Assembly: GCA_027314165.1 (NCBI GenBank)
Contig: DAHVCH010000004.1
Span: 1 to 64,000, forward strand
Source of the DNA: Thermoplasmata archaeon
Lineage (GTDB): Archaea; Thermoplasmatota; Thermoplasmata; Lutacidiplasmatales; UBA184
DNA length: 64,000 nt
Direction: 5' to 3'
Below the pieces are notes generated by a model. The model searched no databases and was not told the DNA's origin. It worked only from the letters and a program-made list of their open reading frames with translations. Shown piece by piece: positions 1 through 64,000 of this stretch; the stretch's first letter is position 1; each line of letters begins with the position of its first letter. The position numbers and the translations under genes were made by a program.

Positions 1-182
1 CGGCTCGCGATCAGCGAGAGCCAAGCGGTCCAGATCAGCGACTCCGCCACCCAGCGGTTCTTGGTAGGCACCCGGTCGAGGTGGAACTGCCCTTTGGCTT
101 CTTTGAACAGGAGCTCGATGCACCAGCGGACCCGGTACAGCTCCGCCACTTCCTCGGCGGTGAGCACCTCGGGAGGAAGGCC
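1..182 (-). mobile_element. IS4-like transposase, C-terminal fragment (runs off left edge)
   Basis: Read on the minus strand in a frame not listed in the ORF track, this stretch encodes a typical IS4-superfamily C-terminal region: LTAEEVAELYRVRWCIELLF, then FKEAKGQFHLDRVPTKNRW. The YRVRWCIELLFKEAKG block is the YREK-type signature that holds the catalytic Glu of DDE transposases. The frame runs off the left edge. To the right it loses family resemblance near position 185 and a different frame opens (the 35..259 ORF), so the gene is probably frameshifted or truncated at its 5' side. No terminal inverted repeat can be identified. Family assignment is by motif recognition only. Confidence 0.7.
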
Positions 183-259
183 CTGGGGTCGAGCTCCTCG
201 AGGTGAGGAGGGACGTTCGGGCGGGGCTTGACTCGGGTCAACTTGGAGGGATGCGCCAC

Positions 260-784
260 CCCTCCGCCTTGGAGGACCCCTCAAGAACCCGTAGCGTTCC
301 AGTCGAACCCCCGGTCACGAGAGAGTTCTCGAGAGAGGAGGCTTAGGTGATAACGCATGGAAGACCTTCGACCTCTGCCGGGAGTGCCTCGTGGAACTCC
401 GGAAGGACGAGTGCGACGAGCGGGGTGCCGTAGGTCCGCGGATGAGCAGGTTCCCTTCGGAGTTCAACCAGCGACCCGAGCGGTTCCTCCGATCCGCGTC
501 GTGAGAGGTGGAACCCCCCAGACCGCCCCCCTCCGCTTGACGTGCATCTTTCGTCACCACGGACCGCGTGGCCCGTTCCGCTGACCCTCTTGTCTTCACT
601 GGGGGAAGTGGCCACGGGTCCCGGGGTCTATGAGGGTTCGCGTGGCTACCTCGTCGGTGGAGTCCACCCGAGGGAGGCAAGGATGGCACGGGACCGAGAG
701 CGTGCTTGGCCCCGCAGCGGTCGCGGGAGGCGGAAATGGGTTCTGGCACGTCGCCCTCTCCTCACGGAGCGAGGAGGGACCGTC
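260..784. other. Region without a confident gene, upstream of sfsA
   Basis: About 520 bases with no ORF that looks like a complete gene. On the plus strand one unlisted frame (about 296-503) reads WKTFDLCRECLVELRKDECD and ends at a TGA. It looks protein-like and cysteine-containing but has no ATG, GTG or TTG start after the upstream in-frame TAG, so it may be a gene remnant. The listed ORFs here on both strands show no family signature. Confidence 0.4.
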
Positions 785-1684
785 ATGACCGCCGGGCCGC
801 CGACCCTGAGGTACCCGGGAGAGGTCCGCAGGGTCCGCTTCCTGGAGCGCCCGAACCGCTACCTCGCCATCGTCCTTGATCCGGAGCTTGGTAGGGTCGC
901 GGCCCATGTGCCGAACCCGGGACGACTGAGGGAGCTCCTCCCCGCGACGGGGACCTTCGGCCACATCGTCGGGCTATCCCCGGACCGCCTTCGCCGCGCC
1001 CACGCGCCCGAGCGGAAGACCGCCTGGACCTTGGTGAACGTCGAGGCGCCTGACAACCCGCGCGTGCTGGTCTCGGTCGACACGGGGGCCGCACGTCCGA
1101 TCGTGGACCAGGCCCTCCTACGAGGGGACCTGGGACCCGTCGCGGATTGGGGAGGGTGGAGGAGCGAGGTGGTCTGGGGACACCACCGGTTCGACCACGC
1201 GGTCCTCGGAGCGGAGGGGAAGGGGACGCGTCCGAGCGCGCTCCTGGAGGTCAAGAGCTCGAACCTGAAGGAAGGCTCGACCGCCCTCTTCCCCGATGCC
1301 CCCACCCTCCGGGGAACGGCGCACGTGGAGGCGTTGGCCCGCTTCGTCCGCGGCGGGGGCCGGGCGGCGCTCCTCTTCCTGGTCCAGCGCGATGACGTCC
1401 GGGAGGTCCGCCCGTACGGGGCCATGGACGCGCCCTTGGCCCGGGCCGTGGAACGTGCCAGGAGAGCCGGAGTGCTCTGCCTCGGACGCGCCCTTCACGT
1501 GAGGCCCGGAGGCGCGGTCTGGGGAAGGGAGTTGCCCGTGGGGCCCCCCGAGTGGGAACCGGCTTCGGACCTCCGCCCGCCGGTGCGCGGGGGCGTGCGC
1601 CCTCCCGTGCGGGCGGAGAGGCCCCCTTCGGCAGCGAGGGCACGCTCTTTTGCTCCCGCGACTACCCGGGAGCGATCGACTTGA
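785..1684 (+). CDS. sfsA: SfsA-family protein (sugar fermentation stimulation protein homologue)
   Basis: 299 residues from the ATG preceded by GAGGAGG; the ORF track start at 542 is too far upstream and its extra residues look non-coding. The N-terminal part has the family block FLERPNRYLAIV...AHVPNPGRLRELL, and the core has LLEVKSSNL, which fits the proposed PD-(D/E)XK nuclease-like site of SfsA. The family is about 230-240 residues, so the last roughly 50 Pro/Arg-rich residues are an extension. The biochemical role of SfsA is poorly defined; nucleic-acid binding has been reported in bacteria. The stop codon overlaps the start of the next gene (TTGA), so the two are probably co-transcribed. 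Confidence 0.88.
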   Translation: MTAGPPTLRYPGEVRRVRFLERPNRYLAIVLDPELGRVAAHVPNPGRLRELLPATGTFGHIVGLSPDRLRRAHAPERKTAWTLVNVEAPDNPRVLVSVDTGAARPIVDQALLRGDLGPVADWGGWRSEVVWGHHRFDHAVLGAEGKGTRPSALLEVKSSNLKEGSTALFPDAPTLRGTAHVEALARFVRGGGRAALLFLVQRDDVREVRPYGAMDAPLARAVERARRAGVLCLGRALHVRPGGAVWGRELPVGPPEWEPASDLRPPVRGGVRPPVRAERPPSAARARSFAPATTRERST

Positions 1685-2445
1685 CCGTCATCCCTCGATC
1701 GCACCCGCGCTACCGTAGCCTGGTCGTCCGCGCCGGGCTCGCGGAGCAGATGCAGCGGGGCCTGGTCGTCCCCGAGGGGCTCATGGCCCACGGACGGGGA
1801 GAGGCCTTCGACTACCTCCTCGGGGAGCGGACCTCCCCCTCGGCGGCGCGGGCCGAGAGGGCTGCCGCAGCGAAGCTCCTGCTGGCCAAGCACCCGGTCC
1901 TGTCGGTGAACGGCAACGTCGCCGCCCTCGCCTCCCGAGAGGTCGCCTCGGTCGCCCGGGCCATCCCTCACCTCCAGGTCGAGGTGAACCTGTTCCATCG
2001 CACCCCTCGCCGTGCAGAGCTGGTCGCGGGGGAGCTCCGAGCAGCCGGTGTCAAGACCGTGCTAGGTGTGCGCCCCACCGCCCGTCTGCGGGGACTCGCC
2101 TCGGACCGGAGCTGGGTCGACCCCCGGGGCATCCTCCGCGCCGACGTGGTGCTCGTTCCCCTGGAGGACGGAGACAGGGCGGGGGCCCTCGTCCAGGCGG
2201 GGAAGTTCGTCATCGCGGTGGACCTCAACCCGCTCTCCCGCACCGCGAAGGTGGCCCAGCTCCCGCTCGTCGACGAGCTCACGCGTGCCCTCACCCGCGT
2301 GCGCCGGGAGGCCCTCCGGCTGCGAAAGGAGGAGAGAAGGACCCTGGAGAAGGTCGCGGACGCGGTGAGCGGCCCGGAGCTCCGCCGGGAGGCCCTACGG
2401 ACGATCCAGGAGCGGCTGCTCAGGCTTTCGAAGGCCCGCGCTTGA
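1681..2445 (+). CDS. 4-phosphopantoate--beta-alanine ligase (archaeal phosphopantothenate synthetase)
   Basis: 254 residues, matching the archaeal PPS (DUF137) family, which joins 4-phosphopantoate and beta-alanine with ATP in the archaeal route to coenzyme A. Diagnostic stretches are IPRSHPRYRSLVVRAGL near the N terminus, LSVNGNVAAL, EVNLFHRT, VLVPLEDGDRAGAL and AVDLNPLSRTA. The ORF track starts at 1552, but family similarity begins right after the TTG at 1681, which overlaps the sfsA stop as TTGA; a TTG start by translational coupling is the best reading. The 3' end overlaps the convergent GAF gene by 26 bases. Confidence 0.92.
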   Translation: MTVIPRSHPRYRSLVVRAGLAEQMQRGLVVPEGLMAHGRGEAFDYLLGERTSPSAARAERAAAAKLLLAKHPVLSVNGNVAALASREVASVARAIPHLQVEVNLFHRTPRRAELVAGELRAAGVKTVLGVRPTARLRGLASDRSWVDPRGILRADVVLVPLEDGDRAGALVQAGKFVIAVDLNPLSRTAKVAQLPLVDELTRALTRVRREALRLRKEERRTLEKVADAVSGPELRREALRTIQERLLRLSKARA

Positions 2446-2914
2446 GCAACGCGCGGGCGTGCGGGACCAGCTCCTTCGCGAGCGCCTCGAGGAGACGCTC
2501 GTCGGAAGCGTCGTAGGCCCCCCTCCGCTTCCCATCGATGTCGATCTCCCCGAGACAGGTGGGACCGTCCATGATCGGCACGACGATCTCGCTCCGGGTG
2601 TCGAGGAAGCAGGCGAGGTACTCCGTCCGCGCCTGGACGTCCTCCACGTTGACCGTCCTCCGCTCCCTGGCGGCCATCCCGCAGATGCCCTTGGCGAGGG
2701 GGATGGTGGTGTGCTCCGTCGCGTGCTCCCCATCCCACGCGGCGAGGAAGAGCTGGTCGCCCTGGAGAAGGTAGATCCCCACCCAGTTGTACGGCTCGAA
2801 GTCCTTGCGCAGCCAGCGGCAGAAGGGCGTGAGGGTCCCGCCCTCCGGTCCGCTCCGAAGCAGCGTCCGAGCCTCGGAGAGGGCGGAGGACGCGTGCTCC
2901 TCGGTGACGTTCAT
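2420..2914 (-). CDS. GAF-domain protein, free methionine-(R)-sulfoxide reductase-like
   Basis: 164 residues forming one GAF domain. NWVGIYLL near residue 43, GICGMAARE, YLACFLDTRSEIVVPI and LGEIDIDG follow the order of fRMsr enzymes, including the Cys in GICG and the Cys in YLAC that correspond to redox-active positions of that family. fRMsr reduces free methionine-(R)-sulfoxide and protects against oxidative damage. The match to a catalytic fRMsr rather than a purely ligand-binding GAF domain rests on those cysteines and is moderately secure. The start is the ATG at 2914. It is cytosolic with no membrane segment and lies convergent to the PPS gene. Confidence 0.78.
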   Translation of the reverse strand: MNVTEEHASSALSEARTLLRSGPEGGTLTPFCRWLRKDFEPYNWVGIYLLQGDQLFLAAWDGEHATEHTTIPLAKGICGMAARERRTVNVEDVQARTEYLACFLDTRSEIVVPIMDGPTCLGEIDIDGKRRGAYDASDERLLEALAKELVPHARALLKRGPSKA

Positions 2915-2963
2915 TCGGGGACTCGTGTCATCTGGCGGGCAGGTTCTCGGGAAGGGAGGGGAG

Positions 2964-3081
2964 CGCCGAGGGGGAGACTCTCCATCGACGGGGGTGGTCC
3001 CCGTCGGTCTTTGAACTCCCGAGGTGGAGATCCACCACGAGCTTTCCAGGCTCGCGCCGTACCGGTCTGAGCCACCTCGGC
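2964..3081 (-). tRNA. tRNA-Ser(GGA) with an intron in the T loop
   Basis: The minus strand folds as a serine tRNA. The acceptor stem is GCCGAGG with CCTCGGC and discriminator G. The D stem is GCT/GGC. The anticodon stem CGAGC/GCTCG closes the loop CTGGAAA, giving anticodon GGA. The long variable arm is GGTGG/CCACC and the T stem is GGGAG/CTCCC. The T loop begins TTCAA, but 34 rather than 2 bases separate this from the 3' T-stem strand, so about 32 bases (2979-3010, ambiguous by one) must be removed to give an 86-nt tRNA. The insert forms its own hairpin, CGACGGGG-ACCAC-CCCCGTCG. A weak helix, TTCA against TGGA, next to it could be part of a relaxed bulge-helix-bulge site. CCA is not encoded. 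Confidence 0.88.
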
Positions 3082-3166
3082 AGCCCCGAGGAGCGGATAG
3101 GAGCCCCGAGATAACCCTAGCGCGAAGCGGCCGAGGGGCGGACGGAGCGTCCGGGCCTTGCCTGGC

Positions 3167-3406
3167 CTACCAGCCGGACACCGACGACCCGCACTTGGGG
3201 CAGGGCGTGGGCCGCAGGTCCACTTCCAGCCAGTATCCGCAGCTGGGGCAGTCGCTCGAGAGGGGCCCTAGAGGGGTGGAGCAGTCGAAACAGAGTCCGT
3301 GTCGCCGGTCGTCGGGAAGCACGACGAGTTCCTTCCCGCACTGCAGGCAGTGCTGGAATTTCTCCTCGCCCGACAGGAACGTGCGAACGTCAGCTTCCAC
3401 CAACAT
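3167..3406 (-). CDS. Small zinc-ribbon protein
   Basis: 79 residues from the ATG at 3406. The listed longer ORF adds an N-terminal stretch with no protein character. Four knuckles are visible: CLQCGK, CFDC, CPSCGY and CPKCGS, enough for two zinc ribbons. No enzyme motif is present. Proteins of this type are common in Thermoplasmata and often have nucleic-acid- or protein-binding roles, but the function cannot be read from the sequence. A TATA-like box about 29 nt before the ATG suggests a leaderless monocistronic transcript. Confidence 0.75.
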   Translation of the reverse strand: MLVEADVRTFLSGEEKFQHCLQCGKELVVLPDDRRHGLCFDCSTPLGPLSSDCPSCGYWLEVDLRPTPCPKCGSSVSGW

Positions 3407-3430
3407 CCGAGCTTCCGACCAGCTTCCGCG

Positions 3431-3439
3431 AAGATAAGC
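3431..3439 (-). promoter_or_regulatory. TATA-like box for the zinc-ribbon gene
   Basis: GCTTATCTT on the minus strand lies about 29 nt before the ATG at 3406. In archaea transcription starts about 25 nt downstream of the TATA centre, so the mRNA would begin at or near the start codon. Confidence 0.4.
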
Positions 3440-3640
3440 CTGCCGACCACCGGGCCGACTTGAGGCACCGGACCCGGACTTTTTCGTACGAATTATCTCG
3501 CGCGGGCGGCGTGGCCCTCCGTCAGAGCGATGCGCCGGGTCCGCAACTCTTCGAGAGAGCGCGTCGCGGCGACGCACGCCCCGCGGAGCCGTTCCGAGTC
3601 GTGCCGCGGACACCGCGGTCGGCCGCGAAAGGCCAGTCGC

Positions 3641-4396
3641 TCAGTTCTCCCGCCACTGGGCCTTCTTCCAGGCGATGAGGAAGAGCACCGTCGCCGACGC
3701 GAGGAGGATGACGACCGCCTCGATCCCGCTCTCGAGGGAGAGCGGCGCGAGCCCCATCGCGCCCTTGACGAGGTTCGCCGCCCACGTCGTCGGCGCCAGC
3801 TGCGCGGCGTCCTGGAGCAGCGGCCATCGGGAGAGCGCCCCGATCGGGTAGTAGACCGGCGGGATGACCGTGAGCGCGATCGAGATGAGCGGAGAGACCG
3901 CGAACGTCTCCCGCACGTCGGCCAGGTACGTGGCGAGCGTGAAGCCCAGAGAGCTCGCGAAGATCCAGAGGAGGACCAGCGTGCCGAAGACGATGAGCCC
4001 TCCCAGGAAGACGTAGTGGGCCCAGATGAGCGAGAGGACGACGAACACGATCATCCCCGGCAGCGAGTAGACGAACTCGCTCAGGGCGAGGCCCAGCACG
4101 TAGGTCCCGGCGGAGACCGGCGAGGCGACCGCCATCTCGTGGAATTTGAGGTCCTGCTTGTAGTGGGTCATGTCGGTCTGGAGGGAGGTGCCGATCGAGA
4201 GGACGGTCAGCACCATCCCTCCCGCCACGGCGAACTGGACGTAGGTCGGATTCCCGCCGGAGACGACGAAGATGAGGAACAGGAAGGAGAACGGGCTCGT
4301 CAGCGTGTTCAGCAGGAACAGCGGCTGGCGCTTCAACGGGAGGAACCCGTTCATCGAGACCAGGGCCCAGATGGCCCGCAGGCGGCTATGCGGCAC
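3641..4396 (-). CDS. ABC-2 type transporter permease
   Basis: 251 residues with about six hydrophobic segments, including FLFLIFVVSGG, MVLTVLSIGTS, GMIVFVVLSLIWAHYVFLGG, LIVFGTLVLLWIF and a C-terminal VVILLASATVLFLIAW, the layout of ABC-2 (DrrB/NodJ-like) membrane subunits. It starts at the ATG at 4396, 11 bases inside the end of the ATPase gene, so the two form a coupled exporter pair. The substrate cannot be inferred; related systems export drugs, lipids or polysaccharides. The C terminus ends in a short basic cytosolic tail. Confidence 0.85.
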   Translation of the reverse strand: MPHSRLRAIWALVSMNGFLPLKRQPLFLLNTLTSPFSFLFLIFVVSGGNPTYVQFAVAGGMVLTVLSIGTSLQTDMTHYKQDLKFHEMAVASPVSAGTYVLGLALSEFVYSLPGMIVFVVLSLIWAHYVFLGGLIVFGTLVLLWIFASSLGFTLATYLADVRETFAVSPLISIALTVIPPVYYPIGALSRWPLLQDAAQLAPTTWAANLVKGAMGLAPLSLESGIEAVVILLASATVLFLIAWKKAQWREN

Positions 4397-5327
4397 CGAC
4401 GGCCTCCTCGTCGTCCTGGGAGATCTCCTTGCCGACGATCTGGACGAACAGGTCCTCGAGGCTCACCGGACCCATGGAGATCCTCCGGCCCTTCTCGAGG
4501 GCCTGACGGGCGAGCTCGTTGGCCCGCGGCTCGTCGGTGAAGAGCAGCGTCTTGTTCCCGACCCGGGTCACCTGCCCCATCTCCTCGAGGTCGGAGGGGG
4601 CGAAGCCGTCCTCCAGGGTGACGCGGTAGGGGTACTTGACCCGCGCCGCGATGTCGGCGGGACTCCCGTGGGCCAGCAGCCGCCCGCTCTCCAGGATGGC
4701 GAGCTGGTCCGACAGCGCCTCCGCCTCGTCCAGGTAGTGGGTCGTGAGGAGGATCGTCCGGTCCTCGTGCGCCGCCTTCCGTATCGCGCTCCAGACGCTG
4801 CGCCGGGCCAGCGGGTCGAGGCCGGTCGTGGGCTCGTCCAGGAACAGGAACTCCGCATCGGAGGCCATCACCATCGCGACCATCACCCGGCGGCGGAGCC
4901 CTCCGCTCAGCCGGTTGACCTGGGTGTTCTTCCAGTGCGAGAGCTCGAGCTCCTCCAGCGTGCGGAGCGCGGTCCTTTCGGCCTCCGCCCTCGCCGAGCC
5001 CCGCATGCGGAGGTAGTAGGAGACCAGCTCCGTCGGGGTGAGCCAGTAGAAGGGCCGGGATTCCTGCGGGATGACCGCGATCCGGGCCCTCACGGGGTCC
5101 GGGTCCTGGACCACGTCGTGGCCGAAGACCTCGAGCGAGCCGGCGGTGGGCATGAGCGAGGTGGAAGAAATGCGGACGAAGGTGGTCTTCCCGGCCCCGT
5201 TCCTCCCGAGGAGACCCAGGACGACCCCCTTGGGGACCCTGAGGTCGACATCGACCAGCGCGCGGTTGGACCCCCCGCGCCAGCGGTACTCGCGCCCGAG
5301 CTTGCGCGAGACCAGGATGTCCGTCAT
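4386..5327 (-). CDS. ABC transporter ATP-binding protein (ABC-2 exporter family)
   Basis: 313 residues, a normal length for DrrA-like ATPases. It has Walker A GLLGRNGAGKTT, a Q-loop region IAVIPQESRPFYW, the signature LSGGLRRRV, Walker B FLFLDEPTTGLDP and the H-loop TTHYLDEAEAL. The C-terminal 90 residues after the ATPase core are the accessory domain typical of this group. It energises the permease encoded immediately downstream with overlapping ends. Start is the ATG at 5327, with a TATA-like CTTAAG about 28 nt upstream. Confidence 0.92.
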   Translation of the reverse strand: MTDILVSRKLGREYRWRGGSNRALVDVDLRVPKGVVLGLLGRNGAGKTTFVRISSTSLMPTAGSLEVFGHDVVQDPDPVRARIAVIPQESRPFYWLTPTELVSYYLRMRGSARAEAERTALRTLEELELSHWKNTQVNRLSGGLRRRVMVAMVMASDAEFLFLDEPTTGLDPLARRSVWSAIRKAAHEDRTILLTTHYLDEAEALSDQLAILESGRLLAHGSPADIAARVKYPYRVTLEDGFAPSDLEEMGQVTRVGNKTLLFTDEPRANELARQALEKGRRISMGPVSLEDLFVQIVGKEISQDDEEAVGAA

Positions 5328-5351
5328 GCCGACAGGGGGACCCGGGGCGTC

Positions 5352-5359
5352 CCTTAAGA
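5352..5359 (-). promoter_or_regulatory. TATA-like box for the ABC exporter operon
   Basis: TCTTAAGG on the minus strand is centred about 28 nt before the ATG at 5327, consistent with a leaderless transcript for the ATPase-permease pair. Confidence 0.4.
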
Positions 5360-5390
5360 CCAGGCCGTGCAGAGGAAGGCGGTCACGGCC

Positions 5391-6461
5391 TCAGCTCAGG
5401 ATCTCGGCGAGCCGGTCCTCCGCCATCGCCCGCTTGAGCTCGAGGGCGATCCGGCGGCCGGTGGAGAGGCCCGGGGCCACCATGTCGGAGTAGGGGGAGC
5501 CGTTGATGTACACGTTCGTCCCGGCGACGATCCTCGTGGAGATCTCGAACACGTAGAACTCGAGCTTCTCCGTCATGATCCCCTCGACGCAGAAGGGCCC
5601 GACCATGCCGCCGAACAGGTCGATGGACCGCTCGACGATCTTCTCGCCGATCTCGAAGATCTCGGGCAGGAGGGACTCCCTCAGGACCACGGGCACGTTG
5701 CCGGTGACCACGAACGTGGGCCGGATCCCGGAGCGCAGGAGCTCCTCCTGGCTGCCGAGCTTGTACAGCTCGTCGATGTTCGCCTCGTCCCGGCGGTCCA
5801 TCCCGAGCAGCTCGAGCGAGCCGTCGCCGCAGCGGTAGCCCTTGTCGTTGAGAGGGGAATAGAAGAAGTGGATGTAGTACCGGGTGCCGATGACGTACTC
5901 CTGGATGACGTGGGGCTCGACGATCCGGAAGTTGTCGAGCTCGTGGCGGTTCTTCGCGAGGATGAACCCTCGACCGCCCTTCGCCCCGTAGTACTTCACG
6001 ATGACCGGCCCATCGACCTCGCTCGAGTCGGTGTACTTCCTCGGCATCCGGACGCCCGCGCCTTCGAGCCAGACCCGTTCCTTCTCCCGGTCCGACTCCC
6101 ATTCCATCACGCGGCGGTTGCCGAAGACGGGCACCGGGAGCTTCGAGAAGCGCTCGGGGCCGACGTATTCCACGAACGACCCGGTGGGCACCAGCACGGC
6201 CGCCTCCCTCCGCAGCCGCTCGGCGTGCTCGCCGATCTCCGTCACCTTCGGGAGGGTCAGGAACAGGTCCGGCTTCGCGAGAGGGAAGGCGTCGTAGAAC
6301 CGGGGAGCCTTTCCCCGGGCGATCCCCAGGGTCCGGAACCCCTCGAGGCGTGCACCGTGGAAGATCTGCAAGCTCGAGTGTGAACAGATGGTGGCGATGG
6401 TGGGGTCCTTCCCCTCGAGGGGCTCGAGGACGCGGTCGGAGGCGAGTCTAGGGGCTACCAT
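5391..6461 (-). CDS. purP: PurP: 5-formaminoimidazole-4-carboxamide ribonucleotide synthetase
   Basis: 356 residues, the usual length of archaeal PurP, which makes FAICAR from AICAR, formate and ATP in purine synthesis. It is an ATP-grasp enzyme. The N terminus has ATICSHSSLQIFHGA and EGFRTLGIARG. The central part has VIVKYYGAKGGRGF (ATP-grasp nucleotide-binding loop) and HVIQEYVIGTRYYIHFFYS. The C-terminal part has VGPFCVEGIMTE, FEISTRIVAGTN and GSPYSDM. The start is the ATG at 6461, with a TATA-like TTAATT about 25 nt before it. No other purine gene is adjacent. Confidence 0.95.
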   Translation of the reverse strand: MVAPRLASDRVLEPLEGKDPTIATICSHSSLQIFHGARLEGFRTLGIARGKAPRFYDAFPLAKPDLFLTLPKVTEIGEHAERLRREAAVLVPTGSFVEYVGPERFSKLPVPVFGNRRVMEWESDREKERVWLEGAGVRMPRKYTDSSEVDGPVIVKYYGAKGGRGFILAKNRHELDNFRIVEPHVIQEYVIGTRYYIHFFYSPLNDKGYRCGDGSLELLGMDRRDEANIDELYKLGSQEELLRSGIRPTFVVTGNVPVVLRESLLPEIFEIGEKIVERSIDLFGGMVGPFCVEGIMTEKLEFYVFEISTRIVAGTNVYINGSPYSDMVAPGLSTGRRIALELKRAMAEDRLAEILS

Positions 6462-6481
6462 TGCGGTGCCAATCGTCCGGT

Positions 6482-6489
6482 CTTAATTC
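6482..6489 (-). promoter_or_regulatory. TATA-like box for purP
   Basis: GAATTAAG on the minus strand is centred about 25 nt before the purP ATG at 6461, so a leaderless purP mRNA is likely. The same AT-rich patch could also serve the divergent mscS gene. Confidence 0.45.
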
Positions 6490-6549
6490 GCTTTCGCAAC
6501 CGCCCCCCCGCGATCTTGCCGCCGACCGCAGCTTCATCCCCGAGCGGGG

Positions 6550-7083
6550 GTGGCCCGGGGCGTGTCCGTCCTGGACCGGATCCCGTTCTTCGTTCCCTGG
6601 GGGGAGGCCGTCCTTCTGGTCGCCGTCTCCGGGGCGTTCTTCCTGGTCCTGGGGAGGCTGCTCCGCAGCGTGGCCAAGCGGGCGGGCGTCCGCGCCCGTG
6701 CACGAAGGGCCATCTGGGAGACGCTGAGCCTGCTCTGGCTCGTCACCTCCGCCTACCTGCTCCTCAACCTCACCGGGATCGCCTCCCAGCTCACCATCCT
6801 CACGGCGGGGGGCATCGCCGGGCTCGTCATCTCGATGGGACTGCAGACGACCCTCGCGAACACCTTCGCCGGCATCTTCCTGCTGCGGGACCAGGCCATC
6901 CGGGTCGGGGACCGCATCGAGTACGCGGGGACCAAGGGACGCGTCCTCCGGATCGCCCTCCGGAACACCTGGATCGAGACGGACGACGGGGCGGTAGCCG
7001 TTATCGGGAACTCTGCGCTCTCCGCGGGGCCCCTGGTCAACCGCAGCGCGAGGAGCCGGCTCTCCCACCTCTTCGAGCCGTAG
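6550..7083 (+). CDS. Small MscS-family mechanosensitive channel
   Basis: 177 residues. Three hydrophobic helices (about 17-38, 58-78 and 80-105) are followed by the MscS beta domain: TILTAGGIAGLVISMGLQTTLANTFAGIFLL is the pore-lining TM3, then IRVGDRIEYAGTKGRVLRIALRNTWIETDDG. The usual C-terminal alpha/beta domain is missing, so this is a minimal MscS. Such channels release solutes on hypo-osmotic shock. Start is the GTG at 6550 or the in-frame GTG at 6562; no clear ribosome site separates them. Confidence 0.85.
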   Translation: MARGVSVLDRIPFFVPWGEAVLLVAVSGAFFLVLGRLLRSVAKRAGVRARARRAIWETLSLLWLVTSAYLLLNLTGIASQLTILTAGGIAGLVISMGLQTTLANTFAGIFLLRDQAIRVGDRIEYAGTKGRVLRIALRNTWIETDDGAVAVIGNSALSAGPLVNRSARSRLSHLFEP

Positions 7084-7131
7084 GGGCTCTCCTCCGCGGT
7101 CGGCGGCCCATGTCCGACCCTCGGAAAGGAG

Positions 7132-7138
7132 CAAATAC
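7132..7138 (+). promoter_or_regulatory. TATA-like box for the lipase gene
   Basis: CAAATAC lies about 25 nt before the ATG at 7160, at the spacing expected for a leaderless archaeal transcript. Confidence 0.35.
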
Positions 7139-7159
7139 CGAGCCCCGGGTCGGACCTCC

Positions 7160-8083
7160 ATGCCCCGCAGCGCCATCCCAGGGACCCTGGGCGCCCTGGT
7201 CCTGCCGGGCGTCCTCGTCCTGTCGGCGCTGCTGGGGTTGGTCGCGGTCCCGGGGATGGCCCAGGGTCCGACGGCCGGGTCCGCCTCCGCGCCCATGCCG
7301 CAGGGCCGGGCCTCCTCCGGGCCCACCTACGTGATCCTCGTGCACGGCTACGACCCGAGCACGGTCCCGGCCTACTCGGTGTGGACCTACGGCGTGAACG
7401 TCTACCAGCAACTGGTGAACGCCGGCTACGTCGTGGGCGTGGTCTCGTACTACGGGACCTTCACCCTGACCTTCAGCAACGGGACCACCTACACCGACCC
7501 CTCCTTCTACGGGACCACGTCCACCCCGATCGAATCCATCGCCCTCGAGCTCGGAAGGACGCTCGACCGGGCCTTCGCGCACCAGAGCGTCACCCTCGAC
7601 ATCATGGGCCACAGCATGGGGGGCCTGGTGACCGAGTACCTCCTCGAACACGTCCGGCTGCCTCGGGTGACCCTTCAGAACGTGATCTTCCTGGGGACGC
7701 CCTTGGACGGCGCGCCGGTGACCTACCTCACCCCCTGGGTCAACCTCACCGGCTACGAAGCGTCCGAGATGTCCCAGGGCTCCGGGTTCCTCACGACGCT
7801 CCACGCCTGGATGCCTAACGCGCGAGCGAACTACCCGGGCACCGAGTGGCTCGTCTACGTCGGGTACGCGAACCCGATCTGGGCAATGGCCTACTTCTCG
7901 GGACATGCGAACGACGGGCTGGTCGATGCTCCTTCGGCCGAGGCGGTGCCCCACGACCACAGCTACCTCTTCCCGGACCTCCACATCCCGACGCTCGACC
8001 CCTACACTCCGGGGAAGGTGAGCTACTTCGAGGACCCGAACTACGCGTCCGAGGTCCTGGCCAACTTCTCAGGCCACTACTAG
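7160..8083 (+). CDS. Secreted alpha/beta-hydrolase (lipase/esterase-like)
   Basis: 307 residues. The N terminus has a signal peptide or membrane anchor (LGALVLPGVLVLSALLGLVAV). The mature part begins with YVILVHGYDPS (oxyanion HG), then DIMGHSMGGLV, the GxSxG nucleophile elbow with catalytic Ser, and FLGTPLDGAPV as in class 2 lipases. A candidate Asp is in HANDGLVD and a candidate His in VPHDHSYLF. It probably cleaves esters outside the cell, but the substrate is unknown. Many NxS/NxT sequons fit an S-layer-side location. Confidence 0.82.
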   Translation: MPRSAIPGTLGALVLPGVLVLSALLGLVAVPGMAQGPTAGSASAPMPQGRASSGPTYVILVHGYDPSTVPAYSVWTYGVNVYQQLVNAGYVVGVVSYYGTFTLTFSNGTTYTDPSFYGTTSTPIESIALELGRTLDRAFAHQSVTLDIMGHSMGGLVTEYLLEHVRLPRVTLQNVIFLGTPLDGAPVTYLTPWVNLTGYEASEMSQGSGFLTTLHAWMPNARANYPGTEWLVYVGYANPIWAMAYFSGHANDGLVDAPSAEAVPHDHSYLFPDLHIPTLDPYTPGKVSYFEDPNYASEVLANFSGHY

Positions 8084-8181
8084 GAACACGAGCGCTGCGG
8101 AGCTCCCCGCGCCCCAGGGCTGAGTGGAAGGGCCCACCAATCCGAGGGTTCACCGACCGGCACGGCCCCGGCCCGGGCGGC

Positions 8182-9396
8182 CTAGGGGGAGGCGGCGATC
8201 TCCGCGAGACGCTGCTCGAAGGTCTTGGAGTCGCTGAGCCAGTTCCCCAGGGTCGTCGCGGTGTGAGGAGCCACCTGCTGCTCCCCAGGGCCAACGACGA
8301 GGGGTACCAGCCGCACGTCCTCCCCCACGCCTGTCAGCGTCCAGGCCGTCTGGGAGGTGTGCGGGATGACCGAGAAACCCCGCCCCAGGAGGCGCTGGGT
8401 CTCAGGGTCGATCTGCCTTGGGTCCCAGGAGATCCACGCGCTCCCGTTGTTCGTGACCGCGTCGTCTCGGACGGTGTGGAGGATGCGCTCCACCTCGTGG
8501 ACCGGCAGGACCTGGAGCAGCGCATCCACCCCCTCAAAGGCCACAAGCGCTTGAGGATGGTTCTGGAAGCGGACCCGCAGCCCGCGCAGGGTCCCACCGA
8601 TGAGATCGCTGCGCATGCCCTGGGGGGTGGCCCGCAGGAGCTGCGTGTCCCCCACGTGCCACCAACGGCGAACGAGTCCAGGGACCCCAGGAGTGAACGC
8701 GAGACGCGCCCCTTGCTGGAAGCCGCCCTGGAGGTTACGCCACAGCTCCCCCTCGACGGGAGCGGTGAAGAGCGCCGCTTCGGGAAGTCTGACAGGCCCG
8801 AAGAGCGCCTCACGGATCCAGTCGTCGCTCGTCCACCCCGCGTGGTCCCGGATCTGCTCGAGCTCCCGGTGGGCCACGCGATGGGCCTGGGCCACGAGAC
8901 GGAGGACCTCCCGGGCGCGGTAGCGGACGAGACGGGCCGACCCCAGCTCCAGGGGGACCGTGGAATAGGAGCGCAGGGACGTATCGGCCGGTGTGATGAG
9001 GCCGTTGGAGCGGTCCGGGAGCGTCAAGAAGAGGTGGGTCTTCTCCCCCGCCCGCATGAGCGAGCTGGCGAGGGTGCAACGTGTGGGCTCGTCCATCACG
9101 GACATGGGAAGCTCGACGCTCCGGAGCTGCGGGCGCTCCCCGAAATGAACCACCTCGTAGAAGTGGAGGAGAAGGGTAGGGTCCGCGGCCGGCGGGGCGT
9201 GGTTGGCTGCGATCGCCGGTGTCGCGGACCTGGGGTGGGCGATGGGCACGGGCGGAATCCCCTCGGAGAGGAAGCTTCCGAACTTGCAGGGTTCACTGGC
9301 CGACCACGAACGAGGGCCCTCGACGAGCTCTCCGGTCGCGAGGTCCACCGTCCGGATCCCGGGGCGGGTCGAACGGCTCTGACCGATGCGCTCCAT
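8182..9396 (-). CDS. Uncharacterised protein with a possible C-terminal DUF835-like domain
   Basis: 404 residues, start ATG at 9396 preceded by GGAGGTGGTGAGGT. No enzyme motif is recognisable. Around residues 290-345 the pattern ALVAFEGVDALLQVLPVHEV, then a short spacer, then SAWISWDPRQIDPETQRLLG, resembles the archaeal DUF835 fold, in which a strand ending in a hydrophobic-rich EG motif is followed by helices and a xxVDPxxLD strand. This is a tentative reading. There are no membrane segments. The preceding minus-strand ORF ends 18 nt upstream, so the two may be co-transcribed. Confidence 0.7.
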   Translation of the reverse strand: MERIGQSRSTRPGIRTVDLATGELVEGPRSWSASEPCKFGSFLSEGIPPVPIAHPRSATPAIAANHAPPAADPTLLLHFYEVVHFGERPQLRSVELPMSVMDEPTRCTLASSLMRAGEKTHLFLTLPDRSNGLITPADTSLRSYSTVPLELGSARLVRYRAREVLRLVAQAHRVAHRELEQIRDHAGWTSDDWIREALFGPVRLPEAALFTAPVEGELWRNLQGGFQQGARLAFTPGVPGLVRRWWHVGDTQLLRATPQGMRSDLIGGTLRGLRVRFQNHPQALVAFEGVDALLQVLPVHEVERILHTVRDDAVTNNGSAWISWDPRQIDPETQRLLGRGFSVIPHTSQTAWTLTGVGEDVRLVPLVVGPGEQQVAPHTATTLGNWLSDSKTFEQRLAEIAASP

Positions 9397-9414
9397 GCGA
9401 CCTCACCACCTCCA

Positions 9415-9885
9415 TCACCGGGAGACCAGGCAGGAGCGGACGATCCCGGTCAGGACCGACCTGCTCCGCCCGGACCAAGGGTCCAGCCGGGCGAAGGGAG
9501 GGAGATCGTAGACCTTGGCCACACGACTTCCCACGCCGCCCCGTGCGATGGACCCCTCCGGAGCGAGGACCGGGAGAGGCCCAGGGCGTGGGAGGCGGGC
9601 CAGGAGCCTGTTGCGGCGGAAGTGCGCGAGGCCTCCGAAGTTCCACCGGATCGTCCCGACGGTCCCAAGACCGATTTGACACGGGTGCGAGACCCCTGTC
9701 AGCCACATCCTGTCGCCGGACCCTGCTTTGGACATTGCAGGACCGAAGCCCAGGGAGAGCCCTTTCAGTGCCCGGGCCACGAGGGCCCTTACGACGAACG
9801 TCGCAAACGCATTCATGGTCGCCACCCCGAGCGCGTACATGCCGACGCCTTTCTCGAGAGGCGGGGTCGCTTCCTGCGCGGACAC
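9415..9885 (-). CDS. Hypothetical protein
   Basis: 156 residues from a GTG at 9885; the in-frame ATG at 9840 is an alternative and gives 141 residues. The N-terminal part from that ATG (MYALGVATMNAFATFVVRAL) is hydrophobic or amphipathic; the rest is Arg/Gly/Pro-rich without motifs. Support is mainly position: the stop lies just before the strong ribosome site of the next minus-strand gene. It could be a spurious ORF. Confidence 0.4.
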   Translation of the reverse strand: MSAQEATPPLEKGVGMYALGVATMNAFATFVVRALVARALKGLSLGFGPAMSKAGSGDRMWLTGVSHPCQIGLGTVGTIRWNFGGLAHFRRNRLLARLPRPGPLPVLAPEGSIARGGVGSRVAKVYDLPPFARLDPWSGRSRSVLTGIVRSCLVSR

Positions 9886-10012
9886 AGGGGAGGCTTTCGG
9901 CCCTCCCCTTCTTGAACAAGCGGTGTCAATCAGGAACCAACTGATGCCTGCAGGTTCCGTAGCGGGCCAGCAGGGGGACCCGGTCCACCGAGGGCACCGG
10001 GGGCACCGGGGG

Positions 10013-10645
10013 CTATGCGCGCGCCCCGCCCTCGTCGACGGGAGCGGTCCCGTCGAGGCTCGTGCGAGAAAGGCGGGGGGCCGACACGGCGCGCAAGCGG
10101 CGTCGAGCGCTCCCTAGAGGAGAGCGGGAGCGTTCCTGCAGCTCGCGGACCTCGAGCCGGATCGGGGAAGTGCTCCCCAGAGCTCGAAGCCCAATCAACG
10201 GAAGCTGAGGGTTCTCGAACCTGCCCGGCCCCAGGTTCACCCGAAGCACGACGGGGACGCCCCGGTCCAGGCTGTCGACGATAAGGTCCTGGGTCGAGTT
10301 GGGGAGCACACCAAGCCCGAGGGCGGCTAGACCCTGCATCGGGTCCTTGAGCAGGCTTCGAAGGGCCACCCACTGCGCTCGGGAGTGTCGCAGAAGACCT
10401 TCGGCGTCTTCGGGGGGAATGAGGATCGGGCTCTCGCTCGGGAACTTTCGGAGTTCAGGTCCAACCGACCTTCGGTCGGTGGAGGGGAGAGGGTCACGGC
10501 ACGCGCAGACCCGGGCTTGCGCCTGGTCGAGGTCGACCCGCACCGTCAACGCAGCGGTCGAGCCGTGCCCAACCGTCGGGTTGCGGGGGCAGAGCTCAGT
10601 ATCTCTCCAGGGGCAGGTGGCTCGTGGCGCGTTTGTCGCTCCCAT
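10013..10645 (-). CDS. Hypothetical protein
   Basis: 210 residues from the ATG at 10645. The middle reads like a folded protein (SPILIPPEDAEGLLRHSRAQ, ALRSLLKDPMQGLAALGLG, DLIVDSLDRGVPVVLRVNLG) and the last 40 residues are Arg/Ser-rich. The N terminus has several Cys (CPWRDTELC, CACRD) that could bind metal. No family is recognised. An AT-rich TATA-like box lies about 55 nt upstream, supporting the minus strand. It heads the run 10645-8182 of unknown genes. Confidence 0.5.
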   Translation of the reverse strand: MGATNAPRATCPWRDTELCPRNPTVGHGSTAALTVRVDLDQAQARVCACRDPLPSTDRRSVGPELRKFPSESPILIPPEDAEGLLRHSRAQWVALRSLLKDPMQGLAALGLGVLPNSTQDLIVDSLDRGVPVVLRVNLGPGRFENPQLPLIGLRALGSTSPIRLEVRELQERSRSPLGSARRRLRAVSAPRLSRTSLDGTAPVDEGGARA

Positions 10646-10697
10646 CCTCCATCCTCATCCTTCCCCTCTCCCGCCGGACGGTTCCCGTCAGCGGTAG

Positions 10698-10708
10698 GAT
10701 AGATATTC
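10698..10708 (-). promoter_or_regulatory. TATA-like box upstream of the 10013..10645 gene
   Basis: AATATCTATCC on the minus strand stands out in GC-rich surroundings and would place the transcript start about 30 nt before the ATG at 10645. Confidence 0.35.
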
Positions 10709-10972
10709 CGCGTTTCGCGCTTGACGACTAGACCTCACCTGTAAGGGGAGAGTCGGAGGGGGGGGCCAGACCCACGGCGCGATACGTTGTGGCGGGGACC
10801 GTGGACCCACGGTGGAACGCATGGCCCGACATCTCCCCTCGAGAGGCCCCCAGCGGTCTTGGAACGTGAGGCCCCGGGAGGAGGCGGATGCTGAAGGTGC
10901 GAAACTCCCACCGGGAGAGATGGGAACGTTGAAGGTCCGCTTCCCCTGGCTCCATGGTTCGGAGAACCCGCC

Positions 10973-13261
10973 GTGACCCGCTTGAGAGCCCTTCGGGACG
11001 ACATCCTCGCGTTCCTGTCGACACACCCGGTCTCCGGGGACGCCGCGGACGGGATCTCGCGGGATGACCTCGCGAAGCGCCTGGGCTACCGACCGAGTTC
11101 GGTGTGGGCCGCGCTTCAAGAGTTGGAGGCAACGGGTGAAGTTGTCTCTGCGCGCGCCCATGTCCCCGGGGCTCCCTACCGTCGGCAGGTCTTCCGCCTC
11201 ACTGAGCAGGCCCTGCAGCACGCCGCGGCGAACGCGATCCCGTCTCCAAGGGACCTCCCCGACCTCTCAGAGCCCTTCGTAGGACGTGCGAGAGAGCTCG
11301 AGCAGCTCCATCACGTCTACAAGAACGGAGGCATCTGTGTCGTTGATGGGATTCCCGGGGTGGGGAAGACCGCCCTCGTGCGATGCTCGCTCCGATTCGT
11401 CTGGGGAAGCCGCCTCATCGTATGGATGACCTTGCGCGACCTCTCCACCCCGGGACTCTCGGCGCGGATGGCGGACGCGGTGGGGGGATTGAAGCAGCGC
11501 CGCAAGAACGACCGACCAACGGCGGCGCTGGGCCATCTCGGCACGCCGTCTCTCGGTAGCCTCGTCCAAGCGAGCCCCATTGGGGTCGTTTGGGTCCTGG
11601 ACGAACTCCAGGACGCCACTCCGGAGACCCTGCTCACCGTGCGCGAGGCCCTGGAGCCCTTCGCCTCTGGGTCGCCCCACTCCGCCATCCTCGTCACACA
11701 ACGGGAACTGCCGTGGTCCCTTACCGGGGAGATCACCCACCTCGCCCTGAAGGGGCTTTCCCGGAAGGACGCCCTGACGCTGACCGGCGCCCTCGGGCTC
11801 CCTGACGACCGGTTCGAGGAGCTGTACCGCGGGACGCTCGGGAACCCCCGTTTCCTTCGTCAGGGCGTCGGGGCACCCACGGGTGGCGAGGAGCTTTTCG
11901 CCGACACGGTGCTCGCGAGCATCTCGGCCACGCAGAGGAGGGCGCTGCTCCCGCTCACGCTCACCTGGGCAAGAGCCCCACACTCCTGGGCTCTCGCATC
12001 GGGATTGAGATCCGAGGAGATCGAGAATCTCGTCTCCCAGTCGATCCTCGACCGTACCGACTCGGTCCTCCGGGTCCCGGAGCCCCTCGCTCAACGGCTG
12101 CGCGAGACCGCCGGGTGGGAGGAGCTGCGGCGGTGCCACGCCTTCCTGGCCGACCGGACGGACGGACCGATGCGGGCCGCAGAGAAGTTCGTTCACCTGG
12201 TCGAGGCCGAGGAGACCGAGCGCGCCGCGCGGTGGCTCGAGAAGGAGCGCACGGCCATCACAGAGGAGGAAGCGACACGGGTCCTGCCCGCGACCGTACG
12301 GCTCGCCCACCTGCTCGACAGGGGAGAGGCCCGCGGGGTCGTCCTGGCGACCGCCGCAGAGCTGGTCCGTCGCCAGGGCGATTTCGTCGCGGCCGCCTCT
12401 CTTCTGGAGCGCGCCCTGGACGACCTCCCTTCACCGAGGTACCCTGCGCCGCTGTTCACCTGCCTCCTCATCCAGAGCGCCCTGCGCGCCGGCCACCGCA
12501 CGGAGGCCGAGAAGTGGGCCCGCCGTCTGACCTCGGGGCGGTCACGGCCGGAAGCAAGACCGGCGGTCGAACTCCTGGAGGGGACGCTGCTCGCGTATCG
12601 TGGAGAGTACGCAGCGGCCCTCCCCCACTTCCGGCTCTCGGTGGAGCTCTCGCGTTCGAGGAGGCAGAAAGAGATCCAACGGCTCGCACTCCACGGCATT
12701 GCCCATGCAGAAGGAGAGCTGGGACACCCCCAGGAGGTCCTGAAGTGCTACCGGGAGGGTTCGGCGATCGCCCGCGAGCTCGGGAGCCGTTACCTCGACC
12801 TTCACTTCGAACTTGACGCCTGTAAGGCCCTCCTCGCCGTGAACGAGCTCGAGGAGGCGGAGGTGCGCTACCGGAGCATCCTTCGAGAGTCGCGCGGCAT
12901 TGGCTCTAGGACCTGCGCGGCCACGGCGCTCCTAGGCATCGCCTTCTTGGACTGGAAGAGAGGGAATCTGGAGCTCTCCCTACGCCATGGTGAAGAGGCC
13001 CTGGCGCAGGCGGAGCTCGCGGCCGATCGTTCGCTGGTCGGGAGGGTCCTCGCCAACCTGGCGGAGATCCTCAGGTTGGCGGGCCAAAGGGCACGTGCCC
13101 TGAAGGTCGCCCAGCGGGCGCTGCGACTCGCCCGCGAGGGGGGCCGCGACGCCGATGTCGTCTTCGCCCGGGAGGCTTTGGAAGCGGCCCGTGCCCCGAG
13201 GAAACGACGGGTAACGAGGAGGGAGCGTCTCCCTCCTCGGCGGGCCGCGCATGTCCCGTAG
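10973..13261 (+). CDS. Winged-helix / STAND-type ATPase with C-terminal TPR repeats
   Basis: 762 residues. Residues 1-80 form a winged helix (GISRDDLAKRLGYRPSSVWAALQELEATGEV). Residues 100-300 are an AAA/NACHT-like core with FVGRARELEQL, Walker A GIPGVGKTAL (about 126-134) and Walker B VVWVLDELQDA. From about 430 to 740 there are helical tetratricopeptide-like repeats (SLLERALDDL, AALPHFRLSVELSRS, EEAEVRYRSILRES, ARALKVAQRALRLAREGG). This layout is that of signal-transduction ATPases with numerous domains, used in regulation and sometimes in antiviral defence. Start is the GTG at 10973. It faces the unknown genes on the minus strand. Function is inferred from architecture only. Confidence 0.85.
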   Translation: MTRLRALRDDILAFLSTHPVSGDAADGISRDDLAKRLGYRPSSVWAALQELEATGEVVSARAHVPGAPYRRQVFRLTEQALQHAAANAIPSPRDLPDLSEPFVGRARELEQLHHVYKNGGICVVDGIPGVGKTALVRCSLRFVWGSRLIVWMTLRDLSTPGLSARMADAVGGLKQRRKNDRPTAALGHLGTPSLGSLVQASPIGVVWVLDELQDATPETLLTVREALEPFASGSPHSAILVTQRELPWSLTGEITHLALKGLSRKDALTLTGALGLPDDRFEELYRGTLGNPRFLRQGVGAPTGGEELFADTVLASISATQRRALLPLTLTWARAPHSWALASGLRSEEIENLVSQSILDRTDSVLRVPEPLAQRLRETAGWEELRRCHAFLADRTDGPMRAAEKFVHLVEAEETERAARWLEKERTAITEEEATRVLPATVRLAHLLDRGEARGVVLATAAELVRRQGDFVAAASLLERALDDLPSPRYPAPLFTCLLIQSALRAGHRTEAEKWARRLTSGRSRPEARPAVELLEGTLLAYRGEYAAALPHFRLSVELSRSRRQKEIQRLALHGIAHAEGELGHPQEVLKCYREGSAIARELGSRYLDLHFELDACKALLAVNELEEAEVRYRSILRESRGIGSRTCAATALLGIAFLDWKRGNLELSLRHGEEALAQAELAADRSLVGRVLANLAEILRLAGQRARALKVAQRALRLAREGGRDADVVFAREALEAARAPRKRRVTRRERLPPRRAAHVP

Positions 13262-13536
13262 GAGAAGACCAGGTCAGGAGCGGCCCGTTCCGGTGTCGTC
13301 CGGTCCGGGGGTTCCTACGGCCAGCTTCCACCAGGGTTCGGGTCCATCGGAGCCACCTCCGAGAGACTCCGGGATTCTCGGAGTCAAGGACCCGCGCAGG
13401 ATTTTCCGCGGAGAATCCACCCGGATGCGTATTGCGCGTCCGACGGACCTGACGCGTGTCACCTCCTGGCGAGGGAATGGACAAGAGCGCATGCGAGGGG
13501 CACCGCGCGACAGTCCGCGCGAGCCCCTCGCCTCCC

Positions 13537-13767
13537 CTACTCTACGAGGAAGGCGCCACAGGTGTTGCAGCGTTCGGCCGAGATCGGAACCCGGCTCCAG
13601 CAGTCGGCGCACATCGCTACATCTTCCTCGAAGACGGCGCCGCACCGGGGGCAGATCGCCTCGTTGATGCGGACCGGCACCCAGCACAGGGGACAGGTGG
13701 CCACAGTTGTGTCGACGATGTTCGGCTCCCGCAGCCACAAGGGGGCGAGGCTCTCGGCTTCCAACAT
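13537..13767 (-). CDS. Small double zinc-ribbon protein
   Basis: 76 residues from the ATG at 13767; the ORF track starts 30 bases earlier at a TTG. Four cysteine knuckles (CPLC, CPRCG, CADC, CNTCG) form two zinc ribbons. This resembles the 3167..3406 protein and the zinc-ribbon tails on membrane proteins in this window. No catalytic motif is seen. About 270 bases separate it from the end of the STAND gene, which is convergent. Confidence 0.75.
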   Translation of the reverse strand: MLEAESLAPLWLREPNIVDTTVATCPLCWVPVRINEAICPRCGAVFEEDVAMCADCWSRVPISAERCNTCGAFLVE

Positions 13768-13890
13768 GGTCGGGAGTTGGGTCGCCCCTGGTATCAAGGG
13801 ATGGTTCCGGAACGGAAGCGAAGCAGCCCCCTGACGCGCGTCATGGAACTCTGAGAGGAGCGAAAGTGCGCGAAGCGATGTGCTGGAGGG

Positions 13891-14115
13891 TCACTCCTCG
13901 CACGACTCCCCATCGAACGACTCGGGGGTTTCCACCGAGGGGCGCAGGCCCAAGGGTAGGACGATCAGCGCGGCGGACCACGGGATCCTATTCTCTTCAC
14001 GGTATGCGGCAAGCCACTCTGGGGTCGCACGGGCGAGCCGTATCCTCTCGAGGCGCTGCCAGCCCTCTCCAGCATGGCGCAACCAAAGCACTCCGGAGTC
14101 GTCTCGGCTCATGCA
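13891..14115 (-). CDS. Small hypothetical protein
   Basis: 74 residues from the ATG at 14115, inside the longer listed ORF 13891..14430 whose upstream part looks non-coding. The sequence LWLRHAGEGWQRLERIRLAR and EWLAAYREENRIPWSAALI is plausible protein with a central amphipathic helix, ending in an acidic tail. No family is recognised, and it could be a remnant. Confidence 0.4.
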   Translation of the reverse strand, partial: CMSRDDSGVLWLRHAGEGWQRLERIRLARATPEWLAAYREENRIPWSAALIVLPLGLRPSVETPESFDGESCEE

Positions 14116-14273
14116 GAAAAATAGAGGGGATTCGGGCTCAAGCCGAGGGGACCCGGCCGTGAACTTCGAATCCCGCCTCCGACGTTCCGGGGAGCTTCCA
14201 GGGATATTGACCCAATGACATGTTTCCACGGAAAGTCGTGCCTTCGCCGACCCTTCGCGGGTCGAATCTCCCC

Positions 14274-15098
14274 TCAGATGGCGGGGGAGCCTAGCGTTAT
14301 CGTCAGGGTAAAGGAGACGGGGGAAGATTGGGAACCCCCCCCGACCAGGAGGACCCCGACCGACAACGCGAGCGCGCCCTCCCCTCCTGCGGTGAGGGAG
14401 AAGCTCATCGACGCCGAAGACCCCACCCATGTGATTCCCGCGGAGTCGACGTCCATCCCCCAGGACAGGCCATCGAAGGGGGAACGGGCATCGGCCGACG
14501 GGATGTTCTGCGGAGCCCGAAGCTCGCCTCCCGGAACGAATGGGGCGGCGCTAAGTTCAGAGGACGGTGGGGACGCGTAGGGCTCAACGAGCGCGTAGAG
14601 CTCTTCGCCGACCGGGAGCGACCCCTCGCCGGAGACGAGGGAGACGGTGAGCGACGCGTGCGCACTGCCCCCTTGGGGGGGCGTCGAAGCGCGCACGACG
14701 AAGAGGAGCGCGGGGAGGAAGTAGGTCGGGACGCCGGGGGCGGCCCACAGGGTGAGCTGCGCCGTGGCTCCGTTGTCCTGAACGGAGAGAGCGGAGCCCC
14801 CCAAGGAGTTCGCGGGAAGGGCGCCCGGAGGGAGCTCGAACGCACCCTCCAGCGTCGCCACCAGGGCAGAGCGGCCGACCGCGATGCCCGCCAGCAACAG
14901 TATCGCGCTGGCGACGAACGGGACAGCCCTCGACCAGCCACGTCGGCCCCGTCGCGGCGAGGGAGCGGCGGTCCCGAGACGCCGCCCCCTCGCCGGCCAT
15001 GGAGCGGGGAAGGTGCTCGCAGACCGGGTCCCCTGGTGTCCGCGGGGACCGCCCTCGCACCTGCGCTCGGGCAGCTGGTCTCCCTCGCTTGGCCCCAT
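14274..15098 (-). CDS. Predicted membrane-anchored extracytoplasmic protein
   Basis: 274 residues. A basic N terminus (RRGRRGWSR) precedes one membrane segment, AVPFVASAILLLAGIAVG, near residue 65. The remainder is Ser/Thr/Gly-rich with beta-strand character (LTLWAAPGVPTYFLPALLFVV, ASLTVSLVSGEGSL). It ends in a hydrophobic stretch, SVGVLLVGGG followed by SFTLTITLG. This looks like a surface-exposed or pilin-like protein, but no domain is recognised. The start codon is uncertain because the first 50 residues are low complexity. A GAAAAAGAA patch lies about 45-55 nt upstream. Confidence 0.6.
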   Translation of the reverse strand: MGPSEGDQLPERRCEGGPRGHQGTRSASTFPAPWPARGRRLGTAAPSPRRGRRGWSRAVPFVASAILLLAGIAVGRSALVATLEGAFELPPGALPANSLGGSALSVQDNGATAQLTLWAAPGVPTYFLPALLFVVRASTPPQGGSAHASLTVSLVSGEGSLPVGEELYALVEPYASPPSSELSAAPFVPGGELRAPQNIPSADARSPFDGLSWGMDVDSAGITWVGSSASMSFSLTAGGEGALALSVGVLLVGGGSQSSPVSFTLTITLGSPAI

Positions 15099-15238
15099 GA
15101 CATGGGAGGCTTCCTCGCGGACCCTTCTTCAACGAGGGGTTCTTTTTCGGAACGGGACCTGCGCGCAGGGCTGCATTCCGGAACCTCCGGCGCGGCCCTC
15201 GATCTCCGGCCGCCCTCACGATTCGGAGGGTGAGAACC

Positions 15239-16483
15239 GTGGACCGGAACCTTCGCGCGCTCTCGATAGGCGCTGCGGTCCGGGCACTGGGGACCTCGCT
15301 CCTCGGGCCGTTCCTCGCGCTCTACATGCACAATGTCCTTCTGATCGGATATGCCATGGTGGGGTTGCTGCTCTTCCTCTTCGGAGCGGTATCGGTGCCG
15401 TTCTCCATGGCGGGAGGGCTCCTCACCGACCGGCTGGGGCGGAGGTCGGTATTCCTCGGGACCCTCATCGGGGAGGTGGCCGCGTTCGCGGTGTTGGGAT
15501 GGTCGATCTCGGTCGGATCTCTCGCCGGGGTCGTCGGTTCCGCGTTCGCGGGGTCGATCATCACGAGCCTGGGGAACCCCGCCAACTCCGCCTACCTCGC
15601 CGACCTGGCCGAGGGCCACCTGCGCACCGAGGGTTTCATGTGGCAGCGGATCGGACACAACGCGGGGTTCGCCGCAGGGACCGCAGCGGGTGGGCTTCTG
15701 ATCTCGGCCTTGGGCTTTGCCCTCGTGGTCTACCTCGGGACGGCGGTCCTCCTCGCCTCAACAACCTACCTGGTCCTCGTCCTCGACCCATCTGCCGAGG
15801 ACTCGCGGATCCGAGATGCTCGACGGACCGGGGCCGTCGTGAGACCTGACCGAGCCACCCACCGCGGTCCGGGAGCGCGTCTGGGAGCGATGGCACGGGA
15901 CCGCACCTTCCTCGAACTGACCGTTGGGATGTCGCTCATCGCGCTCGTGACGGGCCAGTGGACCGTGGTCTTCCCCCTTTTCGTGAACTCCCTTATGCAC
16001 ATCTCGTACGGGTGGCTCGGTCTCGGACTCTCCCTTAACGGGGTGCTGGTGGTGGTCGCCCAGCCCTGGACCACTCGCATGGCCCGCGGTCGGCGCCACA
16101 CGACCTTCGCCCTCCTGGGGCTGTTGCTCTACGTCGTGGGGTTCTTTCTTCTCGCCGCCGCAGACACCTGGTCGCTCTTCCCTCTCGAGGTCTTCTTCGG
16201 GGTGGTGTTCCTCCTCACGATGGGGGAGAACGTCGAGGCGGTCCCGTACAGCACATTGCCCTCGAACTTGGCACCCCTCGCGGAGCGGGGGGCCTACAAC
16301 GGCGCGTTCAGCGCCGTTACGGGGCTTGGCTACCTTCTGGCGACGCTTTGGGGGACCGCGGGCCTGAGCCTGTTCCCGAACCCCCTTGTCCTGTGGACGA
16401 TCCTGATGCTCCCTGCGGTCCCGGGCACGCTCCTGATCACGCACGCGGCCCGGACCATGGCCCCCGCGGCCGACCGTGCGTAG
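15239..16483 (+). CDS. Major facilitator superfamily transporter
   Basis: 414 residues with 12 likely membrane helices. Motif A of the MFS is present after TM2: GGLLTDRLGRRSVFLG. TM4-5 carry ANSAYLADLAEGHLRTEGF and GHNAGFAAGTAAGGLL, as in drug-efflux-type MFS proteins. The central loop after TM6 is charged. I prefer the GTG at 15239 to the one at 15230, because GGAGGG ends directly before 15230 and is 8 nt from 15239. The substrate is unknown; multidrug or metabolite efflux is likely. Confidence 0.88.
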   Translation: MDRNLRALSIGAAVRALGTSLLGPFLALYMHNVLLIGYAMVGLLLFLFGAVSVPFSMAGGLLTDRLGRRSVFLGTLIGEVAAFAVLGWSISVGSLAGVVGSAFAGSIITSLGNPANSAYLADLAEGHLRTEGFMWQRIGHNAGFAAGTAAGGLLISALGFALVVYLGTAVLLASTTYLVLVLDPSAEDSRIRDARRTGAVVRPDRATHRGPGARLGAMARDRTFLELTVGMSLIALVTGQWTVVFPLFVNSLMHISYGWLGLGLSLNGVLVVVAQPWTTRMARGRRHTTFALLGLLLYVVGFFLLAAADTWSLFPLEVFFGVVFLLTMGENVEAVPYSTLPSNLAPLAERGAYNGAFSAVTGLGYLLATLWGTAGLSLFPNPLVLWTILMLPAVPGTLLITHAARTMAPAADRA

Positions 16484-16775
16484 CCCGAAAGAAGGGTTCG
16501 CGAGCTCGGAGAGGGGAGCAAGGGGGGGAGCGTCCCCGTCCACGGTTTGACCAGTTAGAGGTGGCCCGGCCTCTGGCACGTGTGGGGAGGTTTCCGCGCG
16601 GCCCGAGCCGGGCCCCTGGCTCGGGGGCCCGCGAGACGCCCGCGACTGCGGCCGTTTCGCCCGAATGCCCGGTCACCGGGCACCGATGAGTTTCAATATG
16701 TGTGCTCCCCTATGCTGTTTGGTTTTGAAGGAGAAACAACCAGGTCTCCTGGGATAGGCGAGAGGATTGGTCGAA
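16484..16775. other. Intergenic region
   Basis: About 290 bases between the MFS gene and the regulator. It is very GC-rich with self-complementary runs (GCCCGAGCCGGGCCCCTGG) that could form a hairpin. The last 90 bases are more AT-rich (TTTCAATATG, GGTTTTGAAGGAGAAAC) and probably hold the promoter of the Lrp gene. No gene is seen. Confidence 0.4.
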
Positions 16776-17333
16776 TTGAGCGCACACGAGCGGGGGCTGC
16801 TGATGGCCCTCCTTGCGAACGGCACGGCCACGAACACCGAGCTCGCCCGCGAGCTCAACATCTCCGCGACGGCGACCCGTAAGATCCGCCTGCGACTGGA
16901 GAAGGCGGGGATCATCCGTGGGTACCGCCCGGTACTGGACCTCTCCGCCCTGGGCCTCCAGGTCTTCGCTCTTATCGAGATCCGCCTGCTCCCGAAGGGG
17001 TGGGAGAGCGGGGGAGGCGCGGGTCTCCAGGCCCAGCTCGCTCGCCACGAGAACGTGCTGGCCCTCTACCGCATGCCCGAGGGGGAGGTCACGCATCGCG
17101 CGCTGGTCGGGTTCCGGAGCCTGGAAGAGTTCGACCGTTTTGTCCACATCCTGCAATCTCAGTATTCCGAATACATGACCATCCACCGGACCTCCACCTT
17201 TTCGGCGAAGAGCATCCTGAAGGAGGACCCACGATGGGCCCTGACCAAGATCCTGCTGGAAGGCGATGAGCCCCAGCTTCCGAAGAATCTGGAGCGTGTC
17301 CCCGCTCGCGTGCCGGCCCCCGAGGACGGATGA
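16776..17333 (+). CDS. Lrp/AsnC-family transcriptional regulator
   Basis: 185 residues from the TTG at 16776, with GAGAGGA at 9 nt spacing; an in-frame TTG at 16767 is too close to that site. The N terminus is an Lrp-type helix-turn-helix: LLMALLANGTATNTELARELNISATATRKIRLRLEKAGIIRGY. The following region (VFALIEIRLLPKG, LYRMPEGEVTHRALVGFRSLEEFDRFV) fits a RAM-like effector domain. It probably binds DNA as a dimer or oligomer. The stop overlaps the next start (ATGA), so it is coupled to a receiver-domain gene. Confidence 0.82.
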   Translation: MSAHERGLLMALLANGTATNTELARELNISATATRKIRLRLEKAGIIRGYRPVLDLSALGLQVFALIEIRLLPKGWESGGGAGLQAQLARHENVLALYRMPEGEVTHRALVGFRSLEEFDRFVHILQSQYSEYMTIHRTSTFSAKSILKEDPRWALTKILLEGDEPQLPKNLERVPARVPAPEDG

Positions 17334-17692
17334 CCGACGTCCTGCTCGTCAGCGGTGGCGCGGAGGCCCGAGAGGTCTTCCGTGCCCTTCTGCGACTCCA
17401 CCACTTCCGTGTCAAGTCCGAGGCCGCAGGGACCAAGCAGGCCATGAATCTCCTCAGAACCGGGTTCAAGGGAGTGATGATCCTGGACACGGAGCTCACC
17501 GACGGTGGGTGGGAAGATGTCCTGACCAGGGCCCAGGAATCCCGGCCAAAGGTGCCCGTGGTCCTTGTGAGCCCGCTCTACGGGGCGGAGTTCGAGAACA
17601 AGGCGAAGCACCTGGGGGCCGCCGTCATCCTCCCGCGCCCGTTCGAGATCCCCGAGCTACTGGCCGCGATCGAGCAGGCGATAGGTGCATAG
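17330..17692 (+). CDS. Degenerate CheY-like receiver domain protein
   Basis: 120 residues, exactly one receiver domain. VLLVSGGAEAREVFRALL is the first strand and helix, VMILDTELTDGGWEDVL carries the likely phospho-acceptor Asp, VVLVSPLYGAEF the switch Ser region, and VILPRPFEIPELLAAIEQAI the C-terminal part. Two active-site features are altered: the acidic pair at the end of strand 1 is replaced by SGG, and the invariant Lys before the proline is Arg (PRPF). It may therefore act without phosphorylation. No histidine kinase is in the window. ATGA overlap with the Lrp gene implies a shared function. Confidence 0.75.
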   Translation: MTDVLLVSGGAEAREVFRALLRLHHFRVKSEAAGTKQAMNLLRTGFKGVMILDTELTDGGWEDVLTRAQESRPKVPVVLVSPLYGAEFENKAKHLGAAVILPRPFEIPELLAAIEQAIGA

Positions 17693-18035
17693 GTCGTCGA
17701 CCGCCCTTCTCGCCCGAAGCAGGAGAGCTCCGCGCGCCCTCGGAAGCAGGGGCTTTCAAAGGGAACGATAGAGAGGCCCACGACCAGGTGCCTCCAGGGG
17801 CTCTCGGGGCCCCTCGAGAGAACCTTGGCCCGTTCTAGCCCCTTCGCCCCGAGGGCGTCGCACCGCGGTCGGAGTCCCTAGGGCGCTTCCCCATGTCAGG
17901 AGTGGGCGCGCCTCAACGACCGCGTGTTACGATTCTGAACCCCCGGGGGGGTCCGCGGGACCTAGACGGAACCGAAGAACCATACCCTCTGCCGCCAACT
18001 GACGGACCGCTTGCAAGAGCAAGGTGGAAGTGAAC
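17693..18035. other. Intergenic region
   Basis: About 340 bases with no convincing ORF. Inverted-repeat patches (GGGGCTCTCGGGGCCCCTCGAGAG) after the receiver gene could form a terminator-like hairpin. AAGGTGG just before 18036 is the ribosome site of the next gene. Confidence 0.35.
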
Positions 18036-18557
18036 ATGATCGAGGCCCTCGCCTTTCAGGTAACGTCTGCTCCGATATCGAGACCGACCGTGGCCACCGA
18101 CCGCGCTCCGCGGGGTCCGCGGGGCCTCGACCACGACCCGGGGTACCTCCCCCTCCTGCTGGAAGGGCTCCAACTGAAGGGACGACGGGCCCTCTACGCC
18201 GGGACCCCTGAACGCCTCCTTGCCATCTCCAACGACCGCGGAGTTCAAGCGTTCCTGCCACCCCACTTCCGCTGGCTGCTCCCCCCTATCGCCCAGGTGG
18301 TCCGCGCCGCGCGGCGGGGCCTTCCCCAGCTGCTCCGCGAGGGACTCCACGACCTCTCGGTCCTGGGAATGATGTGCATCCCGCCGAGGGCGGCTGAGGC
18401 ACTCCTGAACCCCGCCACGCATGGACAGCTCTGCCTGATCGTCGACGGTCTCGACTACAACGACCCGGACGGGAGGCTCGCGGCGAAGGGACTGAACGAC
18501 CTGGCACTGAGGACGGGGGCTATGATCCTGGCGCTGCCGAGCTTGACCTCAGGGTGA
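18036..18557 (+). CDS. Hypothetical protein
   Basis: 173 residues from the ATG at 18036, preceded by AAGGTGG at 9 nt. The listed GTG at 18024 lies before the ribosome site. Helical middle region (AQVVRAARRGLPQLLREGLHD) and a C-terminal strand QLCLIVDGLDYNDPDGRLA followed by GAMILALPSL, which resembles the last strands of RecA-like or DUF835-like folds. There is no Walker A, so ATPase activity is unlikely. No family is assigned. Confidence 0.55.
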   Translation: MIEALAFQVTSAPISRPTVATDRAPRGPRGLDHDPGYLPLLLEGLQLKGRRALYAGTPERLLAISNDRGVQAFLPPHFRWLLPPIAQVVRAARRGLPQLLREGLHDLSVLGMMCIPPRAAEALLNPATHGQLCLIVDGLDYNDPDGRLAAKGLNDLALRTGAMILALPSLTSG

Positions 18558-18707
18558 CGGGCCCGCCCTTAGGATTCGTGCCCTCCACCCTCCCGACCGC
18601 CCCGCGACACGGCCCAGCAACATGGCGTGCCCCCCGGCAAGATCCCAACGTCGTCTGCGAGGGGCCCGTCGAGCCCGGATATTCTCTTCCCCCGCGAGGT
18701 TGGGACA

Positions 18708-19019
18708 TTACCTACCCCGAGGGGGTTGTCTGAAGGCGGCGGGCTCTTGACGGGTCAGCGCCACCTCCCACCACTCTACGTCCCGAGTCCACGGTCGTAA
18801 CGCTCGCACCACGTGGGTCCGATCCTCCGCTCGCACCAGCAGAGCACCGCGGCTCACTTTCCAGTGGGGGACCTCATCCAAGATACCCCGCCGTCGGTAC
18901 GACCTCTCCCCGACCTTCCGGTCCGCCCCCAGAGCTCGTTCGGTGATGCGGGCCCGCCCGTTCATGGTGACCTTCCCGAGCTGATAGGCGATGATCGCCC
19001 CGGGCGTCATTTCCCTCAT
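18708..19019 (-). CDS. Hypothetical protein
   Basis: 103 residues from the ATG at 19019 (ATG at 19010 is also possible). The listed ORF begins 111 bases earlier with a stretch that overlaps plus-strand features. The sequence (TPGAIIAYQLGKVTMNGRAR, ILDEVPHWKVSRGALLVRAE, HVVRALRPWTRDVEWWEVAL) is compact and protein-like with a mixed alpha/beta pattern. No family is recognised. Confidence 0.5.
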   Translation of the reverse strand: MREMTPGAIIAYQLGKVTMNGRARITERALGADRKVGERSYRRRGILDEVPHWKVSRGALLVRAEDRTHVVRALRPWTRDVEWWEVALTRQEPAAFRQPPRGR

Positions 19020-19126
19020 CCTACGCCTGGGCAATCCCCCCCCATGCACGTCAAGAGTACTAACGACGAGAAGGAGAAGGGCGTCCATAGAGACGTCATC
19101 CATAGATCGTCGGCCCCCTGTCGGGT

Positions 19127-19640
19127 TCATGGTGGAGGTCAGCGGAGGCGCCGCCGAACGCGTCCGCGAGGTCGTCGACCAACTCCGGGAGCGGAAGTTC
19201 CCCTACGTGCGTCGGTCCCGCCGGCGTATCCCCTGGTGACTCTACGACCTGGCCCAGCGGCCGGGGTTCCTCGAGATACTCGATCTCGTCCAGGGTTCGT
19301 GGACCGGTGGGCCTGGGAGCGGCCCGAGGGGGCCGCCACCCCTCCCCACCCGAAGGGGGACCGGCCCCCGGTCGCTCTTCTCGACCGACTGAAAGCCCCC
19401 CTCGCCCAGAGCTACCTGGGTCTTCCCAACCGCCCGACCGAAGGGGAGGTGACCGTCCTGCGAGTGATCCTGGAGATCTCCCGCCACTTCGGCTACAAGA
19501 GGCCCTGTCCTCGGCCTACAGGGCTTCGAGGAACTGCTCATCACGGAAGCGCGGGACTTGGAGGGGGCTCCTCCCCTCGATGGAGTACTCGAACGCCACA
19601 CGGACCGCGGCAAGGCGGTCGACCTCGAGGTCGGGAGGCA
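19127..19640 (+). pseudogene. Decayed gene remnant, possibly an IS4-like transposase
   Basis: Several frames must be joined to read a continuous protein. VREVVDQLRERKFPYVRRSR is followed by a stop, then YDLAQRPGFLEILDLV, a shift, then RPPVALLDRLKAPLAQSYLG and LPNRPTEGEVTVLRVI, RHFGYK, and after further shifts FEELLITEARDLEG and DRGKAVDLEVG. The RPPVxLxDRLKAxLxQxYxGLxNRxxEG pattern recalls the N-terminal half of some archaeal IS4-type transposases. With at least two frameshifts and one stop it cannot be functional. The family call is tentative; the decay is visible directly. Confidence 0.4.
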
Positions 19641-19722
19641 CGTAACAAATGCCCTTCGGCTCCGGGTCAGCCCCGGCCACCAACCATTAAGGGTGGGAAG
19701 CGCCCCTCTACGGAACGGGTCC

Positions 19723-20421
19723 TTGCAGCAAGTCCTCTCCGTCGCCCCGGTCAAGTCGGTCTCCGCGGACGAGGCTCAGACCTGGCTCCTTGTCGGGCTC
19801 ATCTTCCACGTCATATTCAGCATCGGGATCGCCGTGGTCATCTTCCTGTTCTTCGGCGTACTCGGGATCTTCGGGAACATCTTCTGGCTGATCGGAGCGA
19901 CGCTCATCGGCCTCATCGTCCTGGCCATCTACATCGGCGTGGACTGGTGCTACCTGCGGACCCGCCGAGGGGAGTACGAGGGGGCCCGTGGGCCGACGCT
20001 GATCCTGGGAATCCTCGGTATCGTGTTCGGGGGCATCATCACCGGGGTGTTCTACCTCATGGCCTACTCGAAGCTCGGGGACGCGATCCGCGAGCGCACC
20101 GCACCGCTGGTGGCCGTCCCGGTCACGGCGGTCAACCCCTACTTCGTCGCCTACGCTCCCGTGCCGGGCTACGGGGCCCCGGGCGCGGTCCCGATGTACG
20201 TCGCGTCTCCCTATCCTACCGCCGCGCCCTACCCGGCCGCCGCGCCTTACCCGACCGCGGCACCCTATCCGACTGCCGCGCCCCCGCTGGCCATCACCCC
20301 CCCACCGGCCCCGCCGCAGGCCCCCGCAACGCCGACCGTGTGCGCCCGCTGCCGCCAGGCGACCACCTACGTACCTGAGTACCAGCGGTACTACTGTCAC
20401 TCCTGTCACCTCTACGCGTGA
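19723..20421 (+). CDS. Membrane protein with Pro/Tyr repeat linker and C-terminal zinc ribbon
   Basis: About 232 residues. Three membrane helices lie near the N terminus: TWLLVGLIFHVIFSIGIAVVIFLFFGVLG, NIFWLIGATLIGLIVLAIYIG and LILGILGIVFGGIITGVFYLM. Then comes a linker with four copies of a PYPxAA unit and a final zinc ribbon, CARCR and CHSCH. The start is uncertain. TTG at 19723 is preferred because a CATTAAGG patch lies about 34 nt before it; GTG at 19693 is in frame too, and the listed 19558 start overlaps the remnant. The tail is probably cytosolic. Function unknown. Confidence 0.72.
   Translation: MQQVLSVAPVKSVSADEAQTWLLVGLIFHVIFSIGIAVVIFLFFGVLGIFGNIFWLIGATLIGLIVLAIYIGVDWCYLRTRRGEYEGARGPTLILGILGIVFGGIITGVFYLMAYSKLGDAIRERTAPLVAVPVTAVNPYFVAYAPVPGYGAPGAVPMYVASPYPTAAPYPAAAPYPTAAPYPTAAPPLAITPPPAPPQAPATPTVCARCRQATTYVPEYQRYYCHSCHLYA
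20207..20284 (+). repeat. Four tandem 18-bp units encoding PYPTAA/PYPAAA
   Basis: The coding sequence repeats CCCTATCCTACCGCCGCG-type units with silent changes, giving PYPTAAPYPAAAPYPTAAPY. It is a low-complexity linker between the membrane part and the zinc ribbon. Confidence 0.7.
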
Positions 20422-20517
20422 GGGCCCTGGAGACCCGGGATCGCGCCTGCGCGCTGGACACGACCTGGGTCCTGGCTTTCGTAAACGTCATACTCCTTGC
20501 TTCCCCCGAGGGGGCCC

Positions 20518-21099
20518 GTGGCCGCGAGCCCTCCGCCCACCTCGCCCTCCGCAGGCGGCCCCACTCCCGGCAAGCCCGGCACCGCTGAGCTGCCCCGCGC
20601 CCTCCAGGCGCCCTACCGGCTCTTCCAGTGGTTCCTGGCCACGCCTCGGCGGAGGAACTTCTACATCAAGACGATGCGCGCGGTGCTCATCATCGGCATG
20701 TTGGGCCTCGTCACGATGGTCGTCGTGCCGGAGCTGACGAACACCGCGATGCCCGCGCCGGACTCGCTGACCTTCAGCCAGGCCTTCACGATCGCCCCGT
20801 ACAACTCGACCGCCGTCGCGGGCCTCGTCGACGGGGATGACGTCGTCGCGGGGAACTTCTCGGTCACCACCCCGCACGGGGGGCCGGTGGTGTTCTACAT
20901 CATCCTCCCGGGGAACGGCACCTGGAACCAGCGCTACCCCCAGGCGGTCTATGCCCTGCCCTCCCCCGCCTCCGCCTCGCCGGTCACCTTCACCGCCGCC
21001 TACACCGACTGGTACACCTTCGTCTGGACGAACCCCACGAACTCCACGGTCTCGATCTACGTCAGCTTCAGCTACCTCTCCTCGGCCCCTCCCGCGTAA
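20518..21099 (+). CDS. Single-pass membrane protein with extracytoplasmic beta domain
   Basis: 193 residues from the GTG at 20518, which follows GAGGGGG; the track's TTG at 20497 lacks such a site. A Pro-rich cytosolic N terminus is followed by RRRNFYIKTMR and a membrane helix AVLIIGMLGLVTMVVVPEL near residue 55. The external part (PYNSTAVAGLVDGDDVVAGNFSV, TAAYTDWYTFVWTNPTNSTVSIYVSFSY) has the pattern of a GOLD/emp24-like beta sandwich and NxS/NxT sequons. No catalytic residues. Second of three consecutive membrane-protein genes. Confidence 0.68.
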   Translation: MAASPPPTSPSAGGPTPGKPGTAELPRALQAPYRLFQWFLATPRRRNFYIKTMRAVLIIGMLGLVTMVVVPELTNTAMPAPDSLTFSQAFTIAPYNSTAVAGLVDGDDVVAGNFSVTTPHGGPVVFYIILPGNGTWNQRYPQAVYALPSPASASPVTFTAAYTDWYTFVWTNPTNSTVSIYVSFSYLSSAPPA

Positions 21100-21115
21100 C
21101 ACGGACAGCCTGAGC

Positions 21116-21841
21116 ATGGGCCACGGGGCGGGCTCGACGGGAGCTGACCGGCGGCCCTTCCGCGCATTCCACCGAGAGCGGAAGCATGCCCCTTGGTCCG
21201 CGCTCGCCTTCCTCCTGGGGACGTTCGTCGTCGCTGGAGGGAGCCTCCCCTCCGTGCCCGGCGCGGCGAGCGGCGTCGCGGAGCTCCTGCCCATGCCGCC
21301 GGGGGGCCCGGGCCCGGACGCGATCGCCTCTCATCTCCCCGGGCTGCACGTGAACGCGTCCTACCGCGTGGACGGCCCCATCTACTTCGGGGGATGCAAC
21401 GGGTCGGCGCCTTCCGAGCCGGTCGTTCTGAACGCGACCGCCACGGGAGGAGCGCCTCCCTACAACTTCAGCTGGTACTTCGTCCACGGCTCTCCGCCCG
21501 TCACGGGAAACCCGGTCTACCACGCGTTCCACAACGGGGGTTCGGACTGGGTCGACCAGGAGAACGTGACCCTGAACGTGACGGACAGCGCGGGCACCTG
21601 GCTCCTGGACCAGGTCCACATCGCCGGAGCGTACGGGCCCGCGCCGGAGTGCGTCGCGCCCTCCCAGGGGTTCCCCGTCCTCGTGGTGGGAGCGGTCCTC
21701 GCGGTCGCTGCGCTGGTCATCGGGATCCTGGAGGCGCGCGACAGGTCGGGCCGAAAGCGGACCGGCCCGCCTCGTGAGGGGAAGGAGGATGGGCCGAGGA
21801 GCGGGCCGGGGGAGCGGCCCGAACGGACCCCTTCGCCCTGA
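21116..21841 (+). CDS. Membrane-anchored surface protein with PKD-like domain
   Basis: 241 residues from the ATG at 21116, 16 nt after the previous stop. N-terminal membrane segment SALAFLLGTFVVAGGSL, then an external domain (VVLNATATGGAPPYNFSWYF, ENVTLNVTDSAGTWLLD) resembling a PKD/Ig-like fold, and a second membrane helix FPVLVVGAVLAVAALVIGILE. The tail is short, charged and cytosolic. Two Cys in the outer part may pair. Probably part of the cell surface; specific function unknown. Confidence 0.68.
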   Translation: MGHGAGSTGADRRPFRAFHRERKHAPWSALAFLLGTFVVAGGSLPSVPGAASGVAELLPMPPGGPGPDAIASHLPGLHVNASYRVDGPIYFGGCNGSAPSEPVVLNATATGGAPPYNFSWYFVHGSPPVTGNPVYHAFHNGGSDWVDQENVTLNVTDSAGTWLLDQVHIAGAYGPAPECVAPSQGFPVLVVGAVLAVAALVIGILEARDRSGRKRTGPPREGKEDGPRSGPGERPERTPSP

Positions 21842-21847
21842 TCGTCC

Positions 21848-23092
21848 CTAGTCGTCCTTGGACGCGCGGCGCCGCCCGTTCCCCTCGAAGCGGAGGGCCC
21901 ACTCCGCCTGTCGGCTCCCGCGCGACTTGAGCGACCGTCGGACGTCCACCGGCACCTTGCTGTCCTGCAAGAGCCGGGCCACCTGGTCGCTGTCGAGCCT
22001 CGAGACCCGGGGAAGCAGTCCCGCGTCCTGCAGGACCGGGAGGACCTGCTCGGGCGGGAAGACCCAGTGGGTCTCCTTCCTGCGATAGACGACGGCTCCC
22101 CTTCCCGGCAGACGATGGACCCCGAGACGGTCGGAGAGCGCGTGGAGCTCGCTGGCGACGGCCTCCATCTCCTGCCGTAGCCCCTCCCCCTGGCGCTTCA
22201 GGTCGGCATAGCGCTCCACGAGGTCCTCCACGTTCCGCCGCTCTGCCGTGGGGACCTCCTTCCACTCCGGGCAGATCGCCCGGAAGTCGCATCGGGTGCA
22301 GTAGGGCCCGGGACGCGGGTCGTGGACGTCGGACCGGATCCCGTCCACGACGTCGCCCAGGCGGGTGGAGAGGTCGCCCACCTCCTCCACGGTGCGAGGC
22401 TCCGTCCGCAACGGGGTGAGCGTCCGGAAGTGGTAGAGCGTCAGGGCCTCCACGGTCTTCGGGTAGTTCTTCTCGACCAGGAGCTGGTAGAGGGTCAGCT
22501 GGTCCGAGGTCCGGGCGTCCTGCCAGGAGAGCTCCTTGGAGGTCTTGTAGTCCAGGACCTCGAGCCCGCCCTTGGGGGTCTCGTCGATGCGGTCGACGAT
22601 GCCGTGGATCCGGATCCCGTCGATCTCCGCGTCCAGATGCTGCTCCACCGCGACCGCGTTGGGCGGGGCCGCCTGGAAGAGCGCGTGGTAGCGCCGCAGG
22701 AGCTCGGCGCCGAGGTCGAAGTTGCGCTTCTCGTCCTCGGGAGAGAGGTACCCTTCCGACACCCAGACCCGCCGGTAGACCTCGAGCAGCTGCTCGAGGT
22801 TCATGATGGCGGCCCCGGGACCCGCGGAGGCGGGCTCGGGCTCGGCAGGGGCTTCGTCGAAGTCGCGGAGCGTCCTCTGGACCTTCCCCCCCGGCACGAC
22901 CGCGAGGGCCGCCGGGGAGCGCTCGGCGACGGGCTTCACGAGCTCCTCGAGCGCCGAGTGGATCGAGCGGCCGAAGGAGAAGTACCCCCGCGGGGTCTCC
23001 GGCAGCCGGTCGATGTACATGAATTTCCAGCGAAGCGGGCACTCCGAGTAGGCCCGGAAACCCGAGTAGGAGAGCGGAGGCACCGTGCCCAT
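21848..23092 (-). CDS. RecB-family PD-(D/E)XK nuclease with Fe-S cluster (PDDEXK_1/Cas4-like)
   Basis: 414 residues. YSGFRAYSECPLRWKFMY at the N terminus has the first Cys of the Fe-S site. GRSIHSALEEL provides the conserved His, HGIVDRIDE and LEVLDYKTSKE the metal-binding Asp and the D-x-K of the nuclease core, DQLTLYQLLV the conserved Gln helix, and YCTRCDFRAICPEW the remaining Cys. This is the arrangement of AddB/RecB-nuclease-like and Cas4-like exonucleases. A coiled-coil segment (DLKRQGEGLRQEMEAVASEL) and a 120-residue C-terminal extension follow. No CRISPR array or cas gene is nearby, so a DNA repair role is more likely. Confidence 0.85.
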   Translation of the reverse strand: MGTVPPLSYSGFRAYSECPLRWKFMYIDRLPETPRGYFSFGRSIHSALEELVKPVAERSPAALAVVPGGKVQRTLRDFDEAPAEPEPASAGPGAAIMNLEQLLEVYRRVWVSEGYLSPEDEKRNFDLGAELLRRYHALFQAAPPNAVAVEQHLDAEIDGIRIHGIVDRIDETPKGGLEVLDYKTSKELSWQDARTSDQLTLYQLLVEKNYPKTVEALTLYHFRTLTPLRTEPRTVEEVGDLSTRLGDVVDGIRSDVHDPRPGPYCTRCDFRAICPEWKEVPTAERRNVEDLVERYADLKRQGEGLRQEMEAVASELHALSDRLGVHRLPGRGAVVYRRKETHWVFPPEQVLPVLQDAGLLPRVSRLDSDQVARLLQDSKVPVDVRRSLKSRGSRQAEWALRFEGNGRRRASKDD

Positions 23093-23159
23093 GCGGGCCG
23101 CCAGGCGACGGCGGGTTATCCCCTTTGGGTGCCGAGCGTGGTCCCGGGCGCTCCCGGGC

Positions 23160-24188
23160 CTAGCGCGCGGTGCTCAGAAGGTTCGTGCCGCCCGGGCCGG
23201 AGGCGAGGGGGGGCGCTGCGCGGGCGAGCGGGAAGCTCCCGGTCGGCTTCGGGATGCCCAGGAGCTCCAGGAACTCCTTGTAGTGGTTCCGGATGGTGAC
23301 CGGGGTCACGTTCGCCACGGCCGCGATGCGGTCCTGGCTGCGGGGCTCGCCCATCGTCGTGCACGCGATGTAGATGATCGTGGCCAGGACGCCGTTGGGA
23401 AGCACGCCGCTCGTCGAGTAGACCTTCTCGACCTGGGCCAGGAGATCCAGCACCCGCTGACGGACGTCGCGGGAGAGGTTCAGCTCCTGGGTGAAGCGGA
23501 CCAGGTAGTCCTTGGGCTCGATCGGACGGAGCGCCAAGTGGAGCTCCCGGGCCAGGAGGGTGTAGGCGCGCCCGACCTCGATCTTGCTCGCCTTCGAGTG
23601 GACGATGATCTCCTTCATCGTCCGGGGGACGCGGCACTGGCGGCAGGCCGCGTAGACCGCGGCCGCGACCATCGAGACGATCTTCTTGCCGCGCGTCGCC
23701 TTGTGCTCGAGCGCCTTGCGGTAGATGTAGGTGGCCGACTCCTTGACCTCCCGGGAGAGGCCCAGGACGCTCGCCAGGCGGTTCAGCTCCGCCAAGGCGA
23801 CCACCAGGTTCCTTTGGTGGGTCCGGACGGTCCGGAGGCGGTGGTTGAGCTTCCGGAGGTGGTAGAATTTGAGGGAGGCGTGGCGCGGCAGGGCATTCCC
23901 CTGGAAGTCCCGCCCCGGGGAGCCGATCTCGCTGTAGAGCCCCTTGTCCGGCAACAGGTTGGAGATCGCAGGACCGTACCCGCGGGCCGTGCGACCGTTG
24001 TCGTCGTCGCGGATCCGGGGAGCACGGTCAGAAATGAGCGTGCTGCCGTCCAGGACCAGCCCGCAGTCCCCGCAAACGAGCTCCCCGTGCAGCTCGTCCC
24101 GGGTCAAGTGGGATGATCGACAAGTGGGACAGAGATCCTCTCCGCTGTCGGAGCGGAGCGGCATCGGTGACGGTGCCCTGGCACTCAT
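23160..24188 (-). CDS. tfb: Transcription initiation factor TFB (TFIIB homologue)
   Basis: 342 residues. The N-terminal zinc ribbon (CPTC and CGDCGLVLDG, residues 20-45) recruits RNA polymerase; the B-finger/linker follows (SDRAPRI...TARGYGPAISNLL). Two cyclin-like repeats cover about 120-205 and 220-305 (MVAAAVYAACRQCRVPRTMKEI; VLATIIYIACTTMGEPRSQDRIAAVANVTPVTIRNHYKEF), the latter containing the BRE-binding helix-turn-helix. A 30-residue Pro/Ala/Gly-rich tail is unusual. The gene stands alone, downstream of rpsB on the same strand. Confidence 0.95.
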   Translation of the reverse strand: MSARAPSPMPLRSDSGEDLCPTCRSSHLTRDELHGELVCGDCGLVLDGSTLISDRAPRIRDDDNGRTARGYGPAISNLLPDKGLYSEIGSPGRDFQGNALPRHASLKFYHLRKLNHRLRTVRTHQRNLVVALAELNRLASVLGLSREVKESATYIYRKALEHKATRGKKIVSMVAAAVYAACRQCRVPRTMKEIIVHSKASKIEVGRAYTLLARELHLALRPIEPKDYLVRFTQELNLSRDVRQRVLDLLAQVEKVYSTSGVLPNGVLATIIYIACTTMGEPRSQDRIAAVANVTPVTIRNHYKEFLELLGIPKPTGSFPLARAAPPLASGPGGTNLLSTAR

Positions 24189-24415
24189 GCTGTTCGCAGG
24201 GAATTCGCAGACGAACTAACCTGGACGTAGCGGCTCGGCAACTTTCCCCTCCCCCTCTGGAGCGTGAGCGTGACCATTCCGGCTGGCCCTAAAAGAACTT
24301 GTCGTCGCCCTCAGAACCGCGTACGAACGTTTCACGCGTTATGGACATGGATGCGGATGTATACTCCGGCCCCATACCGGTGCGAAAACGCCGCCGCTCG
24401 AGCCGCGGGACGGGC

Positions 24416-25081
24416 TCAGAGCGCAGCCTGGAAGTCGTCCACGGTGAGCGTGAACGGGCTCTCCGGGGTGAGCTTCCCCTGTTCGCGGAGGAGCTCGCGG
24501 CTGAGCAACCAGTAGAGCGTGGCGAGGGACGCCCTTCCCTTGTTGTTGGCCGGGATGACCAGGTCGACGTAGCGCGTGTCGTTGTTCACGTCGCAGAACC
24601 CGACCACGGGGATCCCCACGGAGAGGGCCTCGGAGAGGGCCTGCATGTCCGTCGCGGGGTCGGAGACCACCAGGACCTTCGGCTCGACGAAGCCCGGGAG
24701 GTTCGGGTTGGTGAGGGAACCGGGAACGAAGCGCTCGGCGAGGGTGATCGCGCCCACCTGCTTCGCGAAGACGCGGACGGGCTTCTGACCGTACTGGCGC
24801 TGGGAGACCGCGAGGATCTTGTCCGCGGGGAAGCGGGAGAGGAACTTCGCGGCAAGGCGGATCCGGTGGTCCGTCTCCTTGATGTCTAGGACGTAGAGGC
24901 CGTCGTAACGGATCTTGAAGATGAACTTCCGCATCGAGGCGGACTTCTGCTGCGTACCGATGTGGACCCCGGACGTGAGGTAGGTGTCCTCCGGGATGAG
25001 CAGGTCGCCCTCGCCGCGCCGGTCGGACGGCAGGGCCATGGGGGTCGGGGCGTTAGCTCCCTGGGCTTCTTCGAGGCTCAT
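24416..25081 (-). CDS. rpsB: 30S ribosomal protein S2 (uS2)
   Basis: 221 residues. Archaeal/eukaryotic-type uS2: TSGVHIGTQQKSASMRKFIF, LYVLDIKETDHRIRLAAKFL, PNLPGFVEPKVLVVSDPATD, VGIPVVGFCDVNNDTRYVDLVIPANNKGR. The N terminus has a short extension before LIPEDTYLTSG. The start ATG overlaps the enolase stop (ATGA). The order enolase-S2 is conserved in archaea and supports both calls. Confidence 0.96.
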   Translation of the reverse strand: MSLEEAQGANAPTPMALPSDRRGEGDLLIPEDTYLTSGVHIGTQQKSASMRKFIFKIRYDGLYVLDIKETDHRIRLAAKFLSRFPADKILAVSQRQYGQKPVRVFAKQVGAITLAERFVPGSLTNPNLPGFVEPKVLVVSDPATDMQALSEALSVGIPVVGFCDVNNDTRYVDLVIPANNKGRASLATLYWLLSRELLREQGKLTPESPFTLTVDDFQAAL

Positions 25082-26364
25082 GGTGAGGGGAAGGTCGCCA
25101 GTCGTACCAATTCATTAAGCTTGGCCATCCGTTCCCCTCCTCGGACGCCGCATTTGATGCCCCGGCTGCCGAAGGCCAGGGCGAGGTGGGCCAGCCAGGC
25201 GTCCGGGACCTCGCCAGAGCGGTGCGAGGCGACCGTCGACCACCCCGCTTTGCGGGCCATCTCGACGCACCGCAGGGTGTCCGTGAGCGTCCCCACCTGG
25301 TTCACCTTGAGCAGGATCGCGTTGCCCGCCCCCTCCCGGATCCCCCGCTCCAGGCGGCTCGGGTGGGTCGTGTAGAGGTCGTCCCCCACGATCAGGGGCG
25401 CGCCTCCGCGCGCGCTCCTTGAGGTCAGGCGGGCAAAGCCCTGGAAATCGCTCTCCTCCAGGGGGTCCTCGACGTAGGCGAGGCCGTACTTCTCGATCAG
25501 CTTCGCGACGAACCCCACCTGGCCGTCCGGGTCCAGCGTCTGGTCCCGGTAGACGTAGCGGCCCTTGTGGAAGAACTCGCTCGCGGCGAGGTCGAGACCG
25601 GGACGGACGGAGACCCCGTTCGCCTTCCGGGCGTCGCGGACCTCCTGACAGGCCTCGGCGAGGAGCTCCAAGGCCTCGACGCTGGAGAGGGGAGCGACCC
25701 ATCCCCCTTCGTCGCCCAGGCCCAACGCGGCCTTCGGGAAGCGTTCCCTCAGCCGCTTGCCCACGGCCCGGTGGACGGCGACGGCCGCCTCCACGGCGGC
25801 CCCGGGGTCCTTCGCCTCCGTGAACGCGATGTACTCCTGGATCTCGGGGCCGCCGATGGCGTGGGCCCCGCCGTTGATGACGTTCCCGACGAGGGCGGGA
25901 TAGGTCGGCGTCCCCGGGGCGCCGGGGACGGCGCGCCAGAGCGGAACGCCTCGGGCCCGGGCCCGCAGCTCTGCAAAGGCGATGGAAAGGGCCGTGGTGG
26001 TGTTCCCGCCCAGGAAGGAGAGCTCAGGGGTCCCGTCCAGCTCCTTGAGGAGCGCGTCGAAGCCCGGCTGGTCGTCCAGGGGGAAGCCCACGAGGCGGGG
26101 CGCGGCCCTCTTCTGGAAGCGTTCGAGGGCCACGGGGACCCCTCCCTCGGGGAACGCCCGGACCTCCGTGGTCCCGGTCGAGGCGCCGCTGGGAGCCGCG
26201 GCCCGACCGACGATCCCTGAGGGGCCCTCGAGCGTGGCCTCCACCGTCGGGTTGCCTCTGCTGTCGAAGACCCGCGCCACCCGGGCGTGCACGATCGTCA
26301 GGCCCGAGGAGGAGCTCCCCGACGTCCCTTCCCCGCCGGAAGGCGCGGACGACGAGCCCTTCAC
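25078..26364 (-). CDS. eno: Enolase
   Basis: 428 residues, normal length. Converts 2-phosphoglycerate to phosphoenolpyruvate. Visible features are VFDSRGNPTVEATL at the N terminus, APSGASTGTTEVR (flexible loop), VGNVINGGAHAIGGPEIQEYIAF with the catalytic His, LGLGDEGGWVAPL with the proton-donor Glu, YVEDPLEESDFQGF, VGDDLYTTHPSRL, ILLKVNQVGTLTDTL with catalytic Lys, and ASHRSGEVPDAWLAHLAL. The start overlaps the epimerase stop and the end overlaps the rpsB start, so it belongs to one unit with both. Confidence 0.97.
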   Translation of the reverse strand: MKGSSSAPSGGEGTSGSSSSGLTIVHARVARVFDSRGNPTVEATLEGPSGIVGRAAAPSGASTGTTEVRAFPEGGVPVALERFQKRAAPRLVGFPLDDQPGFDALLKELDGTPELSFLGGNTTTALSIAFAELRARARGVPLWRAVPGAPGTPTYPALVGNVINGGAHAIGGPEIQEYIAFTEAKDPGAAVEAAVAVHRAVGKRLRERFPKAALGLGDEGGWVAPLSSVEALELLAEACQEVRDARKANGVSVRPGLDLAASEFFHKGRYVYRDQTLDPDGQVGFVAKLIEKYGLAYVEDPLEESDFQGFARLTSRSARGGAPLIVGDDLYTTHPSRLERGIREGAGNAILLKVNQVGTLTDTLRCVEMARKAGWSTVASHRSGEVPDAWLAHLALAFGSRGIKCGVRGGERMAKLNELVRLATFPSP

Positions 26365-26828
26365 TTGCCCCCCGATGGCGCATCCTGGACGAACTCGGTC
26401 AGGACCCCTCCGAAAGAGGAGGGGTGCGCGAAGGCGACGAGCCGGCCGCGGGCCCCCTTTCGGGGCTCGAGGTCGATGAGGCGGGCGCCCTGGGCCGACA
26501 GCTCCGAGAGCTTCGCCCGCAGGTCCAGGACGTGGAACGCGACGTGGTGGAGCCCCTCGCCCCGCTTCTCCAGGAACTTGGCGAGGGTCGCGTCGGGGGC
26601 CGTGGGCTCGAGGAACTCGAGGTGCGTGCCTCCCGCGCTCAGGAACCGGACCCGGACCTTCTGCGAAGCGACGACCTCCGGCTCGGAGGCCGTGGTCCCG
26701 AGCGCCCGTTCCCAGAGCGGGACGCTCACGGACAGGCTCGTGACGGCGATGCCGAGGTGGTCGACCGGGGGCCCCGCTTGTCCAGCGAGGGGAGCAGGGT
26801 GCGGGAGGTCGGACGTCATGGGAGCCAC
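26361..26828 (-). CDS. mce: Methylmalonyl-CoA epimerase
   Basis: 155 residues of glyoxalase/vicinal-oxygen-chelate fold. VDHLGIAVTSL gives the first metal His, THLEFLEPT a metal Glu, GLHHVAFHVLDL the second His, and GGVLTEFVQD the C-terminal metal Glu. It interconverts (R)- and (S)-methylmalonyl-CoA. The gene lies 19 nt after mcmA, the next enzyme of the pathway, and overlaps eno by ATGA. Confidence 0.92.
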   Translation of the reverse strand: MAPMTSDLPHPAPLAGQAGPPVDHLGIAVTSLSVSVPLWERALGTTASEPEVVASQKVRVRFLSAGGTHLEFLEPTAPDATLAKFLEKRGEGLHHVAFHVLDLRAKLSELSAQGARLIDLEPRKGARGRLVAFAHPSSFGGVLTEFVQDAPSGGK

Positions 26829-26847
26829 GTTCCTCGTCCGGAGGTCC

Positions 26848-28551
26848 TCAATACTCGCGCGAGGGCCGGTGCTCGCCGAAGAGCTCCCGCCACAGTTGGG
26901 CGATCTCGCCCAGGGTCGCCCGCTGCTTCAGCGCCTCGATGACGTAGGGCATGACGTTCCGTCCCTCCTCCGTCGCCTTCCGCAACGAGGACATGGCCCT
27001 TTCGGTCGCCGGACCTGAGCGGGAGGACCTCCAGGAGGCCACGGCGCGCACGGCCTTCCGTTCGAGCTCGGGGGAGATCCGCTGGCCACGCGCCTTCCCG
27101 CGCTTGCGGCCCGCCCCGCGGCCCTTCTCCGCGAAGAGGTCGAAGTCGGGGTTCCCTTCGGAGTGGACGTTGACGCCGACCACGTGCTCCTGCCCATCCT
27201 CCATGGCCCGGGCATGGCGGAACGCCTCCTGGGCGATCTCCTTCTGGAAGTAGCCTCGCGCGACGGCCACCGGGGCCCCGCCCATCTTCTCGATCTGCTC
27301 GAGGTACCTTCGGGCGTCCTCCTCGACCTGGTCGGTGAGCTCCTCGATGGCCCACGCGCCTCCGAGCGGGTCGATGGTCTGGGGGACCCCGCTCTCCTCC
27401 GCGATGAGCTGCTGCGTCCGCAGCGCGAGCCGGGCCGAGGCCGCGGTGGGGAGGCCCAGGGCCTCGTCGAGCGAGTTCGTGTGGAGGGACTGGGTCCCTC
27501 CGAGGACCGCCGAGAGCGCCTCCATCGCGGTCCGCACGACGTTGAGCTCCGGCTGCTGCGCGGTCAGCGAGGACCCCGCGGTCTGGGTGTGGAAGCGGAG
27601 CTCCCGGGCCCTGGAGGTCCTCGCGCCCAGCCGGTCGCGAGAGAGCTCGGACCAGAGCCTCCGCGCGGCCCGGAACTTCGCGATCTCCTCGAGGAAGTTC
27701 CGGTCCGAGGAGAAGAAGAAGGAGACCCGAGGGAGGAACTCGTCCACGGGGAGGCCCCGCTTGGCCACCTCGCGAGCGTAGGCGATGCCGTCCGAGAGGG
27801 TGAAGGCGACCTCCTGGGCGGCGGTCGCGCCCGCTTCCCGCATGTGGTAGCCCGAGACGCTGATGCCGTTCCACTGGGGCATCTCCTTCGTCACGAACTC
27901 GATGAGGTCCGCGGTGAGACGGAGCGACGCGTCCGGGGGGTAGATGTACGTCCCTCGCGCGGCGTACTCCTTCAGGATGTCGTTCTGGACCGTGCCCCCG
28001 AGCTTCGCGCGCGGGACCCCGTGGGACTCGGCCACGTTGACCAGGAGCCCCAGGAGGATCGTCGCCGTGGCGTTGATCGTCATCGACACGGTGGCCTTGT
28101 CGAGCGGGATGCCCTGGAAGAGGGCCTCCATGTCGGAGAGCGTCGAGATGGACACGCCGCATCGCCCCACCTCCCCCTTCGACCAGGGTGCGTCGGGGTC
28201 GTAACCGACCTGCGTGGGAAGGTCGAAGGCGACCGAGAGGCCCGTCTGACCGTGGGAGAGGAGGTCGCGGAACCGGGCGTTCGTCTCCTCCGCCGTACCG
28301 AACCCGGAGTACTGGCGCATGGTCCATAGCCGGCCGCGGTACATGGTCGGCTGGACCCCCCGGGTGAACGGGGACCGTCCCGGGAACCCCAGCCGCTCCT
28401 CGTAGTGCGAGACCTCGTCGTCCGCCGGAAGCCCCAGACGCGGACGATCTCCCCGTGCGCGCTCCTCCGGAGGGAGCTTCTCCTCGACGTCCTTCCTCCA
28501 GCGGGCCTCCTCCTTCGAGCGGGGCGGGCGGTCCGTGGAGCGGCGAGCCAT
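26848..28551 (-). CDS. mcmA1: Methylmalonyl-CoA mutase, large (catalytic) subunit
   Basis: 567 residues from the ATG at 28551; the listed ORF adds 36 low-complexity residues. TRGVQPTMYRGRLWTMRQYSGFGTAEETN and VAFDLPTQVGYD are the substrate-binding TIM barrel. Further family blocks are TINATATILLGLLVN, GTVQNDILKEYAARGTYIYPP, SGYHMREAGATAAQEVAF, LRFHTQTAGSSLTAQQPELNVVRTA and TNSLDEALGLPT. The B12-binding domain is absent, as in the archaeal split form where it is a separate subunit; that gene is not in this window. It isomerises methylmalonyl-CoA and succinyl-CoA. A Lys/Arg-rich stretch near 500 (GRGAGRKRGKARGQR) looks like an insertion. Confidence 0.95.
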   Translation of the reverse strand: MARRSTDRPPRSKEEARWRKDVEEKLPPEERARGDRPRLGLPADDEVSHYEERLGFPGRSPFTRGVQPTMYRGRLWTMRQYSGFGTAEETNARFRDLLSHGQTGLSVAFDLPTQVGYDPDAPWSKGEVGRCGVSISTLSDMEALFQGIPLDKATVSMTINATATILLGLLVNVAESHGVPRAKLGGTVQNDILKEYAARGTYIYPPDASLRLTADLIEFVTKEMPQWNGISVSGYHMREAGATAAQEVAFTLSDGIAYAREVAKRGLPVDEFLPRVSFFFSSDRNFLEEIAKFRAARRLWSELSRDRLGARTSRARELRFHTQTAGSSLTAQQPELNVVRTAMEALSAVLGGTQSLHTNSLDEALGLPTAASARLALRTQQLIAEESGVPQTIDPLGGAWAIEELTDQVEEDARRYLEQIEKMGGAPVAVARGYFQKEIAQEAFRHARAMEDGQEHVVGVNVHSEGNPDFDLFAEKGRGAGRKRGKARGQRISPELERKAVRAVASWRSSRSGPATERAMSSLRKATEEGRNVMPYVIEALKQRATLGEIAQLWRELFGEHRPSREY

Positions 28552-28678
28552 GGGACCCGCGAGGCGGGGCCGGGCTCTTGAAATCATCGGGGAGGGCCCC
28601 GGAGGGAGGGGACGCACGGGCGCCCCAGGCGGGGGTTTCCTCGACCGCGGAAGGACCAACTTTTTCCGCCGAAGGTCT

Positions 28679-29407
28679 GTGCCACCGATCGTGGACGTTC
28701 AGACGCTCGGGGACGAGTGGGAGCTCCTCGGGGCCGACGACCCGATGTGGCGGGTCGCTTCGGTCCCTGGGAAGCGGGGCTCGTGGACGCCCGAGGAGTT
28801 CTTCGCGAACGGTCGAGAACAGCTCGACACCATTCTCACCCACGTCTCCCCCCCGCCCGGGGAGGCCCTGGACTTCGGGTGCGGCGTGGGGAGGCTGACC
28901 CAGGCGCTGGGTGCGAAGTTCGACAAGGTCACCGGGATCGACGTCTCGGAGAGCATGCTCAAGGAGGCGAAGCGGCTGAACTCGAAGCCGAACGTCTCCT
29001 TCGTCCTGAACAAGTCCGACGTGCTGCCGTGTGAGAGCGGCCGGTTCTCCTTCGTGCTCACGCACATCACGCTTCAGCACATGCCCCCGAAGCTGGCCCT
29101 CGGGTATCTCCGGGAGTTCGTGCGGGTCCTCAAGCCCGGGGGAATGCTCGTGTTCCAGGTCCCGACGAAGTGGGTCTGGCGGAACGCCGGGTTCCGAGGG
29201 TCGGTCGAGCACATCGTCCCGAAGCGGCTCCTGCTCGCCTACCACCACCTGCGCTACCGCGGGGTGGGGTTCAGCTGGGTCTGGGGGATCCCCGAGCCGA
29301 AGGTGCGAGTGGCGCTGACCGGCCTTGAGGTCCTCTCCGAGGAGCGCATCGGCCCGTTCAAGGGATGGCTGTCCGTCACCTTCTACGCGCGGAAGCCTGC
29401 GAGCTAG
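28679..29407 (+). CDS. Class I SAM-dependent methyltransferase
   Basis: About 242 residues. ALDFGCGVGRLTQALGAKFDKVTGIDVSESMLKEAKRL is the SAM-binding motif I region; FSFVLTHITLQHMPP and VRVLKPGGMLVFQVP are motifs of the Methyltransf_11 type. The C-terminal part (AYHHLRYRGVGFSWVWGIPE, GWLSVTFYARKP) is specific and does not reveal the substrate. GTG at 28679 (after GAAGG) or 28691 is the likely start; the track start at 28535 lies inside the mcmA gene. It is divergent from mcmA. Confidence 0.85.
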   Translation: MPPIVDVQTLGDEWELLGADDPMWRVASVPGKRGSWTPEEFFANGREQLDTILTHVSPPPGEALDFGCGVGRLTQALGAKFDKVTGIDVSESMLKEAKRLNSKPNVSFVLNKSDVLPCESGRFSFVLTHITLQHMPPKLALGYLREFVRVLKPGGMLVFQVPTKWVWRNAGFRGSVEHIVPKRLLLAYHHLRYRGVGFSWVWGIPEPKVRVALTGLEVLSEERIGPFKGWLSVTFYARKPAS

Positions 29408-29453
29408 CCCCGAGCGCGGCGCAGGCGCTCCGTCCAGGACGATCCGCGCCGGC

Positions 29454-30002
29454 CTACGGGATCGCGAAGCCCGCCGATGCGAGGACGTCCTCGTGCGAGC
29501 GGGCGATCTCCTTGCGCGCCACCCGAGCGGTGTCGACGAACCGCAGCTCCGTCCAGGCCTCGTTTCGGGGGACCGCGCCCTCCGGGAGCGACCCACGGAA
29601 GAGGAACTCCAGGTCCCAGTGCCCCTTGCTGTCGGGGAAGCGAGCCGGAGCGTACAATTCGGAGACGACCTGAGGTCCCTGGAGCGGGCGCGGGGCGAGG
29701 CCCAGCTGCTCCTGGACGATCCGTTCCGCCCCCGCCGCGGGCGACTCTCCGTACAACAGGTGGGAGGAGGGGAGCATCCAGCCGTGGCGGTGGGCCTCCA
29801 CACGGGACGGGTCGAGCGCTCCGAGGTGGTCCCAGGGGGCCCGGGGGTCCATGTGCCCCATCAGCACCGACCGGGGATGCTCTTCCGAGGTCAGGAGGAC
29901 GAAGGACGACAGGCAGAGCCCGGCCTCGGGGATCTCGGTCACGTTGAAGCTGGCGGTGGCCGGGCTCTTCGAGAACCGGCAGAAGGTGCGATCGGTCGTC
30001 AT
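29454..30002 (-). CDS. Nudix-fold protein with degenerate Nudix box
   Basis: 182 residues. The fold pattern fits Nudix: LSSFVLLTSEEHPRSVLMG, then GWMLPSSHLLYGESPAAGAERIVQEQLGL where the box GX5EX7REUXEEXGU would be, then SELYAPARF, KGHWDLEFLFRG and EAWTELRFVD. RIVQEQLGL keeps Arg, Glu and Gly but lacks the canonical REVxEE pair, so hydrolase activity is uncertain. It lies downstream of pheT on the same strand with a 160-nt gap, convergent to the methyltransferase gene. Confidence 0.6.
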   Translation of the reverse strand: MTTDRTFCRFSKSPATASFNVTEIPEAGLCLSSFVLLTSEEHPRSVLMGHMDPRAPWDHLGALDPSRVEAHRHGWMLPSSHLLYGESPAAGAERIVQEQLGLAPRPLQGPQVVSELYAPARFPDSKGHWDLEFLFRGSLPEGAVPRNEAWTELRFVDTARVARKEIARSHEDVLASAGFAIP

Positions 30003-30163
30003 GCGCGGAGAGAGGAGCGGACGGGGAAGACGCTTCCCGAGCCCTCGTGTCCTTCATCGTCGGGGGGGCGCTTGGGGATGGTGGGCGAAGGGCCTAGCGC
30101 CGGCCCGTCCCCCCATCGCCGTGGCGGAGAGGAGGTCTGCCCCGGCTCCGGGCGGCCTTCCGC

Positions 30164-31864
30164 CTATCCCGCCTTGTTCGGGAGCAGGCCGCGCAGCCGC
30201 TCGAGACGGCTCAGGTCGACCTCGACCCAGCTCACGGGCACCTGGACCTTCAGTTCGCTCAGCACCGAGGGATGTACCTCGCCCACGAGACCGACGAGCT
30301 CCCCGGCGATGCGGAGCTTCGCGACGCGCCCGGGGACGCATCCCCGCGCTTCCGCGGGCTCCCGGGGCGCCGAGAAGCCCAGCACCTCGAAGAGCCGCTC
30401 GGACACCCCCGCCGCGAGCGCAAAGCCCGCGAGCTCCCCCGCGTCGACGAGGGCGAGGTGGGTCTCCGTGCGGGTCCCGGTGTCGGCGTCCGGGTCGCGG
30501 ACGATGACCGGACCGATCTCGAAGAACCGCTGGGGATAGCTCGAGCGCGTGTTCCTCTCCAACGCGTCCAGCAGGCTCGTGCGAAGCACCGGACGGGCGC
30601 AGGAGAGCTCGGTGGTGATGGGGTTGCTCAGGTGCAACGCCTCGCCGGGCTCCGAGAACCTCTCGGCCGAGGCGGGAGATACGAGGACCTGGGTGTTGAG
30701 CTCCTGGTAGCCGAGTCCGAGCAGGACATCGCCCAGCTGGACCTCAAAGCGCCGATCGGGCCGCCTCCGTCCCATGCTCATCGCGGGCGGCAGGATCGGG
30801 GCGAAGCTCGCGAACCCTCGCGCGATGGCGACCTCCTCGGCAAGGTCGACCGGGGCGAGGAGGTCTGCCCGCCACGGGGGCACGAGGGCGTGCAAGCTGC
30901 CCGAGGCCCGTTCGACGCCCAGTCGAGCCGAGAGGAGGGCGTGCTCGATCTCCGCGGAGGTGAGACGAGAGCCCAGCAGGCGGTTGATGAGGGTGGCCTG
31001 GACCGGGAGCCGCCTCGGGGAGACGACCTCCACCCCGTCCACCGAGGTGTCCGGACGGTGCACGGGAACCGGATGCACGGACCAGCCGCGGGCGGCGAAG
31101 GGCAGGAGCATGTACCCCACCATCTCCCGCGTCCGGGCCGCGCGCGTCCCGGTCGATTCGATCAGGACCCGCCGGTCCCCCGGTCGGACCTCCCCCGCGC
31201 CCGCCGCGTTCAGGACCGGCGGGAGCGAGAGGACCGCGCGAGCGCTGTCGCGTAGCGTGAGCGCGAGGTCGTCCTTTCGCCCCAGGGCGCCGAACTCCTT
31301 GGCCATCGCGTGTTCGGAGTAGAACGTGTCGGCTCCGACCTCCGCCGATCCGCCGAGAGGGGTGAACCGCACCTGGCCCAGAGGTTCCATCGCGTAGTGG
31401 AACGGGGGCTCCAGTCGCTCCAGAGGGTAGAGCCCGAGGCTCGCGGCCTTGCGGACCCGGCCCAGCGTCGCATGCAGGAGCTCCTGGTAGCGGACGAGCT
31501 CTTCGATGGTCCCGGTGTCGAGCCCGGTCGACCCTTCGGGAGCGACGACCACGGCCATCTCGAGCTCGGGGCGGAGGGGGCTCACGGAGGCGTTGACGCG
31601 GGCCTCCACGCCGGGGAGGGCCGCTCCGGGCGGGCCCCCCGGGAGGCCGCTCGCGCTCCCCAGGGACCCTTGGAGCTCCAGGGCGAGGCCTCCCTCATCG
31701 AGGAGGTCCAGTCGGTCGGCGTTCCCCTCGACCTCGACCTGACCGTTCTGGACCGACTCGATCTCGACCTTCGTCCGGAAGAGCACCTCGCGCAGCTCGG
31801 TCTCGGAGAGCTCCTTCCCGAGGATGGCGAAGAGACGGGCGGTGGACAGGGAAGAGCGGGCCAC
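30164..31864 (-). CDS. pheT: Phenylalanine--tRNA ligase beta subunit
   Basis: 566 residues, the size of the archaeal/eukaryotic beta subunit. N-terminal domain (LFAILGKELSETELREVLFRTKVEIE), the B3/4 editing region (YQELLHATLGRVRKAASLGLYPLE, PLGQVRFTPLGGSAEVGA, AMAKEFGALGRKDD), the B5 domain (VSPRRLPVQATLINRLLGSRLTSAEIEHALLSARLG) and the catalytic-like core (FEVQLGDVLLGLGYQELNTQVL, LSNPITTELSCARPVLRTSLL, RFFEIGPVIV). It forms the heterotetramer with PheS, encoded 56 nt upstream. Confidence 0.95.
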   Translation of the reverse strand: MARSSLSTARLFAILGKELSETELREVLFRTKVEIESVQNGQVEVEGNADRLDLLDEGGLALELQGSLGSASGLPGGPPGAALPGVEARVNASVSPLRPELEMAVVVAPEGSTGLDTGTIEELVRYQELLHATLGRVRKAASLGLYPLERLEPPFHYAMEPLGQVRFTPLGGSAEVGADTFYSEHAMAKEFGALGRKDDLALTLRDSARAVLSLPPVLNAAGAGEVRPGDRRVLIESTGTRAARTREMVGYMLLPFAARGWSVHPVPVHRPDTSVDGVEVVSPRRLPVQATLINRLLGSRLTSAEIEHALLSARLGVERASGSLHALVPPWRADLLAPVDLAEEVAIARGFASFAPILPPAMSMGRRRPDRRFEVQLGDVLLGLGYQELNTQVLVSPASAERFSEPGEALHLSNPITTELSCARPVLRTSLLDALERNTRSSYPQRFFEIGPVIVRDPDADTGTRTETHLALVDAGELAGFALAAGVSERLFEVLGFSAPREPAEARGCVPGRVAKLRIAGELVGLVGEVHPSVLSELKVQVPVSWVEVDLSRLERLRGLLPNKAG

Positions 31865-31920
31865 CTACCTCCACCTCCGACCTTCGGACAGCGTGTCCCC
31901 GCGGACGACCTCGGTCAACG

Positions 31921-33459
31921 TCACACCCTCGCCGCCGAGAGTCGGGACCGGTCGTCCAGGTACAGGTCGCGGATGTCCGAGAGGCCGAGCGCGACCATCG
32001 CGAGACGGCCGATGCCCAGCCCCCACGCCGCCACGGGGACCTTGATCCCCAGGGGACGGAGGACCTCGGGGCGGAACATGCCACCGGGCATCATCTCCAC
32101 CCAACCGAGCTTCGGGTGCCGCACCATCCCCTGCACCGAGGGTTCGGTGAACGGGAAGTAGGTGGGTTGGAACTTGACCTCCTGGATCCCCAGCGCCTTC
32201 GCGAACTGGGTGAGCAACCCGAGGAGGTGCCGGAAGGTGAGCCCGCTCTTCCCCACGGCGCCTTCGCACTGGTCGAACTGGATCAGGTGCGTCGCGTCCA
32301 GCTGGTCGTACCGGAAGACCGAGTCGAGCGAGTACATCCGGAACGGGGGCTTAGGTCTCGAGACGAGGTAGCGCATCGTCGCGGCCGTCGTCTGGCTTCG
32401 GAGCACGATGCGTCGGGCGACCTCTTCGCTGTACGGGGTCTGCCAGCCGCGGGAGAGGGGAGCCGGCTGGCGCGGCAGGGCCCGCCCCTCGTGGACCGAG
32501 GCCACGTCCCGGAGGAGCTTGGGTGGAAGCCCGTGTCCCTGGACGTTCTCGACGAAGAACATGTCGTGCGTGGAGCGGGCGGGGTGCTCCTGCGGCATGA
32601 AGAGCAGGTCGTTGTTGTAGAACTCGAGCTCCACGAGCGGGCTGCGGTACTCCTCGAACCCGAGCCCGACCAGGACCTCCTCCACCTGGCGAAGCCACTC
32701 CTTGTACAGGTGGCGGCGCGCCCCTTCGACATGCGGAACCTGGGCGCGGACGTCGTACGGCCGGAAGGTGGCCCGGGTCCAGCCGCCGTGGATGAGGAGC
32801 GCGGGCGTGATCGCGCCGATGCTGTCGCCCTCGGCGCCTTCGAGCGGCAGCGCCATACCCTCGGGGGAAGGGCGCCAGGCGCGGCTGCGCTCGACCTCCT
32901 TCGCCGCGAGCCCCCGTCTTTGGAGCTCCTTCAGCGCCTTCTCGTCGGTGACCTGGCCCCCGTCGCTCATCGTCCGGAGATCGCCCTCGAGCTCGAGGGG
33001 AGCCGCCGCGTCGGTGTCGGAAGCGACGGAGAGCTTCTCGCCCATCTCGATCCGCTTCTGTCGCCGGAGCGGTCCGATCGCCACCGTCACTTCCTCCGCA
33101 GCGATGGCCCCCTCGGGGACGGCCCCGGGCACTTCTCCCGCGGAAAGGGGACCCTTCTCCGCGAGCACGTTGAGGAGGCGACGCTCCGGGAGCCCTCGCG
33201 TGGCGAGCGACTTCCCGAGCGGCGTCAGCGCCCAGTGCTCCCGAGAGGTCTCCTCGAGCACGGTGAGCCGCTTGCTCCGGAGCCGTTCGAGGCCCATCCT
33301 CGCCGCGTCCGCGCCCATCCCCGCCCCGGCCGCGGCCTGGCCCTCCGGGACCGCGGTCCCTGGAGGGGCCTGCCGCAAGGCCCTCAGGAGACGGACCTCC
33401 TGGGGTGAGAGCGTGAGCGAGAGCGACGAAGGAGCGGTGGCCGAGGGCTCGTCGCTCAC
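31921..33459 (-). CDS. pheS: Phenylalanine--tRNA ligase alpha subunit
   Basis: 512 residues, archaeal type with N-terminal winged-helix DNA-binding-like domains (residues 10-200). Catalytic class II core: HALYKEW-type region (RRHLYKEWLRQVEEVLVGLGFEE), PQEHPARSTHDMFFV, motif 2 VFRYDQLDATHLIQFDQCEG, GLLTQFAKALGIQEVKFQPTYFPFTEPS and motif 3 GLGIGRLAMVALGLSDIRDLYLDDR. It attaches phenylalanine to tRNA-Phe together with PheT. Confidence 0.96.
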   Translation of the reverse strand: MSDEPSATAPSSLSLTLSPQEVRLLRALRQAPPGTAVPEGQAAAGAGMGADAARMGLERLRSKRLTVLEETSREHWALTPLGKSLATRGLPERRLLNVLAEKGPLSAGEVPGAVPEGAIAAEEVTVAIGPLRRQKRIEMGEKLSVASDTDAAAPLELEGDLRTMSDGGQVTDEKALKELQRRGLAAKEVERSRAWRPSPEGMALPLEGAEGDSIGAITPALLIHGGWTRATFRPYDVRAQVPHVEGARRHLYKEWLRQVEEVLVGLGFEEYRSPLVELEFYNNDLLFMPQEHPARSTHDMFFVENVQGHGLPPKLLRDVASVHEGRALPRQPAPLSRGWQTPYSEEVARRIVLRSQTTAATMRYLVSRPKPPFRMYSLDSVFRYDQLDATHLIQFDQCEGAVGKSGLTFRHLLGLLTQFAKALGIQEVKFQPTYFPFTEPSVQGMVRHPKLGWVEMMPGGMFRPEVLRPLGIKVPVAAWGLGIGRLAMVALGLSDIRDLYLDDRSRLSAARV

Positions 33460-33529
33460 GGAGCTCGCGAGGATATCCGAGGGAGATAAGGGGGTCGGTC
33501 CTCTGGAGCGAGAGGCCGGCCAGGGCGGG

Positions 33530-35581
33530 CTACGAGGAGAAAGGCGTGCCGCAGGAGGGGCACTGCTTCTCCTTCCCTGAGAGGTTCGCTCCGCACTTCC
33601 AGCAGAAGGGGGTCAGCTCCTGGCCGACGCTCGTGCCCCGCCGTTCCGGCTTGGGGGGCGGCGCCGCGTCCCCCTCCCCCGGCGGGGCGGCGGGCTGACC
33701 GGAGAGTTCCCCCGGGGAAGGCCCTCGGATCACCGCACGACGGCGGTCGGAGTAGAACCGGAAGACGAGGAAGAGCAGGAAGAAGCCCGCCAGGACCGGG
33801 AGCGGGTTCCCGAGGAGAATGTCGAAGATCGAGGGCGCGGGCGGGGCCGGTGGGGGAGCGGGCGAGAGGACCGCGGTGCCGATCCCCCAGGCGCTGCCGT
33901 TCTGCACCACCACGGTCACGTTGACCCACGAGCTCGTGAGCGAGGCGGGCATGGTGAAGTTCCCGTGCCACCATCCTCCCGCGGAGGCCGAGGGCAGCGC
34001 GGAGGCGAGGCGTGAGACCCAGGAGTCGTTGACGGGGTCGAGGACCGAGAGGTTCAGGCGCGCTCCCGCGAGGGCTGGAGAGCTCGAAGTGGTCGGCCCC
34101 GCCGCGACGGAGACCGTGGCCCCCGCGGACACCGACGACGAGGGGGAGAGCTCGACCGTGAGCGTGGTGAAGCTCCAGGACCGGAGCCCCTGGTCGAGCG
34201 CGACGGCGTTCGGGGTCCCCCAGCCGGTGACCTGGTCCCACCCCGGGTTCGCCCGGTCGTAGCAGTTGCCTCCGCTCGTGACGTCGGTGAAAGGCGAGGC
34301 GCCCCCCGAACCGGCCTCGTGGATCGCCGCCAAGGCGTAGAGGTTCGCGTCGACCTCTCCCAGCCGGGCCCCGTTGGTGGCGGCGATGTCCGCGAGGATG
34401 CCGGCCCAGAGCGGGGTCGAGAAGCTGGTCCCGTCCGCCACGGACAGCGTGCCGTCGAAGAAGTACCCGTTGTCCCGGGCCGTGGCCGAGACGTCGGGGA
34501 CCTGCCGGGTGTGACCGGTGGTCCGTGCGACGTAGCTCGCCACACCCCCCAGCTCCTGCCAGGCCGGGGCGGGGTCGTTCGCGGTGGAGGCCGCCGCCCC
34601 TCCGCCGCTGAGCGACCAGGCCACCTCCGGTCCGGGGCCGCTCGCGTCCGTCCCTCCGACCGAGAGGACGTAGGGACTGGCCGCGGGGAAATTGACCCCG
34701 GGTCCCTGGGTGCAGGTGCTCCCGGGCTGCGTCGCCGCAGAGCCCCCGTCATCCCCGGAGGCGGCGACGATCGTGGTACCGTTCCTCACGAGGCTCTGGA
34801 ACTGCTGGTCCATCGCGCTCTCGAGCGAGGGGTCGGAGCCCTGGGCCTCGCCGAAGGAGAGGGAGAGCACGGTCAGGTTGCCGAGCCCCACCGCATATCC
34901 CACCGCGTCCTCGAGCGAGGTGCCCGTAGGGCTCCACGGCGGAGAGGTCCCGGGCGGGGCATAGATCGCGTAGATGGTGGCGCCTGGGGCCATCGAGGCC
35001 GCCCACTCGATGTCGATGGTCAGCTCCCGTGATCCCCCCGACGGGTCGCTCCCGGCGTTGACGCCCGGCGGTGGGGCTCCGTCGATCGGCACGGCGATGA
35101 CGTGGGGGCGGGGGAAGCTCGAAGGATAGTACGTCGAGAAGAACGTCTGGAGGTCGCTGGGGTTGTAGCCGTCCCCCCAGGCCAGAACGCCGATCGTCAT
35201 GTTCCTCGCGAACGGGGGGGACCCTCCGCTCGAGTTCAGCAGGGCGTCCACGCCGTACGTCGACCGGAAGGGCCCGGGCAGGAGGGTGACGCCCGTGCTC
35301 GCGGGGCGGATCGCTCCGCCAGAGAAAGTGACCGGCTGGAGCGGGAACTGGAAGTGGGTCGGCGTTCCGGACACGGAGCCCACGTTCGGTGAGAACGTGG
35401 AAGCGGCCGGGGAAGCGGCCGCGGTCGTGGCCACCATCGCACCGCTCCCGGGGGTCGCCGATGCCATCGGGGACGAGAGGAGAAAGCTCAGCAGCAGGAC
35501 CAGCGAGAGGGCCGGTGCGAGGAGCGCACGGCCGCGCACGGCCCCGACCGACCTCCCCAGTGACGCGCGGCTCACCTGCAT
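33530..35581 (-). CDS. Membrane-anchored sedolisin (S53 peptidase) with C-terminal zinc ribbon
   Basis: 683 residues from the ATG at 35581; the track adds 14 residues. A signal segment (LAPALSLVLLLSFLLSSPMASA) is followed by the S53 catalytic domain: RELTIDIEWAASMAPGA holds the catalytic Glu and Asp, VAASGDDGGSA the oxyanion Asp, DGTSFSTPLWAGI the catalytic Ser, and DVTSGGN plus PGWDQVTGWGTPN the calcium site. The pro-domain is very short. A beta-rich stalk and one membrane helix follow (LPVLAGFFLLFLVFRFY, about residue 600). The last 60 residues end in a zinc ribbon (CWKCG, CPSCG), predicted in the cytosol. Sedolisins are acid endopeptidases. Confidence 0.92.
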   Translation of the reverse strand: MQVSRASLGRSVGAVRGRALLAPALSLVLLLSFLLSSPMASATPGSGAMVATTAAASPAASTFSPNVGSVSGTPTHFQFPLQPVTFSGGAIRPASTGVTLLPGPFRSTYGVDALLNSSGGSPPFARNMTIGVLAWGDGYNPSDLQTFFSTYYPSSFPRPHVIAVPIDGAPPPGVNAGSDPSGGSRELTIDIEWAASMAPGATIYAIYAPPGTSPPWSPTGTSLEDAVGYAVGLGNLTVLSLSFGEAQGSDPSLESAMDQQFQSLVRNGTTIVAASGDDGGSAATQPGSTCTQGPGVNFPAASPYVLSVGGTDASGPGPEVAWSLSGGGAAASTANDPAPAWQELGGVASYVARTTGHTRQVPDVSATARDNGYFFDGTLSVADGTSFSTPLWAGILADIAATNGARLGEVDANLYALAAIHEAGSGGASPFTDVTSGGNCYDRANPGWDQVTGWGTPNAVALDQGLRSWSFTTLTVELSPSSSVSAGATVSVAAGPTTSSSPALAGARLNLSVLDPVNDSWVSRLASALPSASAGGWWHGNFTMPASLTSSWVNVTVVVQNGSAWGIGTAVLSPAPPPAPPAPSIFDILLGNPLPVLAGFFLLFLVFRFYSDRRRAVIRGPSPGELSGQPAAPPGEGDAAPPPKPERRGTSVGQELTPFCWKCGANLSGKEKQCPSCGTPFSS

Positions 35582-35646
35582 TGTCCCATGTGCTCTTCGA
35601 GCAGGACCATCGCGACGGCGCATGAAGGTCCGCAGTCCCGTGGTTC

Positions 35647-38600
35647 CTATGTCCGAACCGGCGCCTGACAGGATGGACAGCTCTTAGCTCCCGTCGGTAG
35701 AGCGGCTCCGCAGCGCTTGCAGGCCGGCTTGCCGCGATGGACCGCCCGCGAGACCTTCTTCTCGATCTTCACGACGTCCTCCTCCATCCTCTGGACGAGA
35801 CCCTCGTGTGGAGGTTGCGAGGCGGGGGCGGGCTGGGCCCGCGACGTAGCGCCGGTGGAGCGGGCCCTCGGGGGAGGGGGCGCCGCCGGCGGGGCCGGAG
35901 CCACCGCGTGGGGGGGTGGAGAGGCCACTCGGGGTGGCCCCACCCGGATCTTCGGAGGGGCGGGGGTCGACGGCACGGGCTGCGCCGTTGGGGCCGGCTC
36001 CGGAGCTGCGCGCGTGGGTCGCCGTACCCGGGCTTTCCTCGGGGCGGATGCCGCGACGGGCGCGGACGTTGCGAGAGCCTCCGTTGGGGCCGGGGAGGTT
36101 TGGGTCTCGGGAGCCGCGGGAGCGGGGACCGGCTCCTCGATGGGAGCGGGTGTGGGGGGAGCGGAGGGGGTTGGGGGCGTGGGGAGGGTTTCAGGAACGG
36201 GTGGGACTGCGGAGTCGGACGCCTGAGCGTCCGAGGAGATCTGGGCCTCGGGGCTTGCAGGCGCAGCTTCAGGGAGGACTTGGCTTTCCTCGGAAGGGCT
36301 CGCGGTCGGCAGTGGGGTGTCGGGGCCGGGGGGCGCTTCTCCGGCTGCCGCCTCTTGCGACTGCTCGCCGAGCGCGGTCGCAGTCCCCTCCTCCGCGGGC
36401 TGCTCGGTGGCCGAGGGCAGGGGCGCACCCGTGCCCGTGCCGGTGCCGGCCGCGGGCTCCGACGGGGCTGCCGATGTTCCGCTCTCGCCTGCGGAGGGAA
36501 GCGACGCGGCGTCCTCGGAGGGCGTGGATAGGGCGGCGGACGCGTCCCCCTCCTCGGCCGCAACGGGCGCCGCGGAACTGAGCGGCTCCTGTGCGACCGT
36601 GGGGGAGGGCTCGGTCGCCGTCGTGGGCGCGGTGGTCGGTTCGGGCTTAGGCGGGACCACCATCGTCACTCCCGGAGCCACGTCCGCTTGGGTCCCGGGG
36701 GCGATGCGAGAGGAGGCGCTCGGAGAGGATGTGGCTGGAGGGGTGGAGGATCCGGCGGCGGCGGGGCCCGCGCTCGGACGCGCTTGGGGCACGACGCTCG
36801 CCTTGGTCGCAGGCCGGCCGCCAAGGGACGGGGGCCGTGTGGTGGAGCTCTGCTGCGCAGGGCGGAGGGTCCCGTACGTGCTAGGCCGCGGGCCGGACGG
36901 CTGCCCTCGGGCGTTCGCGGGCCGACCGGAGCTGCCCGCGCCCCCCCCGGGTCCTCGGACGCCGCCCGCCCCCGGGGCGTACACCCCCGGAGGTGGCGCC
37001 CGCTGCCGCCCCGGGACCAGGCGTCGGTAGAACGGTTGGCTGACCGCCCGCTTCGGCTGTCGAAGGCCCAGGACCCATCCGAGGGCCGTCGCGAGGCCCA
37101 TGATCAGCAGGAAGAAGACGTAGCTCAGAGGAGGCGCGAGCAAGGGCTGCAGCCACGCGTACGCCGAGCCGAGGAGGGTCACGGTCAGGACGCTGTCGGC
37201 GCTCCCCACCTCGTGCTTGGTGAAGATCTGCGCCTGGACGAGGAGCTGTCCGTAAGGATAGGTGACCGGGATCGCGAAGTTGTCGTCTCCCGAGCCCGTC
37301 GAGTCGAGCGTGACGAGGTCGGTGGTGAGCAGCGTCGTGCGGCGCAGCGTCTGGGGGAGCGTGAAGATGGTGACCGTGATCGGCCCCCCGGTGTAGGCCC
37401 GGCTGCCGTTCATCGCCTGGATGTGGATGTCCACCGAACCCCCGGGGGCCGCGGTGGAGGGCGAGAAGGAGACCGTGAGCGTGATGTAGCTCGCGACGAG
37501 GTCCGCGTAGAGGGAGAGGGCGTTCTCGGGGGTCCCGTACCCGGTGATCGGGTCCCACCCGTACTGCGCGTAGTACAGGCAGTTGGCCGGGAGCCCCGGG
37601 GTCTGTCCCTGGGGGATCTCGCGGAAAGGCTGCGGGGTGAACCCGCCCGCGTCCTGGGCCGCCCCGAGGGCGTAGATCCGCGGGTTGAGGAACCCTAGAG
37701 GGGCGCCATGCGTGGCGACCATCTCGGCGGTAAGGCCGGCCCAGAACGGCGAGGCGAACGACGTGCCTTCCCCGTCCTGGATGTTCCCGTTGTAGAAGAA
37801 CGTGTCATTGGCCGCCGGTCCCGCGACGTCCGGAACCCCTCGCGCACCGACTCCGTTGGTGGCCTTCTCGATGGTGAGATAGGCCGATCCGCTCCGTTGC
37901 CAGGTGGGAAGCCCGTAATCGCCGGAGTACCCGCCCCCGCTCCCGTGCCAGGCGGGTTCGCTCGCGACACCCTGCTGCCGGGAGTTCGGTCCGCCGCCGG
38001 CGGTGGCGTTGACGAGGGGAGCCGTCCCTCCCACCGCGGTGACCCACGGGGAGGACGCGGGATAGTCCACTTGCGGGTTCTGCGTGCAGGTCCCGAGGCC
38101 CCCGTCGGACCCGCCGTTGTCCCCCGAGGCGGCGAAGACGGAGATCCCCCGGGAGGCGGCCTGCTCGAAGTCGGTGTCGTAGATCGCCTGGAAGGAGAGG
38201 TCACCCTCGGGGGCCCCGAAGGACTGCGTCACCACCGTCAACCCGGTGAGGTTCAGCAGGAAGGCCATGCCCCGCTCGAGCTCCACCGGGCTCGGGGAGT
38301 AGCCGTTGGAGGAGGTCCCCTCGGGCACGTAGACCACGTCGAGGGTCGCCCCTGGGGCCTGGGACTCCGACCACTCCATGTCGAGCGTGAGCTCCATGGG
38401 GGCGTTGCTGGGGTCCTGGGGGGCGTTCGGTCCCGGCTGGCCCGCGCCGTCGAGAGGGTAGGGGTTGTACGTGAAGGGCGGCTGGTTCCCGGGGTAGAGC
38501 CCCGACGCGAAGGCCTGGATGTCGGCCGGGTCGAACCCTCCCTGGCTCCCCGCCCAGAGCAGGATGCCGATGGTCGAGCTCGTGGCCCAGTGCGGGCCCC

Positions 38601-39471
38601 CGGAGGCGTTGTAGATGTTGTCCAGCCCGTACATGAAGTGCGTCCAGTCGGGGAAGATCGTGTTGCACGTGAACGTGCAAGGACCTCCGGCGGGGGTGGC
38701 TCCGTAGGGGTGGGCGTTGAGCGGCGCGAGGGCGAAGGGGTGCACGTTCTGCTGCAGACCCGAGACGGCGAGGACGTAGGGGGAGAGCGAGGGGGGCAGG
38801 GAGGGAGGCCCCGACGGCAGCACCGCGGGTTGTCCCTGGACGTAGCCCGCGAGCAGCTGCGTCGAGAAGAGCTGGTCCACGTCTCCGGCGTTCCCGCGCA
38901 CCTGCAGGAAGCTCCGGTCCGCAGAGACGGTGAGCACCGTGAACCCGTGGGAGGTGAGCTCCTGCTCCGTCGCGGCCTCGGCCGCGGGCGTCGGGCCGAA
39001 CCGGGCGATGTACTGCGGCTGGGTGAGGAACTGGCCCTGGAGCGGGTTCCCAGGCGTGGAGACCGCGAGGGCGAAGGTGCGGAGCCCCTGCGGGTCGCTG
39101 GGGATGAGCTCGACGCCCAACGTCTCGGGGGTGCTGACCGAGACCGGACGGGCATCGGCGAGGGTCGAGAGCGCGCCCGCGTCGTAGCCGAAGAGCGCGG
39201 AGGGGGAAGGGGCGACGAGCCCGAGGTCGTGGGCCGCGTTCCAGGAGGCGGCCTCACCGTGGGAGACGGCAAAGGACTCTAGCGCCATCGCGGCGACCGA
39301 CGCCGAGGACGGGTTCATCCCCGCGGCGGCCGGGACGAACGCCCAGCTCGTTCCGATCAGCAGGGCCAGCGTCGCCAGCGCGACCCACCCTCCCGGGGCC
39401 CGCCGCTTCCGAGGGAGGGGGGACGGGAAAGCCACCCCCAGGTCGGTGGAGCTCCCTACCTCGTGGGGCAT
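35647..39471 (-). CDS. Giant membrane-anchored sedolisin (S53) with Ala/Pro-rich tail and zinc ribbon
   Basis: 1274 residues from the ATG at 39471; the first 76 listed residues are low complexity. Order: signal anchor (WVALATLALLIGTSWAFVPAAAG), pro-kumamolisin activation domain (about 60-270), and S53 catalytic domain with PMELTLDMEWSESQAPGA (Glu/Asp), FAASGDNGGSDGG (Asp) and GEGTSFASPFWAGL (Ser). A calcium-site region YGWDPITGYGTPEN, a beta domain, a membrane helix (LSYVFFLLIMGLATALGWVLG, about 780-803), roughly 430 residues of Ala/Pro/Ser/Glu-rich sequence and a terminal zinc ribbon (CKRCG, CPSCQ) follow. The tail should be cytosolic. It lies 65 nt upstream of the smaller sedolisin gene on the same strand, so the two probably form a unit. 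Confidence 0.92.
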   Translation of the reverse strand: MPHEVGSSTDLGVAFPSPLPRKRRAPGGWVALATLALLIGTSWAFVPAAAGMNPSSASVAAMALESFAVSHGEAASWNAAHDLGLVAPSPSALFGYDAGALSTLADARPVSVSTPETLGVELIPSDPQGLRTFALAVSTPGNPLQGQFLTQPQYIARFGPTPAAEAATEQELTSHGFTVLTVSADRSFLQVRGNAGDVDQLFSTQLLAGYVQGQPAVLPSGPPSLPPSLSPYVLAVSGLQQNVHPFALAPLNAHPYGATPAGGPCTFTCNTIFPDWTHFMYGLDNIYNASGGPHWATSSTIGILLWAGSQGGFDPADIQAFASGLYPGNQPPFTYNPYPLDGAGQPGPNAPQDPSNAPMELTLDMEWSESQAPGATLDVVYVPEGTSSNGYSPSPVELERGMAFLLNLTGLTVVTQSFGAPEGDLSFQAIYDTDFEQAASRGISVFAASGDNGGSDGGLGTCTQNPQVDYPASSPWVTAVGGTAPLVNATAGGGPNSRQQGVASEPAWHGSGGGYSGDYGLPTWQRSGSAYLTIEKATNGVGARGVPDVAGPAANDTFFYNGNIQDGEGTSFASPFWAGLTAEMVATHGAPLGFLNPRIYALGAAQDAGGFTPQPFREIPQGQTPGLPANCLYYAQYGWDPITGYGTPENALSLYADLVASYITLTVSFSPSTAAPGGSVDIHIQAMNGSRAYTGGPITVTIFTLPQTLRRTTLLTTDLVTLDSTGSGDDNFAIPVTYPYGQLLVQAQIFTKHEVGSADSVLTVTLLGSAYAWLQPLLAPPLSYVFFLLIMGLATALGWVLGLRQPKRAVSQPFYRRLVPGRQRAPPPGVYAPGAGGVRGPGGGAGSSGRPANARGQPSGPRPSTYGTLRPAQQSSTTRPPSLGGRPATKASVVPQARPSAGPAAAGSSTPPATSSPSASSRIAPGTQADVAPGVTMVVPPKPEPTTAPTTATEPSPTVAQEPLSSAAPVAAEEGDASAALSTPSEDAASLPSAGESGTSAAPSEPAAGTGTGTGAPLPSATEQPAEEGTATALGEQSQEAAAGEAPPGPDTPLPTASPSEESQVLPEAAPASPEAQISSDAQASDSAVPPVPETLPTPPTPSAPPTPAPIEEPVPAPAAPETQTSPAPTEALATSAPVAASAPRKARVRRPTRAAPEPAPTAQPVPSTPAPPKIRVGPPRVASPPPHAVAPAPPAAPPPPRARSTGATSRAQPAPASQPPHEGLVQRMEEDVVKIEKKVSRAVHRGKPACKRCGAALPTGAKSCPSCQAPVRT

Positions 39472-39544
39472 GCAAGAGGGGGAGGTCGCCCCTCCATGAT
39501 AAGCCGTCTGGGCCGCCAATCCGCCCCCGCAACGTACGGGGAAG

Positions 39545-41038
39545 CTACGGCTTTGCGTGGACCGGGTTGGGGTTCCAGTTGGCTTTGGTGTATCCCGCCG
39601 CAAGGTGGAAGGGGGCCTCTCCTCCGAAGGGATCGGGACGAGGCGCCGGGAGCTCACCGTTCTTCTTCCGCAGGTAAGCGTCGATGGCCTCGGCGCCACG
39701 CGTGCCGGCCGCCATCGCGTAGACCACCGACTTGCCGCCCACCGCGAAGACCCCCTGGGCGCCGGTCATGGTGTCCGCACCCTTGCCCTCGACCCAGCCC
39801 TGAGGGGTCACGCGGAGGTCGAGCTCCCGCTCGAGCCCGGTGGTGTCGGCCCGCTGTCCCACCGCGACGATGACCGTGTCGCAGGGGATCGTTTCCTCCG
39901 AACCCGGGACCGCGGTCGGGGACCTGCGCCCGCTCGCGTCCGGCGGACCGAGCTCGACGCGCTGCACCACGAGACCTTCGACGTGGTCGTTGCCAACGAT
40001 GCGCACCGGCGCCCGCTGCCAGAGGAACCGGACGCCCTCCTGCATCGCCCCGCGAACTTCCTCGCGGTCGGCGAGCATCTCCCGCTCGGTGCGACGGTAC
40101 ACCAAGGTGACCTCTCCGCCCTTCGTGAGACGGACCGACGAGCGGATCGCGTCCATCGCCACGTCACCGCCCCCGATCACCAGGATGCGCCGTCCCAGGG
40201 GGACGGGTCGTCCCCGGTGGAGGTCGAGCAACATCTGGAGGGCGGGGAGCACCCCCGGCAGGTCCTCCCCCGGAACCTGGAGCTTCCGGTGAAGCCGGGT
40301 GCCCACGGAGAGAAGGATCGCGGCGTATCCCTGCCGGAGGAGGTCCTCGGGGGAGACCTTCACGCCCACCTTCGTCTCCTTGACGAAGGTCACGTCCAGG
40401 TCGCGGAACCGGGCCAGGTCCTGCCGCACGTCCTGGTCGGTGATCCGGTAGTTGGGAATGGAGAGGATGAGCCCTCCCAGGAGGTCCTCTTGCTCGTACA
40501 CTGTCACAGAGTATCCTCGGATGCCGAGCTCCCACGCCGCCATGACCCCCGCGGGTCCGGCCCCGACGATGGCCACCCGCTGGTGCCGCGGCTTCTGCGG
40601 GACATAGGCCAGGTCGCTCTTGCCGAGCTCCAGCGCGGCCCGCTTCAGCTGGCGGATGGCGATCGGGACGCCCTTCTTCGAGATGACACAGGCGTCCTCG
40701 CAATAGTGGTAGCAGACCTTGCAGAGGGTGGTCGCGAGCGGGTCCTCCGCGAGCGTCACCTTCGCCGCCCCCTCGAAGTCCCGCTCGGCGATCCGCAGGA
40801 TGTACTCCCGGCAGTCCTGGGAGATCGGGCAGGCCTCGACGCACCAGGGGCGCCGGCACTGGATGCAGCGTTTGGCCTCGAGGACCGCGTCCTCGAGCGA
40901 ATAGGGGTGGATGATCTCCTCGAAGCTCTGGACCCGCTGCTCGACCGGGGCCTCCGGGACGGGTACCCTCACCGGATTGAGCTTGGGGGGGGTCTTGGTG
41001 GGGGCAGCGCCCGAGGAGGCTTCCGGTGTCGCGCTCAT
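39545..41038 (-). CDS. GltD-like FAD/Fe-S NAD(P)H oxidoreductase
   Basis: 497 residues from the ATG at 41038. An N-terminal Fe-S domain has CIQCRRPWCVEACP and CKVCYHYCEDACV. Then FAD-binding VAIVGAGPAGVMAAWELGIRGYSVTVYEQ, LSIPNYRITDQDV, and the NAD(P)H Rossmann motif ILVIGGGDVAMDAIRSSVRL, with VYRRTEREM and GVFAVGGKSVVYAMAAGTRGAEAI at the end. This is the small-subunit fold of glutamate synthase, also used by NfnB and sulfide dehydrogenase. No large glutamate synthase gene is adjacent, so the electron acceptor is uncertain. TATAA-like box about 37 nt upstream. Confidence 0.88.
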   Translation of the reverse strand: MSATPEASSGAAPTKTPPKLNPVRVPVPEAPVEQRVQSFEEIIHPYSLEDAVLEAKRCIQCRRPWCVEACPISQDCREYILRIAERDFEGAAKVTLAEDPLATTLCKVCYHYCEDACVISKKGVPIAIRQLKRAALELGKSDLAYVPQKPRHQRVAIVGAGPAGVMAAWELGIRGYSVTVYEQEDLLGGLILSIPNYRITDQDVRQDLARFRDLDVTFVKETKVGVKVSPEDLLRQGYAAILLSVGTRLHRKLQVPGEDLPGVLPALQMLLDLHRGRPVPLGRRILVIGGGDVAMDAIRSSVRLTKGGEVTLVYRRTEREMLADREEVRGAMQEGVRFLWQRAPVRIVGNDHVEGLVVQRVELGPPDASGRRSPTAVPGSEETIPCDTVIVAVGQRADTTGLERELDLRVTPQGWVEGKGADTMTGAQGVFAVGGKSVVYAMAAGTRGAEAIDAYLRKKNGELPAPRPDPFGGEAPFHLAAGYTKANWNPNPVHAKP

Positions 41039-41070
41039 CGTACCCCTCGGTCTCCTCACGGAGCGGTGCG

Positions 41071-41079
41071 GCTATAACC
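41071..41079 (-). promoter_or_regulatory. TATA-like box for the GltD-like gene
   Basis: GGTTATAGC on the minus strand lies about 37 nt before the ATG at 41038, predicting a leader of about 10 nt. Confidence 0.4.
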
Positions 41080-41218
41080 CCCCTGAGGTGCGCCGTGCCC
41101 TGGTCTGGCACGGGGCCCTTCCCGATGGCGGCCGACCGTCGCGTGCGAAGCCATATGGGGGGCATGTGTCTCAAGACCGCATCGTCGCGGGGCCTCCCCG
41201 GCGAACGGACCTAGTCCC

Positions 41219-42559
41219 ATGGTGCTCGACGCGCTCGGAAAGTCCCTCCGGAACGTCCTCGCGAAGATCGCGAAGAGCGGAGCCATCGACGAGGACCTCC
41301 TGGCGGAGATCTCGCGCGACATCCAGCGCGCCCTTCTGCAGTCCGACGTGAACGTCCAGCTGGCGCTCGAGCTCACGACGCGCGTGAAGCAGCGGGCGAA
41401 GGACGAGAAGCCCCCCGCCGGCGCCAGCGTCCGGGATTTCCTCGTGCGGATCGTCTACGAAGAGATCCGTCGGATCATGGGGGAGGAACGCACGTTCGAG
41501 ATGAAGCCCCGACGGATCATGCTCGTCGGGCTCTTCGGTCAGGGGAAGACCACGACCGCGGCCAAGCTGGCCCGGCTGTACCAGAAGAAGGGCGTGAGAG
41601 CCGCGCTCATCGGGGCGGATGTCCACCGTCCGGCGGCCATCGACCAGCTCGAGCAGCTCTCGAAGAAGGTGAACGCGTCCTTCTACTCCGACCGGGCGGA
41701 GAAGCGGGCCGAGGTCATCGCCCAAAAGGGACGGGAGAAGTTCTCGACACAGGATGCGATCATCCTGGACACGGCGGGCCGCTCCAACCTGGACCCGGAC
41801 CTCATCCAGGAGATCCAGCGCTGCAAGAAGACCTTCGACCCGCAGGAGGTCCTCCTGGTCCTGGACGCGGCGATGGGGCAGGCGGCCGGCCGGTCGGCCG
41901 AGGCCTTCCACAAAGCGGTGGGGCTCACCGGCGTCATCCTGACGAAGCTGGACGGTTCCGCGAAGGGCGGTGGAGCGCTATCGGCCGTGGCGCGGAGCGG
42001 CGCCCCCATCCTCTTCGTCGGGGTCGGCGAGCACGCCGAGGACCTGGAGAGGTTCGACCCGGCGCGGTTCGTCTCCCGCCTCCTGGGCATGGGGGACATC
42101 CAGACCCTGCTCGAGCGGTTCGAGACCCTGGAGGGCAAGGAAGAGGCGGAGAAGGCGGCCGAGTCCCTCCTCACCGGGAAGTTCACCCTCAAGGAGTTCT
42201 ACGTGCAGTTGGACTCGCTCGGGAAGATGGGGCCTTTCTCGAAGCTGCGGACGCTCATCCCGGGGCTCGCGCAGGCCAAGATCGATGACAAGCAGGTGGA
42301 GGAGACCCAGTCCCGGCTGGCCTCCTTCAAGGTGATCATGGACTCCATGACGAAGGAGGAGATGTCGAACCCCCAGCTGATCAAGGGGGACCGGATCCAG
42401 CGCATCGCCCGGGGCAGCGGCCACCGCCCGCAGGAGGTCCGGGCCCTGCTCAAGTACTTCGAGCAGACCAAGCGCGCGGCGCACGGGATCGCCTCGAACC
42501 GCAAGCTTCGCAGGCACATGGAACGGCAGATCCAGGCCGGCGGGCTCAAGGCCCCGTGA
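41219..42559 (+). CDS. srp54: Signal recognition particle protein SRP54
   Basis: 446 residues. N domain (LGKSLRNVLAKIAKSGAIDEDLLAEI) and G domain with P-loop GLFGQGKTTTAAKLARLY, DVHRPAAIDQL, DTAGRSNLD and TKLDGSAKGGGALSA. M domain with FTLKEFYVQLDSLGKMGPFSKL, and RIQRIARGSGHRPQEVRALLKYFEQTKRA, which binds SRP RNA. It targets nascent membrane and secreted proteins to the membrane. The P-loop reads GLFGQGKT where GLQGSGKT is more usual. The ATG at 41219 fits the family. Confidence 0.96.
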   Translation: MVLDALGKSLRNVLAKIAKSGAIDEDLLAEISRDIQRALLQSDVNVQLALELTTRVKQRAKDEKPPAGASVRDFLVRIVYEEIRRIMGEERTFEMKPRRIMLVGLFGQGKTTTAAKLARLYQKKGVRAALIGADVHRPAAIDQLEQLSKKVNASFYSDRAEKRAEVIAQKGREKFSTQDAIILDTAGRSNLDPDLIQEIQRCKKTFDPQEVLLVLDAAMGQAAGRSAEAFHKAVGLTGVILTKLDGSAKGGGALSAVARSGAPILFVGVGEHAEDLERFDPARFVSRLLGMGDIQTLLERFETLEGKEEAEKAAESLLTGKFTLKEFYVQLDSLGKMGPFSKLRTLIPGLAQAKIDDKQVEETQSRLASFKVIMDSMTKEEMSNPQLIKGDRIQRIARGSGHRPQEVRALLKYFEQTKRAAHGIASNRKLRRHMERQIQAGGLKAP

Positions 42560-42640
42560 CCGAGGGCTCTCGCAGTTCGAAGATCCATCCAAGAGCGCGG
42601 TCGGACGGGCGGTCAGCGACGGACGGGGTGGAGGGGTCGG

Positions 42641-43195
42641 TTGGACGGGGTCGGCGGCGCGCTGTTCGCGGTGGGCGCCATCGTCCTGTTCTTCTTCCTC
42701 CCAGGGTACCTGCTCGTCAAGGCGCTCTGGCCGGAGAAGCGCTGGCGAGGCCCGCAGGGGGCCATCACCGCCGTCGAGATGCTGACCGGAGGGTTCGTGG
42801 CCAGCCTGGGGATCTTCCTGATCGTGGGGTTCGTCCTGGGGAACACGGGGCTCTTCTACGCCTCTCCCTCCTCCCCGACGCTCGAGGGGATCCTGGCGGG
42901 GCTGGCCGTCATCTTCCTCGCCATCGGCTGGATCCAGGGGGCGTACCGGAAGGACCCGCCACCGGCGCCGTCGTTCGTCGAGCCTCCCTTACCCGGGGAG
43001 GAGGACCTCGAGCCGATGCTCGGACGCTTCCAGGAGTGGGCGAGGGAGGAGAGGCGGCTCCAACGCGAGATCCACCGAGCCCGCCGGGAAGGGGCTCCCT
43101 CGGCGGACCGCGAGCGACTTGAGGAGCAACTCCAAGAGCTCCGCGCTGTACGAAGGAAGGCGGAGAGGACCCGGGAGGAGGAGCTCAGTGGGTGA
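42641..43195 (+). CDS. DUF1616-like membrane protein with coiled-coil tail
   Basis: 184 residues from a TTG at 42641. Three membrane helices: ALFAVGAIVLFFFLPGYLLVKALWP, AVEMLTGGFVASLGIFLIVGFVLG and GILAGLAVIFLAIGWIQGAY. The PGYLLVKALWP motif and following helix match the DUF1616 N terminus. The C-terminal 70 residues are a charged coiled coil (REERRLQREIHRARREG, RLEEQLQELRAVRRKAERTREEE). Function unknown. Its end overlaps the pth2 start and carries that gene's ribosome site. Confidence 0.75.
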   Translation: MDGVGGALFAVGAIVLFFFLPGYLLVKALWPEKRWRGPQGAITAVEMLTGGFVASLGIFLIVGFVLGNTGLFYASPSSPTLEGILAGLAVIFLAIGWIQGAYRKDPPPAPSFVEPPLPGEEDLEPMLGRFQEWAREERRLQREIHRARREGAPSADRERLEEQLQELRAVRRKAERTREEELSG

Positions 43196-43562
43196 GGGAA
43201 GGAGCGGCGACGGGGTCAAGATGGTCCTCGTTCTCCGCCACGAGATTGGGCTCTCGGCGGGGAAGGCGGCGGTCCAGGTCGCCCACGCTGCCGTGATGCT
43301 GGCGCTGGACGAGAAGGTCCGACGTCGCCGGGAGTTCCGGATCTGGCTGGAGCAGGGGCAGAAGAAAGTGGCCCTGCGCGTCGAGACCCTCGCCGAGCTC
43401 GAGGCCCTGCAGCGCAAGGCCGAGGGGCGGGGCATCCCGACGGCGATGGTCCAGGACGCCGGGCTTACGGAGGTCCCGCCAGGGACGAAGACCGTGCTCG
43501 GGATCGGACCGGCCCAGGCCTCCGAGATCGACCGGGTCACCGGAAGCCTCCCGTTGCTCTGA
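43188..43562 (+). CDS. pth2: Peptidyl-tRNA hydrolase (Pth2 type)
   Basis: 124 residues from the GTG at 43188, 6 nt after GGAGG inside the previous gene; the track start at 43119 is too early. VLVLRHEIGLSAGKAAVQVAHAAV is the Pth2 N-terminal signature, and VALRVETLAELEALQRKAEGRGIPTAMVQDAGLTEVPPGTKTVLGIGP the conserved second half. It releases tRNA from stalled peptidyl-tRNA in archaea and eukaryotes. Confidence 0.94.
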   Translation: MGEGRSGDGVKMVLVLRHEIGLSAGKAAVQVAHAAVMLALDEKVRRRREFRIWLEQGQKKVALRVETLAELEALQRKAEGRGIPTAMVQDAGLTEVPPGTKTVLGIGPAQASEIDRVTGSLPLL

Positions 43563-43693
43563 GCTCCCATCGGCCCTGGGGGGGGGCAAGTAGAATGGGG
43601 CGTGGAACCCGGGGTCGCGCGCGCCGACAGAACGTTAGATCTCCCCGCCGAAAGTCGGGGTTTCTCCCCGTTTCCCTCAGGCGTTTTGGCCAA

Positions 43694-43705
43694 TACATAA
43701 ATACC
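43694..43705 (+). promoter_or_regulatory. Promoter of the peptide transporter operon
   Basis: TACATAAATACC sits in a short AT-rich window and is a good archaeal TATA box. It predicts a transcript start near 43725 and a leader of about 50 nt before the dppB-like start codon. Confidence 0.55.
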
Positions 43706-43779
43706 TCGAGAAAGTCTCGCACGGTGGTGAGGAGGTCCGGGTCCGCCCTACCGAGGCCCGACATCCCCGGGAGCCAGAG

Positions 43780-45069
43780 TTGAAGCTCTGGATCTACATC
43801 CTACGCCGCCTGCTGCTGATGGTCCCGGTTCTTATCGGGGTCGTCACGATCACGTTCATCATCATCTCGGCCGTGCCGGTGGAGGAGCGGCTGCTGGCCT
43901 GCATCCCGCCGGGCCGTCACAGCCCCCCGATAGGTTCGCCGGGGTGGGAGAGAGAGCTCCAGATCTGCGGACTGAACACTCCCGTCTACGAGCAATACGG
44001 CCAGTACCTGTTCAAGACGTTCACCTTCCAATGGGGCTTCATCCAAAATTCTTCGGTCGACGGAATGTGGGGACATGCTCCCCAGGTGCATCCGTGCTTG
44101 CAGCTCAACGTCTCAAAACAGGAGGGTGGATGCGCGGTGCTGACCCTCATCGGGGCCTGGCTCCCCTACACCATCGAGCTGGCCGTCCTCTCGCTCATCA
44201 TCATCCTCGCGATGGCCATCCCGTTAGGGAACCTCTCCGCCGTCAATCGGAATCGGCCCTTCGACCAGGCCACCCGGATATTCTCCTTCAGCGGATACGC
44301 GTTGCCCGGCTATCTGCTCGGGGCGCTCCTGATCCTGGCGCTGTACTTCATCCTGTATGGTATAGATCCCACAGGAGGTTGCGACGGGAGCGCCTACGCC
44401 CAGATCGTGGGCAGTTGGCACGCGTCGTTCAACAACCCTGACCAGGCCTGCTACACCATGACCACCTACAGCGGTGGTACCCAGCAGTCCACCATCCTTT
44501 GGGGAGGACGCCCACCCTACGCCAACCCGATCTACGCGACCACCCCCACCGGGTTCCCAACGGTCGACGGGATCATCTGGGCGCTCACCCACTCCCCGCC
44601 CCCCGGGATGCCCGGTGGGCGCTACTACTACTGGGACCTCGTGGGCGACCACGTCCTGCGCCTGATCATCCCGGCCATCACGGTCGCCTACACCTCCGTC
44701 GCGGCGCTCCTCCGTTACGTCCGCAACTCGATGCTCGAGGTGATGAACCTCGACTTCATCCGCACCGCCCGGGCGAAGGGCGTTCCCGAGCGAGCCGTGG
44801 TGAAGACCCACGCCGGGCGCAACTCCCTCAACGTCACCGTGACCGTCCTGGGGCTGACCTTCGCCGCGTTCCTCGGAGGCTTCGCGGTCATCGAGTCGCT
44901 CTTCGGGCTGTTCGGGGTGGGGATGCTCTTCGCCTACTCGGTGTTCCCTTCCCCGGACATCAGCACCATCTTCGCGAGCACCGTGCTCTTCACCATCATC
45001 ATCGTCGTGGCCAACGTCGCCGTGGACGTCATCTACGGCGTGCTGGACCCGAGGGTCCGTCTCGGGTGA
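43780..45069 (+). CDS. dppB: Peptide ABC transporter permease, DppB-like
   Basis: 429 residues from the TTG at 43780. KLWIYILRRLLLMVPVLIGVVTITFIIISAVP is the typical DppB N terminus, TIELAVLSLIIILAMAIPLG starts the permease core, and FIRTARAKGVPERAVVKTHAGRNSL is the cytosolic EAA loop that meets the ATPase. GGFAVIESLFGLFGVGMLFAYSV ends the core. It is about 100 residues longer than usual: two predicted outer loops (about 35-125 and 195-280) carry paired Cys (LLACIPPG, QICGL, HPCLQL, GGCAV; GGCDG, QACYTM). These could form disulfides outside the cell. Confidence 0.93.
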   Translation: MKLWIYILRRLLLMVPVLIGVVTITFIIISAVPVEERLLACIPPGRHSPPIGSPGWERELQICGLNTPVYEQYGQYLFKTFTFQWGFIQNSSVDGMWGHAPQVHPCLQLNVSKQEGGCAVLTLIGAWLPYTIELAVLSLIIILAMAIPLGNLSAVNRNRPFDQATRIFSFSGYALPGYLLGALLILALYFILYGIDPTGGCDGSAYAQIVGSWHASFNNPDQACYTMTTYSGGTQQSTILWGGRPPYANPIYATTPTGFPTVDGIIWALTHSPPPGMPGGRYYYWDLVGDHVLRLIIPAITVAYTSVAALLRYVRNSMLEVMNLDFIRTARAKGVPERAVVKTHAGRNSLNVTVTVLGLTFAAFLGGFAVIESLFGLFGVGMLFAYSVFPSPDISTIFASTVLFTIIIVVANVAVDVIYGVLDPRVRLG

Positions 45070-45103
45070 CCGAGCAGGGTAGGGAGGCCAGGGAGCGATC
45101 ACC

Positions 45104-46846
45104 ATGCGTGCGATCTTCGTCTACATCGGTATCCTCCTCTGGGTCGTTTCGGGGCTCCTCCTCGGCGCGTACGCCGTGAACCCCGGGAGCCAGACGCTCG
45201 CCGGCGCCGGTGTGGTGGTCCCTTCGTACTACGTGACGAACTTCCTGGGCACCTACCAGGCCGCCACACCGGTCGGTCTGCCCTTCTATGAGCCCGGGAC
45301 CAACACCTCGGTCACCTTCACCGTGAACTATCAGTTCGGGAACACGAGTACCGTGGTCACGGTCTACCCGTGTCCGGGAGGCTCCCAATCCATCAGTTGT
45401 TACAACTGGTACGGCAAGCCGCTGCTCACGCTCCACGGGGCCAGCTCCACGGGCACCTTCAGTGGCAACGTCGGCGAATGGTACATCGTCAACGCCTCGG
45501 ACCCGGTCAGGGTGCAGGTCTCCGTACCGCCCTCGCCCAGCGCGCTGGGGGAGGAGATCGGGGCCGCCGGGTTGGGAGCCGGGGGTGCGGCCCTCTTCAT
45601 CCTAGGGCTCATCATGCGGGACCCGCTGAACCGGCCCGCGCCACGCCTTGCGCAGTTGAAACGGACGCTCTACTTCTTCTTCCAGAGTCGGCTCGCGGTC
45701 CTGGGGCTCGTGCTCCTGATGTTCTACGTCCTGGTCGCCGTGCTCTCTCCGGTCATCGCTCCGTACTCTCCGCCCGGCGGCGGATGCGGAGGGTTCGGGT
45801 GCAACGGCGACTACGTCATCCTCCCCGTGCAGTGGGCCTACAGCCCCTGCACCCAGACGAACTGTCCCTCTCCAATCTACGCCACCGACTTCACGAACGA
45901 CTGGCAGTGCGTCTACCCCTCGTTCTTGGCCACGAACTTCGTGCCGCCGGGAGATTGCGTCTCGTATGCCGCAGGGACCATATCCGCCCCCGCGGCGAAC
46001 AGCCAGAACAATCTGATCCCACCGACCTGGACGCTCTGGCCGTTCAACCCGGGCCCGGTTCCGATGGGGTCGATGGCCCTCACGAGCGGATCGGCAGGGA
46101 CCTACGTCGACATCTTCACGAGCCTGGTCCGGGCGACACCCTGGGACCTCTCGATATCCGTGGGGATCGTGGCGGTCGGCGCTTTCGTGGGCCTCCTGCT
46201 CGGGACCTTCTCCGGGTACATGGGAGGCATCACCGACGAGATCGTGATGCGTATCACGGACGTGTTCCTCTCGATCCCGGGGTTCTTCCTGATCCTCGTC
46301 ATCATGGCCTCGCTTTTCACCCAGGCCAGCGGCCTTCCCAACGATGAACGGGTGCGCATAGGTCTCTTGATGGGGGCCTTCATCATCACATGGTGGCCCG
46401 GCTACACCCGTATCCTGAGGGGTCAGGTGCTCGTGACCCGTGAGCAGAAGTACGTCGAGGCCGCGCGCGCGAGCGGTGCGGGACCCGGCTGGATCCTCCG
46501 CAAGCACATCATCCCCAACAGCATCTTCCCGATGCTCGTGCAGTTCTCCCTGGACGTGGGAAGCATCCCCCTTATTCTGGGAGGCATCGCCTTCCTCGGG
46601 TTCGGGACCTACCTCTTCTCGACCCCGAACGGGTCCCCCTTCCCCGAGTGGGGGGTGCTCTCCTCCTACGAGGTCGGCATCGGGTCCGCCTCCGGCCAGG
46701 ACCTCTTCGCGACGGTCACAAGCAACATCCCGTTCCCCTGGTGGGAGTTGCTGTTCCCGGGGCTCGCCCTCTTCGTGTTCTGCATCGCGGTGAACTTCTT
46801 GTCCGATGGTCTGCGGGATGCGCTTGACCCCCGCCTGAGGAGGTAG
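45104..46846 (+). CDS. dppC: Peptide ABC transporter permease, DppC-like, with extra N-terminal module
   Basis: 580 residues; DppC proteins are about 300. Residues 1-175 are an added module: a membrane helix (IFVYIGILLWVVSGLLLGAYAV), a beta-rich external part (VTFTVNYQFGNTSTVVTVYPCPG, SGNVGEWYIVNA) and a second helix (GLGAGGAALFILGLIM). The DppC core begins at LAVLGLVLLMFYVLVAVLSPVI, is interrupted by a Cys-rich outer loop of about 110 residues, and continues with the permease helices and EAA loop YVEAARASGAGPGWILRKHIIPN. The end LNFLSDGLRDALDPRL-type motif is present (NFLSDGLRDALDPRLRR). Confidence 0.92.
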   Translation: MRAIFVYIGILLWVVSGLLLGAYAVNPGSQTLAGAGVVVPSYYVTNFLGTYQAATPVGLPFYEPGTNTSVTFTVNYQFGNTSTVVTVYPCPGGSQSISCYNWYGKPLLTLHGASSTGTFSGNVGEWYIVNASDPVRVQVSVPPSPSALGEEIGAAGLGAGGAALFILGLIMRDPLNRPAPRLAQLKRTLYFFFQSRLAVLGLVLLMFYVLVAVLSPVIAPYSPPGGGCGGFGCNGDYVILPVQWAYSPCTQTNCPSPIYATDFTNDWQCVYPSFLATNFVPPGDCVSYAAGTISAPAANSQNNLIPPTWTLWPFNPGPVPMGSMALTSGSAGTYVDIFTSLVRATPWDLSISVGIVAVGAFVGLLLGTFSGYMGGITDEIVMRITDVFLSIPGFFLILVIMASLFTQASGLPNDERVRIGLLMGAFIITWWPGYTRILRGQVLVTREQKYVEAARASGAGPGWILRKHIIPNSIFPMLVQFSLDVGSIPLILGGIAFLGFGTYLFSTPNGSPFPEWGVLSSYEVGIGSASGQDLFATVTSNIPFPWWELLFPGLALFVFCIAVNFLSDGLRDALDPRLRR

Positions 46847-46853
46847 AGGCCCG

Positions 46854-48515
46854 CTGAGCGCAACCCTCGAGTCGAGACCCCCGCTCCCCGGGCTCGGGAG
46901 CTACCCTGAGGCCCCGGTTGTCCCGGGCCCGTCGGCCTTCCCCACCGGGGGGGCCCCTTCGGATGCCTCGGCGGCGGAGGTCGCAGGGGGTCGGACCGAG
47001 CCCCCGTTGCTGGCCGTCCGCGACCTGAAGACCTACTTCTACACGTACGACGGCGTCGTCCGCGCGCTCGACGGGGTGACCTTCACGGTCCGCAAGGGCG
47101 AGACCATCGGTCTCGTCGGCGAGACGGGATGCGGAAAGTCGGTCACCGCGTTCTCCATCACCCGGCTCATCGCGGAGCCCCCGGGCCGCGTGCAGTCCGG
47201 CCAGGTCCTCTTCTCCGGTGCGAACCTGCTCTGGAGGGTCGATCGAGAGGCGTCGGTCAAACCGATACGCGGCACGGTGCGGGCCAAGGTCCGCCGTCGC
47301 TTCGCGCGGATCAAGGAGTCCCAGCAGAGGCTCTCGGCGGTCCGCGGCTCGCAGATCACGATGATCTTCCAGGAGCCGATGGCGGCTCTCAACCCCGTCT
47401 TCTCGATCTCCCGGCAGCTCGGGGAGGCGCTCATGCTCCACCGCGCCACACCTACGGTCGAGACTCTCCTGGCGGCCCAGCCGCGCGCCGTGAACCTCAC
47501 GGCCGCGACACGCGACCTGCTCGACGCGGCGAGGGAGCCGGGCCAGCCCCGTCTACGTTCGACGGCGCAGAACATCGCCCACGCGGTGGGCGTGCCGTCG
47601 CTCGCGCTCGAGCTCTTCTACCTGTTCCGCGGCCAGACCTCGAACCCTCAGTCCCGGGTCCGCGGGGTGGTGAAGGCCTTCGCCCGCCTGCGGGTGGGGG
47701 GCCTCCACCGAGCGAAGCTCCATCACGAACGGATGCTGTCCGAGTTCCGCATCGAGGAGCGGGAACTCTACAACCGGGAGATGACCACCGGGTCCAGCAC
47801 GGCCCCCTTGCGCCGTGCCCTCCACGTCCGCATGCTGATCGAGCGGGTGAAGGGCGGCTGGCTCTCCGTGCCCGTCCTGAAGAAGGTCGCTTCACGGCCC
47901 CTCGATCAGGAGGTCTTCTGGCAGACGGTGGGGATGCTCGAGTCCGTGGGCATCGCCAACTGCGTGCAGGTCGCGCGCGGCTTCCCCCACGAGCTCTCGG
48001 GGGGGATGATCCAGCGGGTGATGATCGCGATGGCGCTTGCGCCGGAGCCGAAGCTCCTCATCGCCGACGAGCCCACCACCGCGCTCGACGTGACCATCCA
48101 GGCCCAGATCCTGGACCTCATGCACTCGCTGAAGAACCGGATCGGCACCTCCATCCTGCTCATCACGCACGACCTGGGGGTCGTCGCGGAAGTGTGCGAC
48201 CGGGTGTGCGTCATGTATGCCGGCCACATCGTCGAGGTGGGGCCCGTCAATGACCTCTTCGCCCGACCTCTGCACCCCTACACCCAGGGGCTGCTCGCCT
48301 CGATCCCGCGGATGGACGACCCGACGAAGAAACTGGAGTCGATCCCCGGTTCGGTGCCGAACCTTATCCGTCCCCCGGGCGGTTGCCGGTTCCACCCGCG
48401 CTGCGCCTTCGCCATGGAGAAGTGTAAGACCGACCGACCCCCCATGACCCGCGAGGGCCCGGACCACGTCGTGGCCTGCTGGCTCTTCCAGGGTCCCGAG
48501 GCGAGGGAGTATTAG
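46854..48515 (+). CDS. dppD: Peptide ABC transporter ATP-binding protein, DppD-like, with insertion
   Basis: 553 residues if translation starts at the CTG at 46854, nine nt after GAGGAGGT; the only standard start in frame is the TTG at 47007 (502 residues). The frame between them is open with good codon use and encodes a Pro/Gly/Ala-rich N terminus. Core motifs: Walker [14 protein letters not shown]-loop [14 protein letters not shown], signature [15 protein letters not shown], Walker [18 protein letters not shown]-loop [11 protein letters not shown], and the C-terminal oligopeptide domain [15 protein letters not shown]. About 150 extra helical residues lie between the Q-loop and the signature, plus a basic 20-residue insert before the Q-loop. 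Confidence 0.9.
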
Positions 48516-48522
48516 CGCGGCC

Positions 48523-50445
48523 ATGAGCACCCCTGTCGCTCCTCCCCCCCCGCCCTCCATGGAGGATGGGCTGGAGAAGGTCCAGTCGAAGGCCGAGCCG
48601 GGGAAGGAGCTCCTGCTTTCGGCCTGGAACCTCCAGAAGCACTTCCCGCTCCGAGGGGGAATCCTCTCCACGCACATCGGCGATGTGCGCGCCGTGGACG
48701 GGGTCACGATGGACCTCCGCCGCGGAGAGACGGTGGGGCTCGTCGGGGAGAGCGGCTGCGGGAAGACGACGGTGGGACGGCTCCTCCTGCGGCTCATCGA
48801 ACCGACCCGTGGGCACACGTTCTATTTCGACCCGGAGAAGCCGATGCCTCCGGACATCGAGAGCCAGCTCCAGACCCTCTACGATGGGCTCGAGCGGCTC
48901 ATCCCCCCGGGCACCATCGACCGCGTGGCCGCGCTGCGGTCGAACCAGGCGGCCCAGCCGATCCTGAAGCAGCTCGACCAGATCGCCAACCAATACTCGC
49001 TCTACCGCCGCAAGCCCCGCGAGATGCGGAGGATGCGCGGGAAGATGCAGATCGTTTTCCAGGACCCCTTCTCGTCCCTCTCCCCCCGGATGCTCGTCCG
49101 GGACATCGTCTCCGAGCCCCTGGCCGTCCATCACGTGGGCAACCGCAAGCAGCGCTACCAGAGGGTCGCCGAGCTGCTCGCCTCCGTGGGGCTCAACCCC
49201 GAGCATGTCTGGCGGTTCCCCCACGAGTTCTCCGGCGGCCAGCGCCAGCGCATCGGCATCGCGCGAGCCCTCGCGCTCCGACCGGACTTCATCGTACTGG
49301 ACGAGCCCACGAGCGCGCTCGATGTGAGCGTCCAGGCCCAGATCCTCAACATCCTCCTGCGGCTGCAGCGGGAGCAGCGGCTCTCCTACCTGTTCATCTC
49401 CCACCACCTGAGCGTCGTCCGGGCCATCTCCCACCGCGTCGTGGTGATGTATCTCGGGAAGGTCGTCGAGCGGGCGCCCACCGAGGAGCTCTTCGAGAAC
49501 CCCCTTCACCCGTACACCCAGGCGCTGCTGTCGGCGATCCCGATCCCCGACCCGACGCTGAAGCGGGAGAGGATCATCCTCTCCGGAGACGTGCCGAGCC
49601 CTGCCGCCCCGCCCTCCGGTTGCCGGTTCCACACTCGGTGCCCGAAGGTCATGGCCATCTGCTCGAAGGTCGAGCCTCCGCTCCTGCCTCTTCCCGGACA
49701 CCCTGAACACTCCGTTTCCTGCCACCTGTACTCGGAAGAGAACTTCCCTGCCCTGGGCCTGCTTGGAGCCCGCACCTCAGGGATCATCGAGATCCCTGCC
49801 CGAGGCTCGGGAAGCCTCCAGGAGGTCTCGCATCCGGGAAAGGCGAGAGGCCCTCTGCACTCGGAGAGGCCGGCCGAGTCGCCCATCCCCACCTACACCG
49901 ACCTCCGACCCCCGCCCCCCGAGAGCCCCGCGCCTCCTCCAGAGGCGCCCGCGTCGGACGTTTCGCCCCCTTGGTCCTCCTCGGCGCGGCCCCCCCGGTA
50001 CGGCAGTTCAGAAGACCCCGCCGCTCCCGAGACGTTGCCGTCCACTCCACCCCCGCCTCCGCCACCTCCGGAACCGTCGGGACGGCTGTACCCCCCTCTC
50101 GCAACCTCAGCGCCGCCGCCCTCGGCGACTCCCTCCCCGCCCCCTCCTCCCCCTCAACCTTCACCGGCGATGGGTCGGCGCCCCTCCGCCTTCGCGAGCT
50201 ACAATTCCTCCGCGAATGCGCCGCTCGCGAGCGGGAGCCCGGCACGGCAGCCGCCGCCCCCTCCTCCGGCCCCGGCACCAGAGCCCATTCCCCCGCTGCC
50301 TTCCTCTGCGCAGGAGCCCCCTCCTCCCCCCGCGCCCGCGAGCCCTCCCTGGCGGATGGGAAAGCTCTCCGAAGGCGCCCTCACCCCGGAGGAGGGAGCC
50401 GAGAAGCCCAGGCTCAAGAAGGGCTCCGGCGGCGGGTCAAGCTAG
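48523..50445 (+). CDS. dppF: Peptide ABC transporter ATP-binding protein, DppF-like, with proline-rich tail
   Basis: 640 residues. Walker [16 protein letters not shown]-loop [14 protein letters not shown], signature [15 protein letters not shown], Walker [18 protein letters not shown]-loop [11 protein letters not shown] and the oligopeptide domain [15 protein letters not shown]. An insertion of about 60 residues lies before the Q-loop ([20 protein letters not shown] and onwards). After residue 405 come about 230 residues rich in Pro, Ser and Ala with runs of six to eight Pro, ending in a basic stretch ([11 protein letters not shown]). The tail has no counterpart in ordinary DppF and is probably disordered and cytosolic. 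Confidence 0.92.
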
Positions 50446-50472
50446 CCCGCCAAGAGCGGAGGGGCGTCGGCC

Positions 50473-50907
50473 ATGCCCTCGAAGTCATCGAAGGAGGATT
50501 CGGGGCATCTAAGTCCCCTGGGGCTCCGGCGACTCACGGGGGAGGCCCGCGCCAAAGCCCTGGCCGAACCCGGACCGTCGTGGTCGGAGTGGGCCAAGGG
50601 CACCGCCGGCAAGATGTACGTCGGACTTGGGATGCTCATCCTGGACGCGCTGGTCTGGGTGAGCCTCGAGGAGTCCTCGCTCCGGCTCCTCACGATCCCG
50701 GCGGTCCCGCTCCTGGTCTACTTGAACTACCTGCTCTATTCGTACCTCTGGGCCCGGCCGCCAAAGGACATCCAGACCAAGGCCCAGTTCCATCGGACCT
50801 GGGTCCACCCGTTCCTCCTCGGCAAGTGGGACCCCGAGTACAAGGCCTGGACGACGGGACGCGCCATGAAGGACGCCACGGCGGTCCCTCCCGAAGAGTT
50901 CGTGTAG
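50473..50907 (+). CDS. Two-helix membrane protein at the end of the transporter operon
   Basis: 144 residues from the ATG at 50473, 8 nt after GGAGGGG. A charged N terminus is followed by MYVGLGMLILDALVWVSLEE and LLTIPAVPLLVYLNYLLYSYLWA, then a soluble part with Trp-rich stretches (FHRTWVHPFLLGKWDPEYKAW). No family is recognised. Its position 27 nt after the DppF-like gene suggests an accessory role for the transporter. Confidence 0.7.
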   Translation: MPSKSSKEDSGHLSPLGLRRLTGEARAKALAEPGPSWSEWAKGTAGKMYVGLGMLILDALVWVSLEESSLRLLTIPAVPLLVYLNYLLYSYLWARPPKDIQTKAQFHRTWVHPFLLGKWDPEYKAWTTGRAMKDATAVPPEEFV

Positions 50908-51050
50908 GGCACCAAGAAGCGCTGACGTCCCACCATCTTGGCCGAACCGAACGCGCCCCGGAGCTGCGACCGATATCGCGCACAGGTCCGTCACTCGGTC
51001 GGGTCTGTTCCCCCCACGGAGCACTGGAGAGCCGCCCGAGGGGAGCCTCA

Positions 51051-51083
51051 GAGCGGGCGTCCCACTTGCCGGGGCGCCCGCTC
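51051..51083 (-). terminator. Hairpin after the CuA gene
   Basis: Perfect 9-bp inverted repeat GAGCGGGCG/CGCCCGCTC with a 15-nt loop, 17 nt after the stop of the minus-strand CuA gene. There is no T-tract, so the terminator role is uncertain. Confidence 0.4.
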
Positions 51084-51100
51084 CTCGAGAAAGGGTTGGA

Positions 51101-51664
51101 CTAGGCGAGGTTGGGGTTCGCCGCCGTGACCACCAGCCAGGCCATCATGCCGGAGTGCCCTGGGCCGCAGGGAACCGTGCAGATGATCTGGAAGCGCTCC
51201 CCCACCGTGGCGCTCGAGGGGAGCGTCAGCGTGTAGTGGTTCGTCACTCCAGGGCTCGCGCTCACGTCGATCCCGAGCGAGGGGATGCCGAACCCGTGCG
51301 AGCCCCCGCCGCTCGTCACGTTCAGCTCGACCACGCCGTTGACCGGGACCCAGAGCGTGCCTACCGAGGTGGTGAGCCCCGTGCCGTTGGTCAGGCTGGC
51401 GCCGAAAGCGTCGGTGTAGTGGAAGGAGAACTGGTAGTCGCTCGCAACCACGTCGACGTGCATGTTCGGCGTCCCACTGCCGGTGGAGGTCGTGTGCGTG
51501 AGGACAAGGCCCGTGCCCACCGCCGACATGAAGACCAGCAGGGCGACCACCGGTATGAGATTGTACTGCACCCATGCCTTTTGGCTCGACTCGAGGTGGT
51601 GGGCGGGCCTGGTCACCGGAGCCTTGGGCTCCGGCGAGGTCGTGGACGGGACGTCGTCGCTCAT
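51101..51664 (-). CDS. Cytochrome c oxidase subunit II-like CuA protein
   Basis: 187 residues from the ATG at 51664. A cytosolic N terminus and one membrane helix (NLIPVVALLVFMSAVGTGLVL) precede a cupredoxin domain. All CuA ligands are visible: the first His in GSHGFGIPSLGIDV, then CTVPCGPGHSGM, which supplies Cys, Cys, His and Met in the C-x3-C-x3-H-x2-M order. Subunit II takes electrons from a soluble donor and passes them to the haem-copper subunit I. Subunit I is not in the window. The gene overlaps the DoxX-like gene by ATGA. Confidence 0.87.
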   Translation of the reverse strand: MSDDVPSTTSPEPKAPVTRPAHHLESSQKAWVQYNLIPVVALLVFMSAVGTGLVLTHTTSTGSGTPNMHVDVVASDYQFSFHYTDAFGASLTNGTGLTTSVGTLWVPVNGVVELNVTSGGGSHGFGIPSLGIDVSASPGVTNHYTLTLPSSATVGERFQIICTVPCGPGHSGMMAWLVVTAANPNLA

Positions 51665-52248
51665 GCTACCAGGGCCCTCACGAGGCGGTGGAAGGAGGTG
51701 TCCTTCGGCGCGATCCGCTCCGGCAGATGGAAGTGCGAGGACAGGCCGAAGCGCAGCGGGACCACGAGGGTCAGCATGATGTAGACCAGGGAGAGGCTCA
51801 GGTCGCCCCCAAGGTCCACCTTCCCCGAGAACCCGGTGTACCAGCTGTCGAACCCGCCCATCACGTAGATCGCCAGCATGATCGCGGAGGACCACAGGGC
51901 GGCTGGGCGTTGGAAGATGCCCAGCATGAGGAACAGGCCGCCGAACGTTTCCCCGAGTCCCACGAGGATCCCCAGGAGGAGGCTCTGGGAGGCCATCGCT
52001 GGGGTCGAGAAATACATCCCCAGCACCGCCGAGGAGAGCGCTCCCTGGGACATCAGGACCCACTTGAGGATCCCATCGATCAGGAAGACCGCTCCGAAGA
52101 CGATGCGCACGGCGATCCAGAGCATCTCCGCCGGGGCGGTCCCGAACGAGTGGACGGTCTCGACGTCGAGGGCGTTCCCCGAGGAGAAACGCCGGAGGCC
52201 ATGGGCGGTCTTCCGGCCTAGCTCGCCGGTCACCTGGACTTGTTCCAT
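51661..52248 (-). CDS. DoxX-like membrane protein
   Basis: 195 residues with four membrane helices: MLWIAVRIVFGAVFLIDGILKW, SLLLGILVGLGETFGGLFLMLG, PAALWSSAIMLAIYVMGGF and LSLSLVYIMLTLVVPLRFGL. The pattern and the RIVFGAVFLIDGILKW start fit the DoxX family, known in Acidianus as part of a terminal quinol oxidase-associated complex. Coupling to the CuA gene suggests a respiratory role here, by inference. The ATG at 52248 follows AGGAGCAGG. Confidence 0.78.
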   Translation of the reverse strand: MEQVQVTGELGRKTAHGLRRFSSGNALDVETVHSFGTAPAEMLWIAVRIVFGAVFLIDGILKWVLMSQGALSSAVLGMYFSTPAMASQSLLLGILVGLGETFGGLFLMLGIFQRPAALWSSAIMLAIYVMGGFDSWYTGFSGKVDLGGDLSLSLVYIMLTLVVPLRFGLSSHFHLPERIAPKDTSFHRLVRALVA

Positions 52249-52333
52249 GGTCCTGCTCCTAGAGCCCCTCGAGCCGGCACAATGGCGTTGAAAGAGGTGC
52301 GTGGGACATGGTCTCGTTCTCCACCAACCCTGC

Positions 52334-52966
52334 TCACTCCACGGTCAGGGTTCCCATCATGAACCCCATGCTGGACATCGAGGTCGGGTCGCACGGGGTC
52401 ATGCACTGCCACTCGAAGCTGCCGGTTTGGTTGAAGTAGGCATAGAAAGTGACCACGCTCGGAGCGGTGGCCGACGCGGCCGGCAGGGGCACGTTGAACC
52501 CGGTCGAGAGGACGGAGAGCGTGTGGGAGATGTCCGTCGAGCTCACCGAGCTCACACCCGTCGAGGCCCCGTTGACGTAGATCAGATCGTTGACCGTCCC
52601 GGCCACTTGGAGGTAGGTCGAAGTGGGGACGTTCACACCGTTGTCGTAGTTCGTGATCGTGAACTCGATCTGGGTGTGCGCGGGAACCGTGAAGTTGCCC
52701 GGCGAGAACTCATCCAACGAACTGTTGTAGATGCCCGGCGTGATGGAGAGGTACAGATGGTCCGTACCCGCGGGCGCCGCAGCCTTCGGCTGGGGAGCCA
52801 TGCTCGTCCCCGCCAGGTACCCGACCCCGAGCCCTGCGATGAGGAGGATCACTCCGACCGCGAGGAGGAGACCCACCCCGTAGCCTGAGCGGCCCCTCGG
52901 TGAGGAGGTGGTCGCCGTCTTGTCGCCTTCGCCGACTTCTGCTTGAGTTCCCGTTTCACCGCTCAT
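52334..52966 (-). CDS. Membrane-anchored cupredoxin-like protein with altered copper site
   Basis: 210 residues. N-terminal helix GVGLLLAVGVILLIAGLGVGYLAG anchors an external cupredoxin-like domain. SSTDISHTLSV supplies a His, and FEWQCMTPCDPTSMSSMGFMM a C-x3-C motif with several Met but no His after it. Aligned to the neighbouring CuA protein, the third ligand His and the Met at the canonical spacing are missing, so an ordinary CuA centre cannot form. Either a different copper site (Met/Cys-rich) or loss of metal is possible. It shares DISHT and NVPLPPA-like blocks with the 53358..53939 protein. Confidence 0.75.
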   Translation of the reverse strand: MSGETGTQAEVGEGDKTATTSSPRGRSGYGVGLLLAVGVILLIAGLGVGYLAGTSMAPQPKAAAPAGTDHLYLSITPGIYNSSLDEFSPGNFTVPAHTQIEFTITNYDNGVNVPTSTYLQVAGTVNDLIYVNGASTGVSSVSSTDISHTLSVLSTGFNVPLPAASATAPSVVTFYAYFNQTGSFEWQCMTPCDPTSMSSMGFMMGTLTVE

Positions 52967-53083
52967 AGGCTGGCCCTATTGGCGTCCATTGCTACGTGGA
53001 TGATGTGCCCTCTCGCAAGACCGAAAGGTGAGTAAGGACCAGCAACGAATTACGACCAGAACCACGCAGGTGGGCACTTGCCG

Positions 53084-53357
53084 TCCTGGCGACGCCCCCC
53101 GGGGCACCCCCCTGCCCTTGTACATACTGTAACCCCGCGGGGACCGTCCCATCGGGGTCCGGGGGCGTCCCAGACGAGGGCGTGCAGGCCCCCGGCGTTG
53201 AGGTCAGGAGGAGCGTTCGGCGCCCGAGATCGATTGGTGCGGGGCCCGGGTCGCCCGGTCCCCTAAGAGCCTGTGGAGAAAGGACGGTATGGACCGTAAG
53301 AACAGCGCTGACATCAGACTAGGGGGACCTACATGCTACCAGACGGAGGACCGGTAT
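53084..53357. other. Divergent intergenic region between two cupredoxin-like genes
   Basis: The genes at 52966 (-) and 53358 (+) point away from each other. The region holds a TTGTACATACTGTAACC patch near 53120 that could be a TATA element, and GC-rich inverted repeats around 53090-53160. GACGGAGGA lies just before the ATG at 53358. No gene is seen. Confidence 0.4.
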
Positions 53358-53939
53358 ATGCAGAAGGGACCCGCGCAAACGGCCGATCATCGAAGGCGAA
53401 CCAACACCCATCTTCTCATCATCGCCGCGCTTGGCGTGGTCGCTTCCGTGGCGGTGGCCCTCATGGTCACGGCTGCGCCCACACGAACGACCACGGAGAC
53501 GGTCCGGTTCGTGATCTCTGGAGATCAGGGCAACATGGCCTACTCCCCCACGAACATCACGGTCCATGCGGACGCGCTGGTTACGATCATCATCACGAAC
53601 TACGACACGCAGGCCCACAGCGCTCCTCCTCTCGCGCAGCAGGTGAGCGGGACCACCGGGGGAGTCGCGTACTATCAGTTCTCCCTCAGCGCCCACACCC
53701 AGAGCCTCGGACAGCTGGCGTCCTCGGACATCTCCCACACGTTCTCCATGGACTACGGGTCAACCTGGCTTAACGTCCCCGTCCCGCCAGCAGCCTCTCC
53801 CACCAACCCGAGCGTCACCACCTTCACGACCGGCTTCTCCTCCATCGGCACCTACACCTGGTACTGCGACGCGATGTGCGGCAGCCTACCGATGACCCCG
53901 CCCGGGGAAATGGCGGGCTACGTCCACGTGGTGAAGTGA
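53358..53939 (+). CDS. Membrane-anchored cupredoxin-like protein (paralogue)
   Basis: 193 residues from the ATG at 53358, with GGAGGA 7 nt before it; the listed ATG at 53289 lies upstream of that site. Membrane helix THLLIIAALGVVASVAVALMVTAA, then an external domain with VTIIITNYDTQAHSA, ASSDISHTFSMDYG, NVPVPPAASPTNPSVTTF and TYTWYCDAMCGSLPMTPPGEMAGY. It has the C-x3-C pair and Met but no His at the CuA spacing, like its divergent paralogue. Probably a surface redox protein. It lies 15 nt before the PhoU-like gene on the same strand. Confidence 0.75.
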   Translation: MQKGPAQTADHRRRTNTHLLIIAALGVVASVAVALMVTAAPTRTTTETVRFVISGDQGNMAYSPTNITVHADALVTIIITNYDTQAHSAPPLAQQVSGTTGGVAYYQFSLSAHTQSLGQLASSDISHTFSMDYGSTWLNVPVPPAASPTNPSVTTFTTGFSSIGTYTWYCDAMCGSLPMTPPGEMAGYVHVVK

Positions 53940-53954
53940 GGGCCCGGAACTCCA

Positions 53955-55202
53955 ATGAACGACCCCTCCACCCCTTCCGTGGTCCCGAGCGACATCGCCG
54001 TGGACAACGGGAGGAGGGCGAAGCATACCCAGACCAGCCTGGACAACCTACGTCGGGTTCAGCAGACCGGCCGATCGTCGCTCACCGTCTCGCTCCCCCA
54101 CTGGTGGGTCGAGAAGATGGGAGTGCGACCCGGGGACGTCATCCTGCTGCAGCCCGCGAGCGGCAACCGGCTCGAACTCAGCCTCACCTCCCACGGTGCC
54201 TCCGCCACCCGGTCCCAGGACGCGCTCGTCATCATGGCCGACGAGGCGCCGGCAGGCCTCCTGTCGCGGCTCATCACGGGGGCCTACATCACCGGACACG
54301 ACCAGATCGTGATCCGCACCCAGCAGGGCTTGGACCAGGCTCGGTCCGACGAGATCGCTCGCACGGCCGCGCGTCTTCTCGGGACGGGGATCGTGGAGGA
54401 GGGCCCTAACGAGACCACCATCCAGGTCTTCGCCGACCCCTCACGCCACCACTTCACTGCGCTCCTGGACCGCATCGTGACGATGCTGAAGCTCGAGGTG
54501 GGCTACTGCCGAGACGCCCTCCGGAGCGGAAGTTCCTCGTGCCTGGCGAGGATGGACCTGACGGAAGAGGAGATCGACCGGGCGTACTTCCTGATGGTCC
54601 GCCAGATCCTGCTCGCGGCCGATGACTTCCAGATGGCCGACGACGTGGGGATCGTCAGTCACCGCATCCAGATCGGGTCCCGGATGGTCGCGAAGGGCCT
54701 GGAGATCATCGGGGACAAGCTCAACGACACCGGGAAGGTGCTCGCGGACGCGCTGCATGGGAAGGGTCCCCCCGTCCTTGCCCTGGCGACGTCCGTGGAG
54801 CTCGCCGAGGAGTTCGAGGAGTTCGAAGGACTTCTCGGCCAGACGCTGCAGGGGTTCAAGCAGGTCTCGCCGGAGACCGCACACGCCGCGTTGACCTCCC
54901 TCAAGGAGCGCATCGAGACGCTGATGAACCGGCGCCAGAAGATGAACCGCCACGCGAGCAACGTGTCCGTCATCGCGTCCACGCAGCGCATCGCCTCCAA
55001 CCTACTGACCGCGATGGAGATGCTGGTCATCATCAACGAACTGACGATCAACCGCTCCACCGAACCGGAGCTGTTCGCCGAGCATCACCGGATGATGATG
55101 GTCATCCACTCGATCGGGGGGGAAGAGCTCCCTGCGCCCGTCCCGGCGTTGGACCTCCCGACGTCGAGCGCTCGTCCCCACCCGATCCGCTCCTCGCGTT
55201 AG
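53955..55202 (+). CDS. PhoU-like protein with N-terminal AbrB/SpoVT-type domain
   Basis: 415 residues. RRVQQTGRSSLTVSLPHWWVEKMGVRPGDVILL (about 33-65) is an AbrB-like swapped-hairpin DNA-binding domain, the usual start of archaeal PhoU regulators. Two helical PhoU repeats follow (MLKLEVGYCRDALRSG, MVRQILLAADDFQMADDVGIVSHRIQIGSRM, AEEFEEFEGLLGQTLQGF). PhoU proteins control phosphate uptake, but no pst gene is near; linkage to the cupredoxin gene is unexplained. Start ATG at 53955. Confidence 0.85.
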   Translation: MNDPSTPSVVPSDIAVDNGRRAKHTQTSLDNLRRVQQTGRSSLTVSLPHWWVEKMGVRPGDVILLQPASGNRLELSLTSHGASATRSQDALVIMADEAPAGLLSRLITGAYITGHDQIVIRTQQGLDQARSDEIARTAARLLGTGIVEEGPNETTIQVFADPSRHHFTALLDRIVTMLKLEVGYCRDALRSGSSSCLARMDLTEEEIDRAYFLMVRQILLAADDFQMADDVGIVSHRIQIGSRMVAKGLEIIGDKLNDTGKVLADALHGKGPPVLALATSVELAEEFEEFEGLLGQTLQGFKQVSPETAHAALTSLKERIETLMNRRQKMNRHASNVSVIASTQRIASNLLTAMEMLVIINELTINRSTEPELFAEHHRMMMVIHSIGGEELPAPVPALDLPTSSARPHPIRSSR

Positions 55203-55939
55203 CGGGTTGCCGGTCCCCCGTCCCTGCGACGGAGGCCCCCGAGCGCGCAGCCGGGGTGAGGGCCGGATGAGAGGCGCGGCGTGCCGCGATCTCACCCGGC
55301 TTCAGGTCCGCGGTGCCCGCGACGAACAGGCGTTCCTCCCCCCGCGCAGTGAAAAGGAGCGGGGGGTCGCCAGGATCGCCCCACCCTGGGCCTCCGGAGG
55401 CACTCAGGAAACCTCCACTGGCGCTGCGCGAGCGATTCACCAAATCGACACACGGAGCCTCCACAAGGGCCTCGTACGCGGTCGGCATGGTGGCGACCGT
55501 AGCCGTCCACGCTTCGCACGGGGCCAGAGCCCACCCGAGCGGGCGCGGGCAACGCTCCCCGTTCGCGTGGGGGGGAGACCGACAGCGGGAGGAGGCTCAT
55601 GCGAGCAGCGGCCCGAGCCCTGGAGGCGCGCTTCCTCTCGGTTGCGGACGTCGACCAGGGCGGAGCGGGGGGTGGGTAAGGAGCTTCCGAGCTTCAGCCG
55701 CCTGAGGCGCACTGGCGCAGCGGATCCTGGGAGCATGCATCCGGGGAGAGGCCACGCGCTGTACGAAGTCCGAGGGTAGCCCGCCCCCCCGACCATCCTT
55801 CAGTCAGGTGGGGGGTCCCCACGAGCTCGGTCCACGCGCTCAGGTAGCAGCGACTGCCCACCTTCCCACGAACGGGAATGGGGGAAGAGCGGCGCGCCTG
55901 CCAAGTAAGGAAAGACCGGACGAGATCCCGAGAGAAGAG
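55203..55939. other. Region without a confident gene
   Basis: About 740 bases between the PhoU-like gene and the terminator of the binding-protein gene. Several overlapping ORFs exist on both strands. The best is 55102..55488 on the minus strand (MPTAYEALVEAPCVDLVNRS, PPLLFTARGEERLFVAGTAD), which has some protein character but overlaps phoU by 100 bases and ends in low complexity. None can be supported as a gene. Confidence 0.35.
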
Positions 55940-56024
55940 AAGAAAATGGATGAAAAGAAAACAGAAGAGAAGAGGTTCAGGAAGGGGTTGGAGAGGGGAG
56001 CCCAGTCGTGGGCCCCCCTCTCTC
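55940..56024 (-). terminator. Strong terminator of the peptide-binding protein gene
   Basis: 20 nt after the stop at 56044, the minus strand has a hairpin (GAGAGGGG-GGCCCA / TGGGC-CCCCTCTC, tetraloop-sized gap CGAC). A long pyrimidine tract with T-runs (TTCTCTTCTGTTTTCTTTTC, 55940-55975) follows. The plus strand is accordingly purine-rich and AT-rich compared with its surroundings. This fits an archaeal T-tract terminator backed by a hairpin. Confidence 0.65.
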
Positions 56025-56043
56025 GGTCAGGGTTCCCTCGCCT

Positions 56044-59000
56044 CTACGGGAGGGGGTTCCCCTGGTAGCCCATGTCGTACCAGACGTACCCCGGCAGGAT
56101 GGGGTTCGGGGTCATCGAGGCGGGGTTGATCCACGCCGCGTAGGTCCCGACACCGACCTGCTGGAAGTCGTAGACGTACATCGCGAGGTTGTTCTGGATG
56201 TGCTCCGCCTGGTTGAACATGTCCTCACGCTGGGTGATGCTGCACGCCGGTGGGGCGCAAGAGTTCCCCGCCGCCGCCAGGTTATACATCGCCTCGTACG
56301 CGCTGCCCTGGCAGGCCTGGGTGACCACCATCGTGTAGCCGTTGGCGCTGCCCGCGCAGGTCCCCATGTAGTTCCCGGACGCCAGAGAGCCCGTGAGGCC
56401 CTCCGACCACGCCGTCGTCAGCGTGTAGGTAGAGTCGGGGTACATCATCGGGACCGTGTAGTCCGACGGGTCGGGGTAGTCAGGGAGCCAGCCCAGGAAG
56501 AAGGAGGAGAACCCTCCGCTGCCCGGAGCGCCGTAGAGGTCGGCGACCAGCGTGTTGAAGTTGATCACGACGATCGCAGCCTGGACCGCGTTCCCCGAGA
56601 TCTTGGCCGTCCACTGGGCCCACTGCTGGTACATCGCGAGGTCCGTGGGGTCTCCCGCGTTGATGATGAGCGGGTAGACACACGGGCTCGCGGTCGTGCA
56701 GACCGCTCCGTCGAAGGAGTCCGCCTGCACCTGTGACCACCACCAGGCCGCACCACCCACATCGTTCTTGTTCGAGTCGGGGTTACCGGACGGCCAGGTG
56801 ATGTTCGCCGGGTAGAAGTTCCCCATGTCGTGGGGGATCGACCCGCCGTACAGCTCGCAGTACTGCACACCGTCGACGGTGCAGAACTGGTCGGCCTGCG
56901 TCTGGTAGGGGAACGTGTGGGTCAGGAACTCACGCATGTTGAGATCCTGCATCATGTTCTGGGGTGCGGTCAAGTGGACCGTGGTCAGGGCCTGCGCGGC
57001 CGCCGAGTTCTCCATCATGTTGAACGACGTGAAGAAGATGTTCAGCGTGGGCGCGGTCATGGCCCCGATCTTCCCCGCGGCGATGTCGTTGAGCATGGTC
57101 GGGGTGTCGGTCGAGGGGATGGTGGCGAAGTCCGCCGTCCCGCTCGCGTAGGCCTGCTCACCGGGGGTCTGGGAGGTCTCCCAGCTGTTCGAGATGTAGG
57201 TCGCCTGGATCTGGCTGTGGGTCGGCAGGCAACCGGCGGCGTGGCCGCCAGTGCAGGACGTGCCGGTCCAAGCCGGGCTGACCGAGAGCGCGTAGGACTG
57301 CCCGTAGGCGTAGGCCTTGAGGTAGTACGGCCCGCTCCCGACCATGTTCTGGGCGATGTTCTGGTTCCAGGAGGTCGGCGCGCCCTGCTGCTCAGCGGTG
57401 TCCCACTCGGTCCCCAGAGGGAACGCGGAGGCTGCCGGAGGAGCGTTGCAGCTGGACCAGCCCTGGAGCGTGAAGCCCTGGGTCATCTCCCAGCGGCAGC
57501 TCTGGATGGCCGCGCCGTTGGGGTCCGCGAAGAGCTCGAGGAACTCGGGCCAGACCGCGCCGGAGGGTCCCGTGTGGAAGGTGACACAGCCGTTGCCGTG
57601 CACACCGTCCATCATCGTGGCCGTGCAGGTCGCCGAGTCGTTCACGGTCATCGAGTTCAGGATGTTGGCCGGGGTGCTGGCGAAGGGATAGTGCAGCCCG
57701 CCATCGAAGTTGGGGTTACCGAGGGGCAGGAGCGCCTGGCACTGGATCCAGCCAGGGTTGTTCCCCACACCAGGGTAGTCCGCGAACAGGCAGGTTCGGG
57801 CGAGGGACCAGACCACATCGGTCGGCCAGACGTTCATGGTCGCGCCGTTCGCCGGGTCGTAGAACTTCGCGTCCGGGCTGATGACGAACGTGTAGTCCGC
57901 CCCGCCGTTCGTGATGAGCGAGCTGCCGAACATCGCCTGGCAGCTCCAGGGCCCGGTGGTCGTCCCCGGGACGCAGGAGGCCGCGCTGGGCACGAACCCG
58001 TTGGGCGAGGGGCCCGCCTGGGACCCGTTGTAGTCGATCAGGGTCTGGTAGACGTTGTAGATGACCTCGGCACCGGCCGTCTCGTAGTCGACGGAGGGGT
58101 CCAGGCTCACGGCCCCGCCGGGGACGTACTCGTAGGACTGGATGGTGCCCTGGGGGCGGCCGTTGGCGTGGGTCGGGAAGGAGGTGGTCTGAACGACTCC
58201 ACTGCCCGAGGTCCCGCCGACGTACACCGTGAACGTGTAGTTGCTCCAGGCGTGGTAGGTAATCCCGCCGGTGAGCAGGGTCGTGACCGCCTCGAAGGCG
58301 ACCGCGTAGGAGCCCGCCGTCGCACCGGAGCTCGCCGTGAACGTTGCGGTGAGCGCGGTCGCGGAGCTGAGCCCATCACCCGAGGGGGTCCCCATCGTGA
58401 GGGGAGCGCCGCCGAGGATGTCGAACGTGTTGCCGGCCGCCGTCACCTGGGTGTTCCCGTTGACCGGGACACCGGAGATGTAGGCCGCGAGGGTCACCGA
58501 TCCGCCCGCCGGGAGGATGGCGGTCGGGTTGGTGGTCGAGGTCCCGTTGGAGACGATGTACCCGCCGGTCTGGACGTGGTCGCCCAGAGGGTCGTTGGCG
58601 TAGGAGGAGGTCGCCGTGAAGGGGAGGAGGCTCAGCAGGTTGTCGTGAATCACGTTGTTCGTGTCCGTAACCTGGACATAGACATCGTAGGCGCCCGCCG
58701 AGGTGTAGATGTGGGTGGTTGCAGAGGTGGAAATCTGCCCGGAGGACTGGCCGTCACCGAAGAAGAAGTCGAAGCTCTTCGGGGTCCAGGTGGGCTTCAG
58801 CTGCACGGCGTTGAAAGTTACAACACCGCCAACTTGAGAGGTTGAGAAGGGAGAGGTCACTTTGACATCATGGGTATAGACGGCCGTTGGAGGAGGAGCA
58901 ATGCCCTGACAAATGGGGCTGCTCACCGGCTGACAGCTCGGGGGAGAGGACGTGGTCTTCGAGACCGGGGTCGCGTGGTTGGTCGCCGGGGTCGTGGAAC

Positions 59001-59154
59001 CGAGCCCGACGAAGGCGCCAACGCCTCCGATCACGAGGATGACCACGAGAAGGATGATCCCGATGAGGGGTCCCAGCCCGCCGCTGCTGCGCTTGGGTGG
59101 TGCGCTCGTCGTTGGTGTCGGTGCTCCGCTTGAGGGGGTCGCCGTGCTCGACAT
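56044..59154 (-). CDS. Membrane-anchored peptide-binding protein (SBP family 5) with PKD domain
   Basis: 1036 residues, about twice the family length. One membrane helix lies at residues 28-52 (LGPLIGIILLVVILVIGGVGAFVG). A Ser/Thr/Pro linker follows, then a PKD domain at about 95-165 (SFDFFFGDGQ ... IYTSAGAYDVYVQVTD) and a second beta domain to about 305. The family 5 binding domain includes GAVSLDPSVDYETAGAEVIYNVYQTL, ADYTFVISPDAKFYDPANG, NMVGSGPYYLKAYAYGQ and FFLGWLPDYPDPSDYTVPMMYPDS, the YPDPxxY block being typical of peptide binders. It probably delivers peptides to the transporter encoded at 43.8-50.4 kb. Many Cys pairs and NxS/T sequons fit an external location. Confidence 0.92.
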   Translation of the reverse strand: MSSTATPSSGAPTPTTSAPPKRSSGGLGPLIGIILLVVILVIGGVGAFVGLGSTTPATNHATPVSKTTSSPPSCQPVSSPICQGIAPPPTAVYTHDVKVTSPFSTSQVGGVVTFNAVQLKPTWTPKSFDFFFGDGQSSGQISTSATTHIYTSAGAYDVYVQVTDTNNVIHDNLLSLLPFTATSSYANDPLGDHVQTGGYIVSNGTSTTNPTAILPAGGSVTLAAYISGVPVNGNTQVTAAGNTFDILGGAPLTMGTPSGDGLSSATALTATFTASSGATAGSYAVAFEAVTTLLTGGITYHAWSNYTFTVYVGGTSGSGVVQTTSFPTHANGRPQGTIQSYEYVPGGAVSLDPSVDYETAGAEVIYNVYQTLIDYNGSQAGPSPNGFVPSAASCVPGTTTGPWSCQAMFGSSLITNGGADYTFVISPDAKFYDPANGATMNVWPTDVVWSLARTCLFADYPGVGNNPGWIQCQALLPLGNPNFDGGLHYPFASTPANILNSMTVNDSATCTATMMDGVHGNGCVTFHTGPSGAVWPEFLELFADPNGAAIQSCRWEMTQGFTLQGWSSCNAPPAASAFPLGTEWDTAEQQGAPTSWNQNIAQNMVGSGPYYLKAYAYGQSYALSVSPAWTGTSCTGGHAAGCLPTHSQIQATYISNSWETSQTPGEQAYASGTADFATIPSTDTPTMLNDIAAGKIGAMTAPTLNIFFTSFNMMENSAAAQALTTVHLTAPQNMMQDLNMREFLTHTFPYQTQADQFCTVDGVQYCELYGGSIPHDMGNFYPANITWPSGNPDSNKNDVGGAAWWWSQVQADSFDGAVCTTASPCVYPLIINAGDPTDLAMYQQWAQWTAKISGNAVQAAIVVINFNTLVADLYGAPGSGGFSSFFLGWLPDYPDPSDYTVPMMYPDSTYTLTTAWSEGLTGSLASGNYMGTCAGSANGYTMVVTQACQGSAYEAMYNLAAAGNSCAPPACSITQREDMFNQAEHIQNNLAMYVYDFQQVGVGTYAAWINPASMTPNPILPGYVWYDMGYQGNPLP

Positions 59155-59202
59155 GTTCGTTCAATGACCGATCGGAACCGGTCGGGCGGCTAACCCATAT
59201 GC

Positions 59203-59213
59203 TAGTATAAATA
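59203..59213 (-). promoter_or_regulatory. TATA box upstream of the peptide-binding protein gene
   Basis: TATTTATACTA on the minus strand is centred about 54 nt before the ATG at 59154. The plus-strand reading, GTATAAATACC, closely matches the transporter promoter (CATAAATACC), so the box may work in either direction or be shared in sequence with the transporter operon. Confidence 0.5.
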
Positions 59214-59282
59214 CCCTGGCGAGGCGGCGCCCCCCACCGTCGTTCTCCGCCGTTGGAAGGATTCCCCCGCCCCAGCGGTAGC

Positions 59283-59292
59283 GGATTATGTA
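59283..59292 (+). promoter_or_regulatory. TATA-like box for rpe
   Basis: GATTATGTAG is centred about 27 nt before the GTG at 59314, consistent with a leaderless rpe-lig transcript. Confidence 0.35.
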
Positions 59293-59313
59293 GGAAGGGG
59301 GGTTCGGCGGCGC

Positions 59314-60021
59314 GTGGAGCCTACCCGCCCCCCGAGAAACGCCTATCAGCTGCTCCCCTCGATCCTCAGCGCGGACCCGACCGACCTTGCGAGCGCCCTC
59401 CGGGCCGCGGAGGAGGGCGGGGCGGACGCGTTCCACATCGACGTGATGGACGGCCACTTCGTCCCGAACATCACCTTCGGCCCCGCGGTGGTGAAGGCCG
59501 TCCGGGCCCGGACCCGGCTGCCCTTGGACATCCACCTCATGATCTCCGAGCCTAGCAAGTACCTCAAGGCCTTCGCCCAGGCCGGAGGGGACACGCTCGC
59601 CTTCCACCTCGAGGCGGGCGGGGACCTGCGCGCGCTCGCCCGCGAGGTCCGGGCGCACGGCCGCCGCCCGGGCTTGGCGGTCCGCCCCGACACGAAGTTC
59701 GCGGAGGTCGAGCCCCTCCTGCCGGAGTTCGACGAGGTGGTGGTGATGACCGTGATGCCGGGGTTCTCCGGACAGAAGTTCATGGCGGACGTCCTTCCGA
59801 AGATGCGGCAGGTGCGGGAGGCCCTGGACCGGGCCGCCCGGCCCGTCGACCTCTCCGTCGACGGAGGCATCACGCCCGAGACGATCGGCGCCGCCGCGAA
59901 GGCCGGGGCGAGGCTCTTCGTCTGCGGGAACTCGGTCTACGGGGACGGGCCCTCGCCCCAGGACAACCTGAGGGCCCTACGGGCCACGCTGTCCCGGGAG
60001 GCGCCGCTTGAGGTTCGCTGA
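59314..60021 (+). CDS. rpe: Ribulose-phosphate 3-epimerase
   Basis: 235 residues from a GTG. TIM-barrel signatures: LLPSILSADPTDLA, ADAFHIDVMDGHFVPNITFGP (metal His/Asp), LDIHLMISEPSKYL, LAFHLEAGGD, VVVMTVMPGFSGQKFM and VDLSVDGGITPETI with the C-terminal phosphate-binding loop VCGNSVYG. It interconverts ribulose-5-phosphate and xylulose-5-phosphate. The 3' end overlaps the DNA ligase start by 14 bases. Confidence 0.93.
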   Translation: MEPTRPPRNAYQLLPSILSADPTDLASALRAAEEGGADAFHIDVMDGHFVPNITFGPAVVKAVRARTRLPLDIHLMISEPSKYLKAFAQAGGDTLAFHLEAGGDLRALAREVRAHGRRPGLAVRPDTKFAEVEPLLPEFDEVVVMTVMPGFSGQKFMADVLPKMRQVREALDRAARPVDLSVDGGITPETIGAAAKAGARLFVCGNSVYGDGPSPQDNLRALRATLSREAPLEVR

Positions 60022-61894
60022 GCTCGTCGACCTCTTCGAACGGATCTCGGCGACGACCAAGCGGCTGGAGATCCGTGCGCTCCTGGCCGAGCACCTGAGG
60101 GGGGTCTCGGAAGAGGACATCGCCCCGATGGTCTACTTGCTCCAGGGCCAGCTGCGCCCCGAATACGAGGGCGTGGAGCTCGGTGTCGCCGACTCTCTCG
60201 CCCGGAGGGCGCTGGCCACCGCGACCGGTCTCCCCGAGGTGCAGGTGCGGGCGGAAGCCTCCCGCTCCGGCGACCTGGGGACGACGGCCGAGTCGTTGCT
60301 GAAGACGCATGCCCGCGGGAGCGGGGAGACGGGGCTGACCTTGGCCGAGGTCTACCAGAAGCTGACCGAGATCGCTCGCGCCTCGGGAGAAGGGTCGCAG
60401 GAGGCGAAGATCGACCTGTTGGTCCGCCTCCTCTCCAGGACCGGACCGACCGAGGCGAAGTACCTGGTGCGCTTCACCTTGGGAAAGCTCCGATTGGGCG
60501 TCAAGGAGATGACCGTCCTCGACGCGCTCGCCGAGATCTACGGGGAGGGGGAGCCGAAGAAGGCCCGGGGGACGATCGAGAACGCGTTCAACGTGACCTC
60601 CGACCTGGGAGAGGTGGCCTCCACCCTCGCGAGGAAGGGCCGCCTCGACTCGCTGCTCTCGCTCCGCGCCCGTGTCGGCAAGCCCATCCGCCCGATGCTG
60701 GGAGAACGGGAGGCGACGCTCAAGGACGTGCTCGAGCGGATGGAAGGGCGGACCGCCCTGGAGTACAAGTACGACGGGCTTCGCCTCCAGGCCCACGTTC
60801 CGGAGAAGGACGGAGAGGCGGTCCAGCTCTTTTCCCGGCGCCTCGAGAACGTGAGCAGCCAGTTCCCCGAGATCGTGCGCGACCTTCCGAAGGCCCTCCG
60901 ACGTCGGCCCGCCATCGTCGAGGGCGAGTGCGTCCCGGTCGATCCGACGACCGGGGAGCTGCGCCCCTTCCAGGAGATCTCCCGGCGGCGGGGCCGGAAG
61001 TACGACCTGGAGAAGTTCGAGGAAGAGGTCCCGGTCCGGTTCGTCCTCTTCGATGTTCTTCTGGAGGGGGAGGAAGAGGTCCTCGCCCTACCCTACCCGG
61101 AACGCCGCGAGAGGCTCGAGAAGCTCGTGAAGGTGGGGGACCGGATCGCCCTCTCCACGCGGATCGTCGTCGACAACGTCCCCGATGCGGAGCGCTTCTT
61201 CCAGCAGGCCCTGACCGACGGTTGCGAAGGCGTGATGGCGAAGTCCCTGGCCTCCGGCTCGACCTACCGGGCGGGGGCCCGCGGTTTCTGGTGGATCAAG
61301 TATAAGCGGGAGTACACCCACGAGCTCGCCGACACCCTCGACACGGTCATCGTCGGGGCCTTCTGGGGGCGAGGGAAGCGAGCCGGGAGGTATGGGGCGC
61401 TCCTGGTCTCGGTCTACGACCCCGAGGAGGAAAGCTTCCCCACCGTCTGCAAGGTGGGGACGGGGTTCGATGACGCGACCCTCGAGAGGCTCACGAAGGA
61501 GCTCGGGCCGAAGCAGGCGAAGGAGAAGCCCGAGGGAGTGGACTCCACCCTCATCCCCGACGTGTGGATCGAGCCCTCGATGGTGCTGGAGCTTCGCGGG
61601 GCGGAGCTGACGCTCTCCCCGATCCACCGCGCGGCGCTCGGGAAGATCCGCGAGGGGTATGGGCTCGCGCTCCGGTTCCCGCGCTTCACCGGCCGGGTGC
61701 GGGAGGACAAGGACCCCGAGCGCGCGAGCACCACCGAGGAGGTCGTACGGCTCTACCAGACCCAGGTGCGTCGCGCCGAGCCCGAGAGCTCCTCCGAGGG
61801 GACCGAGGTCGATCCCGAGGCCAAGAGAGGCGCGGAGAAAGGTCCTGCGGCGCGGAAGGTGGGGGAAGACCGCCGCGCTCCGGGGCCCTTCTGA
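60008..61894 (+). CDS. lig: ATP-dependent DNA ligase
   Basis: 628 residues from a TTG inside the rpe end. Residues 1-235 are the DNA-binding domain (FTLGKLRLGVKEMTVLDALAE). The adenylation motif EYKYDGLRLQAH at about 252 has the catalytic Lys. Other motifs are RRLENVSSQFPEI, EGECVPVD, EGVMAKS, WWIKYKREY and the OB-domain end LALRFPRFTGRVREDKDPERAST. It seals nicks in replication and repair. The last 40 residues are a charged low-complexity tail longer than in most archaeal ligases. Confidence 0.95.
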   Translation: MRFAELVDLFERISATTKRLEIRALLAEHLRGVSEEDIAPMVYLLQGQLRPEYEGVELGVADSLARRALATATGLPEVQVRAEASRSGDLGTTAESLLKTHARGSGETGLTLAEVYQKLTEIARASGEGSQEAKIDLLVRLLSRTGPTEAKYLVRFTLGKLRLGVKEMTVLDALAEIYGEGEPKKARGTIENAFNVTSDLGEVASTLARKGRLDSLLSLRARVGKPIRPMLGEREATLKDVLERMEGRTALEYKYDGLRLQAHVPEKDGEAVQLFSRRLENVSSQFPEIVRDLPKALRRRPAIVEGECVPVDPTTGELRPFQEISRRRGRKYDLEKFEEEVPVRFVLFDVLLEGEEEVLALPYPERRERLEKLVKVGDRIALSTRIVVDNVPDAERFFQQALTDGCEGVMAKSLASGSTYRAGARGFWWIKYKREYTHELADTLDTVIVGAFWGRGKRAGRYGALLVSVYDPEEESFPTVCKVGTGFDDATLERLTKELGPKQAKEKPEGVDSTLIPDVWIEPSMVLELRGAELTLSPIHRAALGKIREGYGLALRFPRFTGRVREDKDPERASTTEEVVRLYQTQVRRAEPESSSEGTEVDPEAKRGAEKGPAARKVGEDRRAPGPF

Positions 61895-61941
61895 CCCTGA
61901 CCTCTCGAGAGGCGACCCCCGCTGCGCCTCGAGGGGAAAAG

Positions 61942-61949
61942 ACTTAAAG
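61942..61949 (+). promoter_or_regulatory. TATA-like box for the PRC-barrel gene
   Basis: ACTTAAAG lies about 45 nt before the ATG at 61990. A CGAGGAG ribosome site at 61972-61978 indicates a short leader of about 20 nt. Confidence 0.45.
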
Positions 61950-61989
61950 CGGGTCCCTCGTCCATAACCTTCGAGGAGCCCCCCCCACC

Positions 61990-62310
61990 ATGCTCGTAGA
62001 GATCACCCAACTGGTCGACCGCGACATCTACACCCCCGATGGACGCCACCTTGGCAAGGTCAACAACATCGTCCTTGACGTCGAGGGCGGCCGGGCCGAC
62101 GGGTTGTTCGTCTCCGAGCCCAGCGAGTACCTGGTCGAAGGCTCCCGCAGCGTGAACGTCCCGTTCCGCTGGGTCTCCGCCGTGAACGACGTGATCCTCC
62201 TGAAGTACTTCCCGAAGCGGGTCTCGGCCAAGAAGGCCCCGCCGGCGACCGCCCCGGCCGCCGCCCCCGCCCCGCCCCGCGCGCCGGTCTTAGAGCGGGC
62301 CTCCCGCTGA
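61990..62310 (+). CDS. PRC-barrel domain protein
   Basis: 106 residues. VEITQLVDRDIYTPDGRHLGKVNNIVLDVEGGRADGLFV is a PRC-barrel beta domain like that of archaeal small PRC proteins and the RimM C terminus. SVNVPFRWVSAVNDVILL ends it. The last 30 residues are Ala/Pro-rich. These proteins are proposed to bind RNA or protein partners; archaeal ones have been linked to cell division and RNA processing. Own promoter and ribosome site. Confidence 0.85.
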   Translation: MLVEITQLVDRDIYTPDGRHLGKVNNIVLDVEGGRADGLFVSEPSEYLVEGSRSVNVPFRWVSAVNDVILLKYFPKRVSAKKAPPATAPAAAPAPPRAPVLERASR

Positions 62311-62318
62311 AGCCGAGC

Positions 62319-62433
62319 GCGGGGATAGCCAAGCTTGGCAACGGCGCGGAACTTAAAACCGGGAGAGCGAACCTCTCCCGGGGAAGGTATTCCGTCGCGT
62401 AGGCGTTCGCCGGTTCGAATCCGGCTCCCCGCA
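62319..62433 (+). tRNA. tRNA-Leu(TAA) with canonical anticodon-loop intron
   Basis: Acceptor GCGGGGA/TCCCCGC with discriminator A, D stem GCC/GGC, anticodon stem CGGAA/TTCCG, loop CTTAAA-A giving anticodon TAA, variable stem CGC/GCG and T arm GCCGG-TTCGAAT-CCGGC. A 31-nt intron (62358-62388) follows position 37, the usual archaeal site. Its CCGGGAGAG-CGAAC-CTCTCCCGG hairpin and the flanking CTT/AAG pairing fit a bulge-helix-bulge motif. CCA is not encoded. Confidence 0.95.
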
Positions 62434-62510
62434 TGGACGATGTCCCGCGTCCGAGGCGGGTGGCCTCCTCTTCTTCGACTGCGCCTCGCTCCTCCTCCGG
62501 AGAGCCTCGC

Positions 62511-63164
62511 ATGAGCGGAACATCGGGGCGCCATCTGAAGCGCAGCGAGCTCACCCGACGCCTCGCGGACCTCGAGGGATTTCCCCGACCGGAGGCACGG
62601 TTCGAACAGGTCCCGACACCTCCGGAGGAGGCGAGCGCGCTGCTCTGGGAGGCGCTCTCCCGCGGTGACCTTCTCGGACGCCGGGTCCTCGACCTTGGCG
62701 CCGGAACGGGGACGTTGGCCATCGGGGCGGCGCTCCTCGGCGCGAGTCGCACGATCGCCGTGGAGAGGGACGCGGAGGCCGCCGAGGTCGGGCGGAGGAA
62801 CTCCACCCTCGCCGGCGTGGAGGTGGACTGGAGGGTGCTGGAGCTGACCGAGGCCTCGGCGGGGAGCCTCCAGGTCGAGGCGGACACCGTGGTCATGAAC
62901 CCGCCCTTCGGGGCCCAGAGAAGGCACGCGGACCGTCCGTTCCTGGAGGCCGCAGCGGCCGCGCTGCCCCGGGCGGGGGGAGGAGCGGTCTACCTGCTCT
63001 CCAACGCGGCGTCCCAAGCTTTTATAGAGCGCTGGTCAATCGCTCGGCATCTGACCATCGAAGAGCACCGAAGGTCCACCTGGCCGCTGCCGCCGACGTT
63101 CTCCCATCATCGGGAGGCGCGGGGGAAGGTCGAGGTCGACCGATGGATCTTCCGACGCAGGTAG
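62511..63164 (+). CDS. METTL5-like N6-adenine RNA methyltransferase
   Basis: 217 residues from the ATG at 62511, after CCGGAG; the track's ATG at 62433 overlaps the tRNA 3' end. LKRSELTRRLADLEGFPRPEARFEQVPTPPEEASALLW is the family N terminus, VLDLGAGTGTLAIGAALLGA the SAM motif, AVERDAEAAEVGRRN motif II and VVMNPPFGAQRRHADRPFLEAA the NPPF catalytic motif of N6-adenine methyltransferases. Human METTL5 modifies 18S rRNA; the archaeal target is probably rRNA. 16 nt before csl4. Confidence 0.9.
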   Translation: MSGTSGRHLKRSELTRRLADLEGFPRPEARFEQVPTPPEEASALLWEALSRGDLLGRRVLDLGAGTGTLAIGAALLGASRTIAVERDAEAAEVGRRNSTLAGVEVDWRVLELTEASAGSLQVEADTVVMNPPFGAQRRHADRPFLEAAAAALPRAGGGAVYLLSNAASQAFIERWSIARHLTIEEHRRSTWPLPPTFSHHREARGKVEVDRWIFRRR

Positions 63165-63180
63165 AAGGAAGCGACCAACG

Positions 63181-63966
63181 ATGAGCGAGACATCCGAAGA
63201 GCGGCTGGTCCTCCCCGGAGACCTTCTGGGGACCGCCGAAGAATACGTTCCCGGCCGAGGCACCTACGAGTACAATGGACAGGTGTTCGCCGCCCTCATG
63301 GGCCATCCCCACATCGACACGCAGAACAAGAGCGTCTCCATACGCGCCATCCACGAGGTCCCGCACCTGGTGGAGGGCGACCTCGTCTACGTCCGAGTGG
63401 AGGAGATCAAGAGCGCCATGCTGGTCACCCAGGTGCTCACGAGCGCCAGCACCGGCCGGGGCGTCCCCGGGAACCCCGAAGGGACGGTCCACATCTCCAA
63501 GGCCAAGGAGAGCTACGTCGAGGAGCTCTCGAGGGAGTTCGCCATCGGCGACGTCCTGAAGGCCGAGGTGCTCCAGGGCTACCCCGTGGTGAAGCTCTCC
63601 ACGCAGGGCCCGCAGCTCGGCGTGGTCTTGGGACGGTGCACGGAATGTCACGGGATCCTCGCTCACGTGAGCGGCAACCAGCTCGTTTGTTCCCGATGCG
63701 GCCGCCGTGAGCAGCGGAAGGTCTCGAGCGAGTACGGGGGCCACAAGGGCGGCTCCTCCGAAAGCGAAGCCCCCGAGGGAGCGCCCCGGGAGCGCGAACT
63801 CCACCGCCGCGAACGCGACGGGGAGGAGGGAGACGGGCGGCACCGTCACCCCCGACGCGAGGGAGGATTCGACCGGCGCCACGAGCGTGGCGAGGGCGGT
63901 CCGAGGGAGCGACCTCCGGCCGAACCGGCGGGAGAGGGTCCCGGACCCTCCGACTTCCCCGGGTGA
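63181..63966 (+). CDS. csl4: Exosome RNA-binding subunit Csl4
   Basis: 261 residues; archaeal Csl4 is usually 180-200. N-terminal domain (LVLPGDLLGTAEEYVPGRGTYEYNGQVFAALMG), S1 RNA-binding domain (LVEGDLVYVRVEEIKSAMLVTQVL ... GTVHISKAKESYVEELSREFAIGDVLKAEVL) and zinc ribbon (CTEC, CSRCG at about 155-177). It caps the exosome and guides RNA into the degrading core. The last 75 residues are a Glu/Arg/His/Gly-rich tail, likely disordered. Start ATG after AGAAGGA. Confidence 0.94.
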   Translation: MSETSEERLVLPGDLLGTAEEYVPGRGTYEYNGQVFAALMGHPHIDTQNKSVSIRAIHEVPHLVEGDLVYVRVEEIKSAMLVTQVLTSASTGRGVPGNPEGTVHISKAKESYVEELSREFAIGDVLKAEVLQGYPVVKLSTQGPQLGVVLGRCTECHGILAHVSGNQLVCSRCGRREQRKVSSEYGGHKGGSSESEAPEGAPRERELHRRERDGEEGDGRHRHPRREGGFDRRHERGEGGPRERPPAEPAGEGPGPSDFPG

Positions 63967-64000
63967 TCCCCGACCCGCCGCTCGAGCGCTCCGAAGGCGA

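Follow-up and report, generated by a model that had tools for sequence, protein, structure and literature searches.

At the T arm of archaeal tRNAs, non-canonical introns have been described in Crenarchaeota and Nanoarchaeota (PMC4090602, PMC4033280), including introns at 59/60, an already known archaeal site (PMC4090602), and reviews associate tRNA introns outside the canonical site with endonucleases that are heterotetrameric or carry a specific loop (PMC4090602, PMC4033280). According to the same reviews, euryarchaea with alpha2 or alpha4 enzymes have single introns at 37/38 only, and the alpha'2 type of splicing endonuclease (EndA) is classed as narrow in specificity (PMC6379350, PMC4090602, PMC4033280). 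The tRNA-Ser(GGA) gene analyzed here lies in a 64,000-nt stretch of DNA (the window) from a Thermoplasmata genome of the order UBA184, which has been named Lutacidiplasmatales (PMC9287336). The introns of this order resemble the crenarchaeal and nanoarchaeal ones in position, size and bulge-helix-bulge (BHB)-type motif, and likewise occur in several tRNAs per genome, some of them with two introns. However, Crenarchaeota and Nanoarchaeota mostly possess (alpha beta)2 enzymes, to which Crenarchaeota add a Crenarchaea-specific loop (CSL), whereas the present Thermoplasmatota have a fused alpha'2 EndA without CSL, and the bulges here keep the canonical 3-nt geometry. The EndA of Archaeoglobus fulgidus and Thermoplasma acidophilum (1RLV/2GJW, 2OHC; PMC6379350) has the same fused chain, with the Tyr/His/Lys and Arg of the C unit conserved, but it is listed as narrow and such euryarchaea are described as having introns at 37/38 only (PMC4090602), in contrast to the T-loop introns found here. 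The homodimeric EndA of Ferroplasma (PMC8707768), a Thermoplasmatales enzyme that matches in class and type, is able to cleave minimal BHB motifs at 30 °C even when no tRNA body is present; these substrates are minimal ones rather than T-loop introns, yet such cleavage makes T-loop BHBs plausible EndA substrates. Korarchaeum has been described as the only archaeon that pairs an alpha2 enzyme with non-canonical tRNA introns, and its EndA reportedly bears the specific loop (PMC4033280) that is missing here. Many tRNA introns at non-canonical positions are also known from Atabeyarchaeia and Freyarchaeia (PMC11291895), likewise soil archaea but belonging to the Asgard group, and the likeness concerns non-canonical positions in general.

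The minus strand of the locus reads as a complete class II tRNA (Table 1), with a 7-bp acceptor stem (GCCGAGG/CCTCGGC) followed by G73, an anticodon loop CTGGAAA, a long variable arm and a 5-bp T stem (GGGAG/CTCCC). The T loop of the unspliced form spans 39 nt. The first-pass annotation, which had described closed stems and a self-pairing insert of about 32 nt in this loop, is thereby confirmed, as is its placement of the genome in Thermoplasmata. ARAGORN makes no call on the unspliced gene, but after deletion of the 32 nt it returns tRNA-Ser(gga) with a perfect cloverleaf; comparison with the intronless orthologues agrees that removal restores a normal tRNA. The Rfam tRNA model aligns to the 5' part only (3017-3081), at 23.4 bits, below the gathering score. 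MFE folding of the whole precursor, which counts against a tRNA precursor insofar as it gives no cloverleaf, is uninformative; that of the spliced form gives none either. The gene sits between minus-strand ORFs at 2420-2914 and 3167-3613, outside any likely coding gene, and a TTAT element was seen by eye at a similar upstream place in relatives (upstream sequences of 15 loci). Its cognate codons UCC/UCU account for 27 of the 54 serine codons in three sampled genes. No second tRNA-Ser(GGA), the intact copy that would have spoken for a pseudogene, was found in the window's genome, which is 85.7% complete.

Table 1. Window positions of the features of the interrupted tRNA-Ser(GGA) gene.
Feature	Positions	Strand	Remark
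Pre-tRNA-Ser(GGA) gene	2964..3081	-	118 nt including G73
5' exon	3010..3081	-	tRNA positions 1-59, ending TTCAAA
Intron, GACCGACGGGGACCACCCCCGUCGAUGGAGAG	2978..3009	-	32 nt, between positions 59 and 60; basis includes intronless orthologues L070-L072, L144, L330
3' exon	2964..2977	-	positions 60-73, U CUCCC CCUCGGC G
Anticodon GGA	3045..3047	-	decodes UCC/UCU
T stem, 5' strand	3016..3020	-	GGGAG
T stem, 3' strand	2972..2976	-	CUCCC
BHB central helix, exon strand	3013..3015	-	U54-U55-C56
BHB central helix, intron strand	2980..2982	-	G-A-G
Intron hairpin, 5' arm	2999..3006	-	CGACGGGG
Intron hairpin, 3' arm	2986..2993	-	CCCCGUCG
TATA-box-like element, GGTTATCTC	3108..3116	-	about 33 nt ahead of the tRNA 5' end; by eye

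With the register fixed by aligning all introns at their 3' ends, U54-U55-C56 pairs with G-R-R of the intron (C56-G(-5), U55-R(-4) and U54-R(-3)) in all 74 Ser(GGA) introns, as well as in 47 of the 49 T-loop introns compared across isodecoders. The window copy has a 3-bp central helix of U-G, U-A and C-G, and in this register the helix lies between two bulges of the canonical 3 nt, A58-A59-N1 and N-N-U60. A fourth, Watson-Crick pair at R57 is present in 28 of the 49 T-loop introns and missing from 21. Position 57 and intron base -6 vary together, C being found opposite G57 in 20 of 22 cases and opposite A57 in none of 27 (Fisher p = 8e-12, only a guide as the sequences are related). In Ser(GGA) the fourth position is an A57·G mismatch, leaving a relaxed rather than a strict 4-bp BHB. 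The relaxed motif of the first-pass annotation thus holds for this gene, but across isodecoders the splice motif is near-canonical. The helix that it had drawn, TTCA/TGGA, is off by one, since U54-U55-C56 pairs with G-A-G at -5 to -3. TTCA/TGGA suits the window copy but demands a 4-nt 3' bulge; it forms in 72 of 74 Ser introns versus 74 of 74 in the shifted register, and does not hold for further isodecoders; in Lys, for instance, it would set C56 against C. One Ser(GGA) intron (L116) ends in TGAATA and gives A57-U, a full 4-bp UUCA/UGAA helix and thereby a natural canonical-motif variant.

The window's genome contains one EndA gene (C3:51116-52123, minus strand), with two complete units (PF02778/PF01974) in a single reading frame. 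The catalytic Tyr/His/Lys set is present in the C unit only, together with an Arg equivalent to the bulge-recognizing R280 of A. fulgidus. Comparison with the engineered A. fulgidus enzyme 3P1Y revealed that the CSL, which includes a Lys and follows YG ahead of the LSLxEA helix, is absent from both units; at this place the C unit has the same length as the EndA of M. jannaschii and A. fulgidus. Relative to the epsilon2 (ARMAN) type, which has three units and an ASL, the protein has two units only, and its C unit shows no extra loop when compared with M. jannaschii. Judged by its sequence, EndA is a fused two-unit alpha'2-type enzyme, and the fusion suggests that it forms a homodimer. At 85.7% completeness, the genome assembly might have missed a further copy of EndA or of the tRNA, but a single EndA gene is also found in more complete relatives, including the 100%-complete G006. 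A PF02778 search for a hidden second EndA gave nothing significant besides the fused gene (one match at E 0.44 in G008). The exon ligase RtcB is encoded on the window's contig, 9.6 kb past the window end (C44:73565-74872).

These features enable us to propose a putative splicing route. The locus is very probably a functional single-copy tRNA-Ser(GGA) gene with a 59/60 BHB intron that would be cut by the fused alpha'2 EndA and its exons joined by RtcB. In the precursor, U54-U55-C56 would pair with G-R-R near the intron 3' end, to which many isodecoders would add R57 and the next intron base, and the intron's own hairpin would leave the two 3-nt bulges. The sole EndA found would cut each bulge behind its second nucleotide, and ligation by RtcB would restore the regular T-loop sequence UUCAAAU. 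What is read from the sequence is the structure of the gene, the conservation of its intron, the helices and their covariation, the one EndA gene and RtcB, and from these we infer splicing by the fused EndA at exactly the A59-N1 and N-U60 bonds. Against this route counts the helix of Ser(GGA), whose 3 bp make it weaker than the canonical 4 bp reportedly required by alpha'2 enzymes. Nevertheless, because the Ferroplasma EndA needs no tRNA body, an ordinary alpha'2 enzyme meeting a T-loop BHB is enough to explain the data, and the broad-specificity endonuclease that had been expected from the intron position is unnecessary: the only EndA found is the fused, CSL-free one. The 3-bp versions of the motif may, however, need something in addition.

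Alternatively, the endonuclease of this order might have been broadened by a route of its own, involving neither CSL nor ASL, so that 3-bp helices and both D-loop and T-loop sites are tolerated. We regard this as doubtful, although the introns without a Watson-Crick fourth pair would fit it, as would the D-loop introns and the tRNA-Lys with two introns. Neither EndA unit has an insertion at the CSL site, the EndA layout is identical in intron-poor Thermoplasmata families, and with canonical bulge geometry the extra breadth may be superfluous. The long N-unit loop PRGGxPxKTPS was considered as a new specificity loop and rejected, as it has catalytic-unit length and is common to the intron-poor families.

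The same intron might instead be cut one base upstream, at 58/59, giving a mature T loop UUCAAGU in the window species. Either cut leaves a 7-nt T loop and is accepted by ARAGORN, in line with the one-base ambiguity stated in the first-pass annotation, and position 59 varies in other tRNAs of the genome. However, isodecoder comparison favors 59/60: 47 of 49 T-loop introns follow an A at exon position 59, whereas their own last base is free to vary, the intronless orthologues have A59, and isodecoders with the full 4-bp helix point to 59/60 by the 3-nt-bulge rule. Cleavage at 58/59 is therefore improbable, and the cut site is best placed at 59/60.

Relatives were gathered with a 5'-half pattern against GTDB genomes, which gave 92 stretches, nearly all from Thermoplasmata MAGs, with Ca. 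Lutacidiplasma silvani and UBA184 among the matches. About 100 relative loci of the order UBA184 / Ca. Lutacidiplasmatales, representing 74 distinct sequences, carry an insert of 31-33 nt at the same site (TTCAAA-insert-T), the opposite of the absence from close relatives that an assembly error might have produced. Among 54 distinct 33-nt introns, both sides change in seven of nine hairpin pairs, with 55 double-change cells versus 16.8 in shuffles. The covariation score of 0.241 compares with 0.118 in shuffles, none of 500 of which reaches it, and with 0.03-0.08 in slid registers. Because so many distinct inserts share one site and covary strongly, the insert is not a product of chance. A mature tRNA that keeps the insert, its T loop being enlarged accordingly, is highly implausible, as the T loop builds the tRNA elbow, the inserts vary by species and are missing in genus g3, and the conserved BHB helix is a need of splicing only. 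Despite the weak Rfam score, the window Ser(GGA) is a real gene, and a pseudogene or assembly artefact can be dismissed given the recurrence in many separately assembled genomes, the recurring upstream TATA-like element, the intact stems and the failure to find a second copy.

In genus g3 the Ser(GGA) gene is exactly intronless, reading TTCAAAT (L070-L072, L330), and the site is also intronless in outgroup families of the class; in the sister families f2 and f3, Ser(GGA) is interrupted in the anticodon loop instead (L313, L243). Since g3 is nested within the family on the EndA tree (support 92/89), the simplest history, on this one-gene tree, would be a gain in the family ancestor followed by exact loss in g3. 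Two assemblies contain two different Ser(GGA) genes each, G019 (L061, C217:206-276) and YP2.bin30 (L105, L159), one identical to that of the window's genome; for G019, with an estimated contamination of 7%, mixed binning is likely.

A T-loop intron is indeed unusual for a euryarchaeal lineage, as had been remarked, but the Ser(GGA) intron is no isolated oddity. The window's genome has at least eight T-loop 59/60 introns, the others being found from weak Rfam matches in Ala(GGC), Gly(TCC), Lys(TTT), Ser(GCT), Asp(GTC), Pro(CGG) and Asn(GTT), and such introns are a habit of the order. Three other genera have 7-12 T-loop introns per genome among the loci examined (G041, 11; G008, 12; G005, 7), which are lower bounds as only weak Rfam matches were fetched. 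At least three were found in sister family f2 and five, of 13-15 nt, in f3. Overall, intron length ranges from 13 to 47 nt, and the fourth pair is present in some and absent in others. tRNA-Asn is intronless in most other families tested. Intron transposition between tRNAs as in Thermoproteales was considered; similarity is 0.61 among isodecoders within a genome versus 0.64 for one isodecoder between genomes, a comparison that gives no sign of recent spread and is a weak test for short GC-rich sequences.

Because T-loop introns coexist with a loop-less alpha'2 EndA, Lutacidiplasmatales break the published rule that restricts euryarchaeal alpha'2 enzymes to 37/38 (PMC4090602). The order-wide use of 59/60 in Thermoplasmatota together with such an enzyme is new as far as the literature searched shows: the word 'intron' is absent from the main text of the Lutacidiplasmatales paper (PMC9287336), and no publication on the tRNA introns of Lutacidiplasmatales came up in a literature search. 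We tentatively suggest that T-loop 59/60 is a standard intron site of the whole order, served by an alpha'2 EndA without a known specificity loop, that enzyme architecture does not dictate intron position, and that a third, loop-independent kind of broadening may add to it. With one loop-less fused EndA beside as many as twelve T-loop introns in a genome, the rule of enzyme/intron co-evolution becomes testable on natural substrates. Furthermore, Rfam at the gathering score and ARAGORN either overlook the tRNA genes of this order or treat them as fragments; statements on tRNA-based completeness or 'missing tRNAs' may thus be off.

Other interrupted tRNAs were also observed. At 62319-62433 (plus strand) the window has the tRNA-Leu with an anticodon-loop intron that the first-pass annotation had mentioned, a Leu(TAA) with 31 nt inserted, recovered by both ARAGORN (intron mode) and Rfam. 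In the window's genome, Lys(TTT) is additionally interrupted in the D loop, and the D arm carries an insert in both Arg(GCG) and Leu(TAG). Lys(TTT) genes with both D-loop and T-loop introns occur in three genomes of two families (L093, L226, L307), and D-arm introns, at approximate positions, in Arg(GCG), Leu(TAG), a CAT-anticodon tRNA, Pro and others (L096, L098, L205, L207, L221, L223, L227, L246, L247). CCA-anticodon (Trp-type) tRNAs have inserts of about 70-95 nt in the anticodon region (L195, L232, L241, L304), which might correspond to the box C/D-bearing tRNA-Trp intron already known. In f11, a different family of the class Thermoplasmata (L287-L289), Lys(CTT) has a 20-21 nt T-loop intron at 59/60 whose UUCG/CGAA helix has all 4 bp and which was probably gained independently. 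The introns of the f3 genome G026 (L242, L244, L248, L249, L250), for example TTCAAA-AGTGAACTGAAAA-T, likewise lie at 59/60 and, at 13-15 nt, come close to 11 nt, the reported minimum length of tRNA introns in archaea.
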